Source of the DNA: Rhizobium sp. Root483D2
GTDB lineage: Bacteria > Pseudomonadota > Alphaproteobacteria > Rhizobiales > Rhizobiaceae
DNA: 64,000 bases
Direction: 5' to 3'
Assembly: GCF_001426685.1 (NCBI RefSeq)
Contig: NZ_LMFB01000013.1
Location: 18,478 to 82,477, forward strand
Position 1 is the first letter of the stretch; every line of letters starts with the position of its first letter. Made by a program: the position numbers and the translations under genes. This document shows positions 1 through 64,000 of this stretch, piece by piece. The notes beneath the pieces are model-generated. The model was not told where the DNA came from. It made no database searches and saw only the letters and a program-made list of their open reading frames with translations.

Positions 1-75
1 GGTTCTCAAATTTCCCACATTGATGTCCCCTCTGGAAACTGCATTTTGCGGCTGCCAACTGTCTTTTGCGGCCGC
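1..75. other. Intergenic edge
   Basis: This 75 bp strip lies downstream of recJ at the window edge. I see no gene, terminator or RNA in it. Confidence 0.5.
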
Positions 76-1878
76 TCATAACGCCTTGGCCGCGTCGATC
101 ACCCGTAGTTGCACGCGCCGTGTTCCCTGCCACAGGTCGGCGGAAATCGATGCCGCCACATGCAGGGATGTTCCCCGTTCCGACAGCAGCAAATCGCCAA
201 GCGGCGTCTCCAGCGCGCGAAAGGCAATGCCTTCGATCCGCGAGCCATCCTGGCCCTCCAGCGTCACCTTGACGTGGTTGGCGCCAACCTGGCGGGAATC
301 GCGCAAGCGATGGGCCGGGAGTGCAAAGATGGGCTGCGGGTGCCCTGCCCCATAGGGTCCGGCCTGCTCCAGCTGGTCGATCAGCGCCAGATTGGCACCG
401 GCGGCCCCCAGCGCGCCGTCGATCTTCAGCGTTTCGGATGAAACCAGATCCTTGACGGTGTTTTGCGCCTTTTCATCGAAGAAATTCCGCAGTTTTCCAA
501 GGTTGGCGCGCTCAACCGTCAAACCTGCCGCCATGGCATGACCACCGCCCTTGACCAGGAGACCGCTATCAACGGCGGCACGAACGATCTTGCCGATATC
601 GAATCCGCTGATCGAGCGGCCGGATCCCGTGCCCTTGCCATTGGCATCGAATGAGATCGCAAAGGCCGGACGGCGGAACTTTTCCTTCAGGCGCGCAGCG
701 AGAAGGCCGACAATGCCGGGATGCCAGTTTTCGCGCGCAGTGACGATGATCGAGGCGGTCTCGCCAGTGCCGTATTCCGCCAGCGCTTCGGCTTCCGCCT
801 CGGCCAGCATGGCAACCTCCATGACCTGGCGTTCACGGTTGAGTTCGTCGAGCTTTGCAGCGATCTCTTCGGCGGCGCCTTCGTCCTCAAGCGTAAGCAG
901 ACGACTACCAAGTGCGGCATCGCCAATCCGTCCGCCCGCGTTGATTCTCGGGCCGATCAGGAAGCCGAAATGATAGGGCGTAACCGGACCGCCGAGCCCG
1001 GCCTTGCGAAACAGCGCCGACAATCCGGGATTTTGCATATGCCGCGCGGCGACCAGTCCCTTCACCACATAGGCCCTGTTCAGGCCCTTGAGCGGCACCA
1101 CGTCACAGACGGTCGCCAGTGCCACGATATCCAGCAGGGCGAGCAAATCGAAGGAGGCGACGCGCTTGTCACCTGCTTCGCGCAGCAGGCGCACGGCATT
1201 GACCAGAACGAGGAAGACGACGCCGGCGGCGCAGAGATGCCCCTGCCCCGACAGATCGTCCTCGCGGTTCGGATTGACCAGTGCCACGCATTGCGGCAGT
1301 TCCGCCCCGACCTGATGGTGATCGATCACGACCACATCGATGCTGCGCGCGGCGGCCGTGGCAAGCGATTCGTGGCTGGTGGAGCCGCAATCGACGGTGA
1401 CGATCAGCTTGGCGCCATTGTCGATGAGCTGATTGATCGCCGCCGGGTTGGGGCCGTACCCTTCAAAAATGCGATCGGGAATATAGACTTCCGCGTCCAC
1501 ACCGAAATGGCGCAGGAACCGGAACATGAGAGCCGAGGATGCGGCCCCATCGACATCGTAATCACCGAAGATCGCGACCTTTTCGCCAGCCTTGACGGCA
1601 GCGACGATGCGGGCGGCGGCCTTGCCGCAATCGGTCAACGTATCGGGGTCGGGCATCAGCGAGCGGATGGTGGGATCAAGGAAAGCGACCGCATCGTCCA
1701 TCGTCACGCCGCGCCCGGCCAGAACGCGGGCAATCAGGTCGGAGAAACCATGGACCTGGCTGATGGCCAGCGCGCGGTTCTGCCCGGCCTGATCCAGCCG
1801 CGACACCCAGCGCTGTCCGCTGGCAGACCGCTCGACATTGAGAAACGCCCGCTGGACGGGATCTGGCACATCACTCAT
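76..1878 (-). CDS. recJ: Single-stranded-DNA-specific exonuclease RecJ
   Basis: RecJ degrades single-stranded DNA 5' to 3' in RecF-pathway recombination and in mismatch and base-excision repair. The 600-residue product has the DHH-family layout. A metal-binding FGDYDVDGAAS motif lies near residue 100, the VIDHH motif that names the family near 185, and a DHHA1-type GGGHAMAAG motif near 465. A RecJ OB-like C-terminal region follows. I place the start at the ATG at 1878 (MSDVPDPVQRAF), because the upstream in-frame extension would run into the hairpin of the preceding gene and has no family resemblance. Length is normal for the family. A terminator separates it from the upstream homoserine dehydrogenase gene, so it probably has its own promoter in the roughly 65 bp before the start. 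Confidence 0.95.
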   Translation of the reverse strand: MSDVPDPVQRAFLNVERSASGQRWVSRLDQAGQNRALAISQVHGFSDLIARVLAGRGVTMDDAVAFLDPTIRSLMPDPDTLTDCGKAAARIVAAVKAGEKVAIFGDYDVDGAASSALMFRFLRHFGVDAEVYIPDRIFEGYGPNPAAINQLIDNGAKLIVTVDCGSTSHESLATAAARSIDVVVIDHHQVGAELPQCVALVNPNREDDLSGQGHLCAAGVVFLVLVNAVRLLREAGDKRVASFDLLALLDIVALATVCDVVPLKGLNRAYVVKGLVAARHMQNPGLSALFRKAGLGGPVTPYHFGFLIGPRINAGGRIGDAALGSRLLTLEDEGAAEEIAAKLDELNRERQVMEVAMLAEAEAEALAEYGTGETASIIVTARENWHPGIVGLLAARLKEKFRRPAFAISFDANGKGTGSGRSISGFDIGKIVRAAVDSGLLVKGGGHAMAAGLTVERANLGKLRNFFDEKAQNTVKDLVSSETLKIDGALGAAGANLALIDQLEQAGPYGAGHPQPIFALPAHRLRDSRQVGANHVKVTLEGQDGSRIEGIAFRALETPLGDLLLSERGTSLHVAASISADLWQGTRRVQLRVIDAAKAL

Positions 1879-1943
1879 CGTACACCCATGACTTTTGACC
1901 GTTCGTACGCGGCTTTTGCATCCTGCGCAAACCGCAACGAAAA

Positions 1944-1975
1944 CGGCCCCATCCGGAGAGAAGCCGGATGGGGCC
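1944..1975 (-). terminator. Rho-independent terminator of hom
   Basis: A perfect 13 bp stem (CGGCCCCATCCGG with its complement) has a 6 nt loop. On the minus strand a TTTTCGTT tract follows. It lies just after the homoserine dehydrogenase stop codon. Confidence 0.9.
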
Positions 1976-2001
1976 GCACGATAATTCACGACACGATCGG
2001 A

Positions 2002-3324
2002 TCAGGCGGCTTTCGGCCGCTCGATGCGGATCACCTGCGGTTCGCCGACGAGATAGCCTTCGCCCTTGATGGACGCCACGGCCTTGCGGACCGAATCCTC
2101 GGTCGTGGCATGGGTGACGAGAATGATCGTCTGCGGGCCATCGGTATCGACGGGCTGTTTTGAATGCTGGACGATCGATTCCAGCGAAATCCGGTTTTCC
2201 GCCATGCGGGTTGCAATGCTTGCAAAGACGCCGGTCTTGTCGAGAACCTTGAGGCGAATGAAATATCCGCCCTCATGGCTCTGGATCTGCGCCTGCTTGT
2301 AGGGCAAGAGCGCCGTGACGGGGCGTCCGAAAGCCGGTACGTGCTGGGCGCCGGGACGGCTCTTTGCGAGATCGGCGATGTCGCCGAGAACTGCGGATGC
2401 CGTGGCGTTGCCGCCAGCACCTGGCCCGACCATCAGCAATTCGCCGAGAATATCGGATTCGATCGCCACCGCATTGGTCACGCCGTCAACCTGCGCGATC
2501 ACCGAATCGAGCGGCACCATGGTCGGGTGCACGCGCTGCTCGATACCGCTCTCGGTGCGTTGGGCGACGCCGAGCAGCTTGATGCGGTAACCGAGATCGG
2601 CTGCGGCGTGGATATCGTCGATCGAGATATTGGTGATGCCTTCCAGATAAATGTCATCGGCGGCGATGGCCGTACCGAAGGCAAGGCTGGTGAGGATGGA
2701 CAGTTTGTGGGCGGTGTCGTTGCCTTCGATGTCAAAAGCTGGATCTGCTTCGGCGTAACCGAGGCGCTGCGCTTCCTTCAGGCAGTCCTCAAACGACAGG
2801 CCTTCCTTTTCCATTTTGGTCAGGATGTAGTTGCAGGTGCCGTTCATGATGCCGTAGACGCGCGAAATCGTGTTGCCCGTCAGCGATTCCCGCAGCGCCT
2901 TGATCACCGGAATGCCACCGGCAACGGCCGCTTCGTAGTTCAACAGCGCGCCATGGGATTCGGCCAGACCGGCCAGTTCGATGCCGTGGGCAGCGAGCAG
3001 CGCCTTGTTGGCGGTGATCAGATGCACGCCGCGCGACAAGGCCGCCTTGACGGCCGACAGCGCCGGCTCACCGGCACCGCCCATCAATTCGACGAAAACG
3101 TCAATATCGGCGGTGCTTGCCAGCGAAAGCGCATCTGCATGCCAGTCGATGGTGGAAATATCGACGCCGCGATCACGGTTCCTGTCGCGTGCCGTGACGG
3201 CAGTAATTTCGATGGCCCGGCCGCATGTCGTCGCCAGCGCCTCGTGGCGCTCCTGGAGAATACGCACGAGCGAGGCACCAACAGTTCCCAAGCCCGCAAT
3301 GCCGATTTTAAGGGCATCTGCCAT
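2002..3324 (-). CDS. hom: Homoserine dehydrogenase
   Basis: It catalyses NAD(P)H-dependent reduction of aspartate semialdehyde to homoserine, the branch point to threonine and methionine. The 440-residue protein starts with a Rossmann motif (GIAGLGTVGASL). The central catalytic domain contains the NGTCNYIL and AEADPAFDIEGNDTAHKL signatures. The last 80 residues form an ACT regulatory domain (LDKTGVFASIATRMAENRIS), consistent with amino-acid feedback control. I chose the ATG at 3324 because it has AGGA 8 nt upstream; the in-frame codon 6 nt earlier is TTG. An aminotransferase gene lies 83 bp upstream on the same strand, which suggests an amino-acid operon. Confidence 0.95.
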   Translation of the reverse strand: MADALKIGIAGLGTVGASLVRILQERHEALATTCGRAIEITAVTARDRNRDRGVDISTIDWHADALSLASTADIDVFVELMGGAGEPALSAVKAALSRGVHLITANKALLAAHGIELAGLAESHGALLNYEAAVAGGIPVIKALRESLTGNTISRVYGIMNGTCNYILTKMEKEGLSFEDCLKEAQRLGYAEADPAFDIEGNDTAHKLSILTSLAFGTAIAADDIYLEGITNISIDDIHAAADLGYRIKLLGVAQRTESGIEQRVHPTMVPLDSVIAQVDGVTNAVAIESDILGELLMVGPGAGGNATASAVLGDIADLAKSRPGAQHVPAFGRPVTALLPYKQAQIQSHEGGYFIRLKVLDKTGVFASIATRMAENRISLESIVQHSKQPVDTDGPQTIILVTHATTEDSVRKAVASIKGEGYLVGEPQVIRIERPKAA

Positions 3325-3407
3325 ACACAATTCCTAACATAACCTACAGAGAGCGCTCCGCCTGAGACGGCGGAGCAGATTTTGAGGGGACCGGATAGGC
3401 CGGTGCC

Positions 3408-4625
3408 TCAGCGGTGAGCGTTCAGCGAGATGACGTTGTGCAACGTATCATCGGCTGTCGACAGAAACTTCTTGAGGCTGCGGGCGGCCTGGCGAATCCG
3501 GTGCTCGTTTTCAACCAGCGCGATGCGGATATAGTCGTCGCCCTGCTCGCCGAAGCCGATGCCGGGCGCAACCGCGATATCGGCCTTTTCGACCAGAAGC
3601 TTGGAGAATTCCAGCGAACCGAGATGACGGAATTTTTCCGGGATCTTCGCCCAGGCAAACATTGTCGCGGCCGGTGGCGGCACATCCCACCCGGCCTTGC
3701 CGAAGCTTTCGACCAGCACGTCGCGGCGGCGCTTGTAGATATTGCGCACTTCCGCGATATCCGAGCCATCGCCGTTCAGCGCATGGGTTGCGGCCACCTG
3801 GATCGGCGTGAAGGCGCCGTAATCGAGATAGGACTTTACCCGTGTCAGCGCAGCGATCAGGCGCTCGTTGCCGACGGCAAAGCCCATGCGCCAGCCGGGC
3901 ATGGAGAATGTCTTCGACATCGAGGTGAACTCGACCGTGTTGTCCATCGCGCCTGGAACTTCCAGAACGGACGGCGGCAGAACGCCGTCGAAATAGATTT
4001 CCGAATAGGCCAGATCCGACAGGATGACGATGTCGTGCTTCTTCGCAAACGCAACGACTTCCTTGTAGAAATCCAGCGTTGCCACATGCGCCGTCGGGTT
4101 TGACGGATAGTTGATCACCAGCGCGATCGGCTTGGGGATCGAATGGCGGATCGCCCGCTCCAACGGCGGAAAGAACGTATCGTCCGGCTCGACCGAGATC
4201 GAGCGGATGACGCCGCCGGTCATCAGGAAGCCGAAAGCATGGATCGGGTAGGTCGGGTTCGGGCACAGGATCACGTCGCCAGGCGCGGTGATCGCCTGCG
4301 CCATGTTGGCAAAGCCTTCCTTGGAGCCGAGCGTCGCAACAACCTGGGTATCCGGGTTCAGCTTGACGCCGAAACGGCGGGCATAATAGGCAGCCTGCGC
4401 GCGGCGAAGGCCCGGAATGCCCTTGGAGGACGAATAGCGGTGGGTGCGCGGGTCCTGCACGACCTCGCACAATTTATCGACCACAGATTGCGGCGTCGGA
4501 AGATCCGGATTGCCCATGCCGAGATCGATGATATCAGCTCCACCCGCTCGCGCGCTGGCTTTCAAACGGTTGACCTGTTCGAAAACGTAAGGCGGCAGAC
4601 GCCGGACTTTGTGAAACTCTTCCAT
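3408..4625 (-). CDS. Class I/II aminotransferase (AlaC / LL-DAP aminotransferase-like)
   Basis: This is a PLP-dependent fold-type I aminotransferase of 405 residues. Visible features are the substrate-loop region around GMGNPDLPTP, the INYPSNPT motif and the PLP aspartate and tyrosine in ILSDLAYSEIYF. The Schiff-base lysine is in TSMSKTFSMPGWRMGF, and a C-terminal arginine lies in YIRIALVENEHRIRQA. The sequence resembles E. coli AlaC (glutamate-pyruvate aminotransferase); relatives are often annotated as LL-diaminopimelate aminotransferase. The ATG at 4625 follows a GAGG ribosome site. It is probably co-transcribed with hom. The fold is certain but the in vivo substrate is not. Confidence 0.85.
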   Translation of the reverse strand: MEEFHKVRRLPPYVFEQVNRLKASARAGGADIIDLGMGNPDLPTPQSVVDKLCEVVQDPRTHRYSSSKGIPGLRRAQAAYYARRFGVKLNPDTQVVATLGSKEGFANMAQAITAPGDVILCPNPTYPIHAFGFLMTGGVIRSISVEPDDTFFPPLERAIRHSIPKPIALVINYPSNPTAHVATLDFYKEVVAFAKKHDIVILSDLAYSEIYFDGVLPPSVLEVPGAMDNTVEFTSMSKTFSMPGWRMGFAVGNERLIAALTRVKSYLDYGAFTPIQVAATHALNGDGSDIAEVRNIYKRRRDVLVESFGKAGWDVPPPAATMFAWAKIPEKFRHLGSLEFSKLLVEKADIAVAPGIGFGEQGDDYIRIALVENEHRIRQAARSLKKFLSTADDTLHNVISLNAHR

Positions 4626-4747
4626 CTCTAAACCTCGTCTTGCGCCGTCCCCGTGCAGGATTCATGCGTGCAAGGAGACGCGCGCGGTGCAATCAGGCCC
4701 ACGCGGCCATGAAACGATTTGCGTCCAAATCACCTGAAACGCAAGCG

Positions 4748-5122
4748 CTATTTCTGTATCTCTTTCAGCGTATCGCTGCCGTGGTTCGTGGCCAGCAACT
4801 GCAGCTCCTTCATGCGGCGCTGATATTCCGCCTCGGAGATTTTCCCGGACGATCGTGCAGCGCCCAAAGCGGTCAATCGCGCCGACTGGCTGGCGGCCGC
4901 CTCATTGCTCATCTGCGTCGTTGCCGCCGGCAATTTGCCTTCGATGACCGGATAGACATCGGCAGGAATAGGCTTGGCCATGGTGACCGAATAGATCGAC
5001 GGCTGCTCCTCGACTTTTGCCGACGTGCAGGCGGCAAGCGCAAGCGTCAAACCTGCCATACCGGCTGCCATCCTTAAGGCCGTCACCATCCGCGTCATCA
5101 CTGTTTTCCCCGACTTCGTCAT
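4748..5122 (-). CDS. Small lipoprotein with a C-terminal SHOCT-like motif
   Basis: The product has 124 residues with a hydrophobic signal segment ending in the lipobox LALAAC, followed by a charged region. That predicts export and lipid attachment at cysteine. The C-terminus (SGKISEAEYQRRMKELQLL) resembles the short SHOCT helix found at the ends of many bacterial proteins. I start at the ATG at 5122, which has a GGGGCGAG ribosome site; an ATG at 5098 is an alternative. It diverges from phaC. Function is unknown. Confidence 0.75.
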   Translation of the reverse strand: MTKSGKTVMTRMVTALRMAAGMAGLTLALAACTSAKVEEQPSIYSVTMAKPIPADVYPVIEGKLPAATTQMSNEAAASQSARLTALGAARSSGKISEAEYQRRMKELQLLATNHGSDTLKEIQK

Positions 5123-5270
5123 CTCGCCCCTGCCCGGCCTTTGGTTGAAACTACGACCGAAACCGGCAGACGAGCAACGTGCCCCGAGTCCAACATGCGC
5201 TGGCACTTGTAATCATTTTAAGGCAGAATGTAAAAAGACAAAACAAACAAACATCTGTGGAGGAAACTGG
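5123..5270. promoter_or_regulatory. Divergent promoter region, lipoprotein gene / phaC
   Basis: This 148 bp AT-rich gap lies between two divergent start codons and must hold both promoters. I cannot pick reliable -35/-10 pairs. GGAGGAAACTGG directly precedes the phaC GTG start. Confidence 0.5.
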
Positions 5271-7124
5271 GTGGCAGAAGACAGGAAGGCCGAGGGCCAG
5301 ACCGGCAACAGCACGGATGGCTTTCCCGGTTTTGACCCGAAATCCGTCGAACCCTACATCGTCAGGGACCCGGAAGCCTTTACGATCAACCTTGCCCGCT
5401 CCGTCGAGCAACTCGGCAAGGCCGCGTCTGCCTGGCTTGCCCCCCGCGAAAGCGGCGAAAAGACCGACATGGTCGCCGACCCGATGGTCGATATGGTCAA
5501 GACCCTTTCCAAGGTTTCCGAATACTGGCTGTCTGATCCGAGACGCACGCTCGAAGCCCAGACCCACCTGATGGGCAGCTTCTTTATGATGTGGACGCGC
5601 ACGCTGCAGAAAATGGGTGGCGAGACGGTCGGCGATCCCGACGGCGTGCCGCGCAACGACAAGCGGTTTTCCGATGCGGACTGGGTCGCCAACCCGTTCT
5701 TCGATTTCCTGCGCCAGGCCTATTTCATCACGTCCAACTGGGCCGACCGGATGGTGCGCGATGCCGAGGGGCTCGACGACCACACCAAGCACAAGGCCGC
5801 CTTCTATGTGCGGCAGATTTCCAGCGCCCTGTCGCCGGCCAATTTCGTCACGACCAATCCGCAGCTCTATCGCGAAACGGTCGCCTCCAGCGGCGCCAAC
5901 CTCGTCAAGGGCATGCAGATGCTGGCCGAGGATATCGCCGCCGGCAAGGGTGACCTGAAACTGCGCCAGACCGATGTCAGCAAATTCGCGGTTGGCGAAA
6001 ACATCGCCATCACGCCGGGCAAGGTGATTGCCCAGAGCGATGTCTGCCAGGTGCTGCAATATGATGCCTCGACCGAAACGGTTCTGAAGCGGCCGCTGCT
6101 GATCTGCCCGCCATGGATCAACAAATTCTATGTGCTGGATCTCAACCCGCAGAAATCCTTCATCAAATGGGCTGTTGACCAGGGCCATACCGTCTTCGTT
6201 ATCTCCTGGGTCAATCCGGACGAGCGCCATGCCGGCAAGGATTGGGAATCCTATGCGCGCGAGGGCATCGGCTTTGCACTCGACACCATCCGCCAGGCGA
6301 CCGGCGAAGAGGATGTGAATGCGATCGGGTACTGTGTTGGCGGCACCCTGCTTGCCGCAACGCTTGCGCTGCATGCGCAGGAAGGCGACACGCGCATCCG
6401 CTCGGCCACCCTCTTCACCACACAGGTCGATTTCACCCATGCCGGTGACCTCAAGGTCTTTGCCGACGAGGAGCAGATCGCCCAGATGGAAGAGCGGATG
6501 AAGGAAACCGGCTATCTCGACGGCTCGAAGATGGCCATGGCCTTCAACATGCTGCGGGCGTCGGACCTGATCTGGCCCTATTTCGTCAACAACTACCTGA
6601 AGGGACAGGAACCCTCGGCCTTCGACCTGCTCTACTGGAATTCCGATTCGACCCGGATGCCTGCGGCCAACCACTCCTTCTATCTGCGCAACTGCTATCT
6701 GCAGAACAACCTGACCCGCGGGGCCATGGTGCTGGCCGGCAAGACGATCTCGCTCGGTGACGTGAAAATCCCGATCTACAATCTGGCCACCAAGGAAGAT
6801 CACATCGCGCCTGCGAAATCCGTCTTCGTCGGCAGCCAGTTCTTTGGCGGTGATGTCACCTATGTCATGTCGGGCTCAGGGCATATTGCCGGGGTTGTCA
6901 ATCCGCCGGACAAGGGAAAATACCAGTTCTGGACCGGCGGACCGGCTATCGGCGACTTCGAAAACTGGGTGGAAACGGCCAAGGAAACGCCGGGTTCCTG
7001 GTGGCCGCACTGGCAGGCCTGGATCGAGACGCTGGACGGCGAACGCGTGCCGGCACGAAAGACGGGCGGAAAGCTCAACTCCCTGGAAGAAGCGCCGGGC
7101 TCCTATGTCCGCGCACGCGCCTGA
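5271..7124 (+). CDS. phaC: Class I poly(3-hydroxyalkanoate) synthase
   Basis: PhaC polymerises (R)-3-hydroxyacyl-CoA into polyhydroxybutyrate granules. The 617-residue product has the N-terminal PhaC region and an alpha/beta-hydrolase core. The lipase-like box is AIGYCVGGTLLAA, in which cysteine replaces serine as the nucleophile. The catalytic aspartate is in TKEDHIAPAKSVF and the histidine in SGSGHIAGVVNPP. I assign a GTG start at 5271 because it has a strong GGAGGA site 7 nt upstream and gives a family-like N-terminus (VAEDRKAEG). The longer reading frame starting at 5025 overlaps the divergent lipoprotein gene. sfsA, map and radC follow on the same strand with short gaps. Confidence 0.95.
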   Translation: MAEDRKAEGQTGNSTDGFPGFDPKSVEPYIVRDPEAFTINLARSVEQLGKAASAWLAPRESGEKTDMVADPMVDMVKTLSKVSEYWLSDPRRTLEAQTHLMGSFFMMWTRTLQKMGGETVGDPDGVPRNDKRFSDADWVANPFFDFLRQAYFITSNWADRMVRDAEGLDDHTKHKAAFYVRQISSALSPANFVTTNPQLYRETVASSGANLVKGMQMLAEDIAAGKGDLKLRQTDVSKFAVGENIAITPGKVIAQSDVCQVLQYDASTETVLKRPLLICPPWINKFYVLDLNPQKSFIKWAVDQGHTVFVISWVNPDERHAGKDWESYAREGIGFALDTIRQATGEEDVNAIGYCVGGTLLAATLALHAQEGDTRIRSATLFTTQVDFTHAGDLKVFADEEQIAQMEERMKETGYLDGSKMAMAFNMLRASDLIWPYFVNNYLKGQEPSAFDLLYWNSDSTRMPAANHSFYLRNCYLQNNLTRGAMVLAGKTISLGDVKIPIYNLATKEDHIAPAKSVFVGSQFFGGDVTYVMSGSGHIAGVVNPPDKGKYQFWTGGPAIGDFENWVETAKETPGSWWPHWQAWIETLDGERVPARKTGGKLNSLEEAPGSYVRARA

Positions 7125-7142
7125 CCGGGATACGGATACTCC

Positions 7143-7862
7143 ATGTTCTTCGACAGGCCATTGGTGCCCGCCGTCCTGATCCAGCGCTACAAACGCTTCC
7201 TGTTCGATGCCGTGCTTGAAGATGGGCGCGCCATCACCGGCTCCTGTCCGAATACCGGCTCGATGCGTGGGCTGACGACGCCCGGCTCGCGCATCTGGCT
7301 GTCCGAGCACGACAGTCCGACACGTAAATATCAGCATATGTTTGAAATGGTCGAAGTCGGTGGCACCGTCATCGGCATCAATACCGGCCTTCCCAACAGG
7401 CTGGCTGAGGAAGCCATCCGGGCCGGACAGGTCGGCGACCTCCAGCTTTACGTGACCATCCAGCGGGAGCAGAAATATGGCCGCAATTCCCGCATAGACA
7501 TGCTTTTAAGCGACCCGGAGCGCGGCCGCGCCTATGTCGAGGTCAAGAACGTGCATTTCAGCCGCTCTCGGGGGCTTGCCGAATTTCCAGACAGCCCGAC
7601 CGCGCGCGGTGCAAAGCATCTGGAAGAACTCGGCGATATGGTCGAGGCCGGCCATCGCGGCATCATGATCTATCTGATCCAGCGCGACGACTGCACAAGG
7701 TTCAGGATATGCTGCGATCTCGACCCGGTTTATGCAACGGCGTTCCGCCGGGCCATGCAGCGCGGGGTTGAGGCCTTCGCCGTCAAATGCCGGGTTTGGC
7801 CGCAGCAAATTACGCCAGACGGGCTGATCCCGATAGACGAACCCGCCTGTGCTGATCTATGA
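7143..7862 (+). CDS. sfsA: DNA/RNA nuclease SfsA family (sugar fermentation stimulation protein)
   Basis: SfsA-family proteins carry an OB-like N-terminal domain and a nuclease-like C-terminal domain. The E. coli member affects maltose metabolism, and its biochemical role is unsettled. The 239-residue product shows the family's [15 protein letters not shown] start, the SCPNTGSM motif near residue 38, a [11 protein letters not shown] segment and [13 protein letters not shown]. It lies 18 bp after phaC and 30 bp before map, probably in one transcript. Confidence 0.9.
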
Positions 7863-7892
7863 CATCAGGGAAAGACAACTGAAAGTATTGTA

Positions 7893-8720
7893 ATGGTCAC
7901 CTATATCGAGGCGGCGTCAGCGCCCTACAAGAATACCGGCGTCATCCGCCTCTATACGCCGCAGGATTTTGCCGGGATCAAGCGCGCCTGCCAGATCACC
8001 GCGCTCTGCCTCGACGAACTGGCGAGCCGCGTCAAGCCGGGCGTGACGACCGACGAGATCGACCGGTTCGTGTTCGATTTCGGCATGGATCACGGCGCCC
8101 TGCCCGCCACGCTGAATTACCGCGGCTATACCAAGTCGTCCTGCACCTCGATCAACCATGTGGTCTGCCACGGCATTCCCAATGAAAAGCCGCTGCGCGA
8201 AGGCGATGTCGTCAATATTGACGTCACCTATATTATCGACGGCTGGCACGGTGATTCCAGCCGGATGTATCCGGTCGGCGAAATCAAGCGGGCCGCCCAG
8301 CGGCTTCTCGAGGTCACCCATGAATGCCTGATGCGCGGCATCGCCGCCGTCAAGCCCGGCGCCCGCACCGGCGCGATCGGCGAAGCCATCCAGACCTTTG
8401 CCGAAGCCGAGCGCTGTTCGGTGGTGCGCGATTTCTGCGGCCATGGCGTCGGCCGGCTGTTTCACGATGCGCCCAACATCCTGCATTACGGCCGGGCCAA
8501 CGAAGGGCCGGAAATGCGCGAAGGCATGATCTTCACCATCGAGCCGATGATCAATCTCGGCCGCCCGCATGTGAAGGTTCTGGCCGATGGCTGGACGGCG
8601 GTCACCCGCGACCGGTCCCTGTCGGCGCAATACGAGCATGCCGTGGGCGTGACCGCCACCGGCTGCGAGATTTTCACCCTGTCGCCGGGCGGGCTCGACC
8701 GTCCAGGCCTGCCAGCATAG
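7893..8720 (+). CDS. map: Methionine aminopeptidase, type I
   Basis: It removes the initiator methionine from nascent proteins in the cytosol. The 275-residue enzyme has all five metal ligands in family context. Two aspartates are in the [16 protein letters not shown] segment, the histidine is in [11 protein letters not shown], and the glutamates are in FTIEPMIN and [10 protein letters not shown] 20-residue N-terminal extension precedes the peptidase core. There is no zinc-finger extension as in eukaryotic type I enzymes. radC starts 8 bp downstream, so translation is probably coupled. Confidence 0.95.
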
Positions 8721-8728
8721 GGTTTTCC

Positions 8729-9520
8729 ATGAGCAAGCCCCCCTTCTCTTTCGACGGTGACCATTCGCAACCGCCTGATGAGAGGGGCTTTTTCGCCGAA
8801 CAGCAATCCAAGCGCCCGGCGCTGACGCTGCCTGCAGCGCCGCAGGACGACGCGCACTATCACGGCCATCGCGACCGGCTGCGCACGCGCTACAAGGACC
8901 ACGGCGACACGGCGCTGGCCGATTACGAGATCCTCGAACTCCTGCTCTTCCGGCTGATCCCGCGCCGCGACACCAAGCCCATCGCCAAGGCGCTGCTGGA
9001 GCGCTTTGGAACCTTAGCCGGCGTTTTCGGCGCTTCCCCGGCTTTGCTGCAGGAAGTGAAGGGCATCGGCGAAGCGGTGGCGTTCGATCTGAAGCTGATT
9101 TCGACCGTGGCGCACCGGACGCTTAAAAGCGATCTCAAGGGCAAGCAGGTTCTCGCCTCCTGGTCGTCGGTGATCGAATATTGCCATGCCGCCATGGCGC
9201 ACGAGACCCGCGAGCAATTCCGCATTCTCTTCCTCGACAAGCGCAATGCGCTGATCGCCGACGAAGTGCAGCAGACCGGGACCGTCGATCATACGCCGGT
9301 CTATCCACGCGAAGTGGTCAAGCGCGCTTTGGAACTGTCGGCGACCGCCCTTATTCTCGTCCACAATCATCCGTCCGGTGATCCGACCCCCTCGAGGGCC
9401 GATATCGAGATGACGAAGATGATCGTCGATACCGCCAAACCGCTGGGGATCACCGTCCATGATCACATCATCATCGGCAAGGATGGCCATGCCAGCCTGA
9501 AAGGGCTGCGCCTGATCTGA
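8729..9520 (+). CDS. radC: RadC-family JAMM-domain protein
   Basis: The protein has 263 residues, with a helical N-terminal part (helix-hairpin-helix around [12 protein letters not shown]) and a C-terminal JAB/MPN domain. The metal-binding signature [14 protein letters not shown] is intact near residue 215. Despite the name, a DNA-repair role for this family is poorly supported, and metalloprotease activity is only inferred from the fold. I chose the ATG at 8729, 8 bp after map. The first 45 residues are low-complexity. Confidence 0.9.
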
Positions 9521-9532
9521 TCGCAGCCTGCT

Positions 9533-10624
9533 TCAGAGCCACTTCGCCCGCCGGAACATCCGGTAGAGCATGCTGCAGACGACGAAGATCAGGGCAAGGA
9601 CGACAAAGTAGCCGTATTTGAACTTCAGTTCCGGCATGTCATCGAAATTCATCCCGTAAATCCCGGCAATCGCTGTCGGAACCGCGAGGATTGCCGCCCA
9701 GGATGCGAGCTTGCGCGAAATTTCCGTTTGCTCGGATTGCCCAATCATCAAGCTGGCCTCGAAGGTGAAGGCAAGCACCTCGCGCAGCGTATCGATATCC
9801 TCCTGCACGCGGCGGACATGGTCTGTCACGTCGCGGAACAGTGCGTGCAGCGTTGCGTCCATGCCGGGCAGATCGAGATGCTCGTGGCGGCGGCAGACAT
9901 CGACCAGAGGCACGACCGCATTGCGCAAGCGCAGCAGGCTGCGGCGCAGGAAATAAAGCCGCTCGATATCCTTCTTGTTCAGCCGGTCGCGCAGAACCCT
10001 TTCTTCCAGTTCTTCGACTTCGGCATGGATGCCTTCCACGACGGGCATGTAGTTGTCGACGATGAAATCGAGGATGGAATAGAGGATGTAGTTCTCGCCA
10101 TGCGCCAGGGCGGCAGGAGACGCCTCGCAGCGCTGCCTGACCAGATTGTAGGAGGTCGAGGGCCCATGGCGCACCGAGACCACATAGCCGCGCCCGACGA
10201 ACAGATGGGTTTCCCCAAAGACGATCTCCTCGCCCATCATATGGGCCGTACGCGCCACCACGAAGATGGCGTCCCCGTAGATTTCCAGCTTCGGGCGCTG
10301 GTGGGCATGGCCGGCATCTTCGATCGCCAGTTCATGCAGGCCGAACTCCGCCTGAACCTCGCGCAGCAGCGCCTCATCCGGCTCATGCAGGCCGATCCAG
10401 ACCACGGCCTTGTCGCGTCCTTTCCAGGTATGCGCGTCCTTGATCTCGATATCGAGGATGCGCTGGCCATGTTCGTAGACGGCGGCCGCGATGACGCCGG
10501 GGCGGCTGCGCGGTTTGTTGGGCGGCGCATGGTCCGTACCGGATGCACCGGCACCGGAGCCGCTGGCATCGGGCGATGCAGCTTTATCGCTGCCGAGCCT
10601 GTCTTCTGCTTCCTGCAAAGCCAT
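9533..10624 (-). CDS. corA: Magnesium/cobalt transporter CorA family
   Basis: CorA forms an inner-membrane pentamer that imports Mg2+ and Co2+. The 363-residue product has a large cytosolic N-terminal domain, a long coiled helix (about residues 190-300) and two C-terminal membrane segments. The signature YGMNF follows the first membrane helix, and the extreme C-terminus is basic (RMFRRAKWL), as expected. The first 45 residues are a low-complexity Ser/Gly/Pro-rich extension. It converges on radC with a 12 bp gap. Confidence 0.92.
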   Translation of the reverse strand: MALQEAEDRLGSDKAASPDASGSGAGASGTDHAPPNKPRSRPGVIAAAVYEHGQRILDIEIKDAHTWKGRDKAVVWIGLHEPDEALLREVQAEFGLHELAIEDAGHAHQRPKLEIYGDAIFVVARTAHMMGEEIVFGETHLFVGRGYVVSVRHGPSTSYNLVRQRCEASPAALAHGENYILYSILDFIVDNYMPVVEGIHAEVEELEERVLRDRLNKKDIERLYFLRRSLLRLRNAVVPLVDVCRRHEHLDLPGMDATLHALFRDVTDHVRRVQEDIDTLREVLAFTFEASLMIGQSEQTEISRKLASWAAILAVPTAIAGIYGMNFDDMPELKFKYGYFVVLALIFVVCSMLYRMFRRAKWL

Positions 10625-10864
10625 GGTACCCTCCCATCACGCATGCCGGACTGTGCCGGTCAATCGGCATTGTGCGGAAAGCGTTCTCCTTAGCCAACCA
10701 GCACATTGCTTCGGCTCAATATAATCCCTTTTGGTAAAATAAGCATCGCCACGCCCGGGCCTGTTCCAAAGGCTTTATTAAACTGTAAGATTGACGATAT
10801 AGACGCTTGCGGGCGACATTTGCCGCAACGCACAATGATTCTCCTCCATCATCGGAAACGCGTC

Positions 10865-12271
10865 ATGAACCAGTATGATCTCGTGGTTGTCGGCAGTGGA
10901 CCTGCTGGGCGCAGGGCCGCCATCCAGGCCGCCAAGCTGAGCAAGAAGGTTCTTGTCATCGAGCAGGGAAAGCGTGTCGGCGGCGTCTCGGTGCATACCG
11001 GCACGATCCCATCGAAAACCCTGCGCGAGACGGCACTCAACCTCACCGGCTGGCGCGAGCGCGGTTTTTATGGCCGCGCCTACCGGGTGAAGGAAGAGAT
11101 CAGCGCGGAGGACCTGCGCCGGCGCCTGCTCATCACCCTTGATCACGAGGTCGAGGTGCTGGAACACCAGTTCGCCCGCAACCGCGTCCAGCATATTCGC
11201 GGCAAGGCGAGCTTCATCGATCCACGGACGATGCAGATCCTGAAGGAAGATGGCGAGATCATCCAGGTGTCCGCGACCAGCATCCTGCTGGCCGTCGGCA
11301 CGAAACCGTTCCGGCCGGATTATATTCCCTTCGACGGTAAGACCGTTCTCGATAGCGACGAATTGCTGGAAATCCAGGAGCTGCCACGCTCCATGGCCGT
11401 GATCGGCGCCGGTGTCATCGGCATCGAATATGCGACCATCTTCAGTGCGCTGGACACGCAGGTCACGCTGATCGATCCAAAATCCACGATGCTCGATTTC
11501 ATCGACAAGGAGATCGTCGAGGATTTCACCTATCAGCTGCGCGACCGCAACATGAAGCTGCATCTTGGGCAGAAGGCCGAAAAAGTGGAGCGGACGCCGG
11601 ACGGCAAATGCTCGATCAAGCTCGATAGCGGCCGCGTCATCCTGTGCGAAATGGTGCTGTTTGCTGCCGGGCGCATGGGCGCCACCGATTCGCTCAATCT
11701 GGAGGCTGCCGGCCTGCAAGCCGACAATCGCGGCCGCCTCAGCGTCAATCCGGAGACGTTCCAGACCTCGGTTCCCAACATCTATGCCGCAGGCGACGTC
11801 GTCGGCTTCCCGAGCCTTGCCTCCACCTCGATGGAACAGGGCCGCATCGCAGCGCGCGTCGCCGTCGGGGCGATCGCCAAGGAACCGCCAAAATTCTTCC
11901 CCTACGGCATTTACGCCGTTCCGGAAATCTCCACCTGCGGCCTGACAGAGGAAGAGGTCAAGGAACGCGGTATCCCCTATGAATGCGGCATTGCCCGGTT
12001 TCGCGAGACATCGCGGGGCCATATCATGGGGCTCGATTCCGGGCTTTTGAAGCTGATTTTCTCGCTGAAGACCCGCCGCCTGCTTGGCGTGCACATTGTC
12101 GGCGAAGGCGCGACCGAGCTTGTCCATATCGGCCAGGCGGTCTTGAACCTGAAGGGCACGGTCGAATATTTCGTCGAAAACACCTTCAATTACCCGACGC
12201 TTGCCGAAGCCTACAAGATTGCAGGCCTGGATGCCGGCAACCGGATGGGCGAGATCGCCCCGAAGATTTAA
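10865..12271 (+). CDS. sthA: Soluble pyridine nucleotide transhydrogenase (Si-specific)
   Basis: This flavoprotein exchanges hydride between NADPH and NAD+, balancing reductant pools. The 468 residues show an FAD-binding VVGSGPAGRRAA motif, a second dinucleotide fold (AVIGAGVIGIEYATIF), and the FAD-contact motif IYAAGDVVGFPSLASTSMEQG. Where lipoamide dehydrogenases and glutathione reductases carry CxxxxC, this protein reads GGVSVHTGTIPSK with no cysteine pair. That loss is diagnostic for SthA. The ATG at 10865 begins the family-typical MNQYDLVVVG; longer in-frame extensions are not conserved-looking. Confidence 0.93.
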   Translation: MNQYDLVVVGSGPAGRRAAIQAAKLSKKVLVIEQGKRVGGVSVHTGTIPSKTLRETALNLTGWRERGFYGRAYRVKEEISAEDLRRRLLITLDHEVEVLEHQFARNRVQHIRGKASFIDPRTMQILKEDGEIIQVSATSILLAVGTKPFRPDYIPFDGKTVLDSDELLEIQELPRSMAVIGAGVIGIEYATIFSALDTQVTLIDPKSTMLDFIDKEIVEDFTYQLRDRNMKLHLGQKAEKVERTPDGKCSIKLDSGRVILCEMVLFAAGRMGATDSLNLEAAGLQADNRGRLSVNPETFQTSVPNIYAAGDVVGFPSLASTSMEQGRIAARVAVGAIAKEPPKFFPYGIYAVPEISTCGLTEEEVKERGIPYECGIARFRETSRGHIMGLDSGLLKLIFSLKTRRLLGVHIVGEGATELVHIGQAVLNLKGTVEYFVENTFNYPTLAEAYKIAGLDAGNRMGEIAPKI

Positions 12272-12307
12272 CCGATTGCCGGCATTGCCTTTGTGAATAT
12301 CCAGATC

Positions 12308-12337
12308 AGATGAAGGCGGCCGCTGCTGCCTTCATCT
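12308..12337 (+). terminator. Hairpin after sthA
   Basis: A perfect 10 bp stem (AGATGAAGGC with its complement) lies 36 bp after the sthA stop. No T-tract follows, so it may stabilise the mRNA end or act as a weak terminator. Confidence 0.4.
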
Positions 12338-12489
12338 TCCGGCGGCAGGGGCTCAACAAGCCCGCCTGACCGATCCCGTTTCATTCCCTATCGCTGAAAT
12401 CCACCCCTGACACGATTGCGACGCGCCAAACGCCCGCAGCCGCAAAGCGATCGATATCGGAATGGTCTTTTGCCCACTCGCAAACGGAA

Positions 12490-12515
12490 AAAGCCGCCCC
12501 TTGCGGGACGGCTTT
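12490..12515 (-). terminator. Terminator of tig
   Basis: The stem AAAGCCG-x-CCC pairs with GGG-x-CGGCTTT around a 4 nt loop, 27 bp after the trigger factor stop on the minus strand. A short T-run follows. Confidence 0.85.
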
Positions 12516-12542
12516 CCAAAATCATGCTTTTGAGGCGCAGGA

Positions 12543-14015
12543 TTATTCGGCGCTGTCGTCAGCGGCCTTCTTCTTGGCCGGAGCCTTCTTCTTCGGGGCG
12601 GCTTCTTCGCCTTCCGCAGCTTCAGCCTTGGCAGCCTTCTTCTTCGGAGCCTTCTTCACGTCCGAAGCGTCGTCCTCGTCGTCAGCCAGCAGTTCTTCCT
12701 TGCTGACGGTCTTGTCGGTGACATTAACTTCGGAGAGCAGGTGATCGACGACCTTTTCTTCGAAGATCGGGGCGCGCAGCGAGGCGGCGGCACCCGGGGT
12801 CTTCTGGAAATAGTCAATGATCTGCTTTTCCTGGCCCGGGAACTGGCGCAGCTGTTCAAACAGCGACCGCTGCATTTCTTCGTCGGTTACCTCAACGCCG
12901 GCCTTTTCGCCGATTTCGGAGAGAACCAGGCCGAGGCGGACGCGGCGTTCAGCCAGCTTGCGGTATTCGCTGCGGGCTTCTTCTTCCGTCGTGTCTTCAT
13001 CGGCGAAGGTCTTGCCGGCCTGCTCGAGGTCGGTGTTGATCTGGCGCCAGATGTTGTCGAATTCGGCATCGACGAGGCGCTGCGGCGTATCGAACTGGTA
13101 GAGTTCGTCCAGCTGGTCGAGGATCTGACGTTTGACCTTCTGGCGCGTCATCGAGCCGTACTGGCTTTCGATCTGGCCGCGAACGACTTCCTTCAGCTTG
13201 TCGGCCGATTCCAGGCCGAGCTTGGTGGCGAGCTCGTCGTTGATTTCAACGTCGGCAGCGGCAGCAACATCCTTGACGGTGATGTCGAAGGTGGCTTCCT
13301 TGCCAGCAAGGTTCGCAGCCGGATATTCAGCCGGGAACGTTACATTGATGACCTTCTCGTCGCCAGCCTTCAGGCCGACCAGCTGCTCTTCGAAGCCGGG
13401 GATGAAGCGGTTGGAGCCGAGAACCAGCTCAGCGTCTTCGTCCTTGCCGCCGTCGAAGGCTTCGCCATCGACCTTGCCGAGGTAATCGATGGTCACGCGG
13501 TCGCCATTGGCGGCCTTGCCCTTCTTGGTTTCGTAGGTGCGGGCATTTTCGGCGATCTTGAGGATCTGCTCGGTCACTTCGGCTTCGTCGATATCAACGA
13601 CTTCGCGGGTCACCTTGATGCCGCTGACCTCCTTGAGTTCGATCGCCGGGATGATTTCGTAAGCCAGCGTGAATTCGAAATCGGCTTCAGCGCTGAGGAT
13701 CTTGTCCGCTTCGGCTTCGTTCTCGGTCATCGCGATTTCCGGCTGCGTCGCAGACTTTTCGCCGCGCTCGGACAGGATTTCGGTCGGCTTTTCGCGAACG
13801 AGTTCATTGACGAGCTCGGCCATGATCGACTTGCCGTACATCTTCTTCAGATGTGCGAAAGGCACCTTGCCCGGACGGAAACCGTTGATGCGGACCTTGT
13901 CCTTGGTTTCGGCAAGACGCTCGTTCATACGAGCTTCCATGTCCTTGGCCGGGATAACGACCTTGAGTTCGCGCTTCAGCCCTTCAGCGAGCGTTTCGAT
14001 AACCTGCATGTTCAA
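12543..14015 (-). CDS. tig: Trigger factor (ribosome-associated prolyl isomerase chaperone)
   Basis: Trigger factor binds near the ribosome exit tunnel and folds nascent chains. The ribosome-binding signature is visible as [18 protein letters not shown] near residue 45. A central FKBP-type domain follows (about 160-245, with [14 protein letters not shown]), then the C-terminal chaperone arms. The protein has 490 residues. The last 60 residues are an alternating Lys/Ala and Glu/Asp low-complexity tail absent from E. coli trigger factor. The ATG at 14015 begins [12 protein letters not shown]. Confidence 0.95.
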
Positions 14016-14181
14016 ACCTTCATTTCACGTTGACAGGGCTCTGTCGGTGTTCTTGTACACGAGCACTTGAGCCGATCCATTTGCCGGGAGTGGCTTTACG
14101 CAAATCAGTCACCGTTTTGCAAGCAAAATGGCGCCGTCCTCTCGATCGACGCCAAGGCAAGCCCTGGACGTCCCTTCATTC

Positions 14182-14266
<85 letters not shown>

Positions 14267-14478
14267 GTTCAGAAAACCGCAGCGCCTGCTCGCATCGGCA
14301 CAGAACAGTCACGGCGGCAACGCCTGTGGCAGACCTGCACCGGGTTCAGGGCGTTCCCGAGCGCGGCGTCTCTATATCACCCGTTTCCAAGGGATCAAAG
14401 GAAAAATCGGGGTGAATGGAAAAATGCGGCTTTTGTCGTGTTTCTGTCACCTTCACGCCGGGAAACCGCGTCCCGGCA

Positions 14479-15060
14479 TCAATAAAGCGGCTCCTCGTAG
14501 AGTGGCTTGCCGTCGATCGCGATCAGGCGGATCTGCATGCGGCCGTCGTCATCTACCCTTGCGGTCACCGACAATGCGCTGGCATTGCGCGCCTCTTCCA
14601 GAACCTTGCCCTCGCCTTCCGGCACATAATAGCGCTCGATCCCGTATTCGACATTCAACGATCCTTGCGGACTGTCCACCGCCGGATAGAAATAGAATGG
14701 TGCGCTTTTGGCGATGACGCTGCCGTCCTTTGGTGGAAGAGCGTTGAAGGACGCTTCCGAAACGGCCCAGAAACCGTCCGGTTGCGGTTCCAGCCGCACA
14801 GAAAGCTGTGCGTCGGTTGCCTCGGTGGGAAAGCCGCCTGTCACTTTCTCAGCCGGAATGGCCGAAATATCGTAGGAGAGGATGACATAGTCGCCGCGCA
14901 GGAGATCGCGCGGATCGACGGGAACGGTTTTCAGCACCACGTCGACCCCGTTGCGCAGGATCGAGGCGCGGCTTTCGATCATGTAGCCGAGGAAGGCGGT
15001 CTGCAAGAGAGCGACCAGGATCGCTGCGAACAGGGGTCTTATCAACGGATTGCCGCTCAT
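14479..15060 (-). CDS. GDYXXLXY domain-containing membrane protein
   Basis: The product has 193 residues with one N-terminal membrane helix (about residues 8-28) and a periplasmic domain. It contains the family signature RGDYVILSYD near residue 53. Proteins with this domain are typically encoded beside DUF2157 membrane proteins, as here: its ATG overlaps the stop of the upstream gene by 4 bp. The biochemical role is unknown. Confidence 0.8.
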   Translation of the reverse strand: MSGNPLIRPLFAAILVALLQTAFLGYMIESRASILRNGVDVVLKTVPVDPRDLLRGDYVILSYDISAIPAEKVTGGFPTEATDAQLSVRLEPQPDGFWAVSEASFNALPPKDGSVIAKSAPFYFYPAVDSPQGSLNVEYGIERYYVPEGEGKVLEEARNASALSVTARVDDDGRMQIRLIAIDGKPLYEEPLY

Positions 15061-16169
15061 GCCGCGCTCCCTTCCACCGGGGTTTTACCAGACAGGCGTT
15101 TCTCCAGCCGGATGACCAGCCAGGCAATCAATGCCACGACGAGGCCGGCGATCAGGAAGAAACCGGATGTGCCAAGGATGCTGCCGAGCGTCTCGGAGGC
15201 CAGATAAAGGGTTTCGACGGCAAAAACCGTGTAGCCGAGAAAACGCACCGGGCCGTTCAGCCGTCCGGCAATGGCGATGCCACCGAGCGCCACCGCAAGC
15301 GTCGTCGCACCAATCGCAATATCCTGGCCCAGACCTTCCACTTCGGTGTGAAGCGCCGCCAATCCCATCACGGCCAGCGCGAAACTGTAGAAGGCTGGGG
15401 CTGCTCCGGCATCGCGGGCCAGGCGGTAGAGCGGCGACAGGGGAAGGCTTGCCAATAGAAACGCCACGAGGCCGGCGCCGAAGAGCAGGCTTGCGACCCA
15501 AAGCTCCGGCAATTCGATGTAGAACCAGCCGAGCCAGGCGAGCGCCAGAAGATAGGCGAGATGCCGGGCCATGCCGGCATTGGCGTACCGCACCAAGGCC
15601 ATGACGACGAGGACCAGCATCGGCACGAGGTAGATATAGCCGTTGCCCTCGAAGGAGGCATCGTTATCGACGACCAGTTCTCCGAAGATCGCCCAGGCGA
15701 GAAAACCGCAGAACACCGCCAGTGCGGCCGAGCGAAAGGCCAAGGCCGCCACGCAGGCTGCTGCAAACCAGACCAGCAGCGCATCGGTCGAATCCCCCGA
15801 CAGATGATACATTTGCCCGACCAGCGCGATGGCACCGCCGAAGGTCATGGTCGCCAGCACCAGCAATGCGGCACCCATCGCCTTGAACCCGCGCCCCAGG
15901 CAGGCGGCGGCACCCAGATAGAATGCCCAGATCAGGCCGACGATACCGGCAACGCGCGCAACGCGCGGAATGGCTTCCCAATTGGCAGCGACAAGAAGAA
16001 GGATGGCAGCCGAGACTAGGATCGCCGCCAGAACCAGAAGAACGCGGCCGGCGCTGAAGACCGTTTCGCGTCCATCATATTCCGCCAGCATCGCTCTTGC
16101 CGCTCCGGCATCGAGCAGGCCCTTTGAAACCCATAGATTGAAGTCTTTTTCGATCCGTCCCCGGTACAT
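15057..16169 (-). CDS. DUF2157 domain-containing polytopic membrane protein
   Basis: A soluble N-terminal part (about 45 residues, beginning MYRGRIEKDFNLW) is followed by about ten hydrophobic segments across 370 residues. That matches the DUF2157 family, whose function is unknown. The first membrane segments are LLVLAAILVSAAILLLVAANW and then VAGIVGLIWAFYLGAAA. I start at the ATG at 16169, preceded by GGAGA 8 nt upstream; an upstream ATG at 16205 is less supported. It forms a translationally coupled pair with the GDYXXLXY gene. Confidence 0.8.
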   Translation of the reverse strand: MYRGRIEKDFNLWVSKGLLDAGAARAMLAEYDGRETVFSAGRVLLVLAAILVSAAILLLVAANWEAIPRVARVAGIVGLIWAFYLGAAACLGRGFKAMGAALLVLATMTFGGAIALVGQMYHLSGDSTDALLVWFAAACVAALAFRSAALAVFCGFLAWAIFGELVVDNDASFEGNGYIYLVPMLVLVVMALVRYANAGMARHLAYLLALAWLGWFYIELPELWVASLLFGAGLVAFLLASLPLSPLYRLARDAGAAPAFYSFALAVMGLAALHTEVEGLGQDIAIGATTLAVALGGIAIAGRLNGPVRFLGYTVFAVETLYLASETLGSILGTSGFFLIAGLVVALIAWLVIRLEKRLSGKTPVEGSAA

Positions 16170-16441
16170 CGGCCGATCTCCTTGCATGCGCGTGTCGGCC
16201 AACACATATCATGGACAAGAGCATCGACAACCGGGCGGGCAGGTAATTCCCAATCGAATCAAGGCGACCTGCCCCGTTCAACCCGGAACCGGGACCTTTG
16301 AAGCGAGGTCAGGCATTGCCGCGAGGAAAGTTTCTGCAGAGCGGATCATCGTTAACGAAGCGTGAAGGTTTGCATGCGAGCATGGTGTTTAAGGACGTAC
16401 CGCCGAGGTCATGCGCAAGCTGCATATCATCCATGATGACA
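16170..16441. other. Intergenic region before the small-RNA locus
   Basis: About 270 bp lie between the divergent DUF2157 gene and the first putative promoter of the small-RNA locus. The DUF2157 promoter must be here. I see no other gene or hairpin. Confidence 0.4.
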
Positions 16442-16476
16442 TTGCACTGCACAAATTTCGGATGATTGCCTATATT
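16442..16476 (+). promoter_or_regulatory. Putative promoter upstream of the small-RNA locus
   Basis: CCTATATT (-10-like, CTATAT at 16470) is preceded by a CATTGCACTGCAC stretch about 25-30 bp upstream. The same CATTG to -10 spacing occurs before the first DUF1127 gene. A transcript from here would run through a short open frame starting at 16494 into the first RNA. Confidence 0.4.
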
Positions 16477-16597
16477 GAACTCAAGAAGACGGAATGAGAT
16501 CAGCGCAAGCGATCGGGGCCGTCAGCGGCAAGGCCAGCCGCTTCCGCTCAGAAGTGGAAAAGGCCGGCGGACCGGAAGGTTCGCCTTATAGAATTCG

Positions 16598-16713
16598 GAG
16601 TGGCGCACTCCTCCTCCCAGCGCCGCTCCGATCCGATGGGCAACACTCCTCCTCCCAGTTGCTCATCCCCTCAAATGACGCCCGCTGGATCTCCTCCCCC
16701 AGCGGGCGTTATT
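16598..16713 (+). ncRNA. Anti-Shine-Dalgarno small RNA, copy 1 (alpha-r14 / cuckoo-like)
   Basis: Three consecutive hairpins are visible. Hairpin 1 (16599-16627) has stem AGTGGCGC/GCGCCGCT. Hairpin 2 (16635-16667) has stem GATGGGCAAC/GTTGCTCATC with one G-U pair. Hairpin 3 (16678-16709) has stem ACGCCCGCTG/CAGCGGGCGT and a weak T-rich tail. Loops 1 and 2 are the identical ACTCCTCCTCCCA, and loop 3 holds CTCCTCCCC. Each loop is complementary to a ribosome-binding site. A -10-like CTTATAGAAT lies at about 16584-16593. The architecture matches what I remember of rhizobial alpha-r14 RNAs (NfeR1) and Rhodobacter CcsR 'cuckoo' RNAs, which act on mRNA start regions. Confidence 0.85.
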
Positions 16714-16825
16714 CGTTCCGGCCTTCCATGGAATCCGCCGTTCCCCTTGGCTGCACCTTATGTGCGCATTCGCTTAAAATTTGATCAGATGCGCCAGCAT
16801 AAAACTTGCAGCTATGCATTCGCCA

Positions 16826-16846
16826 CATGGGTGCCATTCAGCATTG
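16826..16846 (+). promoter_or_regulatory. Shared upstream box, small RNA 2
   Basis: CATGGGTGCCATTCAGCATT(G) occurs about 25 bp ahead of a -10-like CATTATCTTG and recurs almost unchanged before the first DUF1127 gene. It contains a T-N11-A pattern typical of LysR-type activator sites. CTTGCA is also shared 15-20 bp further upstream. The common box suggests co-activation; the regulator is not identifiable from sequence. Confidence 0.55.
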
Positions 16847-16885
16847 CCGCTACACATTCACGCCAGCCGGCATTATCTTGAATAC

Positions 16886-17015
16886 AGCTTCAGGGCAGCG
16901 CACTCCTCCTCCCAGCGCGCCCTGATGGGATCGGCAACACTCCTCCTCCCAGTTGTCGATCAGAACAAGCAACGCCCGTCGGACCTCCTCCCCTGACGGG
17001 CGTTGTCTTTTGTTT
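16886..17015 (+). ncRNA. Anti-Shine-Dalgarno small RNA, copy 2 (alpha-r14 / cuckoo-like)
   Basis: This is a second three-hairpin RNA 180 bp after the first. Hairpin 1 (16893-16922) pairs GGGC-A-GCGC with GCGCGCCC. Hairpin 2 (16929-16961) pairs GATCGGCAAC with GTTGTCGATC. Hairpin 3 (16971-17004) pairs AACGCCCGTC with GACGGGCGTT and ends in GTCTTTTGTTT, a good terminator. Loops 1 and 2 are again ACTCCTCCTCCCA, and loop 3 contains CCTCCTCCCC. Stems differ from copy 1 with compensating changes while loops are invariant, which argues for selected RNA structure. Its own promoter is probably the -10-like sequence at 16871-16880. Confidence 0.85.
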
Positions 17016-17115
17016 ATCCCCTTCAAAGCAAATCAGCTTTCCATAGTTAGCGCCTGCGCAAGCGCACCGAATTTGGCCAGATGGCGGGCATTTGAATTCC
17101 GAGGCTTGCAATCGG

Positions 17116-17137
17116 CGCATGGGTGCGATGCAGCATT
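17116..17137 (+). promoter_or_regulatory. Shared upstream box and promoter, first DUF1127 gene
   Basis: GCATGGGTGCGATGCAGCAT(TG) repeats the box before small RNA 2. A -10-like CTATAT follows at 17164-17169, 26 bp downstream. The embedded ATGCAGCAT is a near palindrome. The position relative to the -10 suggests an activator site overlapping -35. Confidence 0.55.
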
Positions 17138-17227
17138 GTCTCTGTAATTTTAGGGGTAAACCACCTATATTCCGACCATCAGATGAGGGCCAGCGAGGTG
17201 CTGGCAAACCTAGAAAGGACCAGCATC

Positions 17228-17371
17228 ATGAATATCGCTCGCTCGTTCAACAATTGGCGCAAGTACCGTCAGACCTGCAACGAACTCGGCCGCATGAGCG
17301 ACCGCGAACTGAACGACCTCGGCATCGGCCGTGGCGACATCCAGTACGTTGCCCGTCAGGCAGTCAAGTAA
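17228..17371 (+). CDS. DUF1127 micro-protein, copy 1
   Basis: The product has 47 residues and is rich in arginine. Its family pattern is a helix (NIARSFNNWRKYRQT), then the conserved core ELGRMSDRELNDLGIGRGDI near residues 19-38. An AGAAAGGA ribosome site precedes the ATG. The DUF1127 protein CcaF1 of Rhodobacter binds RNA and affects maturation of adjacent CUCCUCC RNAs. In Agrobacterium, short DUF1127 proteins influence phosphate and carbon metabolism. Its place right after two such RNAs suggests a similar partnership, which is inference here. A strong terminator follows. Confidence 0.9.
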   Translation: MNIARSFNNWRKYRQTCNELGRMSDRELNDLGIGRGDIQYVARQAVK

Positions 17372-17415
17372 GTCTCGCAGCCGGCCGGTTCCTTCGGCCA
17401 TATGCGCAGCGACCA

Positions 17416-17450
17416 AACGCCCTCCGGCTCAAACCGGCGGGCGTTTTTTT
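17416..17450 (+). terminator. Terminator of DUF1127 gene 1
   Basis: AACGCCC-t-CCGG pairs with CCGG-c-GGGCGTT around a 6 nt loop, followed by eight T's. The 75 bp between stop codon and terminator could also be released as a 3'-UTR RNA. Confidence 0.92.
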
Positions 17451-17877
17451 TCGTCCAGATTTTATTCGCAGGCTTTACCGGTTCGATGTTCAAGCCAACC
17501 CTGATGGCGGCGCAAATCAACCATAGCTTTCGACGCGGTGCAGCATCTGAATGCTGCCTATTTCCTTGGCAGTATCGTCTGCGTGACGCCTGGCGCCGCT
17601 CGCTTGCCCATATCCCTGCCCGGGCACAATTCCGCCACAAAAAACACACCAAAGAAACAGAGAGTTAAACGGAATTCGGCACCACCAACTCCAGCGTTAA
17701 CCGGTGGCTTCTTTTTCGGCATTCGCCCGAATTGCTCAGCGAAACAGCATCGCATTGCACAAACGCATAGCAGATGCATTTTCTTTGCACTCCATCTTTT
17801 CCCGCGCAAGGCGTACAAGGATGTCAACGAAGCAGGCAATCACTGCACTGCTCATTTGGTATCTCAAGGAAAAGATC
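17451..17877. other. Intergenic region between the two DUF1127 genes
   Basis: About 430 bp with no convincing coding frame. A CATTGCAC element (17753-17760) resembles the one in the other promoters of this locus, but no clear -10 follows at the same spacing. The second DUF1127 promoter should lie in the last 120 bp. Confidence 0.4.
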
Positions 17878-18021
17878 ATGAACCCGATTCGTATCGCAAA
17901 AAGCTGGATCAACTATCGCCGTACCGTTGCTGAACTTGGCAACCTGTCCAACCACGCCCTGACGGACATCGGCATCACCCGCTTCGACATCCGCAACATC
18001 GCTTCGCGTTCCTTCCGTTAA
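17878..18021 (+). CDS. DUF1127 micro-protein, copy 2
   Basis: A 47-residue paralogue of the gene at 17228, with the same length and pattern: RIAKSWINYRRTVAELGNLS, then LTDIGITRFDIRNIASRSFR. CAAGGAAA lies upstream of the ATG at 17878. It is basic and lacks a signal or membrane segment, so it should be cytosolic. It diverges enough from copy 1 (about half the residues) that the two are probably not recent duplicates. RNA binding is inferred from family work in Rhodobacter. Confidence 0.9.
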   Translation: MNPIRIAKSWINYRRTVAELGNLSNHALTDIGITRFDIRNIASRSFR

Positions 18022-18061
18022 TCGGACGTGTCCGTTGACCGGACGGGAATGTCGAGGACCT

Positions 18062-18090
18062 AAAAACGGCACCATCGGGTGCCGTTTTTG
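18062..18090 (+). terminator. Terminator of DUF1127 gene 2
   Basis: AAAAACGGCACC pairs with GGGTGCCGTTTTT around a 3 nt loop. It is symmetrical enough to work in both directions. Confidence 0.92.
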
Positions 18091-18165
18091 ATTCCGGGCC
18101 TTGCGTCGATATCATCCGCATGGAACCGGTTTCCTTCCTGCCCGCCTTGCTCTAAGAAACGGCGC

Positions 18166-19587
18166 ATGACAGATACATCTTCCCACTCCCCCATCCATGT
18201 TATCGGCGGCGGCCTTGCCGGCTCCGAAGCTGCCTGGCAGATCGCTGAGGCCGGCATTCCGGTCATCCTTCACGAGATGCGCGGCGTGCGCGGCACGGAT
18301 GCGCACAAGACCGATAGCCTCGCCGAACTGGTCTGCTCCAACTCCTTCCGCTCCGATGACGCCACCAGCAATGCCGTTGGCGTGCTGCATGCCGAGATGC
18401 GGCTTGCCGGTTCGCTCATCATGTCCTGCGCCGACAAGAACCAGGTTCCGGCCGGCGGCGCGCTTGCTGTCGATCGCGACGGCTTCTCCGATGCCGTGAC
18501 GGCGGCGATTAGCAGCCATCCGCTGATTACCGTGACGCGCGAGGAAGTCAGCGGACTGCCGCCGAAGGACTGGGATCTCGCGATCATTGCCACCGGCCCC
18601 TTGACGGCGCCGTCGCTTGCCAGTGCTATCCAGGCCGAAACCGGTGCCGATGCGCTCGCCTTCTTCGATGCCATCGCGCCGATCATCCATACCGAAAGCA
18701 TCGACATGGATGTCTGCTGGTTCCAGTCCCGTTACGACAAGGTCGGACCGGGTGGCACGGGCAAGGATTATATCAACTGCCCGATGAACGAGGCGCAGTA
18801 CAATGCTTTCGTCGATGCGCTGATCGCCGGCGACAAGACCGGCTTCAAGGAATGGGAGGGCACGCCGTATTTCGACGGCTGCCTGCCGATCGAGGTTATG
18901 GCCGAACGCGGCCGTGAAACCCTGCGTCACGGGCCGATGAAGCCGATGGGCCTGACCAATGCGCATAATCCCACGGTCAAAGCCTATGCCGTCGTGCAGC
19001 TGCGCCAGGACAATGCACTGGGCACGCTCTACAACATGGTCGGCTTCCAGACGAAGCTGAAATATGGTGCGCAGGCCGAAGTCATCCGGATGATCCCCGG
19101 ACTGGAGAAAGCCGAATTCGCCCGCCTCGGCGGCCTGCACCGCAACACCTATATCAATTCACCCGTGTTGCTCGACCGGTCGCTGACACTGAAATCCCGG
19201 CCAGGCTTGCGATTCGCCGGTCAGATCACCGGCTGCGAAGGCTATGTCGAAAGCGCCAGCATCGGCCTTCTGGCCGGCCGTTTTGCCGCTGCCGAGCGCA
19301 AGGGCCAGCCCCTGCCGCTGCCGCCGGAGACCACCGCCTTCGGGGCGCTGCTCAACCACATTACCGGCGGGCATATCGTCTCGGATGACGAACCGGGCAA
19401 GCGCTCGTTCCAGCCGATGAACATCAATTTCGGCCTGTTTCCGCTGCTGGAGCCCGGCGCCATCGTCAAGCCGGAGGGCGTCAAGCGCTTTCGCGGCAAG
19501 GACAAGACGGTGATGAAGAAGCAGCTGGTGGCGCAGCGCGCGCTCGACGACTGCGCGGCCTGGCTGCAGGCGGATCAACGCGCCTGA
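18166..19587 (+). CDS. trmFO: tRNA (uracil-5-)-methyltransferase TrmFO, folate/FAD-dependent
   Basis: TrmFO methylates U54 in the tRNA T-loop with methylenetetrahydrofolate as carbon donor and FADH2 as reductant. The 473-residue protein opens with the FAD-binding [17 protein letters not shown] motif. It carries family blocks around [33 protein letters not shown] and the C-terminal [21 protein letters not shown] start at the ATG at 18166, after the DUF1127 terminator. Its last 13 bp overlap the convergent gene at 19575. Confidence 0.95.
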
Positions 19588-20009
19588 ACGGGCTCGAATA
19601 TCGGATGGAAACTGCCCAGCAGCCAGAGGGACACCTCGGCTGCGATGTCCGGGCTTTCGAATTCGTAGACACCGTCCAGATGCGAAAAGTCGGTGAAATG
19701 CACGCTCAGCCCGCGACCGCTCGTCACGTTTCCGACATTCACCTTCCCGGCTTCGATGAGGTGGCAGACGAAATGCGTTCCATGGGCCGCCATGAAGCCG
19801 GCCTTGCCGTCGTGGAGACGGACGAAATAGGCCTTTTCATCCGCAGTCGCATGAATGGCCCGAATGGCCTCGTCCGGAAAGGCCCGGCCGAAATCAAGGA
19901 TAGCGATGCCGGCATCCGGCTCGCGCCTGTCTTTGTCGGCGCGCGCTTTCATGCGCATGTAGAACATGGCGGCGATCAGAACGCAGATGATGACAATCGG
20001 CCAACCCAT
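19575..20009 (-). CDS. Membrane-anchored protein of unknown function
   Basis: The product has 144 residues with an N-terminal membrane helix ([20 protein letters not shown]), then a soluble domain of about 120 residues containing [35 protein letters not shown] do not recognise the domain. The ATG at 20009 has AAAGGATG about 7 nt upstream. It overlaps the trmFO 3' end on the opposite strand, and a 46 bp palindrome lies between it and the upstream synthase-like gene. Confidence 0.7.
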
Positions 20010-20110
20010 GACGCCGCATCCTTTTACACAGTTTATCAGTATAACGTGAGCGACCCTAAAAGGCGAACCTTGCGCCAATGTGCCGCCGCCTGATGCCAAG
20101 AGCTGATCCT

Positions 20111-20156
20111 AGAGCCTTCGTACGATAAATGCGCCTCATTGATCGTACGAGGCTCT
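20111..20156. repeat. Near-perfect palindrome in an intergenic gap
   Basis: AGAGCCTTCGTACGAT pairs with ATCGTACGAGGCTCT (one bulged base) around a 15 nt spacer. No T-tract follows on either strand, so it is not a standard terminator. It could be a short intergenic repeat or a protein-binding site. Confidence 0.75.
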
Positions 20157-20169
20157 AAGACCAGCACTT

Positions 20170-21045
20170 CTACCATCTGCCGCTTCGGGCCGCTTTCCAC
20201 ATCCACCATTGGCGGCGCCACTGTGGCGGCACGATCGACTGATCAAAGAGCTTTGCGCCAGCCCGTTCGGCACTATCGAAGACAGGCTCTGCCAGCGCCA
20301 CTGCGGTGAACGCGGAGCGGTTCATGTGCGAAATGGAACCGGCTGCTGCCCTGGCCTTTGCCAGGTGCTCGCGGCCGAGACCGGCAAAGGCGCGGATTGC
20401 TGAGGTTACCGACTGTTCGTTGCCGCCCGTCAGGAAACCATCGCGGTCCAGCCCGGTCGCGGCCAGAAGCTCCGCCGGAAAATAGACCTGACCACGGCGG
20501 CGATGCAACGGCAGGAGCAGAAGCAGACCGGCAATTGTCTGGGCAACGCCGGCGTGCCCGGCCGCTGAAGCAGAATTCTGCGCATGTGAAGGATCGAGAA
20601 TCAGGCTGGACAGCTGAATGAGCGCTGAGGCCGTTTCCCCCGCATAGCCTTCGAGCGAGGCGCGGCTTTCCATCGGATCATCATAGAGATCGAAGATGCG
20701 GGCATCGATCATGTCGGTGAGGACATTGACCGGCAGATTGTGAGCCTTGACGCAGTCCATGAGCGCCTCCGCGAGCGGATTGCCCTCGCCGCTTGTGCCG
20801 GTCGGATCCTCAAGCACGTCGCGCCACCATTGCAGCCGGATTTCGCCGGGCAAGGGTTCACGCACAAGGTCGCGCACGCGGGCAATCTCTGCGTGAAACG
20901 CATAGAGCGCGGAAAGCGGTCCGCGTTTATCTGGCGGTGAAAGCAGGCAGGCGAGATAACGGTCGCGGTCACTGTCGCGCAGCGCGGCCAGGCTGAAATC
21001 GTAGACGGGCGGCGCAACAGGCGTGGTATTTTCCGGCATGGGCAT
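20170..21045 (-). CDS. Squalene/phytoene synthase-family protein (NDUFAF6-like)
   Basis: The 291-residue protein has the all-helical trans-isoprenyl synthase fold: the start region is DRYLACLLSPPDKRGPLSALYAFHAEIARVRD, and YAGETASALIQL lies near the middle. The usual first aspartate-rich DxxxD motif is replaced by AEIARVRD, and the second site reads DARIFDLYDDP. That pattern fits the complex I assembly factor NDUFAF6 better than an active carotenoid or hopanoid synthase. It lies 3 bp after an Mth938/NDUFAF3-like gene in the SecDF operon, which supports an assembly role. An enzymatic role cannot be excluded. Confidence 0.75.
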   Translation of the reverse strand: MPMPENTTPVAPPVYDFSLAALRDSDRDRYLACLLSPPDKRGPLSALYAFHAEIARVRDLVREPLPGEIRLQWWRDVLEDPTGTSGEGNPLAEALMDCVKAHNLPVNVLTDMIDARIFDLYDDPMESRASLEGYAGETASALIQLSSLILDPSHAQNSASAAGHAGVAQTIAGLLLLLPLHRRRGQVYFPAELLAATGLDRDGFLTGGNEQSVTSAIRAFAGLGREHLAKARAAAGSISHMNRSAFTAVALAEPVFDSAERAGAKLFDQSIVPPQWRRQWWMWKAARSGRW

Positions 21046-21048
21046 CGT

Positions 21049-21435
21049 TCAAAGGACAGTGAGAGCGGCGGCGACGGCGCGGCCTTCGGCAAGCATGATA
21101 TTATACGTGCGGATGGCGGCGCCCGTGCTCATCGGATCGGATGAAATCCCGTGTTCCTTGAACTTCGTTTTCAAGGCGGCGGGCAATGGTCGGATATCCT
21201 TGCCGGTCCCCACCAGAATAACCTCGATATCGGCCGCTTCCTCGAAAACCCGCTGGAAATTTTCCGGCGTCAAGGGATCGCCTTCCACCATGTCCCAGCC
21301 ATAGATACCCGAAGGCAGCATCAGCAGTGAACCGCGATGGGACATTTCCGCAAAACGGAAGCCGCCATTGCCATAACTGTCGATCGGCGCCCGGCCCGGA
21401 AAATGGGCCTGGCGAATTTCAATGGGCTTGCGCAT
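21049..21435 (-). CDS. Mth938-like domain protein (NDUFAF3-like)
   Basis: The product has 128 residues and matches the Mth938/DUF498 domain: IDSYGNGGFRFAEMSHRGSLLMLP, then GWDMVEGDPLTPENF and the core EVILVGTGKDIRPLP with a C-terminal MSTGAAIRTYNIMLAEGRAVAAAL. The mitochondrial homologue NDUFAF3 helps assemble respiratory complex I. The start codon abuts the secDF stop codon and its own stop is 3 bp before the next gene, so all are translated from one message. Confidence 0.85.
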   Translation of the reverse strand: MRKPIEIRQAHFPGRAPIDSYGNGGFRFAEMSHRGSLLMLPSGIYGWDMVEGDPLTPENFQRVFEEAADIEVILVGTGKDIRPLPAALKTKFKEHGISSDPMSTGAAIRTYNIMLAEGRAVAAALTVL

Positions 21436-23994
21436 TTACTGCACTCCCCTGGCCGTCTGCACGCCGATCCCGCCGGCTTTTTCGGCGTCACCGGGCGTGC
21501 CCTGCCCGAGCTTGAAGAGAATGAGGACCGGGCCCGCCACATAGATCGACGAGAAGGTGCCGACAGCGACGCCGAACAGCATGACGAATGCAAAGGCCTG
21601 GATCGCCTCGCCGCCGAAGATGCACAACGCTGCCAGCGCCAGCATCGTCGTGGCGCCGGTGAGCACGGTGCGCGACAGGGTCTGGTTGATCGACGTATCG
21701 ATCAGGATCGGCAGCGGCATGCGCGGATATCGCCTCAGATTCTCGCGGACACGGTCGTAGACGACGACGGTATCGTTGAGCGAATAGCCGACAATGGTCA
21801 AAAGCGCGGCGATGCTCGTCAGATTGAACTCCATGCCGGTCACGACGAACAGGCCGATGGTCAACAGCACATCGTGCAGCGTGGCGACGATGGCGCCCGC
21901 AGCGAACTGCCATTTGAACCGCACCCAGATGTAGATCAGGATCGCCAGAAGCGACACCAGCACGCCGATCGTGGCAGCGGTGGTGAGATCGGCCGATACC
22001 GACGGCCCGACAACTTCGACGCGGCGGAACTCGTATTGATCCTCAAGCTCGCCGCGGATCATGATCACCGATGTCTGCTCGGCATTTTCGCCGCCGTCGC
22101 GCGAATGCACCCGCACGACCACGTCCTGCGGCGAACCGAACGGCCTGACCGTGACATCGCCGATATTCAGTTCATAAAGGCGGCCGCGAATATCCTCGAT
22201 ATCGGCATTGCCCTCGCGCGCCTTCAGCTCGATCACCGAACCGCCGGAAAAATCGATGCCGAGATTGATGCCGAGCGCGCCGAACAGCAGCATGCTGATG
22301 ACGGATAAAATTGCGGTCAGCGAAAAGACATAGTTGCGGATCGCCATGAAGCGGAAGGCGGCACCATCGAATATGCCGGTGCGGATGCCATCCGGCAGGG
22401 CCGTCGGGCGGCGGCGATCGACCCAGATTTCGAGCATCACACGCGTCAGCGTAAACGCGGTGAACAGCGTGGTGACGATACCGATGGCAAGCGTGACGGC
22501 AAAGCCGCGGACTGAGCCGGTTCCGAGAAACAGCAGGATGATAGCGGCGATCAGGGTGGTGATATTAGCGTCGACGATGGCCGCAAAGGCGCGCGAGAAG
22601 CCATATTGCAAAGCGTCCCGCACCGAGCGGCCCTGGCGGACCTCCTCGCGGATACGCTCATAGATAAGCACGTTCGAATCGACCGCCATGCCAATGGTCA
22701 ACACGATCCCGGCAATGCCCGGCAGCGTCAAAGGCAGACCGGTCGCCGTCAGAACCGCAATGATCATCACGACGTTGAGCGTGACTGCAAGGCTCGCAAC
22801 CGCGCCGAATAATCCGTAGAAACCAACCATGAAGGCAATGACGAGGACGGCGCCGATGGCGCCGGCTGTCATGATCGAGTGGATCGAATCAGCGCCGCGT
22901 CCGGCCCCGATGGACCGTTCCTCGACAACGGTCAGCGGCGTCGGCAAGGCGCCGGCGCGCAACAGAAGCGCCAGATCGTCAGCGCCTTCCGTGCTCATAT
23001 CCGCAGCAAGCTGGATCGTACCGTCGGTAATCGCCTTGCGCACCAGTGGCGCCGCAATGACCGCGCCATCGAGAACGATCGCGATCGTCGTGCCGGAACT
23101 ATCGGCCGTCGCCTGCGCAAGCCGCGTCGTGCCATCCGGACCAAGCCGCAGGTTGACGACGGGATTTCCCGACTGGGCATTGACCGCCGACCGGGCATCG
23201 GTGATGTCATTGTTATCGATGATAGGCTGACGGCGCAACAGATAGCCGATCGGCGGATCATCGGCCGAATAGAGAATTTCAGAATTGACCGGCGGTTGGC
23301 CGTTGACCGCGTCCTGCACCGGCATCGACATATCGATGCTGCGAAAGGACAGAGCCCCCGCCTGGCCGAGAATGAATTTGACCTGCTCGGGATCATAGCG
23401 CCCGGGGATCTGGACGATGATCCGGTCGCCACCCTGCCTGCGGATTTTCGGCTGCAGGGAGCCGAGTTCCGTCAAACGGCTGTGCAGAACCGCGATCGCG
23501 CTATCGGCCGTTGCCGCGATCCTGTGGTTGATGCCCTCGTCGGTGATGGCAATCGAGAGCGTTCCGTCCGGCGACGGGTTGATGGTCACTTCGGTGAAGT
23601 CGGACTTGGTCAGGCCGGCAGCCTTGACCAGATCGGTCAGAGGCTTGAGGGCCGCGCGCGCCGCATCAGCCTGGGCGGGGTCGCGAAGGCGAAGCTGGAT
23701 TGCCTGGCCTGTTCCCGAAAGCCCGGAATAGCCTATGCCGGCAGCGCGAAGGCGCGTGCCGACATCGTTGATCACAGCTTCGAGCCGCGCCTTGACGACA
23801 TCGTCCCGTTCGATCTTCAGCGTGATCTGCGATCCGCCCTGAAGATCGAGGCCGAGCATCATCTGCTTCTTGGGAAGCCAGTCCGGCAGGCTGGCCAGCG
23901 TCGCGGTTGGTACCGCGTTGGGCACAGCCACCAGAATGCTGAACAGCACGACGAGCCAGACGATGATGGTTTTCCAGCGGGAAAAATACGGCAT
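21436..23994 (-). CDS. secDF: Fused protein translocase subunit SecDF
   Basis: SecD and SecF use the proton gradient to pull proteins through SecYEG. Here both are one 852-residue polypeptide. The SecD part (1-530) has an N-terminal membrane helix, a large periplasmic region starting LGLDLQGGSQITLKI, and a helix bundle with GIAGIVLTIGMAVDSNVLIYERIREE. The SecF part (about 550-830) has its own ALGINLGIDFSGGSVIEL block and the matching VGYSLNDTVVVYDRVREN motif. yajC lies upstream on the same strand. Fusion is usual in rhizobia. Confidence 0.96.
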   Translation of the reverse strand: MPYFSRWKTIIVWLVVLFSILVAVPNAVPTATLASLPDWLPKKQMMLGLDLQGGSQITLKIERDDVVKARLEAVINDVGTRLRAAGIGYSGLSGTGQAIQLRLRDPAQADAARAALKPLTDLVKAAGLTKSDFTEVTINPSPDGTLSIAITDEGINHRIAATADSAIAVLHSRLTELGSLQPKIRRQGGDRIIVQIPGRYDPEQVKFILGQAGALSFRSIDMSMPVQDAVNGQPPVNSEILYSADDPPIGYLLRRQPIIDNNDITDARSAVNAQSGNPVVNLRLGPDGTTRLAQATADSSGTTIAIVLDGAVIAAPLVRKAITDGTIQLAADMSTEGADDLALLLRAGALPTPLTVVEERSIGAGRGADSIHSIMTAGAIGAVLVIAFMVGFYGLFGAVASLAVTLNVVMIIAVLTATGLPLTLPGIAGIVLTIGMAVDSNVLIYERIREEVRQGRSVRDALQYGFSRAFAAIVDANITTLIAAIILLFLGTGSVRGFAVTLAIGIVTTLFTAFTLTRVMLEIWVDRRRPTALPDGIRTGIFDGAAFRFMAIRNYVFSLTAILSVISMLLFGALGINLGIDFSGGSVIELKAREGNADIEDIRGRLYELNIGDVTVRPFGSPQDVVVRVHSRDGGENAEQTSVIMIRGELEDQYEFRRVEVVGPSVSADLTTAATIGVLVSLLAILIYIWVRFKWQFAAGAIVATLHDVLLTIGLFVVTGMEFNLTSIAALLTIVGYSLNDTVVVYDRVRENLRRYPRMPLPILIDTSINQTLSRTVLTGATTMLALAALCIFGGEAIQAFAFVMLFGVAVGTFSSIYVAGPVLILFKLGQGTPGDAEKAGGIGVQTARGVQ

Positions 23995-24052
23995 GAAGCT
24001 CTCGAAGGTATGTCGTTACAAGGTGGCCAGTGTGCCCGGCCCCCCTGCAAGC

Positions 24053-24391
24053 TTATTCCTTGACAGGTTCGCCCTTCACACGGACTTCGGATACACCACT
24101 GCGTACCACACGAATCTTCACGCCGTCAGCAATTTCGACTTCAAGTTCACTGTCATCGACGACCTTCGTCACCTTGCCGAGAATTCCGCCACCGGTCACG
24201 ATCTGGTCGCCACGGCGGATGTTCTTCAACAGTTCTTCGCGGCGCTTCATATTGGCGCGCTGCGGACGGATGATCAGGAAGTACATCACGACGAAGATCA
24301 GCAGGAACGGCAGGATCGACATGAGAATATCAGCGCCGCCAGCGCTTGCGCCGGGTGCCGTCTGGGCGAATGCCTCGGTAATGAACATCAA
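24053..24391 (-). CDS. yajC: Preprotein translocase subunit YajC
   Basis: YajC is a small accessory of the SecDF complex. The 112-residue product has an N-terminal region, one membrane helix (ILMSILPFLLIFVVMYFLII) and the signature RPQRANMKRREELLKNIRRGDQIVTGGGI. AAGGAG precedes the ATG at 24391. It heads the operon yajC-secDF-Mth938-synthase-like, and its promoter lies in the 240 bp shared with the divergent DUF815 gene. Confidence 0.95.
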   Translation of the reverse strand: MMFITEAFAQTAPGASAGGADILMSILPFLLIFVVMYFLIIRPQRANMKRREELLKNIRRGDQIVTGGGILGKVTKVVDDSELEVEIADGVKIRVVRSGVSEVRVKGEPVKE

Positions 24392-24630
24392 TCACTCCTT
24401 GAATGCAGTTTGGCGGACGGATGCCCGCGTTTCGGATCGCCGGACTATAGGAAAGGCTGATTTCAATGCAACAACAGACCAACCGGCTTCTGTCTTCAGC
24501 CTCATACATGAAATCGGCCTCAGGAGAAGCCCTTTCTACTGGATTTCACGCCTTTTACCGTTAGATCAGCCATGCTACCGGACAGTTCGGCCCCACAGCC
24601 AAAACCACAGTCATTCTTGGGGAAGTTCAC
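24392..24630. promoter_or_regulatory. Divergent promoter region, yajC / DUF815 gene
   Basis: A 239 bp gap between divergent starts. It must contain both promoters; no confident hexamers can be assigned. Confidence 0.4.
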
Positions 24631-25503
24631 ATGCAGGATACGAAAATCGACCTTTTGATCGCCGAGATGCGCAAGCTGTCTGATGCAATCGAGCGGATCG
24701 CCGGTCCCGCCCCTGCCGTCAACGACTGGGACGCCGCCGAATGCTTCGTCTGGTCCCCCCAGCGCCTGCATCTCCAGCCGGTCGTCAAGCCGAACCGCGT
24801 CGAACTCAAGCTCATTCAAAGCGTCGATCATGTCCGCGATATCCTGTTCGACAATACGCTCAGATTTGCGCAGGGTTTTCCGGCCAACAACGTGCTGCTC
24901 TGGGGCGCGCGCGGCATGGGTAAATCGTCGCTGGTCAAGGCGGTCCATGCCAGCGTTGCGGCGGATGCCGGCGTGCGGTTGAAACTGGTCGAGGTGCATC
25001 GCGAGGATATCGCGACGCTGCCCACCCTGATGGAGATCCTCAAAGCCGCACCGGTTCCGGTCATCGTCTTTTGCGACGACCTGTCCTTCGATCACGATGA
25101 CACGTCCTACAAGTCGCTGAAAGCGGTTCTCGATGGTGGCATCGAGGGCCGTCCGGCCAATGTTCTGCTCTATGCGACCTCCAACCGGCGCCATCTCTTG
25201 CCGCGTCACATGATGGAAAACGAGCAGTCGACCGCCATCAATCCCTCCGAGGCCGTCGAAGAAAAAGTGTCGCTGTCGGACCGTTTCGGGCTCTGGCTCG
25301 GGTTCTACAAGTGCAGCCAGGACGATTATCTGGCGATGATCGACGGTTATGCCGCTCATTTCGGGCTGGAGACCGATCCCAAACAGCTGCATGCGGATGC
25401 ATTGGAATGGAGCACGACACGCGGCGCGCGCTCCGGCCGCGTCGCCTGGCAATTCATCCAGGACCTCGCCGGGCGCGCGCAGAAGAAGATCGATCTGGTC
25501 TAA
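24631..25503 (+). CDS. DUF815-family AAA ATPase
   Basis: The 290-residue P-loop protein has a Walker A motif in LLWGARGMGKSSLVKAV near residue 93, Walker B in VIVFCDDLSFD near 146, and an arginine/sensor region in YATSNRRHLLPRHMMEN. A second part contains SLSDRFGLWLGFYKCSQDDYL, typical of DUF815. The family resembles DnaA/IstB-type AAA proteins but has no established function. It is monocistronic and ends at a bidirectional terminator. Confidence 0.88.
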   Translation: MQDTKIDLLIAEMRKLSDAIERIAGPAPAVNDWDAAECFVWSPQRLHLQPVVKPNRVELKLIQSVDHVRDILFDNTLRFAQGFPANNVLLWGARGMGKSSLVKAVHASVAADAGVRLKLVEVHREDIATLPTLMEILKAAPVPVIVFCDDLSFDHDDTSYKSLKAVLDGGIEGRPANVLLYATSNRRHLLPRHMMENEQSTAINPSEAVEEKVSLSDRFGLWLGFYKCSQDDYLAMIDGYAAHFGLETDPKQLHADALEWSTTRGARSGRVAWQFIQDLAGRAQKKIDLV

Positions 25504-25543
25504 AGCGCTTCATCGTCAGCCGGAAGCGCGCCAAAACGCAGAG

Positions 25544-25566
25544 AAGCCCCGAAACGGGGCTTTTCC
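25544..25566. terminator. Bidirectional terminator
   Basis: AAGCCCC pairs with GGGGCTT around GAAAC, with TTTTCC after it on the plus strand. It sits between the convergent DUF815 and LysM/LytM genes. Confidence 0.8.
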
Positions 25567-25593
25567 TGTGCTGATTAATGGCGCCAGGAGCGG

Positions 25594-27123
25594 CTATTCG
25601 AGGAAGGTCGCCGGGTTGACCGCAGCGGCGTTCTTGCGCACTTCGAAGTGAACCTGCGGCTGCGTTGCCGTGCCGCTCATGCCGGATGCAGCCAGCGTCT
25701 GGCCGCGCTGGATCTTCTGGCCGCGCTGAACTTTCAGCTCAGACGCATTGCCATAGACCGTGACCGTGCCGTCGTCGTGGCGAACCAGGACAGCGTTGCC
25801 GAGTTCCTTCAGGCTGCTGCCGGAATAGATGACCACGCCATTTTCGGCTGCCTTGATCGGCGTTCCCTCTGGAACCGAGATGTTGATGCCGTCATTGCGG
25901 TTGCCTTCGACATTGGCACCATAGCCGGCGATGACAGCGCCACGCACCGGCCAGCGGTATTTGCTGATCCCGGTTGCCTTCGGCGACGCCTCGGTCGTGT
26001 CCTCCTTCGAGGCGACCTCCGTCACCGACTGCTTGGCGACCGGCGCGGTGTATTCGGCAGGCTTGCCACTTTCCGCCTTGGCAACCTTCGCCTCGGCCTT
26101 CTTCGGAACCGAAGCCGTGACGACCTGATCGGCGCCTGCGGCACTGCCGCCGGGGATTTTCAGCGTCTGGCCGATACGGATTGCAGCACTGGTCAGGCCG
26201 TTTTCCTTGCGCAGGGCATCGACCGACACGTTGTTTGCCTTGGCGATCCGGTTGATGGAATCACCCGCCTTGACGGTGTAGGTGCCGCTCTGCCCGTTGC
26301 CGTCGCCCGAAACCGGCTGCTTGCCGGCAGCCATGTCGGTACGGTTGACGCCCTTTTCGCGGGATTGGGACTGTCCGGGAAGGATGGCCACATCGCGGCT
26401 GTCGGGCTGGACCGGAATGTTCTTCTGCTTGTCGACATCGAGGCTGGCGGCGGCATCCGATGCGGACGCCTTGGCAGCACTGCTGGCAACGCCGAAGGTC
26501 GGGATCAGAATGCGCTGGCCGGGCTCAGCCTGCGACGAGGATGTCAGGCCGTTCGCCTTCAGGATTTCCTTTTCCGGCACACCGAACCGCTTGGAAAGCG
26601 TGGCGACCGTATCGCCCTGGCGAAGCAGGACAGCCGGAGCATTTGCCGTGGACCAGCCACCCTTGGATGTCGTCGCTGTCGTGACTGGATCGGCATTGAG
26701 CTTCCGCTCAGCCTTCGCCGTTTCGCGGGCCGATGGGAAAGGCTGCTGCAGCGAGGTATCGCGCGCCTTTGCGGTGGGCTCGGTAAGAACGCCGCGCTGG
26801 ACGTTGATCGGTGTAGAGGCTTCACGAGCCCGCGAAACCGGCATCGATGCCGTGTTCACCGGATCAGGGAACGGCTGATCGACGGCATCCTGACGATTGT
26901 TCGCCGCCGGCGCCATCGCCATGCCGCCACCCTGCACATCGTTGCGCGGAACCGGCACATTGTTATTGGGAACGGAGCTGGTCGTTAGATTATCGGACTT
27001 CGAAAAAAGCCCGCCAAAGCGGCTCGCATCGGAGCTGCATCCTGTCGCGGCACTTGCCAGCAAGACCGCTGCAAGCAGGCGAACAGCGGATTTTCCCACA
27101 ATCGACGAAACTCTCATACGCAT
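25594..27123 (-). CDS. Lipoprotein with two LysM domains and a degenerate LytM (M23) domain, NlpD/DipM-like
   Basis: The 509 residues begin with a signal and lipobox (LLASAATGC). Two LysM peptidoglycan-binding modules follow (around 165-215, and 280-325 with YTVKAGDSINRIAKANNVS). The C-terminal LytM domain covers about 395-509. The zinc and catalytic residues are altered: the expected H-x-G-x-D reads NRNDGINIS, the expected H-x-H reads QVH, and YGH reads YGN. It should therefore not cut peptidoglycan itself. Like E. coli NlpD or Caulobacter DipM it probably activates amidases at division. It lies in the serS-surE-pcm cluster, the same neighbourhood as nlpD in enterobacteria. Confidence 0.88.
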   Translation of the reverse strand: MRMRVSSIVGKSAVRLLAAVLLASAATGCSSDASRFGGLFSKSDNLTTSSVPNNNVPVPRNDVQGGGMAMAPAANNRQDAVDQPFPDPVNTASMPVSRAREASTPINVQRGVLTEPTAKARDTSLQQPFPSARETAKAERKLNADPVTTATTSKGGWSTANAPAVLLRQGDTVATLSKRFGVPEKEILKANGLTSSSQAEPGQRILIPTFGVASSAAKASASDAAASLDVDKQKNIPVQPDSRDVAILPGQSQSREKGVNRTDMAAGKQPVSGDGNGQSGTYTVKAGDSINRIAKANNVSVDALRKENGLTSAAIRIGQTLKIPGGSAAGADQVVTASVPKKAEAKVAKAESGKPAEYTAPVAKQSVTEVASKEDTTEASPKATGISKYRWPVRGAVIAGYGANVEGNRNDGINISVPEGTPIKAAENGVVIYSGSSLKELGNAVLVRHDDGTVTVYGNASELKVQRGQKIQRGQTLAASGMSGTATQPQVHFEVRKNAAAVNPATFLE

Positions 27124-27401
27124 GACACTTTACCCACTTGGAACACAACTCGGTGTAAAATGATTAAAACGCATTAGAGTTACCGCGCAGTTAAAACGGC
27201 CCCCGGCACCCATATTTTTTGATGAATTGATAACCATGATCGCCGCAGCCGGCTGAACCAAGCCTGGCTTGCCCGGCGAAATGCCCATGCGGACGAGCCA
27301 CGGACAGGCGCTGACGCCTTATGATCAAAGGGCTTCCGTCTTAACCGGCGCCCGGCCCCGAGAGCGCAGGAAACTTTGCATTTGCGTTTTTTATACGGGG
27401 A

Positions 27402-28058
27402 TCAGAAATTTTCGCGGTAGAATTTTTCTATCCCGGAGACGGGACTACGGGTCTGCGTGACATCCTCGTAGCTGATGGTGCCGGTGTCCCAGCCGAACAT
27501 GTCGCCGGTGACCATGCCGGCGGTCGGCTGCGTCGAAGTCAGTTCGGACTGTACCTTGTCCGTGTCCAGAAGAACGCTGACCAGCGTCTGGAATGCCGCT
27601 GCGCCATCGATGCCACTTTCGTCATTATAGGCGACGGAGCGGGCGCCGGCGATGGCCGCATCCCTTGTGCCGAAATAGCGAAGGCTGTTTTGATCTTCCG
27701 GCCGAAGGTTGTCGTAATATTCGATGAAGGCGCGGTAATAGGCTTTGTGATCGCCTGTTTCGCTATATTTGCCGAAAGCCTGGTATTCGCGTGCGGCAAG
27801 CTGCGGTGAGAGCTGGTTGCTCCACTCGTCCCGCGTCAGTGGCGGATATTTTTCCTGAACCCGCTTGGTGCGGCCGAGGAACAGCAGTGCTTCCGCCGAA
27901 AGCGAGACACGCGAAGAAGGATCATAGCCGCCCACTGGCAAGACTGCTGCGCCGCCGTCCTCCCGGTTGCCCGATGCGCCCGGCGCGCCTGCGCGGCCGG
28001 CAAGATTGTTCAGGCCGTCGCCGGTGGCTGCCGAGGTCAATCTGTTCGCGATCTGCAT
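27402..28058 (-). CDS. Hypothetical protein between pcm and the LysM/LytM gene
   Basis: The product has 218 residues with no signal peptide or membrane helix. A disordered Gly/Ala-rich N-terminal third precedes a folded part with ALLFLGRTKRVQEKYPPLTRDEW and AYYRAFIEYYDNLRPEDQNSLRYFGTRDAAI. I do not recognise a domain. I start at the ATG at 28058 (MQIANRL), with AGGAGA upstream; the longer basic extension to 28100 looks spurious. The gene seems specific to this lineage. Confidence 0.75.
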   Translation of the reverse strand: MQIANRLTSAATGDGLNNLAGRAGAPGASGNREDGGAAVLPVGGYDPSSRVSLSAEALLFLGRTKRVQEKYPPLTRDEWSNQLSPQLAAREYQAFGKYSETGDHKAYYRAFIEYYDNLRPEDQNSLRYFGTRDAAIAGARSVAYNDESGIDGAAAFQTLVSVLLDTDKVQSELTSTQPTAGMVTGDMFGWDTGTISYEDVTQTRSPVSGIEKFYRENF

Positions 28059-28359
28059 CTGCCGTCTCCTGCGTTTTGACGCCCGGACCGGAACTGACAT
28101 ATACGCTTCCGCTCAGAGGTCAGCTCATCGGTATGACTATGGCGTACAGACTTCGGTTAGGCCCCGAAGCTTGCGCGAAACTGACCAAAGTTAACGGAGG
28201 ATTAACGCTCTGTTTCTGCAGGAATAAATCACCGGATAAGCAGCCGTGAGCGCGCGCAAATTTCCGCTTTGCCCGGAAGACGAAGGAATCGGCCTGCATT
28301 CAAGGCGATTGCCCGAAGCTTCCCGGACGCTCGTCATGCCAAAGGCAGGATATCTGAAC
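28059..28359. other. Intergenic region between pcm and the hypothetical gene
   Basis: About 300 bp with no coding signal. It should hold the promoter of the hypothetical gene. No terminator hairpin is evident after pcm. Confidence 0.4.
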
Positions 28360-29013
28360 TTACAGGAATGAAGCGACTTGCGGCACGAAGGGCAGGTAAG
28401 GCGCCTCGAACAGGTCCTCGCGGTCGAAGCGGCTGCCGGTGCGCGTCAACCGGACGATCCGGCATTCTGTTTCGCTCATCATGATCGGCACGATGAGAAT
28501 GCCGCCCGAAACGAGGTGATCGGAAAACACCCGCGGCAGGCTGGAGAAGGCGGTGGTCACCAGGATGCGGTCGAAGGTCCCCTCGCCCGTCGGGCCGATG
28601 CTGCCGTCGGCGTGACGGACGATGACGTTGCGGATGCCTGCTTTTTCGAGGTTGCGCTGGGCGCCCGTCGCCAGTGTCTTGTAGCGCTCGATCGTCAGCA
28701 CGCGCTCTGCCATCCGCCCCATGACGCCGGCCGTAAATCCGCTGCCGGTGCCGACTTCAAGCACGCGCTGGCCGGATTTGACATTGAGGCAATGCAACAG
28801 CCGCACGGCAAAATCGAAGCCTTCCATGAACGACCCGCAATCGAGCGGTACCAGCCGCGAGGAATAGGCGTTTTCCTGATATTGCGGCGGCGTGAATATC
28901 GATCGCGGCGTCTGTTCGACGGCGTTGAGCAATTCCTTGCTGGAAATGCCTTCGGCCCGCAGGCGCAACACCAAGGCGGCAAATCCCTCCTGCTCGATGA
29001 CGCGCGGGCTCAA
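28360..29013 (-). CDS. pcm: Protein-L-isoaspartate O-methyltransferase
   Basis: It uses SAM to methylate isoaspartyl residues in damaged proteins. The 217-residue product has the SAM motif [18 protein letters not shown] near residue 80, [18 protein letters not shown] (motif II) and [16 protein letters not shown]. The pre-motif usually reading GQTISQP is replaced by [10 protein letters not shown], so substrate handling may differ from E. coli Pcm. Its start overlaps the surE stop by 4 bp. surE-pcm pairing is classic. Confidence 0.9.
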
Positions 29014-29780
29014 TCGGCCTCTCCGTCCAGAAGCGCGCGGGCGACCCGGTCCTGCACGGCATAATCCGTCAGGTCGAGCTTCAACGGCGTCACGGAGATC
29101 TTGTTTTCGCGGATGGCATGAATATCGGTCCCTGCCCGGAAATCGCCAAAGCGCTCGCCGAAACGCAGCCAGAAATACGGATGGCCGCGCCCGTCGGAAC
29201 GCTCGTCGATCGTCAGGCCGAAATCGAGCTTGCCCTGGCAGGTCACTTCGGTGCCAGCAACCGCATCAGCGGCACAATTCGGGAAATTCAGGTTCAGGAA
29301 TGTCCCATCGGGCAGATCCAGCGTCATTAGCTTTTTCAAAAGTTTTGGCGCATGGGTTTCCACGACATCCCAGGGAACGATGCCGCCGTCCGTATGGCGA
29401 AACGCCTGGCTCAACGCAAACGAACGGATACCCTGCAGCGTGCCTTCGATGGCACCGGCGATCGTCCCGGAATAGGTGACGTCATCGGCCATGTTGGCGC
29501 CGACATTGACGCCGGAGAAGATGAGGTCCGGCTTGATGTCGAGAACCTTGCGCACGCCCATAATGACGCAATCGGTCGGCGTGCCGCGCAGGGCAAAATG
29601 CTTTTCCGAAATCTGCCGCAGCCGCAGAGGCTCCGACAGGGTCAGCGAATGCGCAAGGCCGCTCTGGTCCGTTTCCGGCGCCACCACCCAGACGTCGTCG
29701 GAGAGCGTGCGGGCAATCCGCTCGAGAACGGCAAGGCCCTCGGCATGGATGCCATCGTCATTGGTCAGCAGAATTCGCAT
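29010..29780 (-). CDS. surE: 5'/3'-nucleotidase SurE
   Basis: SurE is a metal-dependent nucleoside monophosphatase and exopolyphosphatase, often important in stationary phase. The 256 residues start with the metal-binding [31 protein letters not shown], the [10 protein letters not shown] block and [25 protein letters not shown] follow. It lies 25 bp after serS and overlaps pcm, so serS-surE-pcm are probably one transcript. Confidence 0.95.
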
Positions 29781-29805
29781 CTTAACCCCTGCCGCAAGAC
29801 GCGGC

Positions 29806-31089
29806 TCAACCGGCCTTTTCGATCTTCGTGAGGCCGCCCATATAGGGCAACAATACCTCCGGGATGGTTACCGATCCGTCTTCATTCAGATAGTTTTCGA
29901 TGACGGCGATCAGGGCGCGGCCGACGGCGGTGCCGGAGCCGTTCAGCGTATGAACGAACTTCAGCGCTTTGTCGTCCTTGACGCGGTAGCGCGCGTTCAT
30001 GCGCCGCCCCTGGAAATCGCCGCAGACCGAGCAGGACGAAATTTCGCGGTAGGCATCCTGTCCCGGCAGCCAGACTTCCAGATCATAGGTCTTGCGGGCG
30101 CCGAAACCCATGTCGCCCGTGCAGAGCGTCATGACGCGGTAATGCAGGCCGAGGCGTTTCAGGACTTCCTCGGCGCAGGCCGTCATCCGCTCATGCTCAT
30201 CGATCGAGCTTTCCGCGTCGGTGATCGACACAAGTTCCACCTTGTTGAACTGATGCTGGCGCAGCATGCCGCGCGTGTCGCGGCCAGCCGAGCCGGCCTC
30301 GGACCGGAAGCATGGCGTCAGCGCCGTAAAGCGCAGCGGCAGCGTGTCGGCCTCAAGGATCTGCTCGCGCACCATATTGGTCAGCGGCACCTCGGCTGTC
30401 GGGATCAGCCAGCGGCCATCGGTGGTCTTGAACAGGTCCTCGGCAAATTTCGGAAGCTGGCCGGTGCCATACATGGCTTCATCCCGCGTCATCAGCGGCG
30501 GCTGGACTTCGAGATAGCCGTGCTCGCTCGTGTGCAGGTCGAGCATGAACTGCCCAAGCGCCCGCTCGAGGCGCGCCAGCTGGCCCTTGACGATGGTGAA
30601 GCGCGAACCGGCAATCTTGGCAGCGCCCTCGAAATCGAGCCAGCCAAGGTCCTCGCCAATTTCGAAATGTTCCTTCGGCGTGTGGTTCCAGCCCGGCTTC
30701 TGGCCAGAGGTATGCTTGACCACGTTGCCATGCTCGTCGCTGCCGACTGGCACATCGTCGAGGGGAATGTTGGGAATGCTGGACAAGGCCTCGATGAGGG
30801 CGGCGTCCGTCAGCCGGTTTTCCTCTTCCAGCGCCGGCATCGTGGTCTTCAACTCGGCCACTTCTGCCTTCAGCGTGTCGGCAAGCGCGCCATTCTTCTG
30901 CGCCATCGCAGCGCCGATCTCCTTGGAGGCGGCATTGCGGCGCGACTGCATGTCCTGCAGCGACTGGACCAGGGAACGGCGCTTTTCATCGAGTGAAATC
31001 AGTGCGGCCGACAGGGGCTCTGCGCCGCGCTTTGCCAATGCGGCGTCCAGGGCTTCGGCATTGTCCCTAATCCATTTGATATCAAGCAT
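29806..31089 (-). CDS. serS: Seryl-tRNA synthetase
   Basis: This class II synthetase charges tRNA-Ser. The 427 residues have an N-terminal long coiled-coil arm (about 30-100). The class II motifs follow: motif 2 as [21 protein letters not shown]-like residues near 250-275, and motif 3 as [19 protein letters not shown] near 385. Length is standard. The upstream gene is tatC, with a 67 bp gap. Confidence 0.97.
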
Positions 31090-31156
31090 GGTCGTTCAGG
31101 TCCTGATCGGTCTTGGTAAAACTGTGACCCGAACGCCTCGGCTGATACTTCTGGTA

Positions 31157-31975
31157 TCAGCCAGCGTTTTCCTCCGCCTCGGCAAGCTCACGCGCAGCAG
31201 CGTCGCGCGCCCGTTGCCGCTCGATGAGTCGGGCCGTGTAGATGGAAATCTCGTAGAGAAGGATGGCTGGCAGGGCAAGGCCGATCTGGGAAACCGGATC
31301 CGGCGGCGTGAGGATTGCCGCAGCGATAAAGGCGATGACGATGGCGTATTTTCGCTTTTCCTTCAGGCCATCAGCCGTCACGAAACCAACGCGCGCCAGA
31401 AGCGTGGTGATGACAGGCAGCTGAAACACCAGGCCGAATGCGAAGATCAGCGACATGATCAGGCTGAGATATTCGGAGACTTTGGGCAGAAGCTGGATCG
31501 ACACCTGCCCGTTGCTGCCATCCTGTTGCATGGCCAGGAAGAACCACATGACCATCGGCGTGAAGAAGAAATAGACAAGGCAGCCGCCCATGATGAACAG
31601 CAGCGGCGATGCGATCAAAAACGGCAGGAAGGCCGCGCGCTCGTTCTTGTAGAGCCCCGGCGCCACGAACTTGTAGACCTGCGAGGCAATCACCGGAAAC
31701 GCGATCACCAGCGCGCTGAACATCGCCACCTTGATCTGGGTGAAGAAAAATTCCTGCGGCGCCGTGTAGATCAGCTCGACCGAACCATGATTGAGCCCTG
31801 CCCAGTCAACGGCCCATTTGAAAGGCTGGACCAGGATATTGAAGATGCCCTTGGCAAAATAGAAGCAGACGAGAAACGCGACGAAAAATGCGCCGACCGC
31901 CCACATCAGGCGGGCGCGCAGTTCGATCAGGTGCGCCATCAGCGGCTGGGGCTTGTCTTCGATATCGCCGCTCAT
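31157..31975 (-). CDS. tatC: Twin-arginine translocase subunit TatC
   Basis: TatC binds twin-arginine signal peptides of folded proteins. The 272-residue protein starts with the conserved MAHLIELRARL region after a short cytosolic lead. It has six membrane segments and the conserved periplasmic VAPGLYKNERAAFLPF loop. Its start codon overlaps the tatB stop by 4 bp. Confidence 0.97.
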   Translation of the reverse strand: MSGDIEDKPQPLMAHLIELRARLMWAVGAFFVAFLVCFYFAKGIFNILVQPFKWAVDWAGLNHGSVELIYTAPQEFFFTQIKVAMFSALVIAFPVIASQVYKFVAPGLYKNERAAFLPFLIASPLLFIMGGCLVYFFFTPMVMWFFLAMQQDGSNGQVSIQLLPKVSEYLSLIMSLIFAFGLVFQLPVITTLLARVGFVTADGLKEKRKYAIVIAFIAAAILTPPDPVSQIGLALPAILLYEISIYTARLIERQRARDAAARELAEAEENAG

Positions 31976-32610
31976 GCGTCACCTTTTTTCTTCGTCGCCG
32001 TCTTGGCAGCAGGCTTGCTCACAGCCGGTTTCACATCGCTGGCAAGAACCGCTTTCGCCCGCTTTGCCGGTGCTTTGGCAACCGGCGCAACAACGGCAGC
32101 GGCGTCAGCAGCCACAATCTTCGGCTTGGAAACACGCTTGACCTTCGGCTTTTCAGCCTCTGCTGCCCGGTTCAGCTGCTTGGCTGCGGAAGCGACAGCG
32201 GCGGCGGCAACCGGATCGACTTTCGGTTGTTCTGCGGGAACGACGGCATCGGCGGAAACCTCAGCTGCAGCCGGCACATCCGGTTGCGCCGCCGGCTTGC
32301 TCTCGGCGGCCGTTGCCTTTTGCAGATCGGCCTTGATCTCGTTGCCCATCTGCCGCAGCGGGTTCATCGCCTCGCGGATGGTGTGGGCCGGATTGAGCTT
32401 TTGAGCGTCACTCAACGTCTTTCGCACGTCGTCGAGATCGGCCTCCTTGAGCGCTTCATCGAACTGCTGGCGGAAATCATTCGCCATGCCGCGCATCTTC
32501 GTCATCATCTTGCCGAAGGTTCGTAACATGGGCGGAAGGTCTTTCGGCCCCACCACGATGATCAGGACGATCGCGATAACGACAAGCTCGGTCCAGCCGA
32601 CATCAAGCAT
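31972..32610 (-). CDS. tatB: Sec-independent protein translocase TatB
   Basis: The N-terminus MLDVGWTELVVIAIVLIIVVGPKDLP is the TatB membrane helix and hinge. An amphipathic helix (MLRTFGKMMTKMRGMANDFRQQFDEAL) and a long Ala/Lys/Pro-rich tail follow. The product has 212 residues, long for the family because of the tail. I start at the ATG at 32610; the upstream in-frame GTG at 32625 is unlikely, since that GTGGAG looks like the ribosome site. Confidence 0.93.
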   Translation of the reverse strand: MLDVGWTELVVIAIVLIIVVGPKDLPPMLRTFGKMMTKMRGMANDFRQQFDEALKEADLDDVRKTLSDAQKLNPAHTIREAMNPLRQMGNEIKADLQKATAAESKPAAQPDVPAAAEVSADAVVPAEQPKVDPVAAAAVASAAKQLNRAAEAEKPKVKRVSKPKIVAADAAAVVAPVAKAPAKRAKAVLASDVKPAVSKPAAKTATKKKGDA

Positions 32611-32682
32611 TCTCAGGAACTCCACAAAACCGAAGGCGACAGGGCCCGCCCTTAAAGGTCAGGCCCTGAACAAAATGCATGA

Positions 32683-32889
32683 TCAGCGGACTTCGTCGGA
32701 TTTGTGTTCGACAGTCTTGCCATCGACGCCCTTTTCGGCAGCCGCCGCTTCGTCGTCCGTCATGCCCTTCTTGAAGCTCTTGATGCCCTTGGCAACGTCG
32801 CCCATCAGTTCGGGGATCTTGCCACGGCCGAACAGCAGCAGAACCACGACGAGAACAATCAGCCAATGCCAAATACTAAAGGAACCCAT
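32683..32889 (-). CDS. tatA: Sec-independent protein translocase TatA
   Basis: The product has 68 residues with one membrane helix ([17 protein letters not shown]), the [21 protein letters not shown] amphipathic helix and an acidic tail. The ATG at 32889 has GGGAG upstream. TatA oligomers form the pore with TatB and TatC, and gene order tatA-tatB-tatC is standard. Confidence 0.96.
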
Positions 32890-33125
32890 ATTCTTACTCC
32901 CTTGAAGCCTGTAACCCCGATTTAAGATGTTCAACCATCTTTTTCAAACAGCAATTCATTTCGCTGGTTAGCGGAAAGGTGCGCGTCGCGCAATCCTTAC
33001 AGCGAGACTGAGGCGGCGATAGAGCCAACTGCCGGAATATCGAAGCTTTCCAGCGCATTTTACCGTATGCTCACGGGGACGTGACCGGAAAACGGTGGAA
33101 AGAGCGGGATCAGAACACGGCGCTA

Positions 33126-33857
33126 TCAGCCGTCCCCGCCCGATGGCGGCAAAAGCCCGAGTTCTTCCAGATCGAGCTGCGTGATCGGATCCTCGTCATC
33201 GCCAAAACCATCATCTCCCAGCGGAACCGGGATCTGGAAATTCGCAGGAATACGGCCGGATAGCAGGCCGGCCCCCTTCAACTCCTCAAGACCAGGAAGA
33301 TCGCGCAGTTCCTCCAGGCCGAAATGGTCGAGGAAATCGCGCGTGCTGCCGAATGTCACCGGCCGCCCTGGTGTGCGGCGCCTTCCGCGAAAGCGGATCC
33401 ATCCGGCTTCCATCAGCACGTCCAGCGTGCCCTTGGAGGTCTGAACACCGCGAATATCCTCGATTTCGGCCCGCGTCACCGGCTGATGATAGGCGATGAT
33501 CGCCAGAACCTCGAGGGCTGCGCGCGAGAGCTTGCGCACCTCGTTTTCGTCCGCCTGCACCACGAAGGAGAGATCTGCGGCCGTGCGGAACGCCCAGTAA
33601 TCGGCGACCTGAACCAGGTTGACGCCACGGCCGGCATAGATGGATTTGAGCCGCATCATGATACGCCTGACGTCTGCGCCTTGCGGCAGGCGGGCGGCAA
33701 TATAGCCTTCGGAGACCGGCTGGGCCGAGGCAAAGACCAGGGCTTCGGCAATGCGCTCGGCTTCGAGTTCGATGCGCGGATCAAGCGTCATCTGGGCTGA
33801 ACCGCCGTCCTCTTCGTTTTCGACCATTTCCGGCAGGCGCTCTTGCGGCTCAATCAC
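33126..33857 (-). CDS. scpB: Segregation and condensation protein ScpB
   Basis: ScpB partners ScpA and SMC in chromosome condensation. The 243 residues include the two winged-helix domains: RIAEALVFASAQPVSEGYIAARL, then LEVLAIIAYHQPVTRAEIEDIRGV and LMEAGWIRFRGRRRTPGRP. I assign a GTG start at 33857. It overlaps the scpA stop by 8 bp and has GGAGG 8 nt upstream; the ATG at 33827 has only a poor ribosome site. The C-terminus is acidic and ends LGLLPPSGGDG. Confidence 0.93.
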   Translation of the reverse strand: MIEPQERLPEMVENEEDGGSAQMTLDPRIELEAERIAEALVFASAQPVSEGYIAARLPQGADVRRIMMRLKSIYAGRGVNLVQVADYWAFRTAADLSFVVQADENEVRKLSRAALEVLAIIAYHQPVTRAEIEDIRGVQTSKGTLDVLMEAGWIRFRGRRRTPGRPVTFGSTRDFLDHFGLEELRDLPGLEELKGAGLLSGRIPANFQIPVPLGDDGFGDDEDPITQLDLEELGLLPPSGGDG

Positions 33858-34716
33858 GCCCCGCCTCCATGGCCGCCAGCCCTTCCGGCGTGAGCGGGTT
33901 CGGTCCCTGACGCAGGTAGATTGGCGCGAACGCCCCGTCCTGACGGATTTCGAGCCGCCCTTCCCGCACCATTTCGAGCGAGGCGGCAAAGGAGCTAGCG
34001 ATGGCCGTTGCCCGCTCCTTCGGGCTCGTCATGTAGCGCAGCAGGAAATGATCGAGCGCCGTCCAGTCGACCATGTCGCCGATCAGCCGTGCCAGAACGA
34101 GCCGGGCATCGGCAAGCGACCAGACCTGCCGCTTCTCGATCGTCACCTGCATCACCGCCTCGCGCTGGCGCAGCGACGCATAGGCATTGAGAAGATCGTA
34201 AAGCGAGGCTTCGAACGCGGATTTCTTTTCGACCGGAATATGTTCAGGTGCGCCACGGGCAAACACATCGCGGCCAAGCCGGTTTCTGTTGATCAGCCGG
34301 GTCGCTGCCTCGCGCATGGCTTCCAGCCGCTTTAGCCGGAAAGCCAAAGCAGACGCCATCTCCTCGCCGGACGGCCCCTCGTCCTTTGCCTGCTGGGGGA
34401 TCAGCAGACGCGATTTCAGGAATGCGAGCCAGGCGGCCATCACCAGATAATCGGCGGCAAGCTCCAGCCGGATGCTGCGGGCACGCTCGATGAAGGCGAT
34501 ATATTGCTCGGCCAGCGCCAGGACCGAAATTCGTGAGAGATCGACGCGCTGGTTACGGGCTAGGTGCAGCAGAAGATCCAGCGGACCTTCAAAGCCGGCG
34601 ATATCGACGACCAGCTCTTCCTCGTGCAGGCCACGATCGGAGGGCTCGTCCTGCCACAGCGGATCCATCGGCGCTTTCGCCGCCGGTTTCTTCTGCATGT
34701 CGCCGGCGTTACTCAC
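33850..34716 (-). CDS. scpA: Segregation and condensation protein ScpA
   Basis: This kleisin subunit bridges SMC heads. The 288-residue protein has the family N-terminal VVDIAGFEGPLDLLLHLARNQRVDLSRIS motif, then YIAFIERARSIRLELAADYLVMAAWLAFLKSRLLIP. A C-terminal winged-helix part ends in EGRLEIRQDGAFAPIYLR. It is coupled to scpB by overlap and follows nagZ by 33 bp. Confidence 0.95.
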   Translation of the reverse strand: MSNAGDMQKKPAAKAPMDPLWQDEPSDRGLHEEELVVDIAGFEGPLDLLLHLARNQRVDLSRISVLALAEQYIAFIERARSIRLELAADYLVMAAWLAFLKSRLLIPQQAKDEGPSGEEMASALAFRLKRLEAMREAATRLINRNRLGRDVFARGAPEHIPVEKKSAFEASLYDLLNAYASLRQREAVMQVTIEKRQVWSLADARLVLARLIGDMVDWTALDHFLLRYMTSPKERATAIASSFAASLEMVREGRLEIRQDGAFAPIYLRQGPNPLTPEGLAAMEAGRD

Positions 34717-34749
34717 GATACCCCTGCCCCTGAAATCAGCGCATGCCCC

Positions 34750-35766
34750 TTAAGCGATGGTCAGCATGCCGTTAAACTCGTCGCGCAGCGCTGTCTCGTC
34801 CGAAGCGTCGGGCCTGGCAAAACCAGCCTCAACCGCCTGCACACGGCGCAACCGGTCTCCGGCGATAACCGGCACGACCCGCGCGACCTGATCCATTTCA
34901 TCCATGATGCCATGGCAATGCAACACCAGATCGAGCCCGGCGGCGATAATACCGCGTGCGCGCTCCTCGATATTGCCCGCCAGCGCGTTCATCGAGACGT
35001 CATCCGACATCAGCAAGCCGTCAAAACCGATATGGCCGCGAATGACGTCACGGACCACCTTGGCCGAGGTTGTCGCCGGATTGTCCGGATCGATCGCGGT
35101 GAACACGATATGGGCGGACATGCCCATCAGCTCGTCCTTCATCGCCACGAAAGGCAGAAAATCGCTCTTCGCCAGCTCTTCGAACGGCACATCGACCACC
35201 GGCAGCTTGTGATGCGAATCGACAAACGCCCGGCCATGACCCGGCATATGCTTCATCACCGGCAGCATGCCGCCAGCTTTCAGACCGGCTGCCGCAGCAG
35301 CACCGATTTCGGCAACGGCGTGCGGATCATAGCCATAGGCGCGATTGCCGATCACCTCGCTGCTCCCCTCGATCGGCACGTCCAGCACCGGCAGGCAATC
35401 GATGGTGATACCGAGCCGCATAAGGTCGAACGCATGCAGGCGCGACATCAGCCAGGCGGCACGCAGGCCCTGCTCGCGGTCGCGGCGGTAGATTTCGCCG
35501 ATCGCGGCGCCATTCGGATATTGCTGAACGAGCGGCGGGCGGATGCGCTGGACACGGCCGCCCTCCTGGTCGATCAGTACCGGCGCATCGGGATTGCCGA
35601 TACTGTCGCGCAATGACGCCGTCAGATCGGCGATCTGGCTGGCTTCGCCAATATTGCGTCCGAACAGAATGAAGCCCCACGGACGCTCGTCCGCAAAGAA
35701 AGCCTTTTCGTCGGGGGTGATGGACAGGCCTTTGCAGCCTGAAATGAATGCTTTTGATTCGCTCAT
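34750..35766 (-). CDS. nagZ: Beta-N-acetylhexosaminidase NagZ (GH3)
   Basis: It removes GlcNAc from anhydro-muropeptides during peptidoglycan recycling in the cytosol. The 338-residue enzyme shows the GH3 motifs LIDQEGGRVQRIRPP, KHMPGHGRAFVDSHHKLPVV (the catalytic loop with His and Asp typical of NagZ) and the nucleophile aspartate in LMSDDVSMNAL. It lies after the SPOR gene behind a terminator and ahead of scpA. Confidence 0.95.
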   Translation of the reverse strand: MSESKAFISGCKGLSITPDEKAFFADERPWGFILFGRNIGEASQIADLTASLRDSIGNPDAPVLIDQEGGRVQRIRPPLVQQYPNGAAIGEIYRRDREQGLRAAWLMSRLHAFDLMRLGITIDCLPVLDVPIEGSSEVIGNRAYGYDPHAVAEIGAAAAAGLKAGGMLPVMKHMPGHGRAFVDSHHKLPVVDVPFEELAKSDFLPFVAMKDELMGMSAHIVFTAIDPDNPATTSAKVVRDVIRGHIGFDGLLMSDDVSMNALAGNIEERARGIIAAGLDLVLHCHGIMDEMDQVARVVPVIAGDRLRRVQAVEAGFARPDASDETALRDEFNGMLTIA

Positions 35767-35857
35767 GCCGCATGATAGCCGCAGCTCTCATGGCGGCGAA
35801 AGCCGGTTTCTCGTATTGCCTGACCTTCCACAGCGATTGCGGCCGATGCGGACATGC

Positions 35858-35884
35858 AAAAGGCGCGGCTGGTGGCCGCGCCCT
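35858..35884 (-). terminator. Terminator of the SPOR gene
   Basis: GGCGCGGC pairs with GCCGCGCC around 5 nt. On the minus strand TTTTGC follows. It separates the SPOR gene from nagZ. Confidence 0.85.
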
Positions 35885-35910
35885 TCAAAGTCTGGCAGTT
35901 CAATGCGAGA

Positions 35911-38900
35911 TTATCGCGTGACCAGGCAGCTGCCACCGGCGCTCTTGTACTGGGCGCACATCGCATTGGCGGCATCGCGGGAACCGGCGGGAATGCGGAC
36001 CCGGTAGTAGGTGCCCTTGCCCGCAATGTCAGCCTTCTTGATATCGACACCCTTGCCGCCGATCACGCTGCCGAATTTGCCCGAAAGCGTCTTGTAGGAC
36101 GTCTGGGCTTCGGCCTCAGACGGCAGCGACGCGATCTGGATCACATAGGTGCCCGGCGCAATCGAGGCTGTCTCGACCGGCTTTTCCGCAGCGGCAGGCT
36201 GGGTTGCGGCGATATCGTTCTTGAACGTATCGACAACCTTCCGCTCGGCCACCGGACGCGTCTGCGGTACGGCTTCGGCACTTGCCACATCCGTCGTCTT
36301 GACGGAGCGAACCGGTGCGGTTTCATCGACGGTTGCGGCGGCGGCCTCTGCGAGAGCGCTCTTTTGCCCCTGCTCGGCCAGTTGTTCCACCACCGGCTGC
36401 GACTTCGGCGTCGAGGCGGTTTCGATCGGCGCAGCCACGGTCGTCGTCCGGACGACATTGATCTGCGGATCGCCGCTATTGGCAGCCACGTTCGTCTGCG
36501 GCTCAGGCGCCGGCTCCTCGCGGGCGACCAGCGTGCCATCCGGCTTGACGATCATCGTGCGCACCTTGCGGGGCGAGACGGCAGGCGTCTGTTCAGCATC
36601 GGCCGTGCTGGCCGTCTGTCCATCCGGCAGGAGACGTTCATCGCCGTCTTCCTCCGCCTGCATCAAACCGGGAAGTTCGTTATCGGCGCCGTCAAGCGGC
36701 ATATTTTCCGGCGTCAGTGTGCGCTGAACCACATCGATCGGCTCCTCGGTGGAGGATACCAGCGTGCCCTGCTGGGGGGTGGTGTCCTGCGCACCGGCGA
36801 CACGGTCGTAAACGGCCTTGTCCTGGTTCGGAACGGTCTTGCCGCCCTTTTCCACCGGCACCATCTTCACCGGCGACTTGTCGGCAAGAATGATTTTCGG
36901 CTCGCCGCCCGAGAGCGCAGAACCGGTGCCGCCCATGAAGGCATAGACCCCGACGCCGCCGAAGATCGCCAGACCGGCAACGGTCGCGGCCAGCAGCGCC
37001 AGACGCCGCCGTCCCGAGCCCCGGCCCTCGTCGTCATAATCATTGTTGGCGGCATAGCCGGAACCGACGGCCAGGCGATCGGAAGACGGGTCATTGTCCT
37101 GCGGCTGGTTAAGCGAGCGGCGGAAATCCTCTTCCATCGCCTTTTCAAACTCGTCGAAATCCTCTTCGACGCGGACATTGGACGCCTGAACCGGAGCCGC
37201 CGCCTGTGGAGCATGGGACCCGCGATCGACGCTCTGGGCATTGCGGCCAGGCGCTGCGAACAGCTGGGCCATTTCGGCATCGATGTCGAGATCGTAGTCG
37301 GTATGCTGAACGACCGGACGCTCCTGCTCGACAACGGGCAATTGCGGAACGTTGAGATCTGTGATCGCCGTCAGGCCCTCTTCCGTTTCCGAAATCATCG
37401 ACGGATCGAATGCCAGAGCGCTTTCCGGCTCCTCGCGAACCTCTTCCACGGCCTCCGGAACATAGCGCTCTGGTGCGGCAACGGGAATTGGGGCTACCAC
37501 CGCCGGTTCAGCAGCAACAGTCTTTATGGGCGCAGGGGCGGTTTGCACGACGGCGGGTGTGAGTTCCGGCGCTGCTAATTCTGGCGCCGCAAATTCGGCC
37601 GCATCAAACTCGGCCGCATCAAACTCGGAGGGATCGATATCGAGGTTGATATCGGACAGATCCAGTTCGAACGTGTCGAGATCGAATTCCGGCTCAGCGT
37701 TCACAGCCGGCTTCAAGGCCTCGGCAGCTTCGACAATCACCGGTTCGACGGCAGCCTCTGCCGGCCGGTAGACAGCCTCAGCGGCAGTCGCCATGACAGG
37801 CGTCGCCACGACAGCGGCAGCCAGCGGCGTTGCATAGGCCTTCTGAGAGGACGCGCCGCCGTTGGAGGCAACTGGGGTCGCGCGGCTGAATGTCGGCGTA
37901 AACGGGTAATTGACCTTGCGCGCAACCTCCGCCGGAGAGGCAGCCTTCACTTCGGCTGCGGGCGGGACTGGAAAACGCTCGATATCGGCTAGGAGAGCGT
38001 CGATACCATTGGTATCCGCCGGCGAAATGACGACATTGCCGGAGACCGGCGTGTCCTGCCATTCCGGCAATTCGGCTTGCATGAGAACGTCGGGCTCGAC
38101 GGCGGCCTGCGTGGCAGGCGGCGTGTGCACGGGCTCAACCGCAACCGGGGTCTCGATAGTAACAGGGGTCTCGATCACGGGCGAAGCAACGGCCGGTTCA
38201 AAACCAGCGGGCGCGGCGATATCTGCGATCGCAGCAGCGGAAAAATCCGGCTCCGGCTCGTCATGCGGCGCCCGCACCGCACTCGCTTCTGCATGCGCTG
38301 CCTCAACCTGTGCGTCGTCGTAACCGATCGACAGCTCAAGTTCGCGCTCCAGGTCCGTGCCGTCAAAATCTGGCGCAGTCCACTGTTCGACTGCCCAGCC
38401 AGCGTCCACGTGCGGGACAGGTTCGGCAACCGGAGCAACCGCGACGTCATGGACGGGGGCGCTTGCCTCGACAGGAATGCTTTCCGCGTAAACCAGCGCA
38501 TCGACAGCAACTGGCGCGATGTTTTCCGCTGGCGTGACCGCTTCGACAGGGGGAGCGGCGATTTCTACAGCCTGGAATTCGACGACGGGCGGCTCGGCCG
38601 GATATTCCGGCGCTGCAGGCTGCTCGTCCTGTGCGGGTGCAAAGGCCAGAGGCGCTTCGACAGCCACAGGCTCGGCAACATGATGCACGATCTCTTCATG
38701 AAGCACGGGCTCTTCGGCCCGAACAGGATCGACGGCATGAACTGCCGGCGCAACCTGCGGCGCATCGTAGAAATCGAATTCGCGCAACAGCTCGTCTTCG
38801 AGATCGAGAACCGGCTCCCGGCTCACCATCTCGCGATGCCGTTCGAGTTCCTGCAGCTGCTGGACTGCGGGCCGATTGTCATAGCCGACGATGCGCGCGA

Positions 38901-38976
38901 GTTCGGCCAATGGATCATCATCCGCCAATACGCCGAAATCCGCAGCCCCGCTTCGTGCCAATTGTTTCTCTGCCAT
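35911..38976 (-). CDS. Large SPOR-domain membrane protein
   Basis: The product has 1021 residues. The first 650 are an Ala/Val/Pro/Glu-rich, probably disordered cytosolic region. One membrane helix follows (LALLAATVAGLAIFGGVGVYA, about 670). Then comes a Thr/Ala-rich periplasmic linker, and a C-terminal SPOR domain of about 75 residues (YVIQIASLPSEAEAQTSYKTL to PAGSRDAANAMCAQYKSAG). SPOR domains bind glycan strands lacking stem peptides at the division site, so a septal role is likely. The ATG at 38976 has GGAG upstream. The neighbours argS and nagZ are the usual ones. Confidence 0.88.
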   Translation of the reverse strand: MAEKQLARSGAADFGVLADDDPLAELARIVGYDNRPAVQQLQELERHREMVSREPVLDLEDELLREFDFYDAPQVAPAVHAVDPVRAEEPVLHEEIVHHVAEPVAVEAPLAFAPAQDEQPAAPEYPAEPPVVEFQAVEIAAPPVEAVTPAENIAPVAVDALVYAESIPVEASAPVHDVAVAPVAEPVPHVDAGWAVEQWTAPDFDGTDLERELELSIGYDDAQVEAAHAEASAVRAPHDEPEPDFSAAAIADIAAPAGFEPAVASPVIETPVTIETPVAVEPVHTPPATQAAVEPDVLMQAELPEWQDTPVSGNVVISPADTNGIDALLADIERFPVPPAAEVKAASPAEVARKVNYPFTPTFSRATPVASNGGASSQKAYATPLAAAVVATPVMATAAEAVYRPAEAAVEPVIVEAAEALKPAVNAEPEFDLDTFELDLSDINLDIDPSEFDAAEFDAAEFAAPELAAPELTPAVVQTAPAPIKTVAAEPAVVAPIPVAAPERYVPEAVEEVREEPESALAFDPSMISETEEGLTAITDLNVPQLPVVEQERPVVQHTDYDLDIDAEMAQLFAAPGRNAQSVDRGSHAPQAAAPVQASNVRVEEDFDEFEKAMEEDFRRSLNQPQDNDPSSDRLAVGSGYAANNDYDDEGRGSGRRRLALLAATVAGLAIFGGVGVYAFMGGTGSALSGGEPKIILADKSPVKMVPVEKGGKTVPNQDKAVYDRVAGAQDTTPQQGTLVSSTEEPIDVVQRTLTPENMPLDGADNELPGLMQAEEDGDERLLPDGQTASTADAEQTPAVSPRKVRTMIVKPDGTLVAREEPAPEPQTNVAANSGDPQINVVRTTTVAAPIETASTPKSQPVVEQLAEQGQKSALAEAAAATVDETAPVRSVKTTDVASAEAVPQTRPVAERKVVDTFKNDIAATQPAAAEKPVETASIAPGTYVIQIASLPSEAEAQTSYKTLSGKFGSVIGGKGVDIKKADIAGKGTYYRVRIPAGSRDAANAMCAQYKSAGGSCLVTR

Positions 38977-39038
38977 CCGCTCCACTCACAAGTACTAGCC
39001 AGTCATTGCCAGTTCATTGTGGGTAAATGGTGACAATA

Positions 39039-40799
39039 CTATCGCATCTCATTGGGTGCAGCGGTACCTGTAATGGACAGGCCCGATTTCAACACCGAGG
39101 CGACAGCACGCACCAGCCCAAGTCTGGCAATGGTCAATTCTCCATTTTTATCGTTAACAAAACGTAATTCTGGAGAATCTTTACCTTTATTCCAGTGTGC
39201 GTGGAAGGCGCTCGCAAGATCATAGAGGTAAAATGCAATGCGATGAGGCTCCTGGGACAGTGCCGCAGCCTCGATAATACGCGGATATTCTGCCAGCTTG
39301 GCAACAAGCTGAAGCTCGTTCGAATCAGAGATGTTGCCTTGAATGGCGCCAGCCAGATCGACGGTATCAAAGTCGATGCCCGGAAACGCCTCGCCCGCCT
39401 GCCGGAAAACCGACATGCAGCGCGCATGCGCATATTGTACGTAGAAGACCGGGTTATCCTTCGACTGTTCTGTCACCTTGGCAAAATCGAAGTCCAGCGG
39501 CTCGGAACTCTTGCGGTAGATCATCATGAACCGCACCGAATCGCGGCCGACCTCTTCGACGACGTCGCGCAGCGTGACGAAATCGCCCGACCGCTTCGAC
39601 ATCTTCACCGGCTCGCCGTCACGATAAAGCTTCACCAGCTGGCACAGGAGCACCGTCAGCTTCGACGCACCGCCGGAAACAGCCCGCGCAACCGCTTCCA
39701 GACGCTTGACGTAGCCGCCGTGGTCGGCGCCGAGAACATAGATCATCTCGTTGAAACCGCGATCGTACTTGTCCTTGAAATAGGCAACGTCGGCGGCGAA
39801 ATAGGTATAGGCGCCATCCGACTTGATCAGCGGCCGGTCGATATCGTCGCCAACCTCGGTGGAGCGGAACAATGTCTGCTCGCGATCTTCCCAATCTTCC
39901 GGCAGCTGGCCCTTCGGCGGCGGCAGCGTGCCCTTGTAGACATGGCCCTTGAAGGTCAGGTCGTTGATGGCGTTGCGAATGCGCGTTGCGCCATCCGCAT
40001 GCAACGTGCGCTCGGAGAAGAACACGTCGTGATGAACGTTGAGAGCCGCCAGGTCCTCGCGGATCATGACCATCATCGCGGCAATGGTGCGCTCCTTGAC
40101 GAGCGGCATCCACTTGTCTTCCGGCATGATGCGCAGGCTCGAGCCGTACTCAGCGACCAGCGCCTCGCCGACCGGCACAAGGTAGTCGCCGGGATAGAGC
40201 CCCGCCGGGATCTCGCCGATCTTTTCGCCCAGCGCCTCGCGGTAGCGCAGGAAGGCCGAGCGGGCGAGCGTATCGATCTGCGAGCCGGCGTCGTTGATGT
40301 AATATTCCTTGATCACCTCGTAGCCTGCAAATTCAAGCAGGTTGGCGAGCGTGTCGCCGACGACGGCGCCACGGCAATGGCCGACATGCATCGGACCGGT
40401 CGGATTGGCCGAGACATATTCGACATTGACCTTGCGGCCGGCGCCCACGGTGCTCTTGCCGTATTCGGTGCCTTCGGCAACCATCACGGTCAGAAGTTTC
40501 TGCCAATAGGCGATCGAAAGCTTGACGTTGATAAAGCCGGGGCCTGCGACAGAAACGCCGGCAACTTCCGGATCTTCCTTCAGCTTGGAAACGATCTGGT
40601 CGGCGAGCGCGCGCGGATTGGTGCCGAGCGGCTTGGCCAGGACCATCGCCGCATTGGTCGCGACATCGCCATGGCTCGCGTCACGCGGTGATTCCACGCT
40701 GATTCGGCTGAAATCGAGCTCTGATCGGTTTTCACGCACGATATCAAGTGCTTCAAGCACGTTTTTAATTCTTGATCCGAAGTCAGTGAAAAGATTCAT
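39039..40799 (-). CDS. argS: Arginyl-tRNA synthetase
   Basis: This class I synthetase has 586 residues. The N-terminal additional domain is followed by the HIGH-type motif in [19 protein letters not shown] near residue 125. The KMSKS-type motif reads [15 protein letters not shown] near 390. A C-terminal DALR anticodon-binding domain follows and ends with a late [15 protein letters not shown] helix. The ATG at 40799 gives the family start [11 protein letters not shown]. It lies 105 bp after dgt. Confidence 0.96.
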
Positions 40800-40903
40800 A
40801 GCACCCATCCGCTCAGCTGCACCTCCAGGTGCAAGGCCGCGTTCCTATCGTTCACATCAACGGCAGCCCGATATCGCGATGCTGCCGCCAACCGGCGCGG
40901 TGA

Positions 40904-42121
40904 CTACCGCAAATCAGGGGTATGGTCAAACAATCGCCTGTGCACGGAGATTGCATAGGTATCGGTCATCCCGGCCAGATAGTCGCCGACATGGCGGGCC
41001 TTGGCCGGTTCCGCCATGCCGGGGATCTGGCCGATCCAATAGTGTTTCAGCATTTCACCGGGATTGGCCATGAAGGCCTTGTAGAGGTCGGTGACAATCA
41101 GGGCCGCATCCTTGCGCACGCGCATGACGTCCGGATGGCGGTAGATCCGCGTCATCAGCATCTTCTTGATCAACCGGTCGGTCTCGGCCATAGCAGGCGA
41201 GAAGGTGGCAATCACCCTGCCCGCTTTGCGCACATCAGCCGCACTCTGCGGCCGGATCTCCTTCAGATTGTCCTGCGCAACCGTGATCACGTCCTCAACC
41301 ATGGCAGTGATCTGGCGGCGCATGATTTCATGGGTGAAGCGGCTGGCCTCAAGTCCCGGATAACGCTCGCCAACCTCGCGCATCAGCCCGGCCAGGAACG
41401 GTATTTCCTCCAGCATCTCGAACTTGAGATAGCCGGAGCGGAGCCCGTCGTCGATATCGTGGGTATTATAGGCAATATCGTCGGCAATCGCCGCCACCTG
41501 GGCCTCAAGGCTGGCAAAGCTTGCCAGCTCCAGATCGTGGACGGCACAATAATCGAGGATAGGCTGCGGCACGGGACCGCGCGTGCCCTCGCCATTTGCA
41601 GCCACCAGCGGCCCGTTGTGCTTGACCAGCCCTTCCAGGCTCTCCCATGTGAGGTTCAGCCCGTCGAACTCGGCATAGCGGCGCTCAACCTTGGTGACGA
41701 TGCGCAGCGACTGGGCATTGTGATCGAAGCCGCCATAGGGGGCGAGCATTTCGTGCAGCGCATCCTCGCCGGTATGCCCAAAGGGCGTGTGGCCGAAATC
41801 GTGAACCAGGGCGACGCCCTCGGCGAGGTCTTCGTCCAGCCGCATGGCGCGCGCCAGTGCCCGGGCAATCTGCGCCACCTCGATCGTATGCGTGAGGCGC
41901 GTGCGATAGTGATCGCCATCGGCGGCGATGAAGACCTGGGTCTTGTGCTTGAGCCGACGGAAGGCGGTGGTGTGGACGATACGGTCGCGGTCGCGCTGGA
42001 AATCGGATCGCGTTGCGCTGCCGGTTTCAGGATAAAGCCGTCCGCGGCTGGACCAGGGATCCGAGGCGAAAGTCGCGCGTTCACCCGCACCGAAACCAAG
42101 CGCATGTCTGTCCAATGTCAT
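40904..42121 (-). CDS. dgt: Deoxyguanosinetriphosphate triphosphohydrolase-like protein
   Basis: An HD-domain dNTP triphosphohydrolase of 405 residues. The motif [20 protein letters not shown] starts the HD site, [19 protein letters not shown] carries the central HD, and [18 protein letters not shown] holds the last aspartate. The N-terminus has the family phrase [28 protein letters not shown] start at the ATG at 42121 ([11 protein letters not shown]), matching rhizobial homologues I remember. It diverges from erpA. Confidence 0.92.
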
Positions 42122-42330
42122 TTCCCGTTCAGCATCCCATTGACGCGGTATGAAAGCCTTCATACCTATAGTGGGCGCTGCAGGAAAGCACCGAGTGGAA
42201 ATCGCTCGTGACCTTGAACGAAAACAAGGATTTGCCGCGCAATCGATCCTTCCCGTCCGCCGGCACTTTTGGACGACGGGTGATATGAACAGCGAATCTC
42301 TCCGGTTCTTGACCCCGGCAGGAGGTAGAT
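42122..42330. promoter_or_regulatory. Divergent promoter region, dgt / erpA
   Basis: 209 bp between divergent start codons; both promoters must be here. GGAGGT lies ahead of the erpA start. Confidence 0.45.
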
Positions 42331-42663
42331 ATGACGATAGACACCGTAACTCTCTCGGACTCGGCGGCAAAACGCATTGCCGTCATCCTGAAATCGGATG
42401 CCGAGAAGAAGGCCATGCGCGTTTCCGTCGAAGGTGGCGGCTGCTCTGGCTTTTCCTACAAGTTCGATCTGGTCGGCGATGCCGATGACGACGACCTCAT
42501 CTTGGAAAAAGGCGAGGCCAAGGTTCTGATCGACAGCCTGTCTCTGGTCTATATGAGCGGCTCCGAAATCGATTTCGTCGATAACCTGCTCGGCCAATCC
42601 TTCCAGATCAAGAACCCGAACGCCGTCGCAAGCTGCGGCTGCGGCACCAGTTTTTCGGTCTGA
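42331..42663 (+). CDS. erpA: Iron-sulfur cluster insertion protein ErpA (HesB/IscA family)
   Basis: An A-type carrier that passes Fe-S clusters to target proteins. The 110 residues contain the three conserved cysteines, one in [13 protein letters not shown] and two in the C-terminal SCGCGTSF. An AGGAGGT site precedes the ATG. It converges on the cardiolipin synthase gene 15 bp downstream. Confidence 0.93.
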
Positions 42664-42678
42664 CGGCCACCTGGCCTT

Positions 42679-44139
42679 TTAAAGATAGGGCGATCCTAGC
42701 CAGAATATCTTGTTGAGCAGGCGCGTGGTGAACGGCTTGGCCCGCAGGTCAGCGAGGGTCACTGGCTCGGCACTGCTCAGCACGGATTGCAACTTGTTGC
42801 CGACGGTGCTGGCAAAGCCTGCGTCCAGAACCTCCAGATCGATCTCGAAATTGAGCCGCAGCGAGCGCGGATCGAGATTGGAGGAGCCGACATAGGCCCA
42901 GCGGTCATCAACCGTCATCAGCTTGGAATGATTGAACGCACCGGTGGCGCGCCAGATGCGGCAGCCGCCCTTGAGCGTCTGGTCGAACTGCGCCGTCATT
43001 GCCCGGTCCACCAGCACCAGATTGTTGACGGCGGGGACGACGATATCGACCTCGACCCCGCGCAGCGATGCCGTCACCAGCGCGCTGATCAACTCCCGGT
43101 CCGGCAGGAAATAGGGCGACATGATGCGGATATTGCGTCTGGCGACCGAGAAAGCTCCCATCATCATCTTGTGGTTGGATTCGTTGGCGCGGTCCGGTCC
43201 AGACGGCACGGCGCGCATCAGCATGGTGGGCTTTTGCTGGGATGGTGCCGCAGAGATTTTCCATTCCGGCCCATCCAGTGCTTCGCGGCTGGAAAACCGC
43301 CAGTCCTCCGACGCCACCTGGAAAAGATCGGCAACGACCGGGCCGGTGACGCGAAAATGCGTGTCGCGCGCCTGCCCTTCACCGGCAAACTCGCCGGTAA
43401 AGCCAGAGCGTATGTTCATCCCGCCGGTGAAGGCCACGGCACCATCGACGACGAGGATTTTCCGGTGGGTGCGCAGGTTGGCATAGGGCAGCCGCAGCCC
43501 CATGATGATGTTGCCGTTGAAGACCCTGACCGTCACGCCCCCCTGCTGCAGGTAACCGACAATGCTGGGCACCGAATAGCGCGCGCCGACGGCATCGATG
43601 AGGACGCGAACGGCAACACCGCGTTTGGCAGCGGCAATCAGGGCATCTGCAAAACGCAGGCCAATCGGATCGCGATCGAAAATATAGGTTTCCAGAAGGA
43701 TGGAGCGCGTCGCGCCGCCGATCTGATCCAGCATCATCGCATAGGCTTTATCGCCGCCTTCCAGCATTACGATGCCGTTGCCACCACACATGCGATGCCG
43801 GCTGACGCGATCCCCAAGCAGTTTCATGGCGCCGAATCGCTGCCCGAACCGCTCGGCGACCACGGTGCTGGAAATATCGAATTTTTCCATGGCATCCGGT
43901 CCGCGTTCGCGAAACAGCGACCGCTGCTGTCCGATCGACGAGCGGCGGATGCGATTGATGCCGGCAACCGCGTAGATCAGCGCACCGATGACCGGCGACA
44001 GAAGGATGACACCCACCCAGCCAAGCGCCGAGCGTACCTCATCCTTGGTCATCGCCGCGTGAATGGCGGCGGGAACGCCAAGGATGATGGAGAGCGCCGC
44101 CAGGATATGCGGCCAATAGGTTGTCAAAAGATCGATCAT
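42679..44139 (-). CDS. cls: Cardiolipin synthase (phospholipase D family)
   Basis: It joins two phosphatidylglycerols into cardiolipin at the inner membrane. The 486-residue protein has two N-terminal membrane helices (LAALSIILGVPAAIHAA and LGWVGVILLSPVIGALIYAVAG). Two complete HKD motifs follow: NLRTHRKILVVDGAVAFTGGM near residue 228 and FNHSKLMTVDDRWAYVGSSN near 405. Length and layout match bacterial Cls A-type enzymes. Confidence 0.94.
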   Translation of the reverse strand: MIDLLTTYWPHILAALSIILGVPAAIHAAMTKDEVRSALGWVGVILLSPVIGALIYAVAGINRIRRSSIGQQRSLFRERGPDAMEKFDISSTVVAERFGQRFGAMKLLGDRVSRHRMCGGNGIVMLEGGDKAYAMMLDQIGGATRSILLETYIFDRDPIGLRFADALIAAAKRGVAVRVLIDAVGARYSVPSIVGYLQQGGVTVRVFNGNIIMGLRLPYANLRTHRKILVVDGAVAFTGGMNIRSGFTGEFAGEGQARDTHFRVTGPVVADLFQVASEDWRFSSREALDGPEWKISAAPSQQKPTMLMRAVPSGPDRANESNHKMMMGAFSVARRNIRIMSPYFLPDRELISALVTASLRGVEVDIVVPAVNNLVLVDRAMTAQFDQTLKGGCRIWRATGAFNHSKLMTVDDRWAYVGSSNLDPRSLRLNFEIDLEVLDAGFASTVGNKLQSVLSSAEPVTLADLRAKPFTTRLLNKIFWLGSPYL

Positions 44140-44235
44140 GCACGGAACTATAACGGGCCGCGATCAGGAAGCAATTCACCTGCCGTCCACACGTCTTTGT
44201 CTGCACCGGGTTTGTGAAAAGGGTGCGGTGGCGCC

Positions 44236-44420
44236 AGAGCGCTTCATCTTTAAACGGGAGCGATTCTGTTGGCTCAAAACGGCCGTTCCACACAAAGGTG
44301 GCGCAGAGCGATGCCGATCCATCGGGCCAGCCATCCGACATAGTGGACGGCCGTTTTCAGCCAACCCGAAGGGCCGGATGAATTTCGGCAGAATGCTTCC
44401 GTTTAAAGATGAAGCGCTCT
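44236..44420. mobile_element. Inverted-repeat (MITE-like) element, 185 bp
   Basis: The two ends match as an inverted repeat over nearly 60 bp. The left end starts AGAGCGCTTCATCTTTAAAC and the right end is its complement. The inner part GTTGGCT-x-AAAACGGCCG also repeats inverted. The middle of about 50 bp is unpaired. There is no open frame. It sits in the gap between the divergent cls and xthA genes, as expected of a non-autonomous miniature element. I see no clear target duplication. Confidence 0.75.
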
Positions 44421-44467
44421 AAAAGAAAGACAGGCCGCTGCGCCGCCAGCCAAAAGGACGTGATTGC

Positions 44468-45256
44468 ATGAAAATCGTTACCTGGAACATCAACGGCGTT
44501 CGGGCCCGCATCGACGTTCTCGTGGCCTGGTTGAAGGAATCGCAGCCCGATATCGTTTGCCTCCAGGAAATCAAGACGATGGACGAAGGCTTTCCGCGCG
44601 CCGAGATCGAGGCGCTTGGCTATCATGTCGAGACACATGGGCAGAAGGGTTTCAACGGCGTCGCCATCCTGTCGAAGCTGAAGCCCGACGAAATCAATCG
44701 CGGCCTGCCCGGCGGCGATGCAGACGAGCAGTCCCGCTTCATCGAGGGGGTCTTTTCCGTCGAGGGCGGCGCCATCCGCGTCTGCTCGCTTTATCTGCCC
44801 AATGGCAACCCGGTCGAAACGGAGAAATTTCCCTATAAGCTGTCCTGGATGGACCGCCTCAACGCCTTCGCTGAGAGCCGGCTCGCCCTGGAGGAGCCGC
44901 TGATACTCGCCGGCGACTACAATGTCATTGCCGAGCCGCATGATTGCTGGGACGTGAAGGTCTGGCAGAATGACGCCCTGTATCAGCCGCGCACGCGCCA
45001 GGCTTTCCGCCGGCTTGAAAACCTGGGCTTTACCGATGCCGTCCGTTCAACCACGGATGCCGCACCGCTTTATACATTCTGGGATTATCAGGCCGGTTGC
45101 TGGCCGAAGAATTTCGGGATCCGGATCGATCACCTGATGCTGTCGCCGGAAGCGGCCGACCGGCTGGTCTCGACCGATATTGAAAAGCACGTGCGCGCCT
45201 GGGAAAAGCCGTCCGATCACGTTCCGGTGGCAGCCCAGTTCAATTTTGCGGCTTGA
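44468..45256 (+). CDS. xthA: Exodeoxyribonuclease III / AP endonuclease
   Basis: It cleaves at abasic sites and trims 3' ends in base-excision repair. The 262-residue product has the family start KIVTWNINGVRARID and the VCLQEIKTMDEGFP motif with the metal glutamate. LILAGDYNVIAEPHDCWD follows, and the C-terminal catalytic pair sits in RIDHLMLS and PSDHVPVAAQF. It lies directly after the inverted-repeat element and converges with exoR. Confidence 0.95.
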   Translation: MKIVTWNINGVRARIDVLVAWLKESQPDIVCLQEIKTMDEGFPRAEIEALGYHVETHGQKGFNGVAILSKLKPDEINRGLPGGDADEQSRFIEGVFSVEGGAIRVCSLYLPNGNPVETEKFPYKLSWMDRLNAFAESRLALEEPLILAGDYNVIAEPHDCWDVKVWQNDALYQPRTRQAFRRLENLGFTDAVRSTTDAAPLYTFWDYQAGCWPKNFGIRIDHLMLSPEAADRLVSTDIEKHVRAWEKPSDHVPVAAQFNFAA

Positions 45257-45282
45257 AAGAATGAACGAAAGGGCCTGACGGC

Positions 45283-46086
45283 TCAGTCGCTGTCGCTGTC
45301 CAGATGAATGCTGTGGGACATGGCGACGGCCTTGCGGCGGTCGTCTTCACCGGCAATCGAAAAGGCCTGCTCCTGCAGCGACTGCAGCCATGGCCGTTCC
45401 TTCGGCGTACACTGGTCCAGTGCCGCCGTCATATAGGCGAGCCCACGCGCTGTCTGGCCTTCCTGGAAGATCACATTGCCGAACACGCCCATGGCACCGG
45501 CATGGCCATTCTTGCGGGCGCGGTTCAGCCATTTCTTGGCCTGTTGCACATTGACGCTGCCGCCATCGCCGGAAAGAAGCATCTTGGCCAGCTGAAACTG
45601 CGCCTCGGGAACACCGAAGGTGGAGGCGGCCTGGAAATAGAGCTGGCGGGCCTGGCTGAGGTCGCTCTTGACGGGGCTGTCGGGAATGCCGCGGCGATAA
45701 TAGCCTGCAAGCGAAATCAGCGCATTGACGAAATAGCCGGTATCCTCAGAGCCGGGCTCGACACCCTTCTCGGCAATCTCGTTATAGATCTTGAAAGCTT
45801 CCAGGTCGTTTTCAGCCACGCCGTCGCCATAGGCGTACATATTGGCCAGTGCCCAGCGCGACCCCGTATGGCCCTGTTCGGCGGCATAGCGGTAGGCCTC
45901 GACTGCCTCGTCCTTGCGGCCGTTCTTATAGGCGGAAAAACCGAACTTGAAGAGCGCGAACGGTCCCGATTCCTTGGTGACGCCGGCATTGGGATCAAAA
46001 GCGTAGGCCATGCGGTGCTCAGCGGACAGTGCAAGCGCCACACTCAGAACAAGAAACGTCAACGACCGGTAACCGCGTATCAGCAT
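45283..46086 (-). CDS. exoR: Exopolysaccharide regulator ExoR (Sel1-like repeats)
   Basis: ExoR is a periplasmic inhibitor of the ExoS/ChvG-ChvI sensor pair, governing succinoglycan, motility and symbiosis or virulence in Sinorhizobium and Agrobacterium. The 267-residue protein has a signal peptide ending near MAYA and then the ExoR-typical FDPNAGVTKESGPFALFKFG. Sel1-like repeats follow (EAYRYAAEQGHTGSRWALANMYAYGDGV and AKKWLNRARKNGHAGAMGVFG). The match to known ExoR is strong across its length. Confidence 0.93.
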   Translation of the reverse strand: MLIRGYRSLTFLVLSVALALSAEHRMAYAFDPNAGVTKESGPFALFKFGFSAYKNGRKDEAVEAYRYAAEQGHTGSRWALANMYAYGDGVAENDLEAFKIYNEIAEKGVEPGSEDTGYFVNALISLAGYYRRGIPDSPVKSDLSQARQLYFQAASTFGVPEAQFQLAKMLLSGDGGSVNVQQAKKWLNRARKNGHAGAMGVFGNVIFQEGQTARGLAYMTAALDQCTPKERPWLQSLQEQAFSIAGEDDRRKAVAMSHSIHLDSDSD

Positions 46087-46692
46087 GATAGTCTATTTCT
46101 TCCGTTCGAAACCAAGAGCCGACCCATAAAAGTTCCCAATGAGCCCCTGTCGAAAGCGCTGTTCACACCCGCATTTTCCAAACAGTAGCCAATGTTTCCG
46201 GCAAGAGTGCGGCCTGCCCCGGCTGCACCATCCACCTCCCCCATGCCGCACGCGACAACCCGCTCCGAAAAGCTGCCTTGAAGCCTCGTAACATGATGGG
46301 AGATTTGAACTTTCTCGAAAACGCTGTGACTCATATTTCCCCAAATGCCGCATGCTCAAAACTTACCGGCATCTTTGTCAAGTCCATCGGTGCTCCCAGT
46401 TTGTGGCGGGAAATAGACACAATCGCCAGCCAGCCAGCTGGCGCGAAGTATAGAAACAATGTGTTGCTGAATCGTCACAAAACGTGATGCCTTATGACCA
46501 TAAATTTCCGCTGCCGGCATTGAAATAAATTGCCGCAGAACCATGACCAAGACGCGTTTTTGCCGTCGATCCCGTTCATCTGCAAAATTCAATGGTCATG
46601 GAATTGGAGACAATTTGCCGCTGCCCGGCCTGCACATACAAAAATAGCCCGATGCGAACACCGGGCCATTGTTTTTACTGCGTCTTCAAATA
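46087..46692. other. Long gap upstream of exoR
   Basis: About 600 bp without a convincing gene. It must contain the exoR promoter and ends with the terminator of the FadL-type gene. The short frames in it lack ribosome sites and family resemblance. Confidence 0.45.
46645..46667 (-). terminator. Terminator of the FadL-type gene
   Basis: GCCCG pairs with CGGGC around a loop of about 10 nt. TATTTTTG follows on the minus strand, 26 bp after the stop codon. Confidence 0.7.
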
Positions 46693-47919
46693 TCAGAACT
46701 TGACCTTCAGAGACGTCGAGATTGCGGTGACGATATCGGTGCCGAAATCGTATGCAACGTCTTCGCCGACGGAGCTGCCGCTCGTCAGCACACCGACTGC
46801 GCCGGCAAGCCGCAGCTCGACATTTTCAGTCGGCGAATAGGAAACGCCGGTGCCGAGCGTCCAGGTGTCGGACTGGTTGCCGTAGCCATGGCTGGTACCG
46901 CGGTCCCAGGTCAGGCTGGCCGCACCGCTCCACTGATCGTTGAACTTGTGGCCAACGCCGCCGGACACGGTCCAGCCATCCCGATAAAGAAGAGTGAGGT
47001 TGGTGGGAAGGTTACGGGGATCGAGCGTGCTGTTCGGATTAATCTGGATGACCTGCAGCTGGCTCCAGTCCGTCCACTTGATCGATCCGAAGACGAGCCA
47101 ACCGGGTGCGACGCCGGACTGAACCTTCAGTTCCAAAGAGTCCGGCATGGAGGCGAAGCTGGAGACGTCGTACTTCGTGCCCGGAACAAAACCGCCCACG
47201 CCGTTCGGAAGCAGAACCTTGGTCAGGTCGATCTTACCGCCCAGATTGTCGAGATCCACGGCGCTGTTGTAGACAAGGCTGGCGCGGAACGCATATTCAG
47301 GGATTTCGTAGGCCGCGCCTGCGCGCCAGCCCCAGCCGCTGCCGTCCAGGTCGAGGCGGCCAACGCCGTCAAATCCCGGAGCGAGAACCGGCGTCACGAG
47401 ACGTTCCTTGAAGCCGCCGACTTCCTGATAGAAGCCACCGCCGATGATGCGGAACTGGCCCTGGCCGACATCCCACTTGTACGAGCAGGTCGCAGCGTAG
47501 TTGTCGCTTTCGATTTTCGTTTCGATATTGTCGTTGGCGCCCATCCAGTTGGCGCCAGGCTTGGTGTGCGCACCCCAGGGCTGGGAATAATCAGCCATAC
47601 AATCGACGCTGTCACCGAAACCGGCCTTCACGCCGATGCGCGGCACCCAATAGCCTTCGGTATCCCTGACACCGTCGGTTCGGCCGCCACCAATGCCGTT
47701 CGAACCAATGCCGTCTGTCGGATCAACATCCACCACATTGTCGAGTTCGCGCTGCGGATTGACATAGGTTGCCGCAGCTTCGGCGGCATAGGTCGATGGA
47801 TCGAACAAAAGGTCGATATTGTAGCCGCCGCGCTCAAGACCGCCGGCATGTGCTGCCGTGCTGGTCAACAGCACTGCAACCGCTGCCGTCATCGCCGCCT
47901 TGATTTTGAAGTCAATCAT
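46693..47919 (-). CDS. Outer membrane protein transport protein, OmpP1/FadL family
   Basis: A 408-residue beta-barrel that in related bacteria takes up long-chain fatty acids; the Sinorhizobium homologue also admits long-chain homoserine lactones. It has a signal peptide (AAMTAAVAVLLTSTAAHA) and a mature start of GGLERGGYNIDLLFDPS. Typical barrel strands run to the terminal SLKVKF with its final phenylalanine. The ATG at 47919 has GGGGGGAAA upstream. It is monocistronic. Confidence 0.88.
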   Translation of the reverse strand: MIDFKIKAAMTAAVAVLLTSTAAHAGGLERGGYNIDLLFDPSTYAAEAAATYVNPQRELDNVVDVDPTDGIGSNGIGGGRTDGVRDTEGYWVPRIGVKAGFGDSVDCMADYSQPWGAHTKPGANWMGANDNIETKIESDNYAATCSYKWDVGQGQFRIIGGGFYQEVGGFKERLVTPVLAPGFDGVGRLDLDGSGWGWRAGAAYEIPEYAFRASLVYNSAVDLDNLGGKIDLTKVLLPNGVGGFVPGTKYDVSSFASMPDSLELKVQSGVAPGWLVFGSIKWTDWSQLQVIQINPNSTLDPRNLPTNLTLLYRDGWTVSGGVGHKFNDQWSGAASLTWDRGTSHGYGNQSDTWTLGTGVSYSPTENVELRLAGAVGVLTSGSSVGEDVAYDFGTDIVTAISTSLKVKF

Positions 47920-48372
47920 CCGTTTCCCCCCTGAATTCAGATCTTTGGCCGGCGCGGACGCCAACCTGTTGAAGGAACTATCGACTGCGAAGGGCGAAAG
48001 GCAAATCCCTAAATTTCGCAACCGGACACATCAGCGCACTAAAAATTTACGTAAGAAAATCCAGCGTCGCGTCAAAATGAGAAAATTGGGTAAATAATTT
48101 CGCCATCGCGGCAATAAAATGCCTGAAGAGGAATAATCCTCCATAAATTTTGGCGTGTGTTACTTCGACACAACAATGCCATTTTTTGGAAGATGGGCGC
48201 AACTTGAATGGGATATTGAGACTGCAGGGGCAGATCGAGCCATTTCGAGCGTTTTCGGGAAGTCTCACGAGAATCACATAAAACGGAAAAAGGCGGTCGA
48301 AACCGCCTTTTTTGATCATTTTATCCCACATTCAATCAGGCTGGGCATGGCCCGTCATGGCCCATCTCCGAA
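47920..48372. other. AT-rich gap between valS and the FadL-type gene
   Basis: About 450 bp, clearly richer in A+T than its surroundings. It holds the FadL-type promoter and the valS terminator. I see no gene. Confidence 0.5.
48287..48313. terminator. Terminator of valS (possibly bidirectional)
   Basis: AAAAAGGCGGT pairs with ACCGCCTTTTTT around CGAA. It lies about 60 bp after the valS stop on the minus strand. Confidence 0.88.
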
Positions 48373-51213
48373 CTAACCAGCGTCGGCGACCCTCGCCAGC
48401 GCCACGGCGAGAGACGCCTTTTGGCTGTCGAGTTCCGCCAGACGTTCCCGCTCCGCTTCGACCACGTCGGGACGTGCATTGGCGACGAACTTCTCGTTCG
48501 ACAGTTTGCCGAGGATGCGTTCGCGTTCCTGCTCAACCTTGCCGACGGCTTTTTCCAGCCGGGTCCTTTCAGCGCTCAAATCGATCAGGCTGCCGAGCGG
48601 CAGGCAGACCGTTGCTTCGCCGATGACGATCTGCGCACTGCCCTTGGGGGCCGAGGCTGCCAGATCGATCGCATCGACACGCGCCAGACGGCGGATGGCG
48701 GCTGCGTGGCGTTCCAGGCGTTCCTTGGTCGCAAGGCTTGCTTCCACCACGACCAGCGGCGCAATGGCAGCCGGCGGAACGTTCATTTCCGAGCGGACCG
48801 AGCGGATGCCCGACACGAGATCGATCAGCCAGTTGATTTCACCGGCGGCAGCATCATCCGCATAGGATGCGGCAGGCCAGTCCGCGTGGCACAGAAGGCC
48901 ATCGCGTGCCGCGCCCTCGCCTGCGGTCTGCGCCCACAATTCCTCCGTCATGAACGGCATGAACGGATGCAGGAGCTTATAGGTCTCGTCGAGAATATAG
49001 GCGACGCAGGCCCGCGATTCCGCCTTTCCGGCCTCATCCTCGCCGCCGAAGACAGGCTTCAGCAGTTCCAGGTACCAGTCGCAGACCTGGTTCCAGACGA
49101 ACCGGTAGAGGCTGCCAGCGGCATCGTTGAAGCGGTAGTTCTCGATCGCCTCGGTGACGTCGCGGATCGTGCGCGAGAGTTCGGTGAGGATCCAGCGGTT
49201 GATCGTCAGCGAGCAGGTTTCCGGCACGAATTTCGGATCGTTGGCAACGCCGTTCATGCCGGCAAAGCGTGTTGCATTCCAGAGCTTCGTTCCGAAATTG
49301 CGATAGCCGGCAATGCGGGCGGGGTCGAGTTTCACGTCGCGCCCCTGGGCTGCCATGATCGCCAGCGTGAACCGCAGGGAATCGGCGCCATATTCGTCGA
49401 TCAGGTCGAGCGGATCGATGACGTTGCCTTTCGACTTCGACATTTTCGCGCCGTTCTTGTCGCGAACCAGGGCGTGGATATAGACGGTATGGAAAGGTTC
49501 TACCGGATTACCGGCATCGTCCTTCATGAAATGCAGGCCCATCTGCATCATGCGGACGACCCAGAACGGAATGATGTCGAAGCCGGTGACCAGAACGTTG
49601 GTCGGATAATATCTTTCCAGTTCCGGCGTCTTGTCCGGCCAGCCCAGCGTCGAGAATGGCCAGAGTGCGGACGAAAACCATGTGTCGAGCACGTCCTCGT
49701 CGCGCGTCAGGATTTCGCCCGGCCTGAAATTCTCCAGCAGATCCTCGACATAGGCCTTCATCGGCCCTTCATGCGAGAGGTAATGCTGAATGGCGGCATG
49801 CAGCGCCTCTTCTTCGCTCTTTTCAACGAAGACCTGACCATCCGGGCCGTACCAGGCGGGGATCTGATGTCCCCACCAGAGCTGGCGGGAAATGCACCAC
49901 GGCTCGATATTTTCCAGCCATTGGAAGTAGGTCTTTTCCCAGCTCTTCGGAACGAACTGGGTGCGGCCTTCCCGGACGGACGCAATCGCGGGCTTGGCCA
50001 GCGTCTTGTTATCCACCCACCATTGTTCGGTCAGACGCGGCTCGATCGGCACGCCACCGCGATCGCCGTGCGGGACGGTGTGCTGGTGCGGTTCGATCTT
50101 GTCGAGCAGGCCGCGTTCCTCGAACATCATGACGATCGCCTTGCGTGCCGCAAAGCGCTCCACGCCGTCGAGCGCCGAGACCAGCGCCTCCAGCGCATCA
50201 GTTGCCGGCAGGCCTTCGAGGAACTCCTCGTTGCCGGCGAGCGTCAGATGGCCCTCGATGGTGAGGATATTGACCTGGCGCAGATGATGGCGCCTGCCCA
50301 CCTCGAAGTCGTTGAAATCATGCGCCGGCGTCATCTTGACCGCGCCGGTTCCAGCTGCCGGATCCGGATATTCGTCGGCGACGATCGGAATGAGGCGGCC
50401 GACCAAAGGCAGCACGACATGTTTGCCAACGATCGCCTTGTAACGCTCGTCATCGGGATGAACGGCAATGCCGGTATCGCCCAGCATGGTTTCCGGACGG
50501 GTGGTCGCCACAACGAGATAATCGCGCGTTTCCCAATCCGTCGGCTTGCCGTCTTCGTCAAACGCAACCGGGTGCTGATAGGTGACGCCGTCTTCCAGCG
50601 GATAACGCAGATGCCAGAGGCTGCCCTTCACCTCGACCTGCTCGACCTCCATGTCGGAAATTGCGGTCAACAGCTTCGGGTCCCAGTTGACCAGGCGCTT
50701 GTCCTTGTAGATCAGGCCATCCTTGTAGAGCGAAACGAAGACTTCGAGGACGGCCTTCGACAGACCTTCATCCATGGTGAAGCGTTCGCGCGACCAGTCG
50801 CAGGACGCGCCGAGACGCTTCAACTGGTTGAAGATCAGGCCGCCGGATTCGGCCTTCCACTCCCAGACCTTATCGATGAACGCCTCGCGGCCCATCTCGC
50901 GGCGATGCAGCTGCTGTTCCATCAGCTTGCGCTCGACGACCATCTGCGTGGCAATGCCGGCATGGTCCATGCCGGGCTGCCAGAGCACGTCCTTGCCGCG
51001 CATGCGCTCGAAGCGGACCATGATGTCCTGCAGCGTATTGTTCAGCGCGTGGCCCATATGCAGCGAGCCCGTCACATTCGGCGGCGGGATGACCACGCAG
51101 AAGCTTTCTGCACCCGGTTTTGCCCCAGCACCTGCACGGAAGGCGTCCTCGTCATCCCAAATCTTGGCGATGCGCGGTTCGACAGCGGCGGAATCATAGG
51201 TTTTTTCGAGCAT
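48373..51213 (-). CDS. valS: Valyl-tRNA synthetase
   Basis: A class I synthetase of 946 residues with the HIGH-type motif PPNVTGSLHMGHALNNT near residue 45. The editing domain carries TTRPETMLGDTGIAVHPDD, and the KMSKS motif is KMSKSKGNVIDPLD near 555. It ends in the anticodon-binding region and a C-terminal coiled coil (AERTRLEKAVGKVEQERERI). The full family length is present. Confidence 0.97.
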   Translation of the reverse strand: MLEKTYDSAAVEPRIAKIWDDEDAFRAGAGAKPGAESFCVVIPPPNVTGSLHMGHALNNTLQDIMVRFERMRGKDVLWQPGMDHAGIATQMVVERKLMEQQLHRREMGREAFIDKVWEWKAESGGLIFNQLKRLGASCDWSRERFTMDEGLSKAVLEVFVSLYKDGLIYKDKRLVNWDPKLLTAISDMEVEQVEVKGSLWHLRYPLEDGVTYQHPVAFDEDGKPTDWETRDYLVVATTRPETMLGDTGIAVHPDDERYKAIVGKHVVLPLVGRLIPIVADEYPDPAAGTGAVKMTPAHDFNDFEVGRRHHLRQVNILTIEGHLTLAGNEEFLEGLPATDALEALVSALDGVERFAARKAIVMMFEERGLLDKIEPHQHTVPHGDRGGVPIEPRLTEQWWVDNKTLAKPAIASVREGRTQFVPKSWEKTYFQWLENIEPWCISRQLWWGHQIPAWYGPDGQVFVEKSEEEALHAAIQHYLSHEGPMKAYVEDLLENFRPGEILTRDEDVLDTWFSSALWPFSTLGWPDKTPELERYYPTNVLVTGFDIIPFWVVRMMQMGLHFMKDDAGNPVEPFHTVYIHALVRDKNGAKMSKSKGNVIDPLDLIDEYGADSLRFTLAIMAAQGRDVKLDPARIAGYRNFGTKLWNATRFAGMNGVANDPKFVPETCSLTINRWILTELSRTIRDVTEAIENYRFNDAAGSLYRFVWNQVCDWYLELLKPVFGGEDEAGKAESRACVAYILDETYKLLHPFMPFMTEELWAQTAGEGAARDGLLCHADWPAASYADDAAAGEINWLIDLVSGIRSVRSEMNVPPAAIAPLVVVEASLATKERLERHAAAIRRLARVDAIDLAASAPKGSAQIVIGEATVCLPLGSLIDLSAERTRLEKAVGKVEQERERILGKLSNEKFVANARPDVVEAERERLAELDSQKASLAVALARVADAG

Positions 51214-51290
51214 TTTGAAGCCAAACTTGCTGATTGATATCGGTGGTTTGTAAATCGGAACGGGGCATTGCTGTCAACAATAACAGCAAA

Positions 51291-51320
51291 AAAGCCGCCA
51301 GTGTGATCGCTGGCGGCTTT
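51291..51320 (-). terminator. Terminator of popZ
   Basis: AAAGCCGCCAG pairs perfectly with CTGGCGGCTTT around 8 nt, followed on the minus strand by TTTTTTGC. Confidence 0.9.
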
Positions 51321-51340
51321 GGAAGAGAGAAATGCGGGGT

Positions 51341-52267
51341 CTAGCGCCGTGGACCGCGCGCAACGCGCTCGATTTCCTCACGCACGAGCCGTTCGACGAG
51401 TGTTGGCAGATTGTCGTCGAGCCATTCGTGCAGCATCGGGCGCAGCATGTCTTCGGCGATCTCATCGAACGAGCGGCGCGAACTGCTGTCCACAGCCAGG
51501 GCCAGATCGCCAAAGGAGCGCGCGACCTGTTCGCTGACGGCTGGCGACACCAAAGCTGCCACATCCTTTTCACTGATGATGGACAGAGGCTGGCGTTGCA
51601 CTGGGGCTTCCTCGATCGGAGCTACAGACGGTTCGACAGTCTCAGTGCGCTGGTCCGGAGCGGCAACAGGTTGCGCCACGGAAGCTGCCGGCACTGGTGC
51701 GGCTTCCTGCGTGCTTTCGACATGCGGAGGCGAAGACGTCGGCGCCATGCGCGCGGTGACCATCGGGTTGTCGGATTTCGCCCGTGATGCGGCAGTCTGG
51801 TTTTCCGCATCGCGCAAGGGTGCCGAATGCCGCTCCGAGGCAGCGCGGACGCGGGCTGCGACATCGGCAAGCGACATGGGTGGCGGCGATACGGGCTGCG
51901 AGGTCATGGACGGCGGGGTGATGGACGGCGGGGTCACAGCCGGCTTGGCGTCCTCGACGCTGCGCGACTGCGCTTCCGGCAATTGCGGCTCCAGCATCTG
52001 GGCCTCCCGCAAAGCGGGATCCATGGGCGCAAAATTCTTCTGCTCCCCGGCTTCAAATTCCTGTGCGAGAACCTCGTCGTCGATCGTCAGATGAATATCT
52101 TCGCCGGAATCATCGTCGTCATAGCCGCGATAGGCATTGTTCGAAGCCGGGCCGAGATCATTGGCGGGGAAGCCGGGAATGCCGGGTTCATTGCTTTCGA
52201 TGATCTTGCGGATGGACGCTAGGATTTCGTCCATCGAAGGTTCACGCGCTACATTGGGCTGTGCCAT
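51341..52267 (-). CDS. popZ: Polar organizing protein PopZ (DUF2497)
   Basis: PopZ forms a matrix at the cell pole that tethers chromosome origins and, in Agrobacterium, marks the growing pole. The 308-residue product has the conserved N-terminal helix (EPSMDEILASIRKIIESNE). A long Pro/Ala/Ser-rich linker of about 170 residues leads to the C-terminal DUF2497 oligomerisation region (SFDEIAEDMLRPMLHEWLDDNLPTLVERLVREEIERV). The start is one of two adjacent ATGs; I take the second. valS follows on the same strand but beyond a terminator. Confidence 0.92.
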   Translation of the reverse strand: MAQPNVAREPSMDEILASIRKIIESNEPGIPGFPANDLGPASNNAYRGYDDDDSGEDIHLTIDDEVLAQEFEAGEQKNFAPMDPALREAQMLEPQLPEAQSRSVEDAKPAVTPPSITPPSMTSQPVSPPPMSLADVAARVRAASERHSAPLRDAENQTAASRAKSDNPMVTARMAPTSSPPHVESTQEAAPVPAASVAQPVAAPDQRTETVEPSVAPIEEAPVQRQPLSIISEKDVAALVSPAVSEQVARSFGDLALAVDSSSRRSFDEIAEDMLRPMLHEWLDDNLPTLVERLVREEIERVARGPRR

Positions 52268-52483
52268 CATTATCCCCGTTTCTGCGTCGCGCCGGATCGA
52301 TACATGGCCGCGCCGTCATTGCGGCGGACTGTATGCGAGTTCGGCGCCGAACAAAACGCTGCGAATCATATAGCTGGAATCTTGCACAGATTTGTTGGCG
52401 GCGTCACCCGCCTCATGTCCACGGCAAAGCGACGCGCGCGCACTTGCCGGGAGCAATCGACAGAAATGTGACAGGGATGACGT

Positions 52484-53869
52484 TCAGCGGCCATCGACGG
52501 TTCGAAGGCCGAACCACTTGTCCTTGACGGCCTCGTAATGTTCCTCGGCGCGGTACTCCGCCACTTGCAGGCCCTGGCTCTGAATGGTCAGCCGCCCCAT
52601 GGATGCCAGCAGCGAATAGCTGGCAACGACGGCATTACGCTGCGACGTCACCAGGCTTTCTTCGGCAACCAGTACGCTTTGCTGCGCATCGAGCACATCG
52701 AGCGTGGTGCGCTGGCCAACCTTGCGCTCCTCGATCACGCCCGCCAAAGCCTGGTTTGCGGCGCTGACCTGGGCCTTGTTGGCTGATGTCGTTGCCAGCG
52801 CTGCCTCAAACTGGGCATGGGCCGTGATGATCGTCTGCTGCACCTCGGCGCGGGCCGAATCGACCAGGATGCGCTGCTGGCCCATTCTTTCCTTCGCCTG
52901 GCGGATCTGCCCGTATTCGGCGCCTCCCTGATAGAGCGGCACTTCCAGCCGGGCAGTGATAGACGCGTTGGAACTATCACCGCTATTGGTGCGATCGGTC
53001 GTGTTGCGCGACACCGAACCCTGTACCACCACGCCAGGCAGCATGGTGCCTTCGGCGGATTTCACCCGATATCCGGCGGCATCGACATTATATTCAGCGG
53101 CGGCAATCGTCGGATGATCGCGCAAGCCTGCAGCGACAGCCTGATCCAGGCTTTTCGGCAGTTCCTTCGATGCCGGCACCGGCTGCTTGATGCCCTTCGG
53201 GGCATCGCCGACGATCTGGACGTAGACGGCTTCGCTCTGTTTCAACTGCGCGACGGCATTGACGAGAATGGCCTTCGCGCCTGCCAGTTCCGCTTCCGCC
53301 TGGCTGACATCGGTGCGCGTGCCCTCGCCCACATCCAGCCGCGACTTGGCGGCACTCAGCTGTTCCCTGAGAAAGGCCAGGTTCTGCTTGCGGATCGCCA
53401 CGATCCGTTGATCGCGGGCAATGTTGGCATAGGACTGGGCGGCGGCGAGAAGGATGGAAATCTCGTTCGCCTTCAATGTTTCGCGGCTTGAAAAGACATT
53501 GGCCTCGGCAGCCCGCACATTGTTTAGCGTCTGGAAGCCATCAAAGATCTGCTGGGTGATGGTGATGCTGGCAGAACCATTGGTATAGTCCTGGCTGACA
53601 AGCGGCGTTCCCGGTCCAAATCCCTCGTCCCCCAGCCGTGTCGCCGATCCGGTGATGGCGGCGGAGATCTGCGGCCGGTAGCCGGCCTTGGCAATCGGCA
53701 CGCCCTCATCGGTGGCGCGAAGCCCGGCACGCACGGCGTTCAAATCCGGATTGTTCTGATAGGCCTTTGCCATCGCGGCTGAAATGGTTTCCGCAAGAAC
53801 GGTCTGTGGGCAAAGCCACACGGCGGAGGAAAGGGCGGCCGCCAAAGCCGTTTTACGAAAAATCGACAC
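52484..53869 (-). CDS. tolC: TolC-family outer membrane efflux protein
   Basis: This trimeric outer-membrane channel works with type I secretion and RND pumps; Brucella calls its homologue BepC. The 461 residues have a signal peptide (KTALAAALSSAVWLCPQTVLA) and two outer-membrane-factor repeats of long helices (YQNNPDLNAVRAGLRATDEGV, and later RDHPTIAAAEYNVDAAGYRV). I choose the GTG at 53869 because GGAG lies 8 nt ahead. The in-frame GTG at 53878 has no room for a ribosome site. Confidence 0.9.
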   Translation of the reverse strand: MSIFRKTALAAALSSAVWLCPQTVLAETISAAMAKAYQNNPDLNAVRAGLRATDEGVPIAKAGYRPQISAAITGSATRLGDEGFGPGTPLVSQDYTNGSASITITQQIFDGFQTLNNVRAAEANVFSSRETLKANEISILLAAAQSYANIARDQRIVAIRKQNLAFLREQLSAAKSRLDVGEGTRTDVSQAEAELAGAKAILVNAVAQLKQSEAVYVQIVGDAPKGIKQPVPASKELPKSLDQAVAAGLRDHPTIAAAEYNVDAAGYRVKSAEGTMLPGVVVQGSVSRNTTDRTNSGDSSNASITARLEVPLYQGGAEYGQIRQAKERMGQQRILVDSARAEVQQTIITAHAQFEAALATTSANKAQVSAANQALAGVIEERKVGQRTTLDVLDAQQSVLVAEESLVTSQRNAVVASYSLLASMGRLTIQSQGLQVAEYRAEEHYEAVKDKWFGLRTVDGR

Positions 53870-54104
53870 GCATATCACTCCAAAAACAAAGGCCGGCAGG
53901 GCACATCCTCATTGCGAAACGCGGCGCCCCGGCGATGCCGGACCTGTTCGTCGCGTGTTGTCCGGTCCCGATATCGAGGAAAAATGGTCAAAATGTCGCC
54001 AAGCGCAATCTTTATATTATTTTTAACTAATATTTAATCAATGGATTGGCAAATCATCGTTTTGCCAATCCCCTATCCACAAAAGATGTATCGGTGCTCA
54101 ACCG

Positions 54105-54770
54105 TTAAAAGACGAATTCGCGTGCCAGACGGAAGCCCGGCAACGGCTTGACGGCGGTGTTGAACGCCAGGCGCTCGGATGTCCGGCCATTTTCGCGCAG
54201 GAAAAGTTGCGCTCTCGAGGCATTGCCAAAGCCAACCACGGCAACCAGGCGCCCACCGTCGCTCAACTGCGAGAGCAAATCTTCCGGTACGGTCTCCACA
54301 GAGCCATGAACGAAGATCACGTCATACGGCGCACCCGCCGCATGACCCTTTTCGAGATCGCCGGTCACCACCTTGACATTCGCGTGCCCAAGCCGGCCAA
54401 GAGTGGCCGTCGCCTCCGACGCCAGGGTATCGTCGCTCTCAAGGGCCACGACAGACGCCGCAAGCTCCGACAGGATCGCCGAAGCGTAACCTGTGCCGCA
54501 GCCGATTTCGAGAACCGTGTCATCCTTGGAAATTTCGGCCAGCTGAAGAAGCTTGGCCAGTGGCGACGGCTCCATCAGGTAGCGCCGGCCACCGGCACCA
54601 TTGGCAGCCAGCTCGATATCGCTGTCGATATAGGCGAGAGGCTTTAATGCGGCAGGAACGAATTCTTCTCTGGGGACCGACAGGAATGCCGCGAGAACGG
54701 GGTGCGACGTCACGTCCGTCGTGCGGATCTGGTTGTCGACCATCTTGATGCGTGCTGCTTCGAAATTCAT
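54105..54770 (-). CDS. Protein-L-isoaspartate O-methyltransferase-like protein (second copy)
   Basis: A 221-residue SAM methyltransferase. It starts MNFEAARIKMVDNQIRTTDVTSHPVL, then PREEFVPAALKPLAYIDSDI, SAM motif I VLEIGCGTGYASAIL near residue 80 and DVIFVHGSVETVPEDLL. The expected substrate phrase is replaced by GGRRYLMEP. It is distinct from the pcm gene beside surE and may act on another target. The ATG at 54770 gives the family-like N-terminus. It sits next to tolC, as in other rhizobia. Confidence 0.85.
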   Translation of the reverse strand: MNFEAARIKMVDNQIRTTDVTSHPVLAAFLSVPREEFVPAALKPLAYIDSDIELAANGAGGRRYLMEPSPLAKLLQLAEISKDDTVLEIGCGTGYASAILSELAASVVALESDDTLASEATATLGRLGHANVKVVTGDLEKGHAAGAPYDVIFVHGSVETVPEDLLSQLSDGGRLVAVVGFGNASRAQLFLRENGRTSERLAFNTAVKPLPGFRLAREFVF

Positions 54771-55035
54771 CTTGCCTGACCTCGTAATCCGGATCGTCTT
54801 CCGGCGTGTGCGCGCTTTTGGCTTACGCAGATAAAACAACCGGTGGCGCTTGAGCCGACCGGGCATGGCCACGCTCATAAATCCGCGCATCCGCCGTTTC
54901 AAGCTATGGAATGCAGTTCTTGCAAAAAAGCAAGCTTCGCGAAAGCCGGTCAACATATTCTGCTCTTCTAATGGGCAGCAAGTTTGGGCAGATTCGCTGT
55001 ATCGGCGCGAATCACCGGAAGAGGAGATTTACAAA

Positions 55036-55623
55036 GTGGCAGGACGTTTCCATCATCCAGGCCGCCTCGCGCCCCGGCTTGTCTGTCTCTCAGCCGGCGT
55101 GCTGCTTTCCACATTGAGCGTGAGCCATGCGGTGGCGGCCGAAACGGTTTTCGACGAGCTGCGGTTTGGGGCGAGCGGATCGATCAATACGGGCAATTCC
55201 CGCGAATCCGGTCTTTTCCCGTCCGCGACCATCTTCTTCGATCCACTGTCGAGCGGTACGGCGACGACATGGCAGCAAAGCATTCTCGAGCCAAGGATCT
55301 ATCTCGGCGCCTCCGCCGGGACCGGCTCCGGCGTCGATCAGGTGTTTGGCGGCTTTAGCTGGACCGCCGATATCACCAGCCGCCTGTTCGTCGAGCTCGG
55401 ACTTGGAGCAACCGTTCATAACGGTAAGCTGAATGGGGGCAGCGGCCAAGGGCCGGAACTGGGCTGCCGCCTGCTCTTTCGCGAACAGGTCGCAGTCGGC
55501 TATCGCGTCACCGGCAATTGGCAAATCCTGGCGACCGCCGACCATTCGTCGCATGCCAATCTCTGCGACGGCCCGAACAATGGCCTCAGCCACGCCGGCC
55601 TCGCCATCGGCTACAAGTTCTAA
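55036..55623 (+). CDS. PagL-like lipid A deacylase (acyloxyacyl hydrolase family)
   Basis: PagL is an outer-membrane barrel that removes the 3-O-acyl chain of lipid A. The 195-residue product has a signal peptide (LVCLSAGVLLSTLSVSHAVAA) and a barrel-like body. The C-terminal block DHSSHANLCDGPNNGLSHAG resembles the PagL catalytic H-x-S-N-A region, though the exact residues differ. I assign a GTG start at 55036, with AGGAG 9 nt upstream. It converges with exbD. The function is a moderate-confidence family call. Confidence 0.65.
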   Translation: MAGRFHHPGRLAPRLVCLSAGVLLSTLSVSHAVAAETVFDELRFGASGSINTGNSRESGLFPSATIFFDPLSSGTATTWQQSILEPRIYLGASAGTGSGVDQVFGGFSWTADITSRLFVELGLGATVHNGKLNGGSGQGPELGCRLLFREQVAVGYRVTGNWQILATADHSSHANLCDGPNNGLSHAGLAIGYKF

Positions 55624-55651
55624 GCCGACGGCGTCTTAAGAGCCGTAGGCC

Positions 55652-56077
55652 TTAGCCGGCAGGTGCGGCTTCCAGGCCAACCAAGCCGATCTTGGTATAG
55701 CCGGCCCGTTGGATGAGGTTCATCACCGTCATCAGCTCACCGTAGTCGACAGCCTTGTCGGCGCGCAGAAGAATCCGCGTTTCCATATTGCCCTCGGTCA
55801 TGCCGTTCAGCTCGGCAACGAAACCGTCGCGATTGATCTCGTTGTTGCCGAGTGCCAATGACAGATCCGCCTTCAGCGTCACGAAGACCGGCTTATCTTC
55901 GCGTTTTACCGGAGCGGCTGCCGATTGCGGCAGATCGACCTTCATATCGACGGTGGCGAGCGGTGCTGCCACCATGAAGATGATCAGAAGAACGAGCATG
56001 ACGTCGATGAAGGGCGTGACGTTGATTTCGCTGTTTTCTTCGAGATCGCCGCCACCCTCGCTGATTTTGCTGGCCAT
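55652..56077 (-). CDS. exbD: Biopolymer transport protein ExbD
   Basis: ExbD with ExbB converts proton flow into energy for TonB-type outer-membrane transport. The 141-residue protein has a short cytosolic start ending in the ENSEINVTPFIDVMLVLLIIF motif. That motif carries the functional aspartate in the sole membrane helix, and a periplasmic domain follows. It lies 4 bp after exbB. No tonB follows: a plus-strand gene converges instead. Confidence 0.92.
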   Translation of the reverse strand: MASKISEGGGDLEENSEINVTPFIDVMLVLLIIFMVAAPLATVDMKVDLPQSAAAPVKREDKPVFVTLKADLSLALGNNEINRDGFVAELNGMTEGNMETRILLRADKAVDYGELMTVMNLIQRAGYTKIGLVGLEAAPAG

Positions 56078-56081
56078 GGTC

Positions 56082-57089
56082 TTATCCGATCCGCGCTATG
56101 CCGGCTTCCGAATGCACATGGCCTTCAGCCTTGCGCGGCGCCAGACGGCGTGCCTGACGGAAATCGAGATCGCGGCTAACCAGACGCTCCGTGGCAGCCG
56201 AGGCATCGGCCAGGATCAGGCGGTAACCGCTGATCGAGCGGGCGAAATAGTTGTAGATGACGACGGCCGGGATGGCCGCAACGAGGCCGATGGCGGTTGC
56301 CAGCAGCGCTTCGGCGATACCGGGCGCCACGATCGCAAGATTGGTCGTCTGCGCCTTGCTGATGCCGATGAACGAATTCATGATGCCCCAGACCGTACCG
56401 AACAGGCCGACGAACGGCGAAATCGATCCGATCGTCGCCAGAATGCCGGTTCCGGTGGCGATGCGCTTGCCCGCCCCTGCCTCGATGCGGGAGAGCTGCG
56501 ATGCGACGCGCTCCTTGACCCCTTGCGTCGAGACGATATCGAGAATGGCTTCCGACTTCGACAATTCATCGTTTGCGGCGGCAATCATCTGCGCCGCCGG
56601 GCCTTTTTTCGCCGTCAACATCTCGCGGGCGTCGCGAAGGACAACGGCGTCCGACAGGATGCGCACCGCACGCTTGGCGCTGCGCTTGGCGGCGGCAAGC
56701 TCGAAGGATTTGGCAAACAGGATCGCCCAGGTGGCAACGGATGCGAGCGCCAGAGCGGTCATCACCGCCTTGACGATGATATCGGCGGCCATGAACATGC
56801 CAAGCGGCGACAGATCGTGCGGCAGAACCGGGTTTGGCGACGTTGCCTGTGCCTCGTCCGTTGCTGTCCCGGCGGCAGGTGCCATCTGATCATCGGCCGG
56901 CGCTGCGGGCGTTGCTTCATTTGCCGGCGTAACCGGCACGGCGCCTGCCGACGGTGTCACATCGGCCGGCTGCTGCGTCTCGGTGACGGCAGGAGCCTGG
57001 GTTTCCTGAGCGCGGAGCGTTCCAGCATTCGAGACCGTCAGCAGCACGGCCGCCAGCATCATCCATTTCTGCATTGCACGGTTCGGCAT
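56082..57089 (-). CDS. exbB: Biopolymer transport protein ExbB
   Basis: The 335-residue product has a signal-like N-terminus and a 70-residue Ala/Pro/Glu-rich periplasmic segment. Three membrane helices of the MotA/TolQ/ExbB family follow. The conserved part is IGSISPFVGLFGTVWGIMNSF, then GIAEALLATAIGLVAAIPAVVIYNYF. The long N-terminal extension is common in alphaproteobacterial ExbB. It is paired with exbD. Confidence 0.92.
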   Translation of the reverse strand: MPNRAMQKWMMLAAVLLTVSNAGTLRAQETQAPAVTETQQPADVTPSAGAVPVTPANEATPAAPADDQMAPAAGTATDEAQATSPNPVLPHDLSPLGMFMAADIIVKAVMTALALASVATWAILFAKSFELAAAKRSAKRAVRILSDAVVLRDAREMLTAKKGPAAQMIAAANDELSKSEAILDIVSTQGVKERVASQLSRIEAGAGKRIATGTGILATIGSISPFVGLFGTVWGIMNSFIGISKAQTTNLAIVAPGIAEALLATAIGLVAAIPAVVIYNYFARSISGYRLILADASAATERLVSRDLDFRQARRLAPRKAEGHVHSEAGIARIG

Positions 57090-57283
57090 GACCTATCCTT
57101 ACCTCGTTTTCGCCCGCCAACCCCTTGGGAGGACAAGATGGCGGGAGTACGTAAAACATCATTTGACGACGGCGCCGCACGCGCCTGCATCCATCGCGGC
57201 TTCATATGACATACTATGGACGAAAGACAAGTATTTGTGGAGTAGTTTAATCAAGAATAACAATCCTGTGAGATTTCGCGCTT

Positions 57284-59815
57284 TCATTCCACCGTTCCGC
57301 CCGCATCAAACTGGCCGCTGCGCCAGTCATACGTCCTGTGCTGCGCCCAGGGAAGTTGCAGTTGCGCTTGCGCAAACACCATGCGCATCGCCGCCCGGCC
57401 ATCTGCCTTGTCCGCCGTTCCCGCACCCGTGCCAAAAATCTCCACGGCTCCCGTGCGGCGCAGGCTCTGGCCGCTGAACAGCAGCGCGCCCGACCGGCAG
57501 GTGCGAAAACGCAGCATGGCCGGCGTCACGACGATATCCGCCTCGTCGCAGGCAACGCCGATGAACCGCGCATCATCGACGGTGACAATCCGCCATCCCT
57601 GCGCTGCCGTTGCCGCGCACCACTGCTTTGCGACACAGAGAAAACGGCCGGGCGCAGCACTGGCCAAAAGCGTGCGGATGACGTTTCGCGCCGCATCCCT
57701 GTCGATCGGCGGCTTGGTTGCGCGTGTTTCTGTGGGTTCTTCACCGCTTGCCGCTTCGGCTGCATCGACGATTGCCAGTTCAGGCTTCTGCTGCGGCCCT
57801 CGATGATCCTCCAGCCGCAAAGCGCGCTGCCACTGTGAAAACACGAAATCCGGTGGCTTTGTCCGGTTGCTGGAAGCCTGCGCCTGCCGGATCATCGCGA
57901 CCAGACGGCCGTCTTCAGCGATCACCATATCCGGTTGCTCCATTCCGCTCAAAGAGACCACCACAAGACCGGCTGCCACGATCATCAGGCCGGATATGGC
58001 CAGCCATGTGCGAAACAGGCAGGCGAGAGCGCCACCCGCGGCAATCAGCAGGAAGGCCTGTTGCGGAATGCGGCCCGTCGTCACCTCACCGCCCCATGAC
58101 GCCACCATCTGCGCAATGGAGATCATCCAATCCAGACCCTGCCCCATGACCAGCAATGGATAGCGATCGAGTCCAAACGGCATCAACAGCATGGCCAGCA
58201 AGCCGAAGGGCATGACGAAAATACTGATGATCGGCATGGCCAGCAGATTGCCGATTAGGCCATAGGCGGCCAGCCGGTGGAAATGGCCGGCGGAGTAGAT
58301 CATCGTCGACAGGCCGCCGATCAGCGAACTGAGCAACAGGCCGGCAAAGAAGCCGCCGGCGGCCTTCAAGGGACCGGTCCAGCGGTTTGCGGCACGGGTT
58401 GCGGGAAGACTTTCGCGGCCCGGGCGCTCGCGCCAAAAGGCATAGCCCGCAACCAGCGCCACGGTCGCGGCAAAGGACATCTGGAAACCCGGCCCCGTGA
58501 TGGCGGAGGGTGTGACGGCCAGGATGATCAATGCCGACAGGGCCACATTGCGCAGGCTGATCGACGGCCTGTCGAAGAAGACGGCAATCAGCATGATGGA
58601 AATCATGATCCAGGAGCGCACCGCCGAAACCGCACCGCCCGAAATGAGGATATAGGCAAACACCATGATCAGCGCCCCGCCAGCGGCGAGTTTCTTGATC
58701 GCAAACCGGTGCGCCAGCCCCGGAACGAGGCTCAGCAGGGTGCGCGCGCCGATCAGGAATGTTCCGGCGGCCAGCACCATGTTCAAGCCGGAGATCGCCA
58801 GCACATGTGCAAGTCCCGCCTCGCGCAGCGCCTCGATCGTCGGCCGCCCGATGGCGCGCTCTTCCGCTGTGACAAGTGCCGCCGCGATCGCGCCGGCATC
58901 GCCGCCGATCGTGCCGCGAATGCGCGCACCAACCGCTTCGCGCCATCGGGCAATCGTTTCCCCGATGCCGGCACGCCAGGTGGCAATCCCGCTTGTGCCG
59001 GTGCCTTCACTGCCCGGTACAGAGCGCGGTTTCCCATAGAAATATCCGACGGCGCCAATACCCCGGAAATAGCTGTCAAAGGCGAAATCGTTGAGACCTG
59101 GAAGGGCCGCACCTGAAGGCGGCGACAAACGCGCCCTGCCTTCGATACCGCCGCCAATGTTGACCGGTGTTTCCCGGCTGCGGGATAAGAGCGTGATCCT
59201 CATGGGCGGACGTCGCAATTCCGGGTCCGACGTCTTCGCAAGTGCCACTGTATATCGCCAGTATCCGCGATCGGTGGTTTCGCGCGCAGTCACCGTTCCG
59301 CGCACCCATGTGGTCACCGGCGTGTCGAGCACCACTGTCCCCAGCCGCGCCGTCTCCCATGCGGCAAGCGCCATGCCCGCGGTCACCAAGGCGGCAATCA
59401 GGATGCCCGTGCGCCAAAAGCCCGGGCGGTGCCGGAGTGCGAAAAATGCCATGCCGAAAACGCACATCAGCAGTGCAAGTTTAAGAGGGCCCGGCGTCTG
59501 CGGCAGCCAAAACCACACAAGTGCGCCGGAACCGACAAAGACGGGAACGAACAGAAAGGCATGTCCGAAGGCCAGTTCTTCAGAGATCGCACGTTTAAAT
59601 TGCACATGCCGGTCAAGAGGTCGAATGCCTCCTCTCGCCGCTATCAGATGGGCAAGAGACCCATACCACGCCCGGTTCTCCGGCTGTTGCGGGACGACAT
59701 CGGCACGCTGCGAACTGCGCGTGCGGGCATGGGTGAGCATGCTGTCAAACGGCGCGCGTGGCGCCAGATCCTGCTCCTGCCCCTGCGCCATGGATGCTGC
59801 TCCAGCCGCCGCCAT
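57284..59815 (-). CDS. comEC: ComEC/Rec2-family membrane protein
   Basis: ComEC is the inner-membrane channel for single-stranded DNA in transformable bacteria. The 843-residue protein has early membrane helices and a DUF4131-like domain (about 90-260). The Competence region begins near HVLAISGLNMVLAAGTF at about 340 and contains SAVRSWIMISIMLIAVF. The C-terminal 200 residues lack an HxHxDH motif, so the metallo-beta-lactamase nuclease part of classic ComEC is absent. Whether it supports DNA uptake is unknown. It is monocistronic and divergent from gltA. Confidence 0.88.
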   Translation of the reverse strand: MAAAGAASMAQGQEQDLAPRAPFDSMLTHARTRSSQRADVVPQQPENRAWYGSLAHLIAARGGIRPLDRHVQFKRAISEELAFGHAFLFVPVFVGSGALVWFWLPQTPGPLKLALLMCVFGMAFFALRHRPGFWRTGILIAALVTAGMALAAWETARLGTVVLDTPVTTWVRGTVTARETTDRGYWRYTVALAKTSDPELRRPPMRITLLSRSRETPVNIGGGIEGRARLSPPSGAALPGLNDFAFDSYFRGIGAVGYFYGKPRSVPGSEGTGTSGIATWRAGIGETIARWREAVGARIRGTIGGDAGAIAAALVTAEERAIGRPTIEALREAGLAHVLAISGLNMVLAAGTFLIGARTLLSLVPGLAHRFAIKKLAAGGALIMVFAYILISGGAVSAVRSWIMISIMLIAVFFDRPSISLRNVALSALIILAVTPSAITGPGFQMSFAATVALVAGYAFWRERPGRESLPATRAANRWTGPLKAAGGFFAGLLLSSLIGGLSTMIYSAGHFHRLAAYGLIGNLLAMPIISIFVMPFGLLAMLLMPFGLDRYPLLVMGQGLDWMISIAQMVASWGGEVTTGRIPQQAFLLIAAGGALACLFRTWLAISGLMIVAAGLVVVSLSGMEQPDMVIAEDGRLVAMIRQAQASSNRTKPPDFVFSQWQRALRLEDHRGPQQKPELAIVDAAEAASGEEPTETRATKPPIDRDAARNVIRTLLASAAPGRFLCVAKQWCAATAAQGWRIVTVDDARFIGVACDEADIVVTPAMLRFRTCRSGALLFSGQSLRRTGAVEIFGTGAGTADKADGRAAMRMVFAQAQLQLPWAQHRTYDWRSGQFDAGGTVE

Positions 59816-60103
59816 CTCGCCACATTGTACAACCGGAAAAAATGAAATGCAACCTTGAATATTATTGCATAAAAAACTTGCAGAAGTTTCCGGGGTGATG
59901 GAACCGGGTCTTTGGCCGAACGATTATGTCATTGGACATATGGCCCGAACGTGCAATTATTGCGTCGCCATATGCCTATTTTTGCATCGCACAATTTGCC
60001 TTTCGTTGAACTTGGCAGCCGTGAGTAAATCGGATAGCACATGGTCGGCGTTAATATCTGCGGCATAATTGTGTGCCAATTTGCTGCAAACGGAGGATCC
60101 CCC

Positions 60104-61393
60104 ATGACAGGAAAAAGCGCAGTCGTAACCGTGGACGACAAGACGGTGGAATTGCCGGTACGATCGGGGTCGATCGGTCCGGATGTGGTCGATATCGGCA
60201 CGCTCTACAAGCAGACCGGCCAGTTCACCTACGATCCCGGCTTCACATCGACCGCATCATGCGAATCCAAGATCACCTATATCGATGGCGACCAGGGCAT
60301 CCTCCTGCATCGCGGTTATCCGATCGAACAGCTCGCTGAACACGGCGATTTCCTCGAAGTCTGCTACCTGCTGCTTTACGGCGAACTGCCGACGGCAGCC
60401 CAGAAGAAGGACTTCGACTACCGCGTCACGCATCACACCATGGTGCACGAGCAGATGTCGCGTTTCTTCACCGGCTTCCGCCGCGATGCGCATCCGATGG
60501 CCGTCATGTGCGGCTGTGTCGGCGCACTGTCCGCCTTCTATCACGACTCGACCGACATCACCGATCCGCACCAGCGCATGGTTGCAAGCCTGCGCATGAT
60601 CGCCAAAATGCCGACGCTCGCCGCCATGGCCTATAAGTACCATATTGGCCAGCCCTTCGTTTATCCGAAGAACGATCTGGACTATGCGTCGAACTTCCTG
60701 CGCATGTGCTTTGCCGTCCCTTGCGAGGAATATACGGTCAATCCGGTGCTGTCGCGCGCCATGGACCGCATCTTCATCCTGCATGCCGACCACGAGCAGA
60801 ACGCCTCGACATCGACCGTTCGCCTTGCCGGCTCGTCGGGTGCCAATCCGTTTGCCTGTATCGCTGCCGGCATTGCCTGCCTCTGGGGTCCGGCGCATGG
60901 CGGCGCCAACGAAGCCGCGCTGAACATGCTGGCTGAAATCGGCTCGGTCGATCGCATTCCGGAATTCGTTGCCCGTGCCAAGGACAAGAACGATCCGTTC
61001 CGCCTGATGGGTTTTGGCCACCGCGTCTACAAGAATTACGACCCGCGCGCCAAGATCATGCAGAAGACAACCCATGAAGTGCTGGCGGAACTCGGCCACA
61101 AGGACGATCCGCTGCTTGAAGTGGCCATGGAACTCGAGCGTATCGCGCTGACCGACAGCTACTTCATCGAGAAGAAGCTCTATCCGAACATCGACTTCTA
61201 CTCCGGCATCACGCTGAAGGCTCTCGGCTTCCCCACGACCATGTTCACGGTGCTGTTCGCACTCGCCCGCACGGTCGGCTGGATTGCCCAGTGGAACGAA
61301 ATGATCGAAGATCCGGAACAGCGCATCGGCCGTCCGCGCCAGCTCTATATCGGCGAGCCGGAACGCGATTACGTCCCGGTTTCCAAGCGCTAA
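60104..61393 (+). CDS. gltA: Citrate synthase, type II
   Basis: It condenses acetyl-CoA and oxaloacetate, the first TCA-cycle step. The 429-residue protein has the N-terminal beta domain of Gram-negative hexameric enzymes. The catalytic histidines are in [20 protein letters not shown] and [14 protein letters not shown], and the aspartate is in [21 protein letters not shown] precedes the ATG at 60104. It ends at a terminator that overlaps lpxB. Confidence 0.97.
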
Positions 61394-61411
61394 GCTAAGG
61401 AAATACAAAAG

Positions 61412-61444
61412 AAAAAGCCCGGTCAGCGATGATCGGGCTTTTTT
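61412..61444. terminator. Shared gltA/lpxB terminator
   Basis: AAAAAGCCCG-x-TCA pairs with TGA-x-CGGGCTTTTTT. The right half also encodes the last codons of lpxB on the minus strand, and the lpxB stop codon lies inside the hairpin. Confidence 0.9.
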
Positions 61445-62598
61445 GCAGTGTAAACGTCGAGAACGATGCGGGCGGCGATCTCGCCCGGTGGCTGTTGCGT
61501 CGCCATGCGCTGCCAGACGGTTCTGTAACCCGCAAGCATGGCTTCGCGCTCCGGCGTATCGCCGGACAGACGCTCCATCCAGCGCGACAGCGCACCGGCG
61601 CGAATGGCCTCGTTCAGATATTCCGGCACGATCGGATAATCCGCCACCAGATTGGGAATGGCTGCCGTCCAGATTTTGATGCGTTTGTGCATCAGGCGAA
61701 TGAGCCAGTCGGCCTTGTAGGACGACACGACCGGAATACCGGCGAGCGCAAGCTCCAGGATCACCGTGCCGGATGCGGCAACCGCTGCATCGGCTTGTGA
61801 GAACGCCGCCCATTTGGCCGCAGCTCCGACGGAGATTTCCGGTTTGACGGACCAGGACGCCGTTATCTGCCGCACCAACGCTTCCTGCCGTGGAACCGTT
61901 GGCAGCAGGAAGCGCATATCCGGATGCCGACTGCGCAGTTCCAGTGCGGTCGCTCCGAATTCCGGCAGAAGCCGGCTGATCTCGCTGCCGCGCGACCCTG
62001 GCAGCAGCAGGCAGGTCGCCGCCTCCGGATCGACGCGTTTGTTGATCTGGCGCGCCCGCACCGCCAGCACATTGGCGTCGCTTGCCAGCCGGTGCCCGAC
62101 ATAGGTGGTTGGTGGCCCGCCGAGGCGCTGCATGACCTCGGGCTCAAACGGGAGCACCGCCAGAACATGATCGACATAGGGCCGCATGTTGACCGCGCGT
62201 TCCGGCTTCCAGGCCCAGACACTCGGGCAGACATAGTTGACGACGGGCAGATCCGGCAACGCTTTGCGCACGAGGCGTGCAACGCGGTGGGTGAAATCCG
62301 GGCTGTCGATGATGACGAGGATATCGGGTCTGGCGGCAATGATCGCCCTGGCGGTCTGGCGGATGCGCCAGATCAGCTTCGGCAGGCGGGCGAGAACCTG
62401 AGCGATACCCATGATCGACAGCTCGGAATAGTCAAACAGCGACTTCAGGCCCTCGGCCTCCAACCCCTCACCGCCGACGCCAACCAGTGAAAGCTCACCC
62501 TTGACCAGCGGGCGCAACGCCTTGACGAGATCAGCACCCAGCAGGTCGCCCGAGACTTCACCGGCGATCACGGCAAGCTTCAGATCCTGCGCACTCAT
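61423..62598 (-). CDS. lpxB: Lipid-A-disaccharide synthase
   Basis: It joins UDP-2,3-diacylglucosamine and lipid X. The 391-residue protein (GT19) starts KLAVIAGEVSGDLLGADLVKAL. It contains IDSPDFTHRVARLVRKALPDLPVVNYVCPSVWAWK and LLPGSRGSEISRLLPEF, both family hallmarks, and a later SGTVILELALAGIPVVSSYKAD. It overlaps lpxI by 4 bp. Confidence 0.97.
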   Translation of the reverse strand: MSAQDLKLAVIAGEVSGDLLGADLVKALRPLVKGELSLVGVGGEGLEAEGLKSLFDYSELSIMGIAQVLARLPKLIWRIRQTARAIIAARPDILVIIDSPDFTHRVARLVRKALPDLPVVNYVCPSVWAWKPERAVNMRPYVDHVLAVLPFEPEVMQRLGGPPTTYVGHRLASDANVLAVRARQINKRVDPEAATCLLLPGSRGSEISRLLPEFGATALELRSRHPDMRFLLPTVPRQEALVRQITASWSVKPEISVGAAAKWAAFSQADAAVAASGTVILELALAGIPVVSSYKADWLIRLMHKRIKIWTAAIPNLVADYPIVPEYLNEAIRAGALSRWMERLSGDTPEREAMLAGYRTVWQRMATQQPPGEIAARIVLDVYTAKKPDHR

Positions 62599-63476
62599 TG
62601 TCCACCTCGCAAAAGCGCGCGGTCCACGCCGGTGACGAACAGGCCGGCCTCATTGGCAAGCGCGATCATCTCTTCGCGGTCCAGGACCAGGGCCCGGCCG
62701 GATTCAACGGCAATCCCGGCCAGTCCTGCCGCCTGCGCACCCTTGATCGTCGAAGGACCGATCGAGGGAAGATCGGCGCGCAGGTCCTGTTGCGGCTTGC
62801 AGAGCTTGACCAGCACGCCGCGGCGGCGGCTGGAGATGCGTCCGTCGGCTTTCAGGCGCGCCACCCGCTCCAGCATTGCATCGGTCCCCTCGGGGCCCTC
62901 CAGCGCCACGACGCGTCCGCCAACGGCAACGGCGCCCTGCCCGACATCGAGATGACCAAGGGCGATGGCAGCCGCTTCGGCAGCCTCGATATCCACCTGG
63001 TCTTCCGAACCCGGCGCGCGCGCGCCAAGCGTACCGATCTCGGCCAGCAGTTCAGGCACGATATCCTGTACACCGATGACGCGTGCGCCGTTGGTCTCGA
63101 TCAGTTCGATCGCCATTTTCAACACGGCATCGTCGCCACCGGACAACAAGGTGCGCAGAACGCTCGGTATCTTCACCAGGCTTTTCAGTGTCGGCTTGAT
63201 ATCGCGCCAGTCCGGCCGGCGGCGCACCGCGCCCGACATGACCACCCGGCCAATGCCGGCATCGCGGAAAACGCCGCTGATCGCCTTGAAATTGCCGATG
63301 CCCAGCGTCGTGTGATCGAAGGACGACCAGTCCCGCTCAGACTCGTTGGCTAGCGCGATGATGAACGGATTTTCGCCGTGGGTCCGCGCAGCCTCGGCGA
63401 CATGCAGCGGCAGCAGGCCGCCGCCGGCGATAATGGCCAGCCGGTCTTTGATGTCGGGCCGGCTGTCCAAGCTCAT
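62595..63476 (-). CDS. lpxI: UDP-2,3-diacylglucosamine diphosphatase LpxI
   Basis: LpxI makes lipid X in alphaproteobacteria, replacing LpxH. The 293-residue product (formerly DUF1009) starts MSLDSRPDIKDRLAIIAGGG with the GGGLLPL motif. It has the GDDAVLKMAIELIETNGARVIGV region and a C-terminal domain with KLCKPQQDLRADLPSIGPSTI. The ATG at 63476 lies 5 bp after the lpxA stop. Order lpxA-lpxI-lpxB is the usual alphaproteobacterial one. Confidence 0.95.
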   Translation of the reverse strand: MSLDSRPDIKDRLAIIAGGGLLPLHVAEAARTHGENPFIIALANESERDWSSFDHTTLGIGNFKAISGVFRDAGIGRVVMSGAVRRRPDWRDIKPTLKSLVKIPSVLRTLLSGGDDAVLKMAIELIETNGARVIGVQDIVPELLAEIGTLGARAPGSEDQVDIEAAEAAAIALGHLDVGQGAVAVGGRVVALEGPEGTDAMLERVARLKADGRISSRRRGVLVKLCKPQQDLRADLPSIGPSTIKGAQAAGLAGIAVESGRALVLDREEMIALANEAGLFVTGVDRALLRGGQ

Positions 63477-63481
63477 CTGCC

Positions 63482-64000
63482 TCAGCCTTTGCTGCCCCGC
63501 GTCGGCGACGACAGCGCACGATCGCTTTCGGCCGCGATGAAATCGAGAATTTCGAGCGCCGGCGGGCAATCCAGGTAATCGCCGCGGATGGCTGCCGCAT
63601 TGGCGCGGATCGATTCCGGACCTTCGAAAATCTGCTTGTAGGCACGGCGAACGGCGTGGATAACCGGTTTTTCGATGCCGGAACGGCTCATACCGACGAC
63701 GTTCAGCCCGCCCAGCAGACCCGGGTTGCCGTTGAGCATGCCATAGGGAATGAGATCGTAGGAGACTGCCGAGAGCCCGCCGACAAAGGCATGGCGGCCG
63801 ATACGGGTAAACTGGTGAACAGCCGAGCCGCCACCGAGAATGGCGCGGTCTCCAACCGTGACATGGCCTGCAAGCATGACATTGTTGGAGAGGATGATAT
63901 TGTTGCCGAGGCGGCAGTCATGCGCCACATGCGCATAGGCAAGGAACAGATTGTTGTCGCCGACAATGGTGGCGCCGCCATGTTCGACAGTGCCGGTATT
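63482..64000 (-). CDS. lpxA: UDP-N-acetylglucosamine acyltransferase LpxA (C-terminal part)
   Basis: The frame is open through the window end, so the 5' part lies beyond it. The visible 172 residues carry left-handed beta-helix hexapeptide repeats: [21 protein letters not shown], including the catalytic-histidine region, and [19 protein letters not shown]. The helical C-terminal domain follows ([22 protein letters not shown]). It catalyses the first step of lipid A synthesis and heads the lpxI-lpxB run. Confidence 0.95.

Follow-up and report, generated by a model that had tools for sequence, protein, structure and literature searches.

Tandem RNAs of the ar14/NfeR1 family with anti-Shine-Dalgarno loops, located upstream of two DUF1127 genes in Rhizobium sp. 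Root483D2

The analysis of a 64-kb stretch of DNA from Rhizobium sp. Root483D2 (the window) revealed two neighbouring features, copy 1 and copy 2, which very probably encode tandem trans-acting sRNAs of the ar14/NfeR1 type that lower translation through anti-Shine-Dalgarno (anti-SD) loops. The present analysis itself showed the family match, the conserved loops and promoters, the covarying stems and the synteny; by analogy with published members of the family, both RNAs are probably made in this species and would silence their targets through these loops. Six hairpins with CUCCUCC loops span positions 16590-17008 of the plus strand, three per RNA gene, and the stems pair well in each copy despite their different sequences. 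The motif CTCCTCCC occurs six times in the window, always within the two RNA copies, while whole shuffled windows contained a mean of 2.0 (sd 1.3) and only one of 100 reached six; its occurrences in the third hairpins lie at 16691-16698 (copy 1) and 16985-16992 (copy 2). The 13-nt loop ACTCCTCCTCCCA was found four times on the plus strand (starting at 16607, 16645, 16902 and 16939) and not at all on the minus strand of the window. A 471-nt stretch folds at −189.4 kcal/mol, as against −133.5 (sd 6.5) in 100 shuffles, none of which was as good (z −8.5), and all six anti-SD loops are open in its minimum free energy (MFE) structure. These counts and the fold agree with an earlier note, made from the sequence alone, that described two tandem RNAs with six anti-SD hairpins, four of them sharing the 13-nt loop. 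The coordinates given there (16598-17015) were close to those of the Rfam matches (16590-16714 and 16885-17008), but left out two upstream stretches: 16412-16589, with the copy 1 leader and promoter, and 16815-16884, with the copy 2 promoter. Reading the raw sequence had found a real multi-loop regulator; the follow-up corrects its extent.

The Rfam covariance model RF02344 (ar14) matched both copies over its full length (positions 1-123 of 123), with 119.7 bits for copy 1 and 109.0 bits for copy 2, the gathering score being 58.8. In both, the anti-SD motif is unpaired in each of the three loops. None of 14 control genomes yielded an ar14 match. Both copies are members of the published ar14/NfeR1 (‘cuckoo’) family, which was already known; the alpha-r14/NfeR1 assignment, for which the earlier note had proposed an Rfam search, is upheld, both copies being above the gathering score. 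The kinship with cuckoo RNAs, also proposed there, holds too: SmelA075, SmelA099 and the cuckoo RNAs (PMC3927594) resemble the host RNAs in their CCUCCUCCC hairpin loops, variable stems and many copies per genome, and they include three- and four-hairpin forms, as in the present host, with nothing different in kind.

Covariation was assessed in 71 distinct copies, obtained by an exact-loop search of loci L001-L115 and the window, with pairing scored on a sequence alignment carrying the Rfam structure. Under this structure 95.6% of 2153 cells pair and 25 of the 31 stem pairs have changed on both sides. The covariation score was 0.366, compared with 0.179 for shuffles (none of 500 attained the real value) and no more than 0.102 with the structure slid. 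Mean entropy was lowest in loops (0.14 bits), intermediate in stems (0.65) and highest in linkers (1.28), the loop value being biased low because an exact-loop search picks copies with intact loops. Entropy and covariation are in keeping with the claim that the stems differ, that the structure is selected and that the loops are the constant part; missing stem covariation, which was to count against this claim, was looked for and is contradicted by the 25 pairs. The third loop was shortened in nine of 13 Rhizobium copies outside the 71-copy set, altered in one (L070) and without an anti-SD in three. At the copy 1 position, L066, L095 and L113 retain a third hairpin with a loop that lacks the anti-SD sequence.

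The gene order at the locus is tig, a tRNA gene, two further genes, the RNA pair, two DUF1127 genes and trmFO (the names tig and trmFO are taken from S. meliloti annotation). The host is a near relative of Pararhizobium and of the Rhizobium giardinii/herbae group. S. meliloti Ak57 (L115, in a record titled pSymB) has the same RNA pair at the corresponding site, where tig, the DUF1127 gene pair and trmFO are syntenic. For S. meliloti 1021, SmelC397 (NfeR1) has been mapped to 1667491-1667614 (124 nt) and SmelC398 to 1667766-1667982 (217 nt), both on the minus strand (PMC2873474). Copy 2 of Ak57, L115:3983-4106, has the same length as SmelC397 (124 nt). When SmelC397 is aligned with it, on the assumption that the spacing is the same in both strains, SmelC398 falls at L115:3615-3831, covering a leader and copy 1 (3706-3828). 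The promoter-derived start of Ak57 copy 1 is L115:3613, compared with 3615 by this spacing. As judged from Rfam match, fold and spacing, copy 2 (16885-17008, +) is assigned as the orthologue of NfeR1 and the body of copy 1 (16590-16714, +) as that of SmelC398. NfeR1 (also Smr14C2) and copy 2 are alike in locus, extent (124 nt), three anti-SD hairpins and distance to the LTTR box, this box having one mismatch in copy 2. SmelC398 (also sra38 or Sm7) matches leader plus copy 1 in position and extent, although its leader has 93 nt in S. meliloti, as against 109 nt in the host, and the sequences differ. No functional study of SmelC398, and no description of the copy 1 leader or its LsrB-type box, was found in the open-access papers searched; nothing on the NfeR1 locus was found in PMC2245857.

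In S. meliloti, LsrB is reported to activate NfeR1 through a TGCA-N6-GCAT box (−72 to −60), and NtrC to repress it through TGC-N11-GCA (−116 to −101) (PMC10746234). Of 27 copy 2 promoters, 12 contain the NtrC site without mismatch, but in the window copy none is recognisable (two mismatches, out of register). Since this feature of NfeR1 is described as restricted to plant symbionts (PMC10746234), its lack does not exclude the orthology of copy 2. The third hairpins had also been proposed to be terminators; published 3′ ends fit this by spacing, although a simple terminator scan listed neither copy, because its loop limit of 8 excludes loops of 10 nt.

Copy 2 would be made from a sigma70-type promoter, CTACAC-N17-TTATCT (16850-16878, +), which was read from the promoter alignment and was not listed by a generic sigma70 scan of 16300-17500, with an LsrB-type box upstream (TGCA-N6-ACAT, one mismatch; 16815-16828, +). 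Copy 1 would have its own promoter, also with an LsrB-type box (TGCG-N6-GCAT, one mismatch; 16412-16425, +). Its conserved block, CACTGCA-N17-CCTATA (16445-16474, +), lies some 110 nt upstream of the three-hairpin body, and the sole match of the sigma70 scan (16448-16476; 0.7 expected) is at this site. Among related, and so not independent, sequences, a candidate LsrB-type box with no more than one mismatch was present upstream of copy 1 in 32 of 33 (7.4% of shuffled sequences) and upstream of copy 2 in 22 of 27 (4.3% of shuffled). Those 22 boxes begin 69–72 nt upstream of the RNA, and that of the window 70 nt upstream. Fifteen Rhizobium loci without copy 2 were also checked: in 14 the RNA at the copy 1 position is preceded by such a box (one mismatch at most), which lies 126–140 nt upstream in 13 of them, while the exact promoter block is present in only four of the 15.

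Given its structured leader and a conserved promoter some 110 nt before the body, the RNA of copy 1 should extend from 16481 to 16714, about 234 nt, and not the 115–130 nt that had been expected for both transcripts. Copy 2 fits the shorter length; the S. meliloti counterpart of copy 1 was sequenced at 217 nt (PMC2873474). The leader (16481-16589, +; 109 nt, its predicted start good to a few nt) folds into hairpins. In 16 close sequences 96.3% of cells pair and covariation is 0.196, compared with 0.145 for shuffles (0 of 500 reach it); four of 25 pairs have changed on both sides, compared with 1.8 for shuffles (10 of 500 reach it). Further pair types in these sequences (15 vs 13.9) did not stand out from the shuffles, of which 99 in 500 reached that number. 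Support for the leader hairpins thus comes solely from the 16 close sequences, and not on every measure. The entire S. meliloti copy 1 transcript folds better than shuffles (z −4.0), the leader and the first hairpin intermixing in the MFE structure. Two candidates were rejected: a common leader fold across 29 relatives, for which RNAalifold gave only three weak pairs, and a protein encoded in the leader (ORF 16494-16784), because all 15 other aligned sequences have ACG or GCG in place of its ATG start. The second leader hairpin closes on GAAA-like loops in several relatives.

Each RNA displays three anti-SD copies in hairpin loops, which would pair with ribosome-binding sites, probably of many mRNAs, and so lower translation. 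In S. meliloti, NfeR1 is reported to silence ntrB and transporter mRNAs (PMC10746234), its three anti-SD motifs being redundant (PMC10746234, PMC7143759); mutation of all three abolishes ntrB silencing (PMC10746234). The Hfq co-purification that the earlier note had suggested as a check is at odds with the report that NfeR1 is Hfq-independent (PMC10746234). Pairing was tried with three start regions of the host, those of ntrB and two DUF1127 genes. The value for ntrB, −12.3 kcal/mol, is only moderate (6% of random 70-mers were as good), and those for DUF1127-A and DUF1127-B are poor (−4.5 and −4.9), making the two DUF1127 starts unlikely targets. AbcR1 and AbcR2 are, like the host pair, tandem sRNAs with anti-SD motifs, but they belong to the ar15 family, have two such motifs and bind Hfq (PMC7143759). 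LsrB/VtlR control has been reported for some AbcR RNAs, with conflicting reports in S. meliloti.

The proximity of the DUF1127 genes raises another reading, which adds to the ar14/NfeR1 explanation and does not replace it: the RNA pair and these genes might form one LsrB-controlled module, a rhizobial form of the DUF1127-CcsR ‘CIN1’ locus. The DUF1127 protein would then bind the anti-SD RNAs or take part in their maturation, as CcaF1 does with the CcsR RNAs of Rhodobacter. This is conceivable but rather doubtful. DUF1127-A (47 aa; 17228-17371, +) starts 220 bp after copy 2 and has an exact LsrB-type box upstream (17107-17120, +); DUF1127-B (47 aa) lies at 17878-18021 (+). The host genome (6.04 Mb, 44 contigs) contains five ar14 matches at four loci, two of which adjoin a DUF1127 gene, though there are only seven such genes in the genome. 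One of the paralogues, L003 on contig C9, has four anti-SD hairpins and begins some 175 bp beyond the stop codon of a further DUF1127 gene; exact LsrB-type boxes lie upstream of both this gene and this RNA. Further, a block common to the promoters of copy 2 and DUF1127-A was found, allowing two mismatches, at four places in 6.04 Mb, and at none with a reversed control. Two of them, copy 2 and DUF1127-A, are not evidence, because the pattern was drawn from them; the third is the C9 DUF1127 gene beside the four-hairpin copy, and the fourth, on contig C19, without a DUF1127 gene or ar14 match nearby, looks like chance. The arrangement of these sites suggests that anti-SD RNAs and DUF1127 proteins may be under common LsrB-type control. 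In Brucella, VtlR is reported to control AbcR2 and three DUF1127 genes (PMC12595884), and in Rhodobacter the RNA-binding protein CcaF1 is co-transcribed with CcsR RNAs (PMC10253847). Against the module, the host RNAs and DUF1127 genes have separate promoters, and the paralogues L004 (contig C5, four hairpins) and L005 (three) lack both a DUF1127 neighbour within about 1.5 kb and an LsrB-type box, as does DUF1127-B the box (two mismatches in the best match of each). DUF1127 proteins may also act on proteins, as on PhoR in Agrobacterium, and no sign of RNA binding is reported for Salmonella YjiS (PMC12501420).

The association of DUF1127 with CcsR-like RNAs is already in print as the CIN1 locus (PMC10253847). 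In Rhodobacter sphaeroides, CcsR1-4 and CcaF1 are, as in the host, anti-SD hairpin RNAs beside a DUF1127 gene; however, they form one operon with an RpoHI/HII promoter and RNase E cuts (PMC10253847), whereas the host RNAs lie upstream of the DUF1127 gene with conserved promoters of their own, and are not co-transcribed downstream of it. With the three- and four-hairpin forms and the function of NfeR1 also published, this is mostly a known system.

A wider proposal is similarly tentative. It takes copy 1 as a composite riboregulator in which the conserved leader hairpins serve as a further functional domain, and groups both RNAs with DUF1127-A in one LsrB regulon whose anti-SD module can change place. 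The last part derives from relatives. Syntenic loci numbered 81 (80 kept of 134 relatives found, plus L115), and those of the Rhizobium loci L062-L114 that are without copy 2 have one anti-SD hairpin in the 3′-UTR of DUF1127-A, before the terminator (for example L089:3762-3842, −). TCCTCCC was present in 47 of 81 DUF1127-A 3′-UTRs, and when 37 distinct ones were folded, CCTCCC was in an open loop in 36, with a mean z of −2.5 relative to motif-keeping shuffles; this count excludes duplicates, motif-free UTRs, L105 (different motif context) and L071, L084, L085 and L097 (motif in the terminator). No description of such a single hairpin in the DUF1127-A 3′-UTR was found in the open-access papers searched. 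It may, as part of the same tentative proposal, stand in for copy 2; if so, the DUF1127-A mRNA itself would yield the regulator.

Returning to the ar14/NfeR1 explanation, ar14 matches at E ≤ 0.001 were found in 45 of 61 genomes, the host's own included, and were above the cut-off in 37. A model built from the 71 copies, and so trained on some of the loci it scored, found a strong copy in 80 of the 81 syntenic loci, L099 being the exception; the pair is present in 29 (L035-L061, L101, L115). The exact-loop search found no triplet in the Rhizobium leguminosarum group, which had raised the idea that these RNAs were lost there; given the 80 strong copies found by the covariance model, the idea was discarded for the copy 1 position. 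In L036, copy 1 (L036:4351-4453, −) is without one hairpin, as by deletion between repeated loops.

That only copy 2 works as a regulator, copy 1 being a silent or redundant duplicate, is improbable. Only one of the six family copies of S. meliloti is reported to be reliably detected by Northern blot (PMC7143759), a report that also weighs against the main explanation and against the dosage tuning raised as a possibility in the earlier note, and the hairpin lost in L036 would also fit; the paralogue SmelA075 has been detected after a heat shift (PMC2873474). However, the copy 1 position is more widely kept than the pair, its LsrB-type box persists in 14 of the 15 Rhizobium loci mentioned above, and SmelC398 was sequenced in S. 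meliloti (PMC2873474). With this position, a structured leader and an LsrB-type promoter, SmelC398, the little-studied partner of NfeR1, deserves inclusion when NfeR1 is studied. Chance, or a DNA-level repeat without RNA function, would explain the near-identical loops, but is scarcely credible in view of the compensatory stem changes, the conserved promoters and the published transcripts at the orthologous S. meliloti site (PMC2873474). A further CTCCTCCC follows the last hairpin, 34–37 nt past the third loop, in L007, L014, L022, L044, L049, L058 and L059, some of these loci representing one and the same genome.
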